From Bacteroidaceae bacterium (GTDB lineage Bacteria; Bacteroidota; Bacteroidia; Bacteroidales; Bacteroidaceae): a stretch of DNA of 33,545 nucleotides. The stretch's first letter is position 1. Each line of letters starts with the position of its first letter. Position numbers and translations under genes: made by a program. The DNA is taken from positions 1 through 33,545 of the forward strand of contig JAFUPU010000070.1 of the NCBI GenBank assembly GCA_017472635.1, in the 5' to 3' direction. Positions 1 through 33,545 of the stretch are shown one piece after another. The notes under the pieces were generated by a model, which saw only the letters and a program-made list of their open reading frames with translations, had not been told where the DNA came from and searched no databases.

Positions 1-100
1 GTTTGGAGGAGAATAATGGGGGAAAGTTTTTTTCGCAAGGGAGAAAAAGGGGAAGGAAAGGGAAGAGGGGATACACCTTATTATATTATATAGGGGGGGG

Positions 101-265
101 TAGGAGTTAGAGGAGTTAAAGGAGTTAGAGGAGTTAAAGCCGATAGCTCCGACTATGCCAAACGAACAAGACTATGCAAAGCAGAAGTATTGGCTCTAAC
201 TCCTAACGAGCGGAGCGAAGTGATAACTCCTTTAACTCCTTTCTCCAAACCTCCTCTAACTCCTA
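101..265. repeat. Nested inverted repeat of AGGAGTTA units
   Basis: The left arm (101-139) is a run of GGAGTTA units. TAGGAGTTAGAGGAG (101-115) is perfectly complementary to 251-265, and AGGAGTTAAAGGAGTTA (111-127) is perfectly complementary to 224-240; a further CTCTAACTCCTA lies at 196-207. The arms can pair in several registers because each is itself repetitive. The roughly 100-base loop region has no reading frame of note. The function is unknown; it could form a large hairpin in RNA or DNA. Confidence 0.8.
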
Positions 266-380
266 AAAGAAAAATCTCCTCTACTTCCTAAAGAAATTCT
301 CCCAAAGAAAAATCCCCTTAAAAGTGACAGACTTTCACCCTCCTATCCCCTAAAAAAAGAAGCGCGTTTCTCTCTTTCGT

Positions 381-757
381 TTCACCTGTAAAAGACTAAG
401 GGAGTGTCGGTTACGGGTGAAGGAAGGGCGTTTCATCCTCCTTTCAACCCCTTCTAAATAGTTGATAGTTCATTGTTGATAGTCGATAGTTGACAGTTGA
501 TAGTTGCATATATTAAATAATCCGCGATCATCCGCTAAATCCGCGTCATCTGCGTGCCATTAAATTGGTTGAAGGGTTGAGGAGTTGATAGTTGCATATA
601 ATAAATGATCCGCGGTCATCCGCTGAATCTGCGTCATCCGCGTGCCATTAAATTGGTTGAAGAGTTGAAGAGTTGATGGAAGGTGTGAAAGATGGATGGA
701 AGCACATCCTTTCACCCGTAACAGTTTGTGTCACATTGGGATATGGGTGAAATGAAA
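381..757. repeat. Dispersed TTCACCC/GGGTGAA inverted motifs
   Basis: GTTACGGGTGAA (410-421) has its perfect reverse complement at 711-722, so the 88-base tandem repeat is bracketed by a 12-base inverted pair. TTCACCTGTAA (381-391) can also pair locally with 411-421 with one mismatch, and the right copy can pair with a nearby GGGTGAAA. No transposase or target-site duplication was seen, so this is described only as a repeat. Confidence 0.55.
496..671. repeat. 88-base tandem repeat, two copies
   Basis: Copy one is 496-583 and copy two 584-671. Each begins GTTGATAGTTGCATAT, continues through AATCCGC/CATCCGC/GCGTCATC-like segments and ends ATTAAATTGGTTGAAG. The copies differ at only a handful of positions and a third partial start (GTTGATGG) follows at 672. 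A related copy lies in the opposite orientation at 14907-14964, so this is a dispersed intergenic family. It is not a CRISPR: the period is too long and there are no distinct spacers. Confidence 0.85.
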
Positions 758-863
758 CGAACGGAGGGGATGGAGGAATGACAGTTAGTGGTTGAGGGTT
801 GATAGTGGAAATTGTCCGCTTTCTACTATCCTTTCTTCCACGTTCGATTATCGGCTAAAGAAA

Positions 864-960
864 AGTCCCAGGACTGAGGGTGCCGGATGGCAGGACCCAG
901 CCCCGCCAGTCCCAGGACAGAACCGCATGAGTCCCAGGATAAAACGGCGTGAGTCCTGGA
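864..960. repeat. AGTCCCAGGA repeats, 22-base period
   Basis: AGTCCCAGGA occurs at 864-873, 908-917 and 930-939, with a close variant (AGTCCTGGA) at 952-960. The last three are exactly 22 bases apart, and the connecting bases are also similar (AGAACCGCATG against TAAAACGGCGTG). No function can be assigned. Confidence 0.65.
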
Positions 961-1070
961 GATTTTTCAAGAAAAGAAGGATATTTTCCAAGAAAGAGAG
1001 CGGAAACTTTCTGAAAAGAATGAAGAATCTTCCTACCCTACCTGAAAAAAAGTTTTTTCAGACGGGAGAG

Positions 1071-1160
1071 AAAAACTTTCCAGGTGAGGGAGGGAAATGG
1101 CGGAGGTGAAGGGGAAAAAACTTTCCAGACAAGGAAGAAAAATGGCGGAGGTAAAGGAAG
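1071..1160. repeat. 45-base tandem repeat, two degenerate copies
   Basis: CTTTCCAG occurs at 1076 and 1121, and AATGGCGGAGGT at 1096 and 1141, giving a 45-base period over two imperfect copies. The intervening bases are purine-rich and diverge between copies. Confidence 0.6.
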
Positions 1161-1193
1161 GAGGTGAAAGGGGGGAGAAAACACATTTCTCAT

Positions 1194-1235
1194 AAAAAGG
1201 GTGGATGAGGGATTTTCACTCCCCCTTCCACCCTT
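1194..1235 (-). terminator. Rho-independent-like terminator of the secreted-protein operon
   Basis: Read on the minus strand, AAGGGTGGA (1235-1227) pairs perfectly with TCCACCCTT (1205-1197), with an additional short inner GGGA/TCCC pairing, and is followed at once by a T run. It sits just past the stop of the small peptide gene at 1257, where the minus-strand gene set ends. Confidence 0.65.
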
Positions 1236-1256
1236 AGGGTTTCATGGTGATTCCTA

Positions 1257-1436
1257 TCACTCGTTGTCAAACCACCAGTCGCTTGAACGGCTTGAGCGGA
1301 GTGAATAAATAGTAGATCCGTCATCTACATCTTCACCTATTTTACCAGTTGTTGCATATCCTTTCTCTACCTGACATTCTACAACAAGCACCTCCGGTGA
1401 TACATAGTTCATCTCTTTTTCGTTTATCTTTTCCAT
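1257..1436 (-). CDS. Small acidic peptide of unknown function
   Basis: A 59-residue protein if it starts at the ATG at 1436. An upstream in-frame GTG at 1484, overlapping the previous stop as GTGA, would give 75 residues, and an internal ATG at 1412 starts the MNYVSPEV motif directly. It has no signal peptide or membrane segment. It has a hydrophobic-acidic first half (YVSPEVLVVECQVEKGYA), then Gly/Asp/Ser-rich sequence ending in WWFDNE. From memory, short proteins with a similar Y-x-S/A-PE-V start are common and mostly unannotated in Bacteroidales; I cannot verify this here. As the last gene after the cohesin-like genes and just before a terminator it is probably co-transcribed with them. 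The function is unknown. Confidence 0.6.
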   Translation of the reverse strand: MEKINEKEMNYVSPEVLVVECQVEKGYATTGKIGEDVDDGSTIYSLRSSRSSDWWFDNE

Positions 1437-1480
1437 AATTTTATTGTTTATCGGTATATATTCAGTTATAGTTTCTCTTT

Positions 1481-2743
1481 TCACCTATAGATTCTCTTTT
1501 CGCCACCTATGAGATAGATCTGACCTTTGACCGGATGGCTTATCACACGTCCCTGCAAGTCGTAAATCACTTCAGGACACAAGCCGTCTATCTCTGCTGC
1601 CGGTACCTCATGGATGCCGGTAGCATCGCCAATAAAGATGCGCATACGGGCAGTCTGCACATTGGCATTCTGCTTGAGGAAGGCGCGGTACGGTATCACC
1701 GTCAAACTCTTCAACACCCGGTTCCACACGTTGTCGGGTGCATAGTAGGCATAGTGGTAGACATTGTTGTTTGTAATCTCCGAAGCACAATCTATCACCT
1801 GATTGGTCAACGAGCCTACAAACGACCACCCGCCTGCCTGTGTCTCCACCAGTTCGGTTGTCGGAGCGGTAATGTCACCTGTGATAGCTCCCTCTACCTG
1901 TCCATCTCGTACACAATAGAGGTAGGGTGTGTTTGCCACCGGAGTCTCCACCTCATCGAAATAGATGCAGTCACCGTTTACCGAAGTGAGCGTATAGAAA
2001 GCATAGACGGCACAGCTGGCTGCATCCGGTGCAAACGGCAATGTCAGTGTGGCATACTTGGTTCCTTCTGCTATCTTCCGGTTATAGGTCATCTTGGCAT
2101 AAGTCGTATATTCGGGTTGGAAATCAAGACGTTTTGTATCATCGATAACCAGTTCTACCGGTTCACTGCAAGAGGTGCAGATGCCATCCTCACCCGGAGT
2201 ATGCTTATGGTATACGGTCACCTTACAGGTTGTACTCTCAGGACGGACGTAGGTGTAGCCGTCCTCATAAACCAGCTCCATATCCTGCAAGGTGATGGAG
2301 GTTTCGCCTAATGCCGCATCGGCAGCAGCCTTCACCTTAAAGGTAATCACCGGTCCTTCGGTTCCCGAGAAGGGGATGGCATCATCGGCATTCACCGTTA
2401 TCATGTAACTGCCGTCTTCCCATTTGTTATAACCCAACGTCTTGGTGCATTGCACTGTCTCGCCGAACTCATCCTCATAGCTTCCTTCACGGTCAGGCAC
2501 TACGGTCGGACGACTAGCCATGGTCACCCCTTCAGGGAAGACCACCTGCACCTGGAAGGCACGGATAGGCAACGAGTTGGTCATGTCTATCGTCACCGTC
2601 TTCGATTCGCCGGGCATAATCTCAAAATCGCTCATCGTCAGGGTTGCCTGTGCACAGACATACACCTGGCTTGCCACCAACAGCATCGCTGTTGCAAACA
2701 TATTCTTCATGCTCATACTTTTATCTTTTAACTGATTATTCAT
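1481..2743 (-). CDS. Secreted cohesin-like domain protein with short C-terminal sorting-like tail
   Basis: A 420-residue exported protein. The signal peptide is best seen from Met12 (MKNMFATAMLLVASQVYVC), so ATGs at 2716 or 2710 are alternative starts to the 2743 one used here. Residues about 33-178 form one cohesin-like beta-sandwich (PGESKTVTIDMTN, then alternating strands ending TTCKVTVY). A small His/Cys motif (HKHTPGEDGICTSC, about 179-192) may bind metal. A long beta-rich region of unknown fold follows. The last 30 residues (VIYDLQGRV...GQIYLIGGEKRIYR) resemble the short tails on many Bacteroidales surface proteins and may direct export or anchoring. The gene starts 7 bases after its upstream neighbour, so the two are almost certainly one transcript. 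Its single cohesin-like domain could in principle bind the dockerin-like domains encoded upstream; that is inference. There is no catalytic motif. Confidence 0.75.
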   Translation of the reverse strand: MNNQLKDKSMSMKNMFATAMLLVASQVYVCAQATLTMSDFEIMPGESKTVTIDMTNSLPIRAFQVQVVFPEGVTMASRPTVVPDREGSYEDEFGETVQCTKTLGYNKWEDGSYMITVNADDAIPFSGTEGPVITFKVKAAADAALGETSITLQDMELVYEDGYTYVRPESTTCKVTVYHKHTPGEDGICTSCSEPVELVIDDTKRLDFQPEYTTYAKMTYNRKIAEGTKYATLTLPFAPDAASCAVYAFYTLTSVNGDCIYFDEVETPVANTPYLYCVRDGQVEGAITGDITAPTTELVETQAGGWSFVGSLTNQVIDCASEITNNNVYHYAYYAPDNVWNRVLKSLTVIPYRAFLKQNANVQTARMRIFIGDATGIHEVPAAEIDGLCPEVIYDLQGRVISHPVKGQIYLIGGEKRIYR

Positions 2744-2750
2744 TTGACAT

Positions 2751-4790
2751 TCACTTTTTCAACACAAGGTTTGTCGTGATGGTTGCATCTACGATAGAGA
2801 TACGCCCATCGGCATTCAGGTCAGCTGCCCCTGAAACAAAACCCACATTCTCTTTCCGCTGGATGCTGTTCGTTATCATGGTGATATCCACTATCGAGAA
2901 ACGTCCGTCTCCATTCACATCCCCCGACAGGTAGTATTCCACCTCCAGTGCAGGACCTTCAGCTGACGAATAGTCCACTCCACCGGCATTGCTCAGGATG
3001 ACATTCTTTATCTCCACCGTCGTTCCATCGCATGCCACATCCGTTTGAGGGGTATAGTCCAAGGTAAACAGCGTCCCTTCGTTACCCGCGATAGGTGTGT
3101 TGCTCATCGAATAGAGGATGACCCTGTATACACCATTCCCCATATCTGCCACACTGCACCCGTGTCCTTGCAGGCGGGTTGTAGCCTCCAATGCATCAAG
3201 CGAAGTGGTCATACCCTCCATCCAGTGGATATCCATCTGCACCGCCACAATGTCGGTGTAGTTGTCCATCCCTACGGTCAGCCGGTAATCCCCATCCTCC
3301 ACACATTCGCCCGACAGGGTCAAGTTGTTCGGCTCATACGCTGCCACCTCCACCTTCACAGCCTTCATGCGGTTCGTCGGGTCGTTGGTATAAAGGTTCA
3401 TCGTGGTAGTGAACTCCCCCTCTACAGTGGGGGTATATACCACATCCAGCGAAGCGTTCTGCCAAGGTTCGACCGTCAGGGGGAGCGATGTCTTCACCTC
3501 ATACCCTTCAGCCAGAAAGGCGACTTTGTTCAGGGCCAAGGGGGCATCCCCGTTGTTAGTGAGCATATAGGTTGCCGTGACAGGCGTCGTCACCGGTGTA
3601 CTTCCCATCTGCAACAGCTCTTCTCCATAGAGTGAAGGACTCTGTATGGTCACTCCTGCCCCTTCGGTTGCCGAGGTCATGTTTTCTACCGTAATGTTGC
3701 TGAGCACCACGCCTTCCGGCTCCAACGGATACCAGCCGCTGTTGCCGTCGAGCTTTACCTTGAAAGTGCCTATCACTCCATCATCGCCCGTAAAGGTGGC
3801 ATTGCTTGAAGAGTAGAGGAAGAGCGTCAGTCTGCCGTTGGCAAAGGATGCCGTGGCGGTATGAGAAGAGCTTCTCTCCGTTACCGCGAAGCTCCCTTCA
3901 ACATACTCCAATGCCTCGGGCAGGGCGAAGGTGCACTGCATCCCCACCAGCGGCTCCATGTTGTTGACGCGCAAGGCTATCTCCACTTCGCTATCCGAGG
4001 TGCCCGATGCGCCCTCGACATGCAACTCATTCACCGAGAAGGGGTCAGCCACCAGCGTGGCTTTCTGTTCACCGTTGACGGCATTGCTCTCAAAGATTAC
4101 GGTCTCTTCCACCGCACCTCTCACCGTAGGTTTATAGACAATCTCCAACTGCTTCTGTTCGCCGGCGGCAATTGCAAACTCGGTTTCCGATGGGATAAAC
4201 GCTCCGGCACTGCAGGTCACATCTGCTATCTGAAGCGGTTCGTTTCCGCTGTTCTGCAGGGTCAGATATTGGGTATACGTGCTCCGGATAGGAATGTGTC
4301 CGTAGTCGATGCTTGTAGTCACCACCGTCAGTTTGGGAGACAAGAGGGTGACGGTTCCCGTCTCTACCGAGGCAGTGAGCGATGTTCCTGCCGCATTGCT
4401 CATCATCACTTGAGGAGTCAGCTGATAGTCAGCAGGTTCTTTCTTCAGTTTCAGTTTGAAGGTAGCCAGGTTCCCTTCATTTCCTTTCAGGGTTGAGAGG
4501 GAAAGGCTATAGACATAGAGGCGCAAACTGCCGTCTACCACTGCCGCCGACAGTTCATGTCCGTCGGTACGTGCACTGTTCAACGCAGCACTTCCTGCCA
4601 CATAGGTCAGCTGCTTGTCTAATGGGATGATGATTTCAGCGGCAGTCACCGCATCGGTCATGGTCAGTCCCACCTCCACCGTCACCTCGTCACCGGGATG
4701 TCCCGAGACGGATGACAGGCTTATCACATTTTCTGCCCTTGCTCCGATGATTGAGAGGAGCAGGAGGCAGCATATAGTCAGTCGTTTCAT
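2751..4790 (-). CDS. Secreted scaffold-like protein: three cohesin-like domains, two Ig-like domains, C-terminal dockerin
   Basis: A 679-residue protein starting at the ATG at 4790, because MKRLTICCLLLLSIIGARA is a textbook signal peptide; the in-frame ATG at 4814 only adds eight residues before it. Three cohesin-like domains alternate with two Hydin/ASPM-type Ig domains: cohesin-like at roughly 20-145, 255-390 and 490-620, each ending in an LSN/MSNA-containing strand; Ig-like at roughly 146-250 and 390-490, with LTLQNSGNEPL and YMLTNNGDAPL motifs. Residues 621-679 are a type I dockerin with two calcium-loop repeats, DVNGDGRFSIVD and DLNADGRISIVD, each having D at 1, N at 3, D at 5 and D at 12. 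No sorting tail follows: the protein ends within the dockerin. It follows the protease gene, with a hairpin in the gap. By architecture it could act as an adaptor holding dockerin-bearing partners; no binding is shown by sequence alone. Confidence 0.8.
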   Translation of the reverse strand: MKRLTICCLLLLSIIGARAENVISLSSVSGHPGDEVTVEVGLTMTDAVTAAEIIIPLDKQLTYVAGSAALNSARTDGHELSAAVVDGSLRLYVYSLSLSTLKGNEGNLATFKLKLKKEPADYQLTPQVMMSNAAGTSLTASVETGTVTLLSPKLTVVTTSIDYGHIPIRSTYTQYLTLQNSGNEPLQIADVTCSAGAFIPSETEFAIAAGEQKQLEIVYKPTVRGAVEETVIFESNAVNGEQKATLVADPFSVNELHVEGASGTSDSEVEIALRVNNMEPLVGMQCTFALPEALEYVEGSFAVTERSSSHTATASFANGRLTLFLYSSSNATFTGDDGVIGTFKVKLDGNSGWYPLEPEGVVLSNITVENMTSATEGAGVTIQSPSLYGEELLQMGSTPVTTPVTATYMLTNNGDAPLALNKVAFLAEGYEVKTSLPLTVEPWQNASLDVVYTPTVEGEFTTTMNLYTNDPTNRMKAVKVEVAAYEPNNLTLSGECVEDGDYRLTVGMDNYTDIVAVQMDIHWMEGMTTSLDALEATTRLQGHGCSVADMGNGVYRVILYSMSNTPIAGNEGTLFTLDYTPQTDVACDGTTVEIKNVILSNAGGVDYSSAEGPALEVEYYLSGDVNGDGRFSIVDITMITNSIQRKENVGFVSGAADLNADGRISIVDATITTNLVLKK

Positions 4791-4820
4791 TGTTACGCTT
4801 ATTCTTTGGGGCATGGATTA

Positions 4821-4884
4821 CACGGATTTCACGGAATCTTTCTTAATCGCACCGATAAAAACCGTGGAAACCGTGAAATCCGTG
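4821..4884 (-). repeat. Intercistronic inverted repeat between protease and scaffold-like genes
   Basis: CACGGATTTCACGG (4821-4834) has its perfect reverse complement at 4871-4884, separated by 36 bases. It fills most of the 104-base gap between the protease stop (4895) and the next start (4790). There is no U-tract, so it looks more like an RNA-processing, stabilising or attenuating hairpin, or a member of a dispersed repeat family, than a full terminator. Confidence 0.7.
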
Positions 4885-4894
4885 CCTATAAACA

Positions 4895-7800
4895 CTACTT
4901 CTTCACCGCCTTTGCCGTCTGCATCAACGTACCGTCCACATAGAGGCTCACCAAATAGAGTCCGTCAGCCAAGTTTCCGGCAGGATGCCAGGTGTGGCTG
5001 TGCTCGCCATAGCCGCATCCGGTGCGGTAGTTATATACAGTGCGTCCGGCAAGGTCGCTGACAACGATGGCTACCTGATGGCTTCCCTCCTTACCTATTA
5101 TATAAGGTATATGCAGTTCGGTGCTGAAGGGGTTGGGATAAGGCAGGGTCATCTGCATACCCTCTACCACACCCACACCGGTGGCATCTCCGTTGATGGC
5201 CAACACATTCTTGCCGCGTGCATCGCTCAACACCACTTGGCTGATGGCAACCTCTTCACCGATGCGAAGCAAAGCCTGCTTGCCGGGAGCAATGGTACGA
5301 CCTGCCATAGAGTAAGCCAGGAAGAGGTATTCATCCTCGCTCTGCCAGTTGCCGGTCTGTTCAAAGCCGTTCAAGCCTTCCATGGCGGCAAACTCGGTGC
5401 CCTTGGGAGCGGCTATGCGCACCTGCACACCACCCAGTGCCACGGGACTCTCCACATAGAGGATTCCCTCTTCGATGGTATAGGTAGCCGTGTTGTTTAC
5501 CGAAGCGATGCTGGTTTCAGCGGGTGTAAGGATAAGGTTGAGCGTACCCACCACATCAAGGATGTTTACGGCGAGGTCGCTGTTCACATCGGCCGCTTCG
5601 AAGATGAAGGGTTGCGGGTCTTGGTTGGTCATGTAGGCAATCTCTGTCACCACGTCTGCCACATCTACCGCCATGCTTCCGTTGGCATCACCCTTCTGTG
5701 CGGTGAGCGGTGTGGCGGCTACGGCATTACTCAGGGCATGAGAACTTAACGAGGTGGTCAACTGCTTGATGAAGTAGTAATAAGTAGTGCCGGGCACTAC
5801 ATCGTAGTCGGTGTAAGCGGTCTCTTCGGAAGAGAGAACAGATTCATTTACAATGATACTATCACTATTCACGCCCTGTGCATCCACGGTATATCGATAG
5901 ATATTGTACCCCAACAAATCTTCAAAGTCCTCTTCATCGGTTTCCCAAGTAAGAGCCACCTTACCCAATCCGGCTTCTGCCATCAAGCCTGTTGCCATAG
6001 AGCCGGCAGCGGCTACCTGTACGTTGAAACGCACATCTTCAATAGGAATATCGAAATATTCGTTGTCTCGGGCATCGGCTACGTAGATGCGGTTCAGTCC
6101 GTCTGCTCCGGTCTTACCGGTGATGGTCAGGTAAGCGGTGTAAATCAGGCTGTCGGCACTCCAGCTACCCTCTTCGGCAATGGCATGTTGCGTATAGGGA
6201 GGACGCACACCCATAGCTATGGTAGGTGCTACACTAACATCCATCGGACGATTGAAATAGACTTCAAACTTATGTTTGCCTACACCGAGCGGTGGCAATT
6301 GCTCAAACTCATCTTGGGCATCATAGCCGTTGACTACCACTTTCCATACAACACCATGGGCTTCGGCTGAGGGACGGGTAAGGGTATTAGAGAGATCATA
6401 AACACCAAAGCCTGTAGGTAAAGTTGGATGAAGCATATCAATTAACCCCTCTCTGATAAGATCTTCACGGGCTGAACCTAAATAATTCGGACTTTCAGGA
6501 GTATAGTTAATCGGTGTCTCTGAATAACATCCCAAGTTATAATAGTCTCCTGAGATTCCTCCAATATTTCCGAACACATTAGAAGAGGAATAATCAGAAC
6601 ATCCTAAATACTGAATTGTAGCGCTTTCGGTGTAAATATTCCCGATTACATTCGCATCGGAGAAGGCTATATCACCTGGAAAAAGCTGAACCGATCCTTC
6701 CGAATATACAATATTCGTTTTATGCATCATTTGATAATGATTAAACAAATATCCACTAGCATAACAATGCTCAACAACACAATTATTCATATTCACAGAT
6801 CTCATACCATAGACATTAGTCGTTGCAATCATTCTCAAACCTGAAAATTTAACATATTCAACTGTATTTCCACAAAAATTAAAGTCATGAATATATCCTG
6901 TTTCATGATCTGCCATCTTAAACACAATCATACTATCAGGAGTTCCCACACAATGGAGAGACCCATTCGGAATGTTTAGACTGATACCACCCTTAAACTT
7001 CAACACCGTACCCGGTTTAATCGTCAACGTTACCCCTTCAGGCACTGCCAATGTCTTCGTTACAATATAATGTACTCCCGGATAAAGCGTAGTATTCTCC
7101 GTAATCATACCTCCTATCTCCACACCATTTTCTACGGTGATTGTAAACTCATGCTCCAACTCTTCGGCAATGTTGTCGCACGTTGCTTTCAATACCAACC
7201 GAATCTTTCTGCCATCCACGCAATCGTCTTTTACCTTGAAGCGAACGGGGTTGACACTGATGTTTTTGCCGTAGCTGCTGAGCGGCTTGCCGAAAGCTAC
7301 ACTTTCGTCGAGAATTTCCACGATGGTGGGGTCTTCGTTCTCTGCAACTTCCAAAGAGAAGGTGATATTTTTTGCCTGTCCCCACTCGTTGCGAAGTGTA
7401 GGATAGAGGGCAATGGTCTCTCCCGCATCGGGACGACCGTCGGCATCGCCCACGATGGTATCTTTCAACAGGTAGGTGACCAAGCCCAGTTCGGGGATGC
7501 AGTCGGCATCGGTCAGCCGGTAAGCCGCTTCGAAATCGACATCGCCATAACCGTTCTGCTTGCGCGTGTGGATAAGGTCGCCGAAGAGCACCTCCCAACT
7601 GCTGTACTCCTTGGTCTGGAGCAGGCGGGATACGCCACCTGCCACGAAAGGACACGCCATGGAGGTTCCGTTCAAAGCCTTGTACTTACCGCCGGGATAG
7701 GTACTCATGATGGCAGAACCCGGTGCACGAAGTTCGTAGTTGTAGAGCTTCTCTTCGCCAAAGGCTGAGAAGGTGGGACCGTCGTCATCGTAATTACTGA

Positions 7801-8977
7801 AGACGGAGCGTCCGCCACCATTGGGCGATGCCTCTACACCCAACACGAAGGTGAATGCGGCAGGAAACATGGGAGCACCCAGTTTCTTACATACTTCACA
7901 CCGGATGGTGGGGTTTATCGGGGTACAGTCGTTACCCGCTGCAGCCACCAACACCGCCTTCTGATAAGCCTTTGCCAATGCCTGCTCTTCAGCCATGGAG
8001 TAGCTGTATCCGCCAAAGCTCATGCTCAGGACATCGGCTCCGTTGGCTACGGCATAGTCGATACCCTTGATGATGGTGGCTACGTCGCCCGTACCATCGC
8101 TCTGCATCACGGTGATGGGCATAATCAAAGCGTCGGGGTTGGCACCGGCAATACCGATACCGTTATTGCCTACGGCGGCAGCAATACCGGCACAGTGGGT
8201 ACCGTGACCGTTCCAGTCGCCTATGCGACCCGTCTGATTCACAAAGTCCCATCCGTGAAGGTCGTCGGCAAAGCCGTTGTTGTCATCGTCAGCCTCCTCT
8301 TCACCTTCGGCTTCGAGGGTATTTGTCCAGATGTTGTCCGCCAGGTCAGGATGGGTGATGTCCACACCCGTATCGAGGATGGCAATCACCGGACGCTTGT
8401 CGGAAAGTTTGGATTGTTGCCAGAGGAAGGGAAGTTTCAGTTTGTCATGTCCCCATTGCTCACCATAGAGCGGTTCTTTTTTATAATGGTCGCAATCGGT
8501 TACTGTCGTTCCCTCGTCGGCAAGGGCATATACCAGGTAGTTAGGCTCGGCAAACTCCACTTCGCTGAGTGCCTCCATCTGTTCGATGGCAGCCTGCACC
8601 GAGGGGACACGCTGCTTGTCGAAAGTAACCCGGAAAAGCGTGGAGAGGTCAGCCGCATCGACCGGTTTGTGCATAATGGCGCGTGTGCCTGCAGGCTGCT
8701 GTGCCTCACCGGTAAGCGGCATCAATGGTTCTAACGCTGTCACTCCCAACGAGCCGAGCACATTGTTTACGCCTGCAGCAGTGGTACTGCGTGCACCATT
8801 GACCACAATGCCGCTCTGCGACTTGAACTTGACCAACATCTCTCCCTGCCTATAGGCGCGCTGGGCATGGTGGTCGATTTTCACTACTTCATCTTGATTG
8901 TAGTTGCTCTGGGCAACCAACGGGCTTGCCATGAGGGTTAACATGGCTGCCGAAAGGAATAGACGACTCTTTTTCAT
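4895..8977 (-). CDS. T9SS-exported subtilisin-like (S8) serine protease with beta-helix, Fn3, dockerin and cohesin-like parts
   Basis: A 1360-residue multidomain protease. There is a signal peptide (1-22) and a propeptide-like region (about 40-150, including EFAEPNY). The S8 catalytic domain spans about 165-455: Asp202 in ILDTGVD, His258 in NGHGTHCAG, oxyanion Asn349 in AAAGND and Ser439 in NGTSMACPFVAGG, all intact. Then come an adhesion/CARDB-like region (about 500-620), a right-handed beta-helix-like region (about 625-830), a beta domain (about 870-985) and an Fn3 domain (about 995-1090). Residues 1095-1150 form a dockerin-like pair (DANGSMAVDVAD, DVNSDLAVNILD), residues 1160-1265 a cohesin-like domain, and 1278-1360 a type A T9SS sorting domain (YPNPF near its start, a DLAGR strand, DGLYLVSL near the end). 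It is expected to be exported by T9SS and kept on the cell surface or released; the T9SS machinery is not in this window. The beta-helix-coding stretch is clearly more AT-rich than its flanks. Confidence 0.92.
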   Translation of the reverse strand: MKKSRLFLSAAMLTLMASPLVAQSNYNQDEVVKIDHHAQRAYRQGEMLVKFKSQSGIVVNGARSTTAAGVNNVLGSLGVTALEPLMPLTGEAQQPAGTRAIMHKPVDAADLSTLFRVTFDKQRVPSVQAAIEQMEALSEVEFAEPNYLVYALADEGTTVTDCDHYKKEPLYGEQWGHDKLKLPFLWQQSKLSDKRPVIAILDTGVDITHPDLADNIWTNTLEAEGEEEADDDNNGFADDLHGWDFVNQTGRIGDWNGHGTHCAGIAAAVGNNGIGIAGANPDALIMPITVMQSDGTGDVATIIKGIDYAVANGADVLSMSFGGYSYSMAEEQALAKAYQKAVLVAAAGNDCTPINPTIRCEVCKKLGAPMFPAAFTFVLGVEASPNGGGRSVFSNYDDDGPTFSAFGEEKLYNYELRAPGSAIMSTYPGGKYKALNGTSMACPFVAGGVSRLLQTKEYSSWEVLFGDLIHTRKQNGYGDVDFEAAYRLTDADCIPELGLVTYLLKDTIVGDADGRPDAGETIALYPTLRNEWGQAKNITFSLEVAENEDPTIVEILDESVAFGKPLSSYGKNISVNPVRFKVKDDCVDGRKIRLVLKATCDNIAEELEHEFTITVENGVEIGGMITENTTLYPGVHYIVTKTLAVPEGVTLTIKPGTVLKFKGGISLNIPNGSLHCVGTPDSMIVFKMADHETGYIHDFNFCGNTVEYVKFSGLRMIATTNVYGMRSVNMNNCVVEHCYASGYLFNHYQMMHKTNIVYSEGSVQLFPGDIAFSDANVIGNIYTESATIQYLGCSDYSSSNVFGNIGGISGDYYNLGCYSETPINYTPESPNYLGSAREDLIREGLIDMLHPTLPTGFGVYDLSNTLTRPSAEAHGVVWKVVVNGYDAQDEFEQLPPLGVGKHKFEVYFNRPMDVSVAPTIAMGVRPPYTQHAIAEEGSWSADSLIYTAYLTITGKTGADGLNRIYVADARDNEYFDIPIEDVRFNVQVAAAGSMATGLMAEAGLGKVALTWETDEEDFEDLLGYNIYRYTVDAQGVNSDSIIVNESVLSSEETAYTDYDVVPGTTYYYFIKQLTTSLSSHALSNAVAATPLTAQKGDANGSMAVDVADVVTEIAYMTNQDPQPFIFEAADVNSDLAVNILDVVGTLNLILTPAETSIASVNNTATYTIEEGILYVESPVALGGVQVRIAAPKGTEFAAMEGLNGFEQTGNWQSEDEYLFLAYSMAGRTIAPGKQALLRIGEEVAISQVVLSDARGKNVLAINGDATGVGVVEGMQMTLPYPNPFSTELHIPYIIGKEGSHQVAIVVSDLAGRTVYNYRTGCGYGEHSHTWHPAGNLADGLYLVSLYVDGTLMQTAKAVKK

Positions 8978-9019
8978 ATCTATATAGATTTAATTGAATA
9001 TTTCTATCGCAGAAATATA
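8978..9019 (-). promoter_or_regulatory. Possible promoter -7 element and palindromes before the protease gene
   Basis: On the minus strand TATATTTC (9019-9012) matches the Bacteroidota -7 element TAnnTTTG at seven of eight positions, with only a poor -33 match upstream. It overlaps a perfect 8-base inverted repeat (8998-9005 with 9011-9018, 5-base loop), and a 12-base perfect palindrome ATCTATATAGAT (8978-8989) abuts the start codon. The repeats may be an operator or may shape the start of the mRNA. Transcription could instead read in from the promoter at 9414-9444. Confidence 0.35.
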
Positions 9020-9089
9020 TCTCCCATTAAAGGCTCATCGGAAACGGGAAGGTTTTCACTCTGTTACCTATTGTTTTCCCGGGTAGTAC

Positions 9090-9407
9090 GACATAAAAAA
9101 AGCGTAGAGCCTGCACCTGTTGCCCGCTCCACGAAATAGAGGCTCTGGTAATCGCCCTGCAAGTCGAAACGAGCAACGCGAAAAACCCACGCCGAATGCA
9201 TATACTGTCCACAGCCTCTCCACCAACCGACAGAGAGACTTGTGCTAATATACACCCAAGGGGCATCCACCGTTGCTTTGTTTTTGACTTGCATGTGAAA
9301 TTTACCAGATTTCTATTTCGTCAAAACCAAAGCGTCAAGTAAACGCCTTTTCCATAATGTACACCCCCACCCCTGCTCCCTCCCGATAGAGGGCATTCGG
9401 CGTAGAG
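9090..9407 (-). ncRNA. Candidate structured RNA (about 315 nt), possible pseudoknot
   Basis: Read on the minus strand, a good promoter (9444-9414) is followed by a segment rich in pairings and ended by seven T residues (9101-9095). Pairings found by eye: 9393-9403 with 9189-9199 (11 bp, perfect); a hairpin 9329-9335 with 9343-9350 (one bulge); 9233-9240 with 9213-9220 (8 bp, one G-U, 12-base loop); 9286-9293 with 9158-9165 (8 bp); and a terminal stem 9140-9146 with 9106-9112 before the T run. The 9286/9158 helix crosses the 11-bp helix, so together they would form a pseudoknot. It has no features of RNase P RNA, tmRNA or SRP RNA. It might be a trans-acting RNA or a leader of the protease gene, which starts about 115 bases further on. 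Bacteroidales-specific RNA families defined by a promoter and terminator are known, but I cannot assign this one to any. Confidence 0.55.
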
Positions 9408-9413
9408 ACGGGA

Positions 9414-9444
9414 CAAAGATAGAAAAAGTTATGAAAACAGGCAA
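9414..9444 (-). promoter_or_regulatory. Bacteroidota-type promoter of the candidate RNA
   Basis: On the minus strand TTG (9444-9442), a 20-base spacer and TATCTTTG (9421-9414) match the primary-sigma consensus of Bacteroidota. The predicted start is about 9407, with no long reading frame immediately downstream. Confidence 0.7.
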
Positions 9445-9783
9445 GAAAAAGCAACTATTTTATCAAATAGAGTCAAAAAACAAGAAAAAAACCATGCCAT
9501 AGCCCCTATCCAAATGCCACAGCATCAGCCAAAAAGGGAGAAAAAAAAGAGGCAACTCCTCCCCCCATCCAGCCTCAGCGGTCCGACACCCGCCCCAACG
9601 GGTATCGCCTACAGAAACAGTTCTCCAACCAGTCGGGCAAGGCTCCGCAACTGCCTGAACAAGGTTTTCCAACCGTCCGTACAAAGATTACAACCCTGAA
9701 GAAGCCGGCTCCGCAAAGTGATTCACTCGGGTAAGTAGGTCTACTCACTCGTTATGATGCGACCAATTCATACAACATGAATC

Positions 9784-9809
9784 GCCCGACTCACTCAAGT
9801 GAATCGGGC
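9784..9809 (-). terminator. Hairpin downstream of the DUF456 gene
   Basis: On the minus strand GCCCGATTCAC, loop TTGA, GTGAGTCGGGC forms an 11-bp stem with one U-G pair, 35 bases past the DUF456 stop. There is no T run after it, so it is only a possible terminator. Confidence 0.45.
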
Positions 9810-9843
9810 AAGAAAGAAGATATCTCGAGGTGACAAGAGAAGG

Positions 9844-10317
9844 TCAGATAAGGCGGAAGAGTATCATCACCACTACCGCGACGCAATAGACAAACTTGAG
9901 TCCCGTAGTGAGGATGAATGCAAGGAAAGAGGAGGATGCCACCTTCAAAGCCTGTCCGAAAGGTACGTTGGTAGCAAGTTCACCTATCAACGCTCCGATG
10001 AATGGTCCGAGCACCAACCCTAACGGTCCACAAAAGAGTCCGATAACCAGTCCCCATGTGGCTCCGCGAATGCTCTGTTTGGAACCTCCACCCAGCTTCG
10101 CTAACCAGATGGGGGCTACATAATCGATAATGGTAACAGCCACCATCAACAGTCCCATGACCCACAGTTCTGATGAAGAGACACTCCCTTTATCGTGCAA
10201 CCACATCATCCACAATGCGGCATAACTTACCGGCGGACCGGGTAACATAGGGAGAATGGCTCCCATCAGTCCGACCAATGCAGATACGATAGCCAACGCC
10301 AACCAAATATATTCCAT
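9844..10317 (-). CDS. DUF456-family small membrane protein
   Basis: A 157-residue, very hydrophobic protein with about four transmembrane stretches (roughly 4-36, 50-75, 87-117 and 130-156). It has the Gly/Pro-rich pattern of the DUF456 family: GLMGAILPMLPGPPVSYAAL near the N terminus and GLFCGPLGLVLGPFIGALIGE in the middle. It is full length for the family. The family's biochemical role is unknown, and it is presumed to sit in the inner membrane. The gene begins 23 bases after the GH28/GH43 stop and so is probably on the same transcript, though nothing in the protein suggests a role in carbohydrate use. Confidence 0.85.
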   Translation of the reverse strand: MEYIWLALAIVSALVGLMGAILPMLPGPPVSYAALWMMWLHDKGSVSSSELWVMGLLMVAVTIIDYVAPIWLAKLGGGSKQSIRGATWGLVIGLFCGPLGLVLGPFIGALIGELATNVPFGQALKVASSSFLAFILTTGLKFVYCVAVVVMILFRLI

Positions 10318-10340
10318 ACGCTTTTCTGTCTGAAACGGGT

Positions 10341-12965
10341 TTATTCATAATCTTCCAAACGCCACTCGTCTTTCCACTCGATACGGGGGACTCCCTCTTT
10401 AAAAACAACCGGAAGGAAGACATAGGTGGCATTATAGACATCGTGGGTGGGTCCGATTAAGACATATTGCCGGTTTTTCACCTGCGGTGTGCTGAAATCC
10501 TTGGGCAACGGATGATGATTCCGATAAGACTTTTCCTTTGAAGCAATCTCACGACGGGGAATATCGGTACCGGTCACATGAGGAAGCCAACGGTCTCCCA
10601 ACGCCACATAGAGATCCTTCTTCCCGGGAATCTTGATAACCTGGCAGATTTGCGAATTGAACGAATGTCCGCAAGAGTCACCTACATGCGGGTCTCCCAA
10701 CACATGATATTCGCCATGGGGGTGTGTGAAACATGCCGTCTCAGTGGGATTGGGGGTGTAACCGGTAGTGCCGGAGGTGAACATGTAGAACTTGCCCTCG
10801 CGTATGAAATGCGCCGGTGCCTCGCGAGTCAGGGGCGGACGTATCCCCACAAAATGAGAGGTATAATGGGGAGTGACATCGGTATAATCGTCGGTAAGGT
10901 CGGCACAAATCAGTTCCCAGTGCGGGCGTTCGAACCAGACATATGCCTTGCCGGTCTGTTCATCGACATAGAGGTCGAAGTCTCCTACTCCATATCCTTC
11001 AGGACGCAGGTTGCGTACAAACGTATAAGGTCCCTTTAAATCGTCGGCAACAAGAATGGCGAAATAGCCGGCTGTATCCTGACTCTTTGCCCAGCAGACA
11101 TACTTGCCCGTCTTTTTATTGAAGATGATATGAGGTCTCTCCAACTTCTGACTGTAGTGGAGTGGAGAGAGCGGGTTGACGGTATCGGGTGCCACAATCA
11201 GCCCCTCATCTTTCCAGTTGTAGAAATCGCGGGAGGTGTAAAGCCGGAAGCCTCCGAACATGCGATTGGTACCCAACAAGGCATCTTCTTTGTTCTCACC
11301 ATACCAATAATAGGTGCCATCTTTATAAAAGAGTTGGAAGGCATGGGCATGAATAGGCTTTCCCTCAGTATCGAGCCACACTTGTCCAGGACGGACAGAA
11401 CGGTAAGTTTGTGGTTGCATAGGCACCTCCTGGACATTCAGGTAGCGACTCTCTTTCCCCTCTTGCCGGATGGTGACGGGCTTTCCATAGGTAAGGCTGT
11501 TCACCCCATAGAACGATGAGTAGTCGGCATGGTCTATAACCAGCACCGAATCGGCAGACTCGACCTCCACATCTTTCATGGAGAATCCATTGGTATCGCG
11601 CACACGTCCCAACTGCCGGCACTTGGCTTTGACATTTCCAAAGAAGAGATTCTTTAACGGACGTTCGGGCATGCCTTCGATATTCACCAGATTGCGGCAA
11701 TCTTCAATCACCACATCGTGAATGGACAACGTATGGTAGGTTGGGGTATAGCGAGTAATGGGGGGAACAGGATAGCGGGCAGCCAACTCGCCCATCCACT
11801 TCACCGAGCCCAACTGATCGCAATAGAGGGCATCGTAAACCAGGCGGGCACGCACACGTTCGACATAGATGTTGGAGATGGTACCCCCCCGAGTGCGACG
11901 TGCCTTGAAACGGAAAGCACGGTCGGTCCCATCGAATGCACAATCATGCATATAGATATTTTTAATGCCTCCGGCTGTCTCGGTACCGCACACAATACCT
12001 CCGGCTCCACGCAATGCCAAACAGTGACGAATAACTACCCGCTCGGTAGGACGGTTTACACGCAAGCCATCCCATCCACGTCCCGACTTAAGGGTGTAGC
12101 AGTCGTCCTGGCAATCAAGCGAACAGTATTCTATCAACACATCGGATGAGGAGTCTATGTCGATACCATCGGTACGACCATGCCCAAAGCTGTTCACCGT
12201 GACACCACGAATGATGACACCCTGACAATATTGGGGAACAATATTCCAATAGAGTCCCTGCTCGAGGGTCACACCTTCAATCAGCACATTGGCACAATTA
12301 ATGGGGGCAATGGTTTTGGGCAAGAATACTTGGGGATTGGTAACCCCGTCATAAATGCGTTCTTCCAACGGACGTTCGCCCACTACGGTTTCGATATTGA
12401 GTGCATGGGTCTGATTGACACGATATATCTCACAATCGGTAGACGGACCTACTATCTTTCCCTTTCCGGTAAGAGCGATATTGTCTGCCCCATTGGCATA
12501 GATAAAGGATCCCAACGAATAGATATCAATGCCTTCATCGCGCGTAAGACAGACAGGCAGATAATCTTTGATGTCTCCACTGAAATGGAGTTCTGCCCCT
12601 TCGGCAAGATGCAAGTTCACCCCACTCTTCAGTTCCAGACGACCGGTACGCCATTTTCCCTGCGGAACGACAACGGTTCCTCCTCCCTGAAGAGCCATCT
12701 GATCGATAGCCTGTTGCAACCGGGAGGTATGCAACGTACCCTCGGTATCATCCAAAGAGAGAACTACCCGACGGTCTTTAAACATCGGACGGACCGGTTG
12801 TGGCATCTCAAAAGGTGCCACAACGGGAGCTATCGTATCGGGCATCACGGAGGGTCCCACTTGGTTGTAAGCCGGAATAATGCCTTTGACTCCTATTGCC
12901 ATTGCAGGCATAACTGAAAAGAGTAAAAGATTCCACAAAAGGAACAAATGTTTCTTGTTTTGCAT
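10341..12965 (-). CDS. Secreted GH28-like / GH43-like two-domain glycoside hydrolase
   Basis: An 874-residue exported enzyme, probably periplasmic, with a signal peptide at 1-23 (MQNKKHLFLLWNLLLFSVMP...). Residues about 65-510 are a right-handed beta-helix of the GH28 (polygalacturonase-like) type, with the acid cluster RTDGID (264-269), CQDD (285-288), GTETAGG (327-333) and RFK (352-354) in the usual order. The canonical NTD and GHG motifs are altered, as in exo-acting or divergent members. Residues about 525-870 form a five-bladed-propeller-like GH43-type module: HAHAFQLFYKDGTYYWYGE (539-557), a GDFDLYVD strand (661-668) and REAPAH (714-719), whose Glu could be the acid. The likely substrate is a pectic side chain or another uronic-acid-containing glycan. 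No SusC/SusD pair is in the window, so this is not an obvious polysaccharide-utilisation locus. Assignment to a GH43 subfamily is uncertain. Confidence 0.8.
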   Translation of the reverse strand: MQNKKHLFLLWNLLLFSVMPAMAIGVKGIIPAYNQVGPSVMPDTIAPVVAPFEMPQPVRPMFKDRRVVLSLDDTEGTLHTSRLQQAIDQMALQGGGTVVVPQGKWRTGRLELKSGVNLHLAEGAELHFSGDIKDYLPVCLTRDEGIDIYSLGSFIYANGADNIALTGKGKIVGPSTDCEIYRVNQTHALNIETVVGERPLEERIYDGVTNPQVFLPKTIAPINCANVLIEGVTLEQGLYWNIVPQYCQGVIIRGVTVNSFGHGRTDGIDIDSSSDVLIEYCSLDCQDDCYTLKSGRGWDGLRVNRPTERVVIRHCLALRGAGGIVCGTETAGGIKNIYMHDCAFDGTDRAFRFKARRTRGGTISNIYVERVRARLVYDALYCDQLGSVKWMGELAARYPVPPITRYTPTYHTLSIHDVVIEDCRNLVNIEGMPERPLKNLFFGNVKAKCRQLGRVRDTNGFSMKDVEVESADSVLVIDHADYSSFYGVNSLTYGKPVTIRQEGKESRYLNVQEVPMQPQTYRSVRPGQVWLDTEGKPIHAHAFQLFYKDGTYYWYGENKEDALLGTNRMFGGFRLYTSRDFYNWKDEGLIVAPDTVNPLSPLHYSQKLERPHIIFNKKTGKYVCWAKSQDTAGYFAILVADDLKGPYTFVRNLRPEGYGVGDFDLYVDEQTGKAYVWFERPHWELICADLTDDYTDVTPHYTSHFVGIRPPLTREAPAHFIREGKFYMFTSGTTGYTPNPTETACFTHPHGEYHVLGDPHVGDSCGHSFNSQICQVIKIPGKKDLYVALGDRWLPHVTGTDIPRREIASKEKSYRNHHPLPKDFSTPQVKNRQYVLIGPTHDVYNATYVFLPVVFKEGVPRIEWKDEWRLEDYE

Positions 12966-12986
12966 CGTTTTGAAATTTTAATAGCG

Positions 12987-13017
12987 CAAAGGTAAGCATA
13001 AAAGAGCATACGCTAAA
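12987..13017 (-). promoter_or_regulatory. Likely promoter of the glycoside hydrolase gene
   Basis: On the minus strand TACCTTTG (12994-12987) matches the Bacteroidota -7 element exactly. A weaker TTTA (13017-13014) lies 19 bases upstream in the -33 position. The leader would be only about 15 bases. Confidence 0.6.
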
Positions 13018-13196
13018 TAGAGAAACAAAAAAAATAGATGGAAAATCTTATGATTACATATATAGCCACCTTTTCTACCACAAAGAAAGATTCCCTCTTA
13101 TTATATAATATAAGGTATTAAAAGAGGCAAAGGAGGAAACGAAGTTGCCACAAACCGACATTATGAAAGGCTACAAGCACTTTTTAACCATGATTG

Positions 13197-13228
13197 TTTG
13201 TGTAGCTTGAATAAATTGCTTAAATTTG
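13197..13228 (+). promoter_or_regulatory. guaB promoter
   Basis: TTTG (13197-13200), a 20-base spacer and TAAATTTG (13221-13228) match the Bacteroidota consensus exactly. The start would be near 13235, giving a leader of about 25 bases rich in A before the ATG at 13260, with no Shine-Dalgarno motif, as is usual in this phylum. Confidence 0.8.
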
Positions 13229-13238
13229 CACGCAATAA

Positions 13239-14735
<1,497 letters not shown>

Positions 14736-14784
14736 CCCCCTCAAACTGACAACCCGACAAGTTGAAGGGTGTAAATAAACAGAA

Positions 14785-14822
14785 TGAACCCCGAAAGTCT
14801 TTCAACTGACTTTCGGGGTTCA
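14785..14822. terminator. Bidirectional terminator-like hairpin between guaB and ftsZ
   Basis: TGAACCCCGAAAGTC (14785-14799) is perfectly complementary to 14808-14822, with an 8-base loop: a 15-bp stem. It lies 49 bases past the guaB stop. The flanks are moderately T-rich on both strands, and since the two transcripts converge here it could serve both. Confidence 0.75.
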
Positions 14823-14906
14823 CTCATTTATGAAGCGGCTACTCTTTTTAGAAGCGGATTAATATTTATTTCTACCGATAAACCAATAACCACTCAACCT
14901 CTTTTA

Positions 14907-14964
14907 GGCACGGATGACGCGGATTATTTATTATATGCAACTATGAACTATCAACTCCTCAACC
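14907..14964 (-). repeat. Inverted copy of the 88-base intergenic repeat
   Basis: Read on the minus strand it gives GGTTGAGGAGTTGATAGT, then TTGCATATAATAAATAATCCGC and CATCCGTGCC-like segments, closely matching part of the tandem copies at 496-671. It lies between the guaB/ftsZ hairpin and ftsZ. Immediately beside it (14965-15005) are two short GCGCTT/GCGGTTGA direct repeats. No reading frame crosses it convincingly. Confidence 0.75.
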
Positions 14965-15008
14965 GCGCGTAAGCGCAATCAACCAATCAACCGCGAAGCG
15001 CAATCGGA

Positions 15009-16322
15009 TTAAAATGCGATAATGCCCTCTTCGGGTGTAGCTGCAGCAGAGGCAGCAGACGGTGACGACTGGTTGGCAGAAGAGAGAGAGGAGGTGCGGG
15101 TTTCAAGTTCCTCAAGTTCCTTGAACGTACGACGATAGGCTGGAGAAGACTCAATAGAAGCAATGAGATCGTCGTTGTCGAGATCAGTATCCTGGAATAT
15201 GAAAGCACGCACAGAACGCTTGCGGACCTGACCCGGACCACCATAATATTTGGCTACGATAGCCTGCTCTTCTTCGGCACGTTGGATGCGTTCGCGCTCG
15301 CTGACAGCATCGCGTTCAGAGACGGCCTGCTGCATTCCCGGAATATGTCCCATGTTGAAACCGGTGGCTATGAGAGTAATCTTGACTTCGTCGCCCAACG
15401 ACTCATCGCGAGCCATACCCCAGATAACTTCGATATCTGAGAGTTCAAAACGGTCCATAAACTTATTGAGTTCGTCAATCTCTTCGATGATAAGCGGATT
15501 GCTGGGACTCTGGTAAATGTTAAACAGTATCTTACGTGAAGAATAGATATCGTTGTTGTTGAGCAAAGGAGAGTAAAGTGCATTGTTGATAGCCTTCTCG
15601 AGCCGCTTCTCACCCACACCGGTACCGGTACTCATGATGGCAACACCTCCATCCTTGAGAATCTTGCTGACATCGCGGAAGTCGAGATTGATGATACCCT
15701 CAACAGTAATGATTTCGGCTATACTCTTGGTGGCAGTGGTCAACATCTCATCTGCAACCCGGAAACCTTCTTCGATAGGCAGGCTTGGATAGATTTCAAG
15801 CAGACGTTCGTTGTTGATGACAAGCAGGGCATCTACATTACCCGCAATTTGTTCGACCCCCTTGAGTGCCTGAACAATCTTGTTTTTCCGCTCGAACTGG
15901 AAAGGGATGGTGACAATACCAACGGTAAGCATACCCATCTCTTTGGCGATACGTGCAACGACAGGAGCCGCACCCGTACCCGTACCTCCACCCATACCGG
16001 CAGTAATGAAAACCATTTGGGTATCGTCGTTAAAAAGTGCACGCAACTCTTCAATGCTCTCTTCAGCAGCCTTACGCGCAACTTCAGGGTCGGCACCTGC
16101 TCCAAGCCCTTTGGTTGTTTGAGGTCCAAGCTGTATCTTCACCGGAATATCGGAACTGTCAAGAGCCTGACGATCGGTATTACACAAGACGAAGGTGACA
16201 TCGTGGATGCCCTCTTTAAACATATTTTTGACAGCATTGCTACCGCCACCGCCGACTCCTATCACTTTTATGATGTTTGAACTCCGCGTCGGGAAGTCAA
16301 ACGACAAGGTATCTGTATTCAT
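15009..16322 (-). CDS. ftsZ: Cell division GTPase FtsZ
   Basis: A 437-residue tubulin homologue that polymerises into the Z ring at midcell. The GTP-binding signature GGGTGTG is at 111-117, GVGGGGSNAV at 22-31 and the T7 loop NLDFRDV at 212-218, so both the nucleotide site and the catalytic aspartate loop are intact. The conserved core ends near 320; the last ~110 residues are a linker rich in Arg/Glu (SERDAVSERERIQRAEEEQ) and then Ser/Ala-rich sequence ending GIIAF. It is the last gene of the dcw cluster, 79 bases after ftsA, and the gap is A/T-rich with AATTAAAA runs. Confidence 0.98.
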   Translation of the reverse strand: MNTDTLSFDFPTRSSNIIKVIGVGGGGSNAVKNMFKEGIHDVTFVLCNTDRQALDSSDIPVKIQLGPQTTKGLGAGADPEVARKAAEESIEELRALFNDDTQMVFITAGMGGGTGTGAAPVVARIAKEMGMLTVGIVTIPFQFERKNKIVQALKGVEQIAGNVDALLVINNERLLEIYPSLPIEEGFRVADEMLTTATKSIAEIITVEGIINLDFRDVSKILKDGGVAIMSTGTGVGEKRLEKAINNALYSPLLNNNDIYSSRKILFNIYQSPSNPLIIEEIDELNKFMDRFELSDIEVIWGMARDESLGDEVKITLIATGFNMGHIPGMQQAVSERDAVSERERIQRAEEEQAIVAKYYGGPGQVRKRSVRAFIFQDTDLDNDDLIASIESSPAYRRTFKELEELETRTSSLSSANQSSPSAASAAATPEEGIIAF

Positions 16323-16401
16323 TGAATTGAAAATTAAAAATTAAAAAATTAAAGTTATCAGGGTGTCACACACTCATCCGACTGTCCGGATATAGCAAGC
16401 G

Positions 16402-17907
16402 TCAATTCTCTCCATTAAGGATATCATTGCCGAAACGGGCTATACGCTCACTCATCTTACCCAAGAAACTGTTGCGGAACTTCTCGCGTTTTTCACGATC
16501 ACGACGCTCCTTCTCTTGCAAACGTTGCTGCTCTAACAGCTCTTTTTCGCGACGCATATTCTCTTCGCGAATCTGACGCTCTTTTTCAGCATCAGCCGCT
16601 TCTTGAGCAAGGCGGGCAGCTTCAGCCTCTTTCTGTGCCTCGAGCAGTTGTTGTGCAATCAGTGCTTCAGCAAGTTTTTCGTCTTGTGGAGTAGACTGTG
16701 GAGAAGCACTCTCGCCATCGCCGGCAAAAAGTCCGCCTGAAATCTCTATCTCACGACAATTTTCACGCGCTGCAGACAAGAGTCCCAACACCGTACACAG
16801 ACGACCATTGCGGGCAAGCATCTCGGGAGTAGTGCTTTCGACAGGCGTTACCACATAAGAGGCGAAACGATATTTCGAAAGCCCTGTCTTTTTAATAGCC
16901 AACTGCTCCAAACCACGCATAGCCGCACCTCCACCGGTGACAACCATACCTGAAAGCAACTTGTCGGCATACCCCGAAAGCTGTACCTGATGCCAAACGT
17001 TGGCTATAATCTCTTCTTGACGTCCCTCGATAATCTCACTCAGAAGACGGTCAGACACCTTTTTCCCACAAAGTGAAGTATATACGTAAGGTTGTGAATC
17101 AGAAGGGGTTTCTTCATCAATGTAGCAGGAACCATGCTCGACTTTAAGCTGCTCGGCAGAAGCATCTTCAAGTTGCAAGCTGCATATGTCACGATTGATA
17201 CTATCGCCACCCAAAGGTATTACCGCCAAATGACGCAGAATGTGATCTTTCCACACCTGTACGGTAGTGGTGGCTGCACCAAAGTCAACCAACACACAAC
17301 CGGCACGCAACTCAGCATCGGTAAGCACCACCTTGGCAAGAGCTATAGGACTGACCAAAAGATCGGCAATCTTGACATCGGCCTGTGCAAAGCTACGCTC
17401 AATCTTACTGCGTACCGAACCTCGTGCCACAACATTGACATAACGTGCCTCGATATGTGAAGCCATCACCCCCACCGGATCTGCCTGCAGACTGCTGCCT
17501 ACCTTATATTCTTGAGGAATCACCTCGAGCAATTCAGTTTCTCCGGTAACCGAAGTCTGATTGGTACGGGCAAGCGAGTCGACAATCTCTTTTGTAATCA
17601 ACGTCTCTTCACCCAATTGCTTTGAGACGACTCCACACACACTGTGCACCGACTGCCCACTGATGCCTACATAGACCTTGCCTATAGAAGCATCAAGCTG
17701 TGCCTCAAGCTTATTGACAATAGAAGTAATAGCCAACGCTGTCTTCTCGATGTTCAAGACCACCCCTTTGCGGATAGCAGCAGAGGCATCTTCACTTGCA
17801 TAGGCAAGCACACGCAGACTCCCATCGGCATTCTTTTGTCCGGCAACTCCCGTAATCCGGCTGGAACCCAGTTCTACAGCCACCATAAAGTCTTTTATCA
17901 TTCCCAT
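16402..17907 (-). CDS. ftsA: Cell division protein FtsA with coiled-coil C-terminal extension
   Basis: A 501-residue actin-like ATPase that tethers FtsZ to the membrane. It has the actin-fold phosphate motifs VELGSSRITG (11-20) and DFGAATTTVQVW, and the adenosine motif VVTGGGAAMRGLE. The SHS2 (1C) region, including VIPQEY, follows the first. After about residue 425 there is a strongly charged Ala/Glu/Arg coiled coil (EKERQIREENMRREKELLEQ), and the end, NSFLGKMSERIARFGNDIL, is amphipathic and suits membrane attachment. Typical FtsA is about 420 residues; the extension is usual in Bacteroidota. It starts 39 bases after ftsQ. Confidence 0.95.
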   Translation of the reverse strand: MGMIKDFMVAVELGSSRITGVAGQKNADGSLRVLAYASEDASAAIRKGVVLNIEKTALAITSIVNKLEAQLDASIGKVYVGISGQSVHSVCGVVSKQLGEETLITKEIVDSLARTNQTSVTGETELLEVIPQEYKVGSSLQADPVGVMASHIEARYVNVVARGSVRSKIERSFAQADVKIADLLVSPIALAKVVLTDAELRAGCVLVDFGAATTTVQVWKDHILRHLAVIPLGGDSINRDICSLQLEDASAEQLKVEHGSCYIDEETPSDSQPYVYTSLCGKKVSDRLLSEIIEGRQEEIIANVWHQVQLSGYADKLLSGMVVTGGGAAMRGLEQLAIKKTGLSKYRFASYVVTPVESTTPEMLARNGRLCTVLGLLSAARENCREIEISGGLFAGDGESASPQSTPQDEKLAEALIAQQLLEAQKEAEAARLAQEAADAEKERQIREENMRREKELLEQQRLQEKERRDREKREKFRNSFLGKMSERIARFGNDILNGEN

Positions 17908-17946
17908 ATTTTATTGTCGTATATATTTTTATTTCAAGTTTTTCTT

Positions 17947-18684
17947 TCATCTTCGGGTACAGATAATCTGATTGTCAAACTCGACATTGATTGCTGCATA
18001 TCGGTTCCACCCCACACGGTTCAACACCTTTTCATAGAACGTTTTTACCCGTTCAAGCTTATGCTCGACAGCACGCGGTTTTCCCAGATTTATCAGGTGA
18101 TTGCCCACACGAGGCACTAACTCCAATTCCCCCTCTGCTGTTACATTCACTTGTTCTATCTGATTGCCCCAGAAATCATCTTTTTGCAGCAATAAGGCAA
18201 GTTCATATAGTACAGTGGTTGCCACCTCATGAGTGATGTGCCCTGTAGCAACAGGTAACTGGGCAGCCCCTCCACCACTGGGCATGATATGTCCGCCCTT
18301 GTCTATGAAATAGCTGCTGCCCAAGTGGTCAATCACACGCATGACCGGACATCGTCCGTGTATATCCACACACACATATCCCGACAAAGACTTATAACAC
18401 TCGGCACGTTCGATGAAAGGATGCTTCTGAAGGGTTTGCTCAATCCGATAAAGCCGGATGCTGTCAAGCGGTTTTCCCAAGGGGCATTCGCCCAAGCGTT
18501 CTATCATCTCACGCACACCCTGTACTGACACAAAGCCACCTTCTGTACTATCAACAACTACCACCTGCACCCCCTTGCACAACCTGCCTTGAGGAGGGGT
18601 AGCCAACCAAATGACAGAAAAAGCCAAATAGGCAGTGACTACCAACAGAGCGAGTATGAGGAATATGCGTTTTATCATTGTCAT
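17947..18684 (-). CDS. ftsQ: Cell division protein FtsQ
   Basis: A 245-residue bitopic inner-membrane protein of the divisome. There is one N-terminal membrane segment (about 4-27, MIKRIFLILALLVVTAYLAF), followed by a periplasmic POTRA-like region (about 35-105: QVVVVDSTEGGFVS ... TLQKHPFIERAECYKSL) and the FtsQ beta domain. Sequence similarity in this family is low, so position (between murC and ftsA) is a strong part of the call. Its ATG overlaps the murC stop as ATGA, indicating translational coupling. Confidence 0.88.
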   Translation of the reverse strand: MTMIKRIFLILALLVVTAYLAFSVIWLATPPQGRLCKGVQVVVVDSTEGGFVSVQGVREMIERLGECPLGKPLDSIRLYRIEQTLQKHPFIERAECYKSLSGYVCVDIHGRCPVMRVIDHLGSSYFIDKGGHIMPSGGGAAQLPVATGHITHEVATTVLYELALLLQKDDFWGNQIEQVNVTAEGELELVPRVGNHLINLGKPRAVEHKLERVKTFYEKVLNRVGWNRYAAINVEFDNQIICTRR

Positions 18685-20060
18685 TCCAATATTCGGGTTA
18701 TATCTTGAGCCATATCTTCTATATCTCCGGCTCCCAATGTCACCAACACCTCCAGACCGTCATGAGCCTTTAGCAGGTCGAGGAGTTCATCTTTGCGACA
18801 CATTGTCTTTATGACACCTGCATCCAGGTGGTCATAGATAAGCTGGCTGGTCACTCCCGGAATAGGGAGTTCGCGCGCCGGATAAATATCAAGCAATATC
18901 ACTTCGTCAAAGAGCGAAAGGCTCTCGGCAAACTCTTGGTAAAAGTCACGTGTGCGGCTATAGAGATGAGGTTGGAATACTGCAGTAATCCGTTTCTCTG
19001 CATACAACTCTTTCAGCGAGAGGGCGCTTTGCCTGATTTCTGACGGGTGATGAGCATAGTCACTCAAATAGACCTTATCTGTTCTCTTGAGTTTAAAATC
19101 GAATCGGCGGTCAACCCCCCGGAATGTAGCCATTCCACGCTTGATATCCTCATCAGATACCCCTGCCAGTTGCGCCATAGCCATTGCAGCAATACCATTA
19201 TCGATATTGATGCTCACCGGCACACCCAAGTTGACATCATAAATATCACCCAAGGGCGAGTGATAGTCAAACCATATTTCACCCCCCCCTATACGTATAT
19301 TTCCGGCATGGAAATCTCCTTCTTCGCGACCATAGGTATATACCTTTACACCCGGTGCAGGTGAAGGAGTCAGGCTGACCTTGTGGTGCATTATCAGGTA
19401 TCCGCCTTGCCTTACAAGTGTTGTATAATGAACAAAACTCTCGATATAAGCTTCGGGGGTATGGTAAATGTCAAGATGGTCCGGTTCGGCAGAAGTGATT
19501 ACTGTCATAAAAGGCTGCAGGTGATGAAATGACCGGTCAAACTCGTCAGCCTCGACCACCACATAGTCACTATCTTTATCAAGCAGGCAGTTTGTTCCAT
19601 AGTTTTTGGATATTCCCCCCAAGAAAGCATCACACTTACAACTCTCTGACTGGTGGATGAGATGAGCCAACATAGTCGATGTTGTAGTCTTTCCATGCGT
19701 TCCGGCTACACACAAGGCCTTCTCTGCACGGGTAATCAGCCCCAACACTTGGGCACGCTTCATAAGCTGGAACCCCTGATTAGTGAAATACACCAACTCG
19801 GCATGTGTCTCCGGTATAGCCGGTGTATAAATGACCAATACCGAATCATGGTCACCCCGACAATATGCCGGTATCTGCTCTACACTCTCGTGATAGTGTA
19901 TTTCAGCTCCTTCTGTCTCAAGGCGAGCGGTGAGTTCGCTGGGCGAGCGATCATACCCGGCAACCCGCTTGCCTTTTGCCATGAAATAACGGGCAATAGC
20001 ACTCATACCTATTCCCCCAATTCCAATAAAATATACGCTCTTTACCTGCTCCAAATCCAT
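18681..20060 (-). CDS. murC: UDP-N-acetylmuramate--L-alanine ligase
   Basis: A 459-residue cytoplasmic ATP-dependent ligase that adds L-Ala to UDP-MurNAc. The start is set at the ATG at 20060 (MDLEQVKSVYFIGIGGIGMS); the in-frame codon at 20066 is TTG. The N-terminal Rossmann motif GIGGIGMS is at about 13-20, the ATP-binding GTHGKTTT at 120-127, and the C-terminal domain contains DYAHHPSEI, typical of MurC. It sits 103 bases after murG and overlaps ftsQ by four bases. Confidence 0.97.
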   Translation of the reverse strand: MDLEQVKSVYFIGIGGIGMSAIARYFMAKGKRVAGYDRSPSELTARLETEGAEIHYHESVEQIPAYCRGDHDSVLVIYTPAIPETHAELVYFTNQGFQLMKRAQVLGLITRAEKALCVAGTHGKTTTSTMLAHLIHQSESCKCDAFLGGISKNYGTNCLLDKDSDYVVVEADEFDRSFHHLQPFMTVITSAEPDHLDIYHTPEAYIESFVHYTTLVRQGGYLIMHHKVSLTPSPAPGVKVYTYGREEGDFHAGNIRIGGGEIWFDYHSPLGDIYDVNLGVPVSINIDNGIAAMAMAQLAGVSDEDIKRGMATFRGVDRRFDFKLKRTDKVYLSDYAHHPSEIRQSALSLKELYAEKRITAVFQPHLYSRTRDFYQEFAESLSLFDEVILLDIYPARELPIPGVTSQLIYDHLDAGVIKTMCRKDELLDLLKAHDGLEVLVTLGAGDIEDMAQDITRILE

Positions 20061-20163
20061 ATACAATTCACAATCTTGACAATTTACTTTCCAAAAGGCT
20101 GATAAGAGCTATGCCTGAATAATCAGTTCGCTCCTGTCATCAGCTTTGCAGTCTTGTGTTACT

Positions 20164-21321
20164 TTAACTCTTCATTTCATTTTCAGCCAACGAATACACC
20201 AATGCGGCTATCTCATGAGCAGCCTCAGGCTTTGCCATCTGACGTATCTGTTCTGAAAGTTTCTTCAGCAACTCGTGATCTTTCACGGTCTCTATAGCCA
20301 ATGGCAGCAGTTTGCCGACCGCCGCCTCTTTGTCTGCAAGGAAAAGAGCCGCTCCCCGGTCTGTAAGTGCCTGCGCATTTTTTGTCTGATGATCTTCAGC
20401 TACATTAGGAGAAGGTATCAATATCGCAGGCTTTTCCAAGAGACAGAGTTCAGAGATCGAACCGGCTCCGGCACGCGAGACGACCAAATCTGCCGCCGCA
20501 TAGGCAAGCCCCATATCGGGGATAAAGTCTTTGACCTGTAACATCGGCATCGGGGTGTTTTCAGCAAGACGCTGCACTATTTGACCATGATAATACTTAC
20601 CGGTCTGCCATATCACCTGCACGTCAGCCTGTGGGATAAGATGCATGCCTGCCATCATGCCCTCATTGATAGAGCGTGCCCCAAGACTTCCTCCCAAGAC
20701 CAGGATTACCGGTTTGGTGGGATCAAGTCCCATAGCAGCAACAGCCTCATCCCTGACAAGACGGGCTTTTGCATGCACAAGTTCTTCGCGCACGGGGTTT
20801 CCGGTCAACACTATTTTGTCTTTACTAAAGAAACGTTGCATACCTTCATAGGCTACACAGATGCATTTGGCGCTACGCCCCAGTATGCGGTTGGTAACTC
20901 CTGCATATGAGTTTTGCTCTTGTATCAATGTGGGAATTCCCATCCAAGCCGCCATCTGCAGTGTAGGCGCACTGGCATATCCACCTACGCCTACCACTAC
21001 CTGTGGTCTCCATCGTCTGATGATGCTGCGAGCTGCCCAAAAACTCTTCAGCAGTTTTGCAATCACGACCAGATTTTTAAGCGGATTTTTCCGGTCAATA
21101 CCTGCTACCGGCAGTCCCTCAATGCTATATCCGGCTGCCGGCACACGCGTCATTTCCATTCTTCCCTGTGCTCCTACGAAATGTAGTTGGATGTCCGGAC
21201 ATCTTTTTTGCAATGCCTTTGCTATAGCCAATGCCGGGAAGATGTGTCCGCCTGTTCCACCTCCGCTCACCAACACCCTCATCGGAGTGTCCATATTTTG
21301 AGTATGTTTTTGTTCTGCCAT
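20164..21321 (-). CDS. murG: UDP-GlcNAc:undecaprenyl-PP-MurNAc-pentapeptide transferase
   Basis: A 385-residue peripheral membrane glycosyltransferase that converts lipid I to lipid II at the inner face of the membrane. The start is the ATG at 21321; the codon just before it is GTG. It has the GGGTGGHIFPALAIA loop (about 20-34), a second Rossmann half beginning LVLGGSLGARSIN, and the UDP-GlcNAc-binding RAGAGSISELCLLEKPAILIP-type segment. The N terminus is about 12 residues longer than most MurG (MAEQKHTQNMDTPMRVLVSG), so an internal ATG (MRVLVSG) is possible. It lies between ftsW and murC. Confidence 0.96.
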   Translation of the reverse strand: MAEQKHTQNMDTPMRVLVSGGGTGGHIFPALAIAKALQKRCPDIQLHFVGAQGRMEMTRVPAAGYSIEGLPVAGIDRKNPLKNLVVIAKLLKSFWAARSIIRRWRPQVVVGVGGYASAPTLQMAAWMGIPTLIQEQNSYAGVTNRILGRSAKCICVAYEGMQRFFSKDKIVLTGNPVREELVHAKARLVRDEAVAAMGLDPTKPVILVLGGSLGARSINEGMMAGMHLIPQADVQVIWQTGKYYHGQIVQRLAENTPMPMLQVKDFIPDMGLAYAAADLVVSRAGAGSISELCLLEKPAILIPSPNVAEDHQTKNAQALTDRGAALFLADKEAAVGKLLPLAIETVKDHELLKKLSEQIRQMAKPEAAHEIAALVYSLAENEMKS

Positions 21322-21365
21322 CACGTATATCGAATTAAAAAACTACAATCTGTCCAATCTTGTCA

Positions 21366-22622
21366 TCAATTTCTTGGTTCATCATTACTATCAACTACCA
21401 ATCCGGTCGTATCCTCATCACTCACAACCGCTTCAATCTCTTGTTGAGCAGTCTGTTTCCTAAGCTGCTCCACATAGCGACTTACCCCCAATATCAAACC
21501 TATGTACACACAGTTTACCAGGGTAGACGTTCCTCCTTTACTGATCAAAGGCAAAGGTTGTCCGGTTACAGGGAAGAGCCCCACAGCCACCATCATGTTC
21601 AGCAATGCTTGCGCCACAAACAGCAACGCTATCCCCATTATCATGAACGACAGATATTTCTTGTCGCACTGTGCAGCAATACGCCCCACGCGTATAAGTA
21701 ATATTATATAAAGGAATATGACCATTCCTCCTCCCAAGAGTCCCAACTCTTCAATGATGATGGCAAAAATAAAATCAGAAAAAGCTTGTGAAAGGAAGTC
21801 TCTTTCTACCGAGTTCCCTGGCATTTTGCCAAACAAGTTACTGCTGGCTATAGCTATATGCGCATGGGCTGTTTGTGCCTTTTCATTGATATCGTACTCC
21901 ATAGGAGGCACTCGCTCTGGGGCTATAAACTCAGTCACACGTGCTTTCCACACCGGTACCCGATGTGCCATAGGTACCTTACGCCATGTATCATCGGGTA
22001 CACTCCATGCCACTGTTGCTGCAGTTACGACCAACAACACCAATCCTGCAACCAGCCTTCCCCATTGTTTGAAAGGTACTCTGCCTACCACCATCATCAG
22101 GATGCATACGGCAAACAGCAACGCTCCGGTTGAGAAGTTTTCAGGTAAAATCAGTGCGCATACCCCCCCTCCGGTAAGCATGATATATTTGAAGGCTTTA
22201 GGATGTGCACTACCATCCGCCTGCTGCAACATTGATAATATCAGCGCCACCGATGTCACAACTGCCATTTTTCCAATCTCTGATGGTTGAAACTGAATGC
22301 CTGCAATCGTCATCCAACGAGCTGCAGAGTTAACCTTATCAGCAGTAAACATAGTCACCACCAGCAATACGACCGAAACCGGTAACGTTACGACCGGTAT
22401 CAACCGATAAAGCTTGTGAGGCAACTTGTGTACAGCCACCACCACAGCACAACCTACCAACAGGAACAGACAATGCTGTGAGATAGGAGCCAAATGATCG
22501 CCACTCTTATAAGTAAGCGTACTGGCAGCACTGAAGACCTCCACGATTGATATCATACATAACAACATGAAGATTATCCATATCACCTTGTCACCACCGA
22601 ATAAAGATTTTATCAGATCCAT
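21366..22622 (-). CDS. ftsW: SEDS-family peptidoglycan polymerase FtsW
   Basis: A 418-residue polytopic inner-membrane protein (about 9-10 membrane segments) that polymerises lipid II during septation, working with FtsI. The SEDS signature DFIFAIIIEELGLLGG is present, as is a C-terminal PLISKGGTSTL segment. The extended periplasmic loop before that signature holds the VPPMEYDINEKAQTAHA region. The C terminus is hydrophilic and acidic (about 390-418). It lies 44 bases after murD and 44 before murG, consistent with the dcw assignment rather than RodA. Confidence 0.95.
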   Translation of the reverse strand: MDLIKSLFGGDKVIWIIFMLLCMISIVEVFSAASTLTYKSGDHLAPISQHCLFLLVGCAVVVAVHKLPHKLYRLIPVVTLPVSVVLLVVTMFTADKVNSAARWMTIAGIQFQPSEIGKMAVVTSVALILSMLQQADGSAHPKAFKYIMLTGGGVCALILPENFSTGALLFAVCILMMVVGRVPFKQWGRLVAGLVLLVVTAATVAWSVPDDTWRKVPMAHRVPVWKARVTEFIAPERVPPMEYDINEKAQTAHAHIAIASSNLFGKMPGNSVERDFLSQAFSDFIFAIIIEELGLLGGGMVIFLYIILLIRVGRIAAQCDKKYLSFMIMGIALLFVAQALLNMMVAVGLFPVTGQPLPLISKGGTSTLVNCVYIGLILGVSRYVEQLRKQTAQQEIEAVVSDEDTTGLVVDSNDEPRN

Positions 22623-22666
22623 CTAAAAAACGACAATTAAAATTATAACTTATTCAGGTATTACCC

Positions 22667-24028
22667 TCATCTGTTCCGCAGTTCTTCGACACATGCCTTA
22701 AACTTCTGTCCCCTGTCTTCATAACTGGTAAACAGGTCAAAACTGGCACAACAAGGACTCAACAACACCACATCTCCTTCCACGGCTTCACCATAAGCGG
22801 CATTCACCGCATCCACCATTGAATGTACTTCATGTACGGGCAGACCCAACGGGTCAAACACACTATGCAGTTTCTCATTGTGCAATCCCATATACACCAA
22901 CGCCTTGCATTTCTCTTTTACCAATGGAATTATTTCAGCATAATCATTTCCCTTGTCTTTTCCACCTAATATCAATATGGTAGGTTTCGTCATGCTATGC
23001 AACGCATACCATGCCGAATTCACATTCGTGGCTTTCGAGTCGTTGATAAACTCGACTCCTTTTACCATACCCACCTTTTCAAGGCGGTGTTCCACTCCTT
23101 TAAACGTACCCAAGGCTTCGCGAATAACATCACTGCGTACTCCCGACACCAATGCTGACAATCCGGCAGCCATCGAATTATAGTAGTTATGTACACCGGT
23201 GAGTGCCAAGTCTTCCAATTCCATATTAAAAGCCACGGGTCTGTCCCAATAAAGTTTTTCTCCATCCGTCCAAGCCGCAACATCTCTTTCACCAGTTTCA
23301 GCAGCGAACGGATAAAGTGCAGCTTCCACCTCTGAAGCCTTCTCCTTCAGACGTCCTCCAATAATCGGGTCGTCAGCCCAATATACCAATGCATCACCCG
23401 GCTGCTGGTTCTGCACGATACGCAATTTGGCATCCACATAACGCATCATTTCGCCTCCATAGCGATCAAGATGGTCAGGACTCACATTCAACAATACGGC
23501 TACATGTGCCCTAAAATCATACATCCCTTCAAGTTGAAAACTGCTTAACTCTACAACATAACATGCATGATCACCCGCTGCCACCTGACGTGCCAAACTA
23601 CAACCTACATTACCGGCTAATGCGACATCTACACCCGCAGCCTTCAAAATATGATATACCAATGACACCGTAGTAGTCTTGCCATTGCTTCCTGTCACAC
23701 ATATCATCCGTGCCTGGGTATAACGACCTGCAAACTCTATTTCAGATATCACCGGTATTCCACAAGCCTTCACCTCCTTCATCACCGGTGTTTCATCTGC
23801 TATGCCCGGACTTTTTATTACCTCTACAGCTTGTTCAAGCCACCACTTGCTATGCCCCCCCTCTTCGTATGAGATTCCATGGGCTTCCAGTTCCTGCTTG
23901 TATCGCTCGGCTATGTTACCTGCATCAGACACGAATACATCCATCCCTTTAGCTACGGCTAACAACGCTGCTCCCACACCACTTTCACCGGCTCCGAGAA
24001 TTACTATCAATTTCCTATTCTTTTCCAT
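22667..24028 (-). CDS. murD: UDP-N-acetylmuramoyl-L-alanine--D-glutamate ligase
   Basis: A 453-residue Mur ligase that adds D-Glu to UDP-MurNAc-L-Ala. The N-terminal Rossmann motif ILGAGESGVGA is at 10-20, the ATP loop TGSNGKTT at 112-119, and the central HNYYNSMAA and C-terminal SPCCASFDLFTSYEDRG motifs are those of MurD. Full length. It lies 75 bases after mraY and begins at a plain ATG. Confidence 0.97.
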   Translation of the reverse strand: MEKNRKLIVILGAGESGVGAALLAVAKGMDVFVSDAGNIAERYKQELEAHGISYEEGGHSKWWLEQAVEVIKSPGIADETPVMKEVKACGIPVISEIEFAGRYTQARMICVTGSNGKTTTVSLVYHILKAAGVDVALAGNVGCSLARQVAAGDHACYVVELSSFQLEGMYDFRAHVAVLLNVSPDHLDRYGGEMMRYVDAKLRIVQNQQPGDALVYWADDPIIGGRLKEKASEVEAALYPFAAETGERDVAAWTDGEKLYWDRPVAFNMELEDLALTGVHNYYNSMAAGLSALVSGVRSDVIREALGTFKGVEHRLEKVGMVKGVEFINDSKATNVNSAWYALHSMTKPTILILGGKDKGNDYAEIIPLVKEKCKALVYMGLHNEKLHSVFDPLGLPVHEVHSMVDAVNAAYGEAVEGDVVLLSPCCASFDLFTSYEDRGQKFKACVEELRNR

Positions 24029-24103
24029 TTCCTGTTTTCTTAAACTTTAACCCTTTGGGGGATGAACCAGAAGATACACCTCCGGTTCCCTTTTTCTTTC
24101 ACA

Positions 24104-25378
24104 CTATCTTATTTTCAATGTTATAATTGTCAAAGCTGCCAACACGATGGTGACAATCCAAAATCTCACGGTTATTTTCGATTCATGAAATACAGCAGTC
24201 GGTTTGGTCACCAAATAGCGACATTCAGGGTCAAGCGACTGTATCGGAGTGCGAAAATGATCGTGAATAGGCGTGCGTTTGAATATCCGCCTTTTCACTC
24301 CTTTTTGCTTTCCTGTCTTAAAATATCTCACTTGCATTATCACCGATAAGTTTTCAACCAAAAATACACCACACAACAAAGGAATCAACAATTCCTTGTG
24401 TATGATGATGGCAAACACAGCTATCACTCCACCAATCGTCAAGCTACCTGTATCTCCCATAAACACTTGTGCCGGATAAGCATTGTACCACAAGAAACCT
24501 ATCAACGCTCCTACAAAGGCACAGATAAACACCACTAGTTCCTCTGATCCGGGAATAAACATCAGATTCAGATATCGGGCATACACCACATGACTTGACA
24601 CATATGCCAAAATACCTAATGTCGCCCCTATTATCACAGAATTGCCGGCTGCCATTCCGTCCATCCCATCATTCAGGTTGGCACCATTAGACACAGCAGT
24701 AACAACCAATACCGTCACTATCACAAATAATATCCATCCACCGGTCTGTGCCAACTCATCATCTAAGAACCACAACAAATCCGCATAGTCAAAATTATTG
24801 TTCTTCACAAAAGGTATCGTCGTTTTTGTCACTTTCTGCGCTTCACTCTGGTGTACCACTTCCACTTTTCCACTAATACTATCTGCTACTTCAATATTCT
24901 CTTTTATCACTACATCCGGACTCAAATAGAGTGTCAAGCCAACTATCAGCCCCAATCCGACCTGTCCCACAATCTTACACCAACCATGCAATCCTTCTTT
25001 GTTACGATGGAATATTTTTATATAATCATCTGCAAAACCCAATGCTCCTAACCATACCGTAGTTATCAGCATCAACTGCATATATATATTATCAAGTCTG
25101 CCCAAAAGCAGGCAAGGCAACAAAATTGAGACTATGATAATGACACCTCCCATCGATGGCACATGCTGTTTGGTTACGCCAAACGGGTCTATAGCCGCAT
25201 CACGTTGTGTCTCGGTTATCTGTTTTTTACGCAAATAAGTAATAAAATGGCTACCAAACACCGTCGATACAAGCAACGATATAATTACAGCCATCAACGA
25301 ACGAAAAGAGACATAAGCAAACATACCAGCTCCTGGCACATCCAACTCATGCAAATATTCAAATAGGTTATATAACAT
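24104..25378 (-). CDS. mraY: Phospho-MurNAc-pentapeptide translocase
   Basis: A 424-residue integral membrane enzyme that joins phospho-MurNAc-pentapeptide to undecaprenyl phosphate (lipid I). It has the SMGGVIII motif (75-82), the catalytic DDY at 117-119 (FADDYIKI), NLNDGMDGMAAG, and the cytoplasmic loop RRIFKRTPIHDHF near the end. It is longer than the ~360 residues of E. coli MraY owing to an inserted hydrophilic region (about 150-215: LSPDVVIKENIEVADSISGK... ), as usual in Bacteroidota. It is 32 bases from murE. Confidence 0.97.
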   Translation of the reverse strand: MLYNLFEYLHELDVPGAGMFAYVSFRSLMAVIISLLVSTVFGSHFITYLRKKQITETQRDAAIDPFGVTKQHVPSMGGVIIIVSILLPCLLLGRLDNIYMQLMLITTVWLGALGFADDYIKIFHRNKEGLHGWCKIVGQVGLGLIVGLTLYLSPDVVIKENIEVADSISGKVEVVHQSEAQKVTKTTIPFVKNNNFDYADLLWFLDDELAQTGGWILFVIVTVLVVTAVSNGANLNDGMDGMAAGNSVIIGATLGILAYVSSHVVYARYLNLMFIPGSEELVVFICAFVGALIGFLWYNAYPAQVFMGDTGSLTIGGVIAVFAIIIHKELLIPLLCGVFLVENLSVIMQVRYFKTGKQKGVKRRIFKRTPIHDHFRTPIQSLDPECRYLVTKPTAVFHESKITVRFWIVTIVLAALTIITLKIR

Positions 25379-25410
25379 ATATTTAAAATTGAGTAATTAC
25401 AACTTGATTG

Positions 25411-26865
25411 TCAGGACATGTATTCCTGCAGCACTTCCTTGTCGTCAAAATGATGACGCACGCCCGCTACCTCCTGGTACTTCTCATGTCCTTTTCCTGC
25501 CACCAATATCACATCACCTTTTTTTGCCAATAAGCATGCTGTCTGTATGGCTGTACGTCTATCCACAATTTGCAGCACTTTGTTCCTTTCGCTTTCTTCC
25601 ACCCCTGCCATCATATCAGCTATAATATCTGTGGGATTCTCATCACGCGGATTATCCGATGTGATTATCACTTTATCACTCCGCAATACAGCCTCATGAG
25701 CCATCAACGGACGTTTTCCTTTGTCACGATTTCCTCCTGCACCTACTACTGTGATGATCTCTCCCGACTTTCCGGCCTGCACACTTTTTATCGTATCTAA
25801 CACATTAGCCAATGCATCGGGGGTATGAGCATAGTCCACAATAGCCGTAAAACCCTTATCAGAAAAAACCTGTTCAAATCGACCTTCTACCGGTGTCAAC
25901 ATACTCAACACCTCCAATACTTCCATCTTCGATTTTCCTAACAACCTGGCTCCGGCATATACAGCCAACAGATTAGAAGCATTAAAACGCCCTGTAAAAT
26001 GCACTGCCACTTCTGTACCATCCACTTCCAACAACATCCCGTTCAAATGGTCCTCAAGTACACGCCCTTTAAACTCACAAACACGTTCTAATGAATATCC
26101 TGCTACCGAATGGACCATTGTGTTCTGCAACATCACTTTCCCATGCTTGTCATCATAGTTTGTCAATGCAAAAGCATCTTTAGGAAGATGATCGAAAAAT
26201 TCCTTCTTCGCTCTCAAGTAATTATCAAATGTTTTATGATAATCCAAATGGTCACGGGTGAGGTTCGTAAAAATACCTCCGGCAAAACACAATCCGCCTA
26301 TACGATGTTGGACTACAGAATGTGAGCTAACCTCCATAAAAACATATTCCAAACCTGCTGAAGCCATTTTATGCAACAGCTTGTTTAACGTTATAGCATC
26401 CGGAGTTGTATGAGTTGTCGGATAAGCCTCTTCATTCACATAATTGCAAACAGTAGAAATTAATCCCACCCGATGTCCTAACTTCAGGAACAGTTTATAG
26501 AGCAATGTCGCTATGGTTGTTTTTCCATTGGTTCCTGTCACTCCTACGAGTTTCATCTTTCCTGTCGGATCTCCATAAAAACGTGAAGCCAAAGGACCAA
26601 CCAGTTTCTCGGTATCAAGAGCTTTCACATACACCACCTTCTCATTCAGTGTTGTTGGCATCTCTTCACACAAAACGGCTACAGCACCTGCTTTTATTGC
26701 TTTCTCTATATAAGCGTGTCCATCAGTCAAGGAACCTTTTACTGCAACAAACAGATGCCCAGGTGCAACTTTTCTTGAGTCTATCTCTATCCCAGTCACC
26801 TCTATATCGTCTCCACCACATACTTCAACAACGCTCACAGTTTTTATCAACTCACCAAGTTTCAT
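25411..26865 (-). CDS. murE: UDP-MurNAc-tripeptide synthetase, meso-diaminopimelate type
   Basis: A 484-residue cytoplasmic ligase that adds the third stem residue. The ATP loop GTNGKTT is at 111-117, HTTPDA follows with the substrate-binding region, [10 protein letters not shown] is the conserved MurE central motif, and SDNPRDENP (DNPR at 404-407) is the signature of the meso-DAP-specific enzyme, so the stem peptide is predicted to contain meso-DAP. It starts 15 bases after ftsI. Confidence 0.97.
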
Positions 26866-26880
26866 AACTTTTATCTTTTA

Positions 26881-29025
26881 TTATTTCAGAACCAATTTTA
26901 CCACTTGACCTTTCACCGGTCTGCTACCAGCAGGAACACTCTGTTTCACGACCTTCCCCACTCCCGACAAAAGGACCTTCATGCCTCTACTTTCCAACAG
27001 GTATACAGCGTCTTTCGCTCCCATGCCTCTCACATCAGGTACTTTCTGGTCATTCAAATCCATTTCACATAGCAACAACCCATCTTCATGACTAACTGCT
27101 TTGCCAAAAATTTGCCGTCCACCATCAATGAGTTCCCACTCACTTTGTACATCTAACTCGTCCATAACCATACGAGCCTGATACAAATCTCCATATTTCA
27201 CATCCGGTATCACTACTGACGTACTATCTATCGCTTCATCAATGCTACGCTTCAGACTTCCAGCCATCACTCTTTCCGCTATACGGCTAAATACAGGACC
27301 TGCCATTCCTCCTCCTGACGCGCCTGGTCCATACTTATGAATGGCTACCAAACAGGTATATTTCGGAGCTTCTGATGGGAAATATCCACAAAAACTCACT
27401 AAATACTGCAATCGACCTGCCTTATATCCACCGGGACCTGCAACTTGGGCTGTACCTGTTTTTCCTGAAACTTTAAATTGTTTACTTCCCGCCATCTTTC
27501 CTAATCCGACACTTACCACACTTTCCAACATTGCTTGCACTTTACCCAATGTCGTTTCCGAACAAATAGAGGGGATTATGACCTCCGTTGGTATCTCTTC
27601 AATTATCTGCCCGTCACGCATAATTGATTTTACGAATTTAGGTTTTACCATCACTCCATCGTTGGCAATAGCATTGTAAAAGGTCAACGTATTAATAGGA
27701 GGAATTTGTGTTTCATACCCTATCGACATCCAAGCGAGCGTTGTTTTATACCACCTTCCATCACGCGGATGACGTATTCGGGCATTTGCCGACCCTTTAA
27801 AAGGCAAATCCAAGTCTGCGTTTATACCTATTTTATATAAGCCGTCAACAAACTTGCCTGGATTTTGACCATAATTCTCATCGATAATCCGAGAAACCCC
27901 TATATTAGAGGATACCTGCAATACACGAGGAACGGAGATTGTCTGATAACCACCTTTATACCAATTGTGGTCTCTCATCTTACTGCCATGCATATTATAC
28001 ACTCCATTCCCTGTTTCTACCACATCTGTTGTATCTACCACTCCATCTTCCAAAGCAACCATGATAGAAGCGGTCTTAAAAGTAGAACCGGGCTCCATTA
28101 AAGCTGAAACGGCATGGTTCTGCATCTCATAATACTTCCCATCTCCGGCTCTCGTCATATTTACGATGGCTTTAATCTCCCCTGTCTTGACCTCCATCAA
28201 CATAGCAACTCCTTTAATAGCTTTCAACTCTTCAAGCTTGTCAACCAACGCTTTCTCTGCTATGTCTTGCATGTTCACATCTATCGTACTCACGATGTCA
28301 CAACCATCAACAGCCGGCTTGTCAACTATATTCAAAAATTGATTCATCACCTTCTGCCGGTGAGTAATTCCTGTCTCTCCCCGCAATATGGAATCATAAG
28401 CCATCTCCAATCCGTTCTTGGCTGAATCCGGATACCCTGCGAACATATCTCCCAAAGTACGCATAGCCAAAGAGCCAAAAGGTTTCTTCCTGCGCTGAAA
28501 ACTTTTTCCTATGAACCCTCCGCGATATTGGCTCATCCGAAAGACTGGCAAACGTTTTACCTCTTTATACTGAATATAGGATATCCGACTCGGATAAAGA
28601 GGCCAATTGCGTTTCCTGAGTTCCTTCCCTTTTTTAATCACACTCTTAAACTCCGCCACACTCTTATCCGGAAAAATCCGGTGCAACCCTTCGCATATTT
28701 CATTCAAATTGTTTTCAATAAGAGTATCACGCCGATATTGATCACGAGCCGCTCTTTCAGGATCGCGTTCCGAGGTTTTAAAATCCATAAAGATCCTATA
28801 CTCAGGCAAACTGCTCGCCATCAACTGCCCATCCGAAGACAATATATTCCCTCTGGCAGGCTTTATCACTACATTCTCTTTAACAAAGCGATTTGCCACC
28901 CGCTCCCAATAATCATGCTGTGCAAACATAATGAAAGCCGCCTTAGCTATAATGCTTATAGCCACGACCACCATCAAAGCAACGATTATCAGATAGCGAT
29001 TAACTGAAGTATCTTTAAATCCCAT
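26881..29025 (-). CDS. ftsI: Septal transpeptidase FtsI (PBP3-like) with C-terminal PASTA
   Basis: A 714-residue bitopic class B penicillin-binding protein that crosslinks septal peptidoglycan. There is an N-terminal membrane segment (about 12-34) and a dimerisation/pedestal region beginning KPARGNILSSDG (55-66). The transpeptidase motifs are intact: SxxK at 314-317 (GSTFK), SxN at 372-374 (SSN) and KTG at 522-524 (SGKTGTAQ). Residues about 655-714 form a PASTA domain (VPDVRGMGAKDAV ... VKGQVVKLVLK); another possible partial PASTA precedes it at 605-650. FtsI of E. coli lacks PASTA; the extension is usual in Bacteroidota and Firmicutes. It lies 37 bases after ftsL. Confidence 0.96.
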   Translation of the reverse strand: MGFKDTSVNRYLIIVALMVVVAISIIAKAAFIMFAQHDYWERVANRFVKENVVIKPARGNILSSDGQLMASSLPEYRIFMDFKTSERDPERAARDQYRRDTLIENNLNEICEGLHRIFPDKSVAEFKSVIKKGKELRKRNWPLYPSRISYIQYKEVKRLPVFRMSQYRGGFIGKSFQRRKKPFGSLAMRTLGDMFAGYPDSAKNGLEMAYDSILRGETGITHRQKVMNQFLNIVDKPAVDGCDIVSTIDVNMQDIAEKALVDKLEELKAIKGVAMLMEVKTGEIKAIVNMTRAGDGKYYEMQNHAVSALMEPGSTFKTASIMVALEDGVVDTTDVVETGNGVYNMHGSKMRDHNWYKGGYQTISVPRVLQVSSNIGVSRIIDENYGQNPGKFVDGLYKIGINADLDLPFKGSANARIRHPRDGRWYKTTLAWMSIGYETQIPPINTLTFYNAIANDGVMVKPKFVKSIMRDGQIIEEIPTEVIIPSICSETTLGKVQAMLESVVSVGLGKMAGSKQFKVSGKTGTAQVAGPGGYKAGRLQYLVSFCGYFPSEAPKYTCLVAIHKYGPGASGGGMAGPVFSRIAERVMAGSLKRSIDEAIDSTSVVIPDVKYGDLYQARMVMDELDVQSEWELIDGGRQIFGKAVSHEDGLLLCEMDLNDQKVPDVRGMGAKDAVYLLESRGMKVLLSGVGKVVKQSVPAGSRPVKGQVVKLVLK

Positions 29026-29062
29026 AAAACAGCTTTCATTTTTAATGAGGCAACAAACAACT

Positions 29063-29461
29063 TTATTCTATCACATACGGAGGATTTGTTGATATCTGCA
29101 AATCACTTCCACTCACCGACACATACTCTTCGATGTGAGACTGACGTGTACGTTCAGTCAGCTCACTCGAGCGCGTCAACGCATCATACTTTATATCCAC
29201 TAACTGCTTACGCAAACGGTCTATTTCAATCATCTCTTGCTGACAAGAATATCGGTTGCTTATATAAAACACCGTATAAACCACCACAAGAGCAATCAGC
29301 ACTGCTTGTCGGAGCAAAAAGTCATTCAACAAGAAATCACCAAGGAAAATTCGCGCCAAGGTCATCTTCTTTCCATTAGACAAGCCATTCTCATCCCCCT
29401 CTTTTGCAGGTGATTGTTTCAATCCTTCCCGACCTTCATCTTTCAACGCTCTTTCATCCAT
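29063..29461 (-). CDS. ftsL: FtsL-like divisome protein
   Basis: A 132-residue bitopic protein if it starts at the ATG at 29461, which overlaps the end of rsmH by eight bases (ATGGATGA). An upstream in-frame start at 29482 would overlap more. The N-terminal cytoplasmic part is charged (about 1-50), one membrane segment follows at about 51-68 (RQAVLIALVVVYTVFYI), then a short periplasmic coiled coil (MIEIDRLRKQLVDIKYDAL). The family is poorly conserved; the call rests on size, topology and position between rsmH and ftsI. FtsL normally forms a complex with FtsB and FtsQ; no FtsB is in the window. Confidence 0.85.
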   Translation of the reverse strand: MDERALKDEGREGLKQSPAKEGDENGLSNGKKMTLARIFLGDFLLNDFLLRQAVLIALVVVYTVFYISNRYSCQQEMIEIDRLRKQLVDIKYDALTRSSELTERTRQSHIEEYVSVSGSDLQISTNPPYVIE

Positions 29462-30377
29462 AATTCTCCATTTTAACAGCAATTCTCATTTTTGCACTTC
29501 TCGAACGCGGATTCTCCAACAACTCCGTTTCATCAGGAACAATCACCCGATTATTCACACTACGGAAAGGAGCCTTAACTCTTCCGTAGAAATCCGTATC
29601 CTTCACGCCCTCAACATTACCGGTCTTTATCAAGTTCTTCACCATCCTATCTTCCAAGGAATGATAGGTAATCACAACCAGACGTCCACCGGGTCGCAAC
29701 ACCTCTATAGTAGACTGCAACATTTCACGCAATGCATCCATCTCATGATTCACCTCTATACGCAATGCCTGAAAGACCTTTGCCAACTCTTTTTTCTCGC
29801 GTTCCGCACCAAATATCGGGCGAACTACCCTCAACAAATCTTCAATTGTCACCAATGCCTTCAAGTTGCGTTCTTTCACCACCTCCGCAGCCAAACGACG
29901 ACTGTTCTTCAATTCACCATATAAGTAAAAAATCTCAGCCAAACGCTCTTCACTATAGCTATTCAACACATCTGCCGCAGTCTCTCCGGCACGTTTGTTC
30001 ATACGCATATCCAACAGACCATCAAAGCGAAACGAAAATCCCCGACTTGCATCATCAAAGTGATGTGAAGAGACTCCCAAATCTGCCAAGATACCATCTA
30101 CACCATCCACACCATAATAGCGCAAGAAATTCTTCACATACCGGAAATTACTACGCACAAAGACAAATCGTCGGTCCAATGGTATATTCATTTCTGCATC
30201 CTCGTCCTGATCGAAGCCATACAGACGAGCACTCTCATCCATACGAGACAATATCTCACGCGAGTGCCCCGCACCGCCTAATGTCAAATCAACATACACC
30301 CCACCCGGATGAATATCCAACGCATCAACAGCTGGTGCCAACATCACCGGAACATGATACCCTTCAGCCTTCTTCAT
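29454..30377 (-). CDS. rsmH: 16S rRNA (cytosine1402-N4)-methyltransferase
   Basis: A 307-residue SAM-dependent enzyme that methylates C1402 of 16S rRNA in the decoding centre. The start is placed at the ATG at 30377 (MKKAEGYHVPVMLAPAVDAL), which follows the mraZ stop by ten bases and is preceded by GGTGAA; the ATG at 30401 overlaps mraZ by 14 bases and adds eight residues. The SAM motif YVDLTLGGAGHS (about 28-39), ILADLGVSSHHFDDASRGFSF, LRIEVNHEMDAL and VITYHSLEDRMVK are the family hallmarks. The N-terminal YHVPVM is typical of RsmH. Confidence 0.96.
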   Translation of the reverse strand: MKKAEGYHVPVMLAPAVDALDIHPGGVYVDLTLGGAGHSREILSRMDESARLYGFDQDEDAEMNIPLDRRFVFVRSNFRYVKNFLRYYGVDGVDGILADLGVSSHHFDDASRGFSFRFDGLLDMRMNKRAGETAADVLNSYSEERLAEIFYLYGELKNSRRLAAEVVKERNLKALVTIEDLLRVVRPIFGAEREKKELAKVFQALRIEVNHEMDALREMLQSTIEVLRPGGRLVVITYHSLEDRMVKNLIKTGNVEGVKDTDFYGRVKAPFRSVNNRVIVPDETELLENPRSRSAKMRIAVKMENYG

Positions 30378-30387
30378 TTCACCCCAC

Positions 30388-30858
30388 TTATTCGTTTTCA
30401 CTCATCACATCTTCCACACGCATCAACTCTTCCAACTCTCTACCAAATTCTTCCAAAGGCAGGAATGGTTCTTCTACTTTCTCACGAGCCCACACCTCTA
30501 TCGTGTCAGACATACCGATAAAACGGACATCCTGTTCTATAGATACCATTTCACGATAACGACGAGGCAATAAAATTCGTCCGTTACTATCCGGGAGCAG
30601 CACTTCAACATCAGACACAAACTGACGAAAAATCATCTGCTCTCTTTTGCTCCAACGGCTCAATTTACCACGAAGCATCGCTAACTGCTTTTTCCAAATA
30701 GACTCAGGATAAAGCACCAGGCAATCTTGAAAAACATCCTTGCGCATAACCATAGCTTCTTCCCCTTCTTCCTGCATTACTTTACGGAAAGAAGCTGGGA
30801 AAAATACCCGACCTTTCACATCAATTTTCGCGTCACTACTGCCTATAAATTGAACCAT
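30388..30858 (-). CDS. mraZ: Transcriptional regulator / division protein MraZ
   Basis: A 156-residue protein with two SpoVT/AbrB-type swapped-hairpin domains: KIDVKGRVFFPASFR near the start and DSNGRILLPRRYRE near the middle. It starts at the ATG at 30858 (MVQFIGSSDAKID); the in-frame codon at 30864 is GTG. In other bacteria MraZ forms a ring-shaped oligomer and represses its own dcw operon by binding TGGGN direct repeats. Here, TGGGG repeats lie in the promoter region (30902-30916). It is the first gene of the cluster and, with the promoter region, sets expression of all thirteen genes down to ftsZ. Confidence 0.95.
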   Translation of the reverse strand: MVQFIGSSDAKIDVKGRVFFPASFRKVMQEEGEEAMVMRKDVFQDCLVLYPESIWKKQLAMLRGKLSRWSKREQMIFRQFVSDVEVLLPDSNGRILLPRRYREMVSIEQDVRFIGMSDTIEVWAREKVEEPFLPLEEFGRELEELMRVEDVMSENE

Positions 30859-30886
30859 TTTCACCTTATTAATTTAAATTCGGGTG

Positions 30887-30916
30887 TAAAAATACACAAT
30901 TCCCCACAATTCCCCA
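30887..30916 (-). promoter_or_regulatory. mraZ/dcw promoter with MraZ-type direct repeats
   Basis: On the minus strand TATTTTTA (30894-30887) matches the -7 element at seven of eight positions. Upstream of it lie TGGGG (30916-30912) and TGGGG (30906-30902), exactly ten bases apart with AATTG between, plus a decayed third unit one period closer. This fits the MraZ binding pattern (TGGGN repeats with 5-base spacers) known in other bacteria. The repeats fall where RNA polymerase would contact -15 to -30, so bound MraZ would block the promoter. No good -33 element was seen. Confidence 0.65.
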
Positions 30917-31095
30917 CATTTTTTATCAAAAAAAACACTAAAAGTTTTCAACCGACTGTTGAAAACAATAAATATCTGACTACCAAGACTATTTTTCAGG
31001 TGGATAATAGTGGAGGATACAACTCGAAACAAGTCATGATTTCACTTCATAACAGAACTTTCTCCTCATAAGCAAACCAGCACAAAAACAACTAC

Positions 31096-31134
31096 AAAAA
31101 ATGCTGTGCAAAGAACAAACTTCTCAACACAGCA
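31096..31134 (-). terminator. Terminator of the guanylyltransferase gene
   Basis: On the minus strand TGCTGTG (31134-31128), a 19-base loop, CACAGCA (31108-31102) and six T residues (31101-31096). It starts 34 bases after the gene's stop, upstream of mraZ, and isolates the two transcripts. Confidence 0.75.
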
Positions 31135-31167
31135 CTTTCGCTATACAGATGATGAAGACACTATAGC

Positions 31168-32256
31168 CTACATATACTTGTTCCCGCTTTTCACATAAAT
31201 ATCATTCATATATTTACGCAGCAACCCCGCATCATCTTTCGGACAAATCAATAACACATCTTCCGTATCAACCACCAAAAAATTATCGAGCCCCTCCATG
31301 ACCACCGTTTTATCGCTGTTTTTCGTCAACACCATACATGCCCGGCTATTATATATAAAATGCTCGTCAGCCAACACCACATTTCCTTCATCGTCCTCAA
31401 CCAAAGCATCATAGTAGGTACTCCAAGTACCCAAATCACTCCAACCAAAATCGCACGGCATCACATATACATTATCCGATTTTTCCAAAATGCCATACTC
31501 TACCGATATATTGGGGCAGAACTGATATTGTTCCCTTATAAACTCTTCCTCTCTATCAGCGCCATACACACCTTCATTGTGCTCAAAGTCAAAACGAGCA
31601 GCCAATTCAGGAACACAACTCTTGAAGGCTTCTACAATCACCTCCACATTTCCCAAGAAAATACCCGCATTCCAATAAAACTCACCACTCTCTACAAACA
31701 CTTCAGCCAATTCTCGTTCGGGCTTCTCTGTAAACGTTTTAACTTGATAAAAGCCATCGTTCCCATCATCTCCCACCTGTATATATCCATACCGGGTTTC
31801 CGGACGTACCGGACGCATGCCTACACACAACAAGCGGCGATAATCAGAAACAAAACGAAAACCTTTACACATTGCATCTACAAAATCTTTCTCCTTCAAT
31901 ATCAACTGATCTGAAGGTACTATAACGATATTCGCCTGAGACTCTATAGAATAAATATGGCAAGCCGCCCACGCCACACAAGGGGCTGTATTTCGTCGCG
32001 AAGGTTCTGACAACACACGACCCATATCAATCTCGGGAAGTTGCTCGTGCACCAAACCCGTATATGCGTTATTTGTCACTATAAAAATATGATCAGGCGA
32101 AACAATCCGACAACAACGGTCATAGGTCTGTTGCAACAATGTACGTCCCGTTCCGAAAAAATCTATAAATTGCTTAGGCAATCCTTTACGGCTTAAAGGC
32201 CACAAACGACTTCCTACACCTCCAGCCAATATTACACAATAATTCTTGTTTTTCAT
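31168..32256 (-). CDS. manC: Mannose-1-phosphate guanylyltransferase
   Basis: A 362-residue cytoplasmic nucleotidyltransferase making GDP-mannose from mannose-1-phosphate and GTP, a precursor for surface polysaccharides. It starts at the ATG at 32256 (MKNKNYCVILAGGVGSRL); the in-frame codon at 32274 is TTG. It has the signature GGVGSRLWPLSRKGLPKQF (12-30), the base-binding segment EPSRRNTAPCVAWAA, FTEKPE and the WNAGIFLG motif, and the downstream SVEYGILEK. The length fits the single-domain form: the C-terminal phosphomannose isomerase domain of bifunctional ManC/AlgA is absent. It is separated from neighbours by terminator-like hairpins on both sides. Confidence 0.92.
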   Translation of the reverse strand: MKNKNYCVILAGGVGSRLWPLSRKGLPKQFIDFFGTGRTLLQQTYDRCCRIVSPDHIFIVTNNAYTGLVHEQLPEIDMGRVLSEPSRRNTAPCVAWAACHIYSIESQANIVIVPSDQLILKEKDFVDAMCKGFRFVSDYRRLLCVGMRPVRPETRYGYIQVGDDGNDGFYQVKTFTEKPERELAEVFVESGEFYWNAGIFLGNVEVIVEAFKSCVPELAARFDFEHNEGVYGADREEEFIREQYQFCPNISVEYGILEKSDNVYVMPCDFGWSDLGTWSTYYDALVEDDEGNVVLADEHFIYNSRACMVLTKNSDKTVVMEGLDNFLVVDTEDVLLICPKDDAGLLRKYMNDIYVKSGNKYM

Positions 32257-32331
32257 ATATCGATTTATCTTCAACTCTTAAACGGGCGCTAAATTAATCT
32301 TTTTTTTTCAATAAACACACTTTATTTTATT

Positions 32332-32358
32332 AAAAAAGGTTAGAGCCTTCAATGCTCT
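32332..32358 (-). terminator. Terminator downstream of recO
   Basis: On the minus strand AGAGC (32358-32354), loop ATTGAAG, GCTCT (32346-32342), AACC and six T residues (32337-32332). The stem is short (5 bp), so it is a moderate candidate lying 38 bases past the recO stop. Confidence 0.5.
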
Positions 32359-32396
32359 TTCTTGTTCGCCAAAGCCGAGAAGACCTCATAAAGCTT

Positions 32397-33128
32397 TCAA
32401 TCAAACAGTTCCCTCAATATACCTAACGATTTCAACAAAGGAAAGTTCGGAATATGCAAACTATAGAACTGATTCAACACCTCTAAACAGCGTACCCGCT
32501 GCACCCGGCTAAAAGCAAACAGATGCATCGTTTCATAATTCATCCGCATCAGAATCTTCACATAAGCAGCCTCAGCCGGTGCCAGATATGCAGTATGGGT
32601 CGGACACGTCTCTACAAATGCTGCATCCACCAAATCAAAATAACATCCGACACCATACCCATCCAGATTAGGATACACACCCAAGAAACGAGACAGACGC
32701 ATCAAAAAGACAAGATGAAAATTCGACGCCTGCTCCTCCCTGCAGTCGTTCAACCAACGTATGGAATAGACCAAATAAGCAAACAAAGAAGCACTCTCAC
32801 GCTCTTCACGCAACGCATAACAGAGGAATTCACTGAGAAACAACGCTATTGATGACTTCACAGGACTAAACTGAATCGCAGACAACGGATACAATTGTTT
32901 AGCCTCAGTCACCTTAGACAAACGCCCTTGTTTAACGCTACAAGATTCAAACTCCACCAACGACAATGGCATATACAGCGTCCCACCAGTACCCCGCTGC
33001 CTGCTATTACGCGCGTACCTTATTATATATGATGACCTACCGACCGTATCTGTATACATATCAACAATACGATTCGAGTCACCATATTTAACGACCCGCA
33101 AAACCACTGCACGAACCTTATCCAACAT
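32397..33128 (-). CDS. recO: DNA repair protein RecO
   Basis: A 243-residue protein of the RecFOR pathway, which loads RecA onto single-stranded gaps. The N-terminal OB fold shows the family start (MLDKVRAVVLRVVKYGDSNRIVDMYT), followed by SVKQGRLSKVTEAKQLYPL; the rest is helical with LFLSEFLCYALREERES (about 92-108). A zinc-ribbon CxxC pair, present in some RecO, is not evident. From memory, a tRNA-Glu and rpsT next to recO is seen in related Bacteroidales, which agrees with the tRNA at the right edge. Confidence 0.9.
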   Translation of the reverse strand: MLDKVRAVVLRVVKYGDSNRIVDMYTDTVGRSSYIIRYARNSRQRGTGGTLYMPLSLVEFESCSVKQGRLSKVTEAKQLYPLSAIQFSPVKSSIALFLSEFLCYALREERESASLFAYLVYSIRWLNDCREEQASNFHLVFLMRLSRFLGVYPNLDGYGVGCYFDLVDAAFVETCPTHTAYLAPAEAAYVKILMRMNYETMHLFAFSRVQRVRCLEVLNQFYSLHIPNFPLLKSLGILRELFD

Positions 33129-33149
33129 ACTCTTTCTCCATTTCTACAG

Positions 33150-33181
33150 CAAAAATACGCTTTTTACCCCTAACACACAAA
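33150..33181 (-). promoter_or_regulatory. recO promoter
   Basis: On the minus strand TTTG (33181-33178), a 20-base spacer and TATTTTTG (33157-33150) match the Bacteroidota consensus exactly. The start is about 15 bases before the recO ATG. Confidence 0.75.
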
Positions 33182-33369
33182 ACTTCAATCACAAAATATA
33201 ACTTTTCACATAAAAAAAGGGATTTCCAGGCAAAACAAATCAATTTCACAAAAAAAATGCAGCAAGCAAAAAAGCTGTAGATTTTACATATCTCATTGGA
33301 CTACTTACACTTACACTCTAAAAGCAACAAATTCGATATTTAATCACTTAAAAAAAAAGCGCCAAATAT

Positions 33370-33400
33370 TTTGCCAGTATAAAAATAATGTGTACCTTTG
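33370..33400 (+). promoter_or_regulatory. tRNA-Glu promoter
   Basis: TTTG (33370-33373), a 19-base spacer and TACCTTTG (33393-33400) match the Bacteroidota consensus exactly. The predicted start is about 33407, roughly 45 bases before the mature tRNA. Confidence 0.85.
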
Positions 33401-33452
33401 CACCGCAAATAAGGAAACACCCCTTGTAAAAGTCGCGGAAGCGATACAGGAT

Positions 33453-33524
33453 GGCCCGTTCGTCTATCGGTTAGGACGAGAGATTTTCATTCTCTAAAGA
33501 GGAGTTCGACTCTCCTACGGGCTA
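33453..33524 (+). tRNA. tRNA-Glu (anticodon UUC)
   Basis: The acceptor arm GGCCCGT pairs with ACGGGCT (G1-U72 wobble, then six good pairs), with A as discriminator. The D loop contains GGTTAGGAC. The anticodon arm AGAGA-TTTTCAT-TCTCT has TTC at the anticodon position. The T arm is GAGGAGTTCGACTCTCC with the invariant TTCGA. CCA is not encoded. The predicted mature RNA is 72 nt. The window ends 21 bases later, so any downstream gene is not visible. Confidence 0.97.
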
Positions 33525-33545
33525 CAATAAGTAACAAGATTTTTA

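Follow-up and report, generated by a model that had tools for sequence, protein, structure and literature searches.

A large structured RNA with covarying long-range contacts, a probable new class of leader, ahead of diverse genes in Bacteroidales

Several described RNAs invite comparison with the element reported here, among them EAR and HK022 put, which belong to other phyla and are far smaller. Both are structured leaders thought to act on the elongation of their own transcripts (for put, excerpts of PMC9378689), a likeness limited by the absence of any match between the element and 4227 Rfam families. The UpxY-controlled leaders of Bacteroides capsule operons occur in the same bacterial order and resemble it as leaders with premature termination, proposed in the case of the element, and two copies of the element lie ahead of genes with KOW or NusG matches; they differ in that the accessible portion of PMC7819879 makes no mention of a conserved structured leader class and most of the scanned targets of the element are not NusG-like. 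ROOL, GOLLD and OLE are likewise large and intricate RNAs, described in excerpts of PMC12286853 as forming homo-oligomeric complexes, whereas the element is a leader tied to genes, with kissing partners proposed within the same molecule and, again, without Rfam match. Finally, the Bacteroidales-1 RNA (RF01693, suggested to be a 6S RNA) comes from the same order and is found separately by cmscan, at L003 2051-2220, near a copy of the element but not at it.

The window, that is the whole stretch of 33,545 nt analysed here, carries a large and intricately folded minus-strand RNA ahead of a gene for a subtilase, its presumed target (Table 1). A preliminary description had proposed an undescribed structured RNA, either a small regulatory RNA or a leader controlling the adjacent protease gene. 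When the window was compared with the 4227 families of Rfam 15 by cmscan only a tRNA was found; in the region 8900-9850, at E-values up to 10, six hits appeared, all far below gathering thresholds, and 15 further loci gave one hit, not at the element. The scan works on such genomes, because it found the Bacteroidales-1 RNA elsewhere in L003. In the literature searched, supplements lying outside the search, no description of the element was found, including in the accessible text of PMC8040213, PMC2864571, PMC7366714 and PMC7819879, and a search by terms in parts of PMC11109978 and PMC8632094 returned no relevant passage. The thousands of candidates in PMC8040213 and the motif Bacteroides-2 of PMC2864571, which has no Rfam number in the table there, may be partial earlier sightings, as far as the accessible parts of these sources go. 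Set against this literature without its supplements, the element is rated as a new class within the structured leader RNAs, and the term undescribed can stand.

Distribution and neighbouring genes

A DNA search with 8978-9500 of the minus strand gave matches in 32 of 101 related genomes, with 1-11 pieces each; the long homologous pieces are 68-89% alike, one copy often yields two pieces, and the eight pieces in the window's own genome represent five loci. The pattern of P2-P4 was found in at least 117 stretches of GTDB genomes, and among the matches listed the 80 record titles name Bacteroidales or Bacteroidia groups, with Bacteroidaceae, Parabacteroides, Mediterranea, Phocaeicola and Prevotella represented together with Muribaculaceae, Paludibacteraceae, Coprobacter and Tidjanibacter. 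A covariance model trained on 54 sequences of the P7-P9 arm matched 61 of 393 Bacteroidales genomes (1-9 matches each) and two of 395 genomes drawn from the phylum, namely the window's own and one other member of Bacteroidales. Within Bacteroidales the family is scattered, and the rest of the phylum, as far as sampled, lacks it. One contig of a viral collection was also matched; with blastn, at the sensitivity used, 50,697 phage records and 72,556 plasmid records gave nothing. The copy at L168 (3603-3940), nearly complete, lies on a viral-collection contig of 4560 bp, which may be host sequence.

The element profile matches all 168 loci gathered, as expected because they were fetched by similarity or pattern. 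From 231 profile hits, including antisense, short and duplicate ones, 156 distinct copies were retained by length, score and identity, and 143 of these were complete enough to be aligned (MAFFT, with columns chosen by majority occupancy). A smaller alignment of 60 sequences contains the window and 59 of 65 copies picked as less than 80% identical. Two matches, one partial and one weak, stand apart: in Parabacteroides distasonis NM39_I3 (L114 700-833) the match of a partial copy stops in the 5' arm and is followed by AT-rich sequence, and in the window's own genome a second, weak match (L034 5301-5563) lies about 1.1 kb from a good copy.

In 135 of 141 scorable copies the element and the gene that follows it share a strand, and in six they lie on opposite strands; the other 15 of the 156 copies were unscorable owing to a contig end or the lack of a reading frame. 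Gene calling was crude (first ATG, longest frames). Of the 135 same-strand genes, 84 start 50-110 nt past the element and 15 more than 200 nt past it; in another 16 copies the called frame starts inside the element, probably because of the first-ATG calling. Upstream genes are of mixed strand (73:55). Position and conservation thus support the earlier suggestion of a leader controlling the adjacent protease gene.

By blastp linkage, which also defines the cluster sizes given here, the 135 downstream proteins form 63 clusters, 59 of which were scanned for protein families through their representatives only. Among them are an SNF2-type helicase that matches PADLOC HKD+Snf2 and stands for 18 copies, and a type IIG restriction-methylase that stands for 11. 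Also represented are proteins with BspA-type leucine-rich repeats, type I, II and III methylases, SspB, DUF4007, AbiEi, fimbrillin-like, NusG/KOW and subtilase proteins, and more. A riboswitch for a metabolite was considered and is disfavoured because the targets are so diverse, the 63 clusters and the mixture of Pfam families in the 59 representatives pointing to no single pathway. The copies that precede L022 1838-2596 (KOW) and L026 792-1520 (NusG and KOW) suggest a link with leader antitermination. With PADLOC at E ≤ 1e-15, matches were obtained for five of 10 multi-copy clusters hand-picked from the 20 largest, a choice that omits obvious surface proteins and the helicase cluster, whose match had been established before, for one of 10 randomly drawn clusters, and for one of 10 upstream genes from 20 random ones. 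A possible link with defence would therefore depend on a few large clusters by their weight, and the random draw does not suggest one. Elsewhere in the window, the 687-aa protein encoded beside the subtilase (2751-4814, minus strand) has cohesin, dockerin and HYDIN/ASPM-type Ig domain matches, and an 874-aa protein (10341-12965, minus strand) has both GH28 and GH43 matches.

Fold and long-range contacts

The minus strand is identified as the RNA strand by the nested helices, in which G-U cells far exceed A-C cells, 496 against 52. The 317-nt minus-strand sequence folds with -129.2 kcal/mol against -98.4 for shuffled sequences (z -5.86; none of 100 shuffles as good); the plus strand of the element has a low folding energy too (z -4.34, 0/100). 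In the proposed structure, 94.0% of the cells of the 60 diverse sequences are paired, compared with 87.1% for shuffled and 39-45% for slid sequences, and 34 of the 67 pairs change on both sides. P1 closes a core with three arms, formed by P2-P5, by the variable P6 (85.5% paired; five of eight pairs change on both sides in the 60 sequences) and by P7-P9. The preliminary description had counted at least five helices and named two that cross as a possible pseudoknot; more than five are present on the minus strand, and crossing helices are present too, the strongest crossing contacts being ones it had not described.

Table 1. Features of the element and its presumed target gene in the window (percentages are paired cells in the 60-sequence alignment; features are ordered 5' to 3' along the RNA, with the gene last).
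Feature	Position	Strand	Sequence or partner	Basis
-7 promoter box (Bacteroides-type, consensus TAnnTTTG)	9414-9421	-	TATCTTTG	window sequence
5' hairpin domain	9362-9410	-	outer stem 9399-9410/9362-9373; inner stem 9388-9393/9378-9384	covariation and window fold
P0 5' strand (putative antiterminator; excludes P7)	9393-9403	-	ACGCCGAATGC; 11-bp pairing with 9189-9199	perfect in window
P1 5' strand (core-closing)	9348-9362	-	GTACAT...GAAAA	covaries with T tract and following bases
P2 5' strand	9339-9347	-	GGCGTTTAC; with 9262-9270	96.8%
P3 5' strand	9328-9333	-	GCTTTG; with 9275-9280	97.2%; sequence nearly invariant
P4 5' strand	9320-9326	-	TTTTGAC; with 9282-9288	91.0%; 5/7 pairs change on both sides
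PK2 5' strand (J4/5; overlaps ends of P4 and P5)	9312-9321	-	ACGAAATAGA; with 9131-9140	covariation
P5 hairpin	9297-9313	-	loop 9302-9309 kissing the P9 loop	stem 85.8%; 3/4 pairs change on both sides
Kissing loop, P5 side	9302-9309	-	TCTGGTAA	covariation
PK1 5' strand (J5/4; GTC overlaps P4)	9286-9293	-	TGCAAGTC; with 9158-9165	covariation
P4 3' strand	9282-9288	-		60-sequence count
P3 3' strand	9275-9280	-		60-sequence count
P2 3' strand	9262-9270	-		60-sequence count
P6 arm	9194-9257	-	9250-9257 with 9194-9201; apex 9202-9249 variable in length and sequence	alignment
P0 3' strand	9189-9199	-	GCATTCGGCGT	perfect in window; weak covariation
P7 5' strand	9186-9192	-	GCGTGGG; with 9102-9108	98.3%
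P8 5' strand	9167-9177	-	GTTGCTCGTTT; with 9119-9129	98.5%
PK1 3' strand (J8/9)	9158-9165	-	GACTTGCA	covariation
P9 hairpin	9141-9156	-	GGC/GCC, bearing the kissing loop	96.1%, hardly any variation
Kissing loop, P9 side	9144-9151	-	TTACCAGA	covariation
PK2 3' strand (J9/8)	9131-9140	-	TCTATTTCGT	covariation
P8 3' strand	9119-9129	-	GAGCGGGCAAC	60-sequence count
P10 5' strand (J8/7, edge of P7)	9107-9112	-	AGGCTC	spacer scan and covariation
P7 3' strand (base of terminator-like stem)	9102-9108	-		60-sequence count
T7 tract following P7 (candidate intrinsic terminator; contributes to the P1 3' strand)	9095-9101	-		sequence
P1 3' strand past the T tract	9086-9094	-	ATGTCGTAC	covariation
P11 hairpin (outside the preliminary coordinates)	9021-9050	-	9043-9050/9021-9028	arms covary
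P10 3' strand (in P11 loop)	9031-9036	-	GAGCCT	spacer scan and covariation
Subtilase gene (1360 aa, Peptidase_S8), presumed target	4895-8977 (start 8977)	-		Pfam PF00082, E 1.2e-46, and adjacency

Long-range contacts were evaluated by a permutation test that asks whether pairing is stronger between two segments of one copy than between segments taken from different copies. Only distinct segment pairs were used, which leaves 100 (PK2), 119 (kissing loop) and 131 (PK1) of the 143 copies; the tests ignore relatedness among copies, and their z-scores are not probabilities. By this test the homologues covary strongly, as the preliminary description had asked of a genuine structure. PK2 reaches z 43.3 with 90 different duplexes among its 100 distinct copies, PK1 reaches z 39.6 with 108 among 131, and the kissing loop between P5 and P9 reaches z 22.9 with 26 among 119, in each case with none of 300 permutations as good, while four unrelated segment pairs used as a control gave z between -1.2 and 1.3. 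All cells of the kissing loop are paired (100%) in the 60 sequences, and one of its pairs occurs as CG, GC, AU and UA. Furthermore, 1128 segment pairs were scanned without bias, and each of the ten with the largest excess links a segment of P4-P5 to one of P8-P9; these segments contain PK2, PK1 and the kissing loop; PK2, which had not been guessed beforehand, came out first.

A complementarity score of at least 6 is attained by PK1 in 128 of 131 copies and by PK2 in 97 of 100, and the sequences of both are nearly free, with a mean identity of 47% compared with 79% for the core helices. The idea that private pseudoknot sequences prevent cross-pairing between paralogues was examined and rejected, there being no consistent excess of divergence in 46 within-genome pairs, a comparison in which genome membership was set by hand for part of the loci. 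P4 and P8 each end in GAC beside PK1 and PK2, and the four helices may therefore meet in a four-way crossing, in which all pairings would coexist and the two arms would be locked.

The 5' hairpin domain is a covarying local stem (z 13.1, 0/300 permutations) and is variable, being reduced or missing in some copies.

Promoter, T tract and the region up to the start codon

The promoter announced in the preliminary description holds as a Bacteroides-type -7 box and fails as a sigma-70 one: the sequence fits the TAnnTTTG consensus (PMC7366714, in the part consulted), while a scan for sigma-70 promoters found none. TAnnTTTG occurs near the 5' end in 122 of 143 copies, compared with 6% of shuffles, and its distance from P2 is 54-74 nt in the middle 80% of 117 measured copies. 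The upstream half of the promoter is not clearly conserved, TTG being present 17-26 nt beyond the -7 box in just 29 of 73 copies. Among copies with a spacer (T tract to gene) of 30-140 nt, the motif is found at the 5' end of the element in 78 of 93, where shuffling predicts 5.6, and within the spacer itself in 2 of 94, where 3.9 are expected; therefore, no second promoter of this kind is evident before the gene. A terminator-like hairpin of 13 pairs (9782-9811, minus strand) lies between a DUF456 gene and the leader promoter.

At the other end, a terminal stem followed by T7 had been described as the end of the element. The stem and the tract are there, and the first 10 nt after P7 contain a median of seven T in 143 copies, but the conserved element ends at about 9021, beyond the tract, as indicated by covariation in the spacer. 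The GC-rich P7/P8 stem (98% paired) runs directly into the U tract ahead of the coding region, as in an attenuator; a simple terminator scan did not list it, presumably because its loop exceeds the limit of 8 set in that scan. A scan of the spacer against all parts of the RNA singled out J8/7 together with the edge of P7, with z of 9.1 and 7.7 for two overlapping windows and 2.9 for the next best. The resulting contact, P10, has z 9.8 (0/200 permutations) and scores at least 6 in 79 of 93 copies. Mismatched partners score 5.7 on average, so an individual weak case carries little weight. These spacer tests used the 93 or 94 copies with a 30-140 nt spacer, and the arms of P11, scored in 74 of the 93, covary with z 7.4 (0/200). 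The end of P11 precedes the start codon by a median of 19 nt (64 measured copies; about 11-48 nt between the 10th and 90th percentiles) and by 43 nt in the window. P1 (z 7.1, 0/300) also uses bases downstream of the T tract, and because P1, P10 and P11 all do so, the conserved RNA includes sequence that is made only past the tract, for a leader of about 400 nt.

The 11-bp helix of the preliminary description, P0, is perfect in the window and turned out to be the weakest-supported long-range pairing across homologues: its z is 5.4 with broad windows and 2.1 with narrow ones, where nine of 300 permutations are as good. At least seven contiguous pairs are formed in 121 of 143 copies, the other 22 falling short of seven, figures that come with no computed chance level. 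In the window, the state with P0 has -111.3 kcal/mol against -115.5 for the state with P7 and is thus 4.2 kcal/mol less stable, tertiary terms excluded. A pairing of the G-rich 5' stretch with the 3' strand of P7 was tried and discarded (z 1.2, 39/300 permutations as good).

Proposed mode of action and competing explanations

The position, strand and promoter of the element, with a structure that reaches as far as the start region, are best explained by a cis-acting leader, and we consider it highly probable that the element represents a new class of such 5' leader RNAs. Comparison of the copies supports the pairings and the place of the promoter, speaks against coding, and bears out the placement and orientation upstream of genes. 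That the leader acts by conditional transcription termination is a weaker inference, to which we give somewhat less than an even chance, and the explanation as a whole, leader plus proposed mechanism, lies between the two claims as moderately probable. Transcription of the minus strand would start at the TAnnTTTG promoter, and the RNA would fold into the 5' hairpin domain and the P1-closed core with its three arms. The terminal loops of the P4 and P8 arms would pair along both flanks (PK1 and PK2) and tip to tip through the kissing loop, these contacts together locking the two arms side by side, and the spacer hairpin P11 would dock its own loop on J8/7 through P10. P7-P8 and the U tract would constitute a conditional intrinsic terminator: in one state transcription would stop at about 9097, and in the other the polymerase would read on, P1, P10 and P11 would form and the gene would be expressed, under control in cis. 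P0 might serve as an alternative partner of the P7 strand, and candidate triggers are the rate of folding, a ligand or a protein, for instance a NusG paralogue. A precedent in the phylum is given by UpxY proteins, which reportedly keep transcription of 5' leaders from ending too early (excerpts of PMC7819879). Against conditional termination, the U tract doubles as a strand of P1 and may therefore be structural rather than a terminator, and P0 covaries weakly and is not universal. Against the explanation as a whole, the upstream promoter half is not clearly conserved and TAnnTTTG is absent from the stretch searched in 21 of 143 copies.

The element might instead bind RNA polymerase and promote processive antitermination, as HK022 put and the EAR of Bacillales do, allowing readthrough of Rho-dependent or intrinsic stops in long, foreign-looking genes. 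The diversity of the targets, several of them long or of variable-island types, would be accounted for in this way and not by a metabolite switch; the strongly conserved sequences of P3, P4 and P8 suggest a common binding partner, and two copies precede genes with KOW or NusG matches. The element, however, contains a terminator-like stem of its own, and its size, much larger than that of put or EAR, also counts against this explanation, which we regard as unlikely.

Control of translation or of mRNA stability, by a compact fold that presents or hides the ribosome entry site in a phylum making little use of Shine-Dalgarno pairing, would be in keeping with the short distance between P11 and the ATG, its median of 19 nt being close to the edge of the 30S footprint, with P10 tying P11 to the core, and with the U tract as part of P1. 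A stem followed by a U tract would nevertheless be odd to keep in a purely translational element, and the distance from P11 to the ATG varies; we find this reading improbable too.

The other option of the preliminary description, a trans-acting small RNA of about 315 nt that would lie beside genes by chance or parallel transcription, draws on the promoter and the terminator-like end that the element has of its own. As a main role it is quite unlikely, because the covarying structure extends past T7 and ends close to the start codon, at a median distance of 19 nt, and the nearly constant strand and frequent 50-110 nt spacing of the following gene are also against it. A mobile DNA element or DNA hairpin (a MITE-like repeat) rather than an RNA, suggested by several copies per genome next to unrelated genes, is very improbable in view of the G-U excess, the near-fixed orientation to the gene and the absence of blastn matches in the phage and plasmid records. 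A coding exon or small ORF in the minus-strand frame 9064-9294 has a negligible chance, for the frame, open in the window, is open in 17 of 97 anchored copies, has an in-frame upstream ATG in 15 of 97, and segment lengths in 143 copies are evenly spread over the residues modulo 3 (52:50:41).

Returning to the cis-acting leader, a further and rather doubtful idea is that it forms a multi-copy module that can be placed before unrelated genes and gives them a shared switch, maybe setting phage-facing functions on one signal. Such a module would be an RNA-only lock, built on the near-private sequences of PK1 and PK2 and on the kissing loop, which, by weight of copies, might often guard restriction-modification, helicase-type defence and surface genes; this, too, we put forward with considerable doubt.

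If the leader reading is correct, gut bacteria of a widespread order possess a leader class of about 400 nt that has yet to be named, with four covarying long-range contacts; in the sample a single genome gives as many as nine model matches, and the genes that follow include surface, defence and regulatory ones. Such an RNA would rank among the more complex bacterial leader RNAs and would be a good subject for RNA structure determination, besides giving a handle on how Bacteroidales switch variable genes, and the covariation makes the fold directly testable. A short subfamily (L074, L098, L146 and L161) is without most of the 5' domain and the variable P6 arm, and may correspond to the minimal functional RNA.
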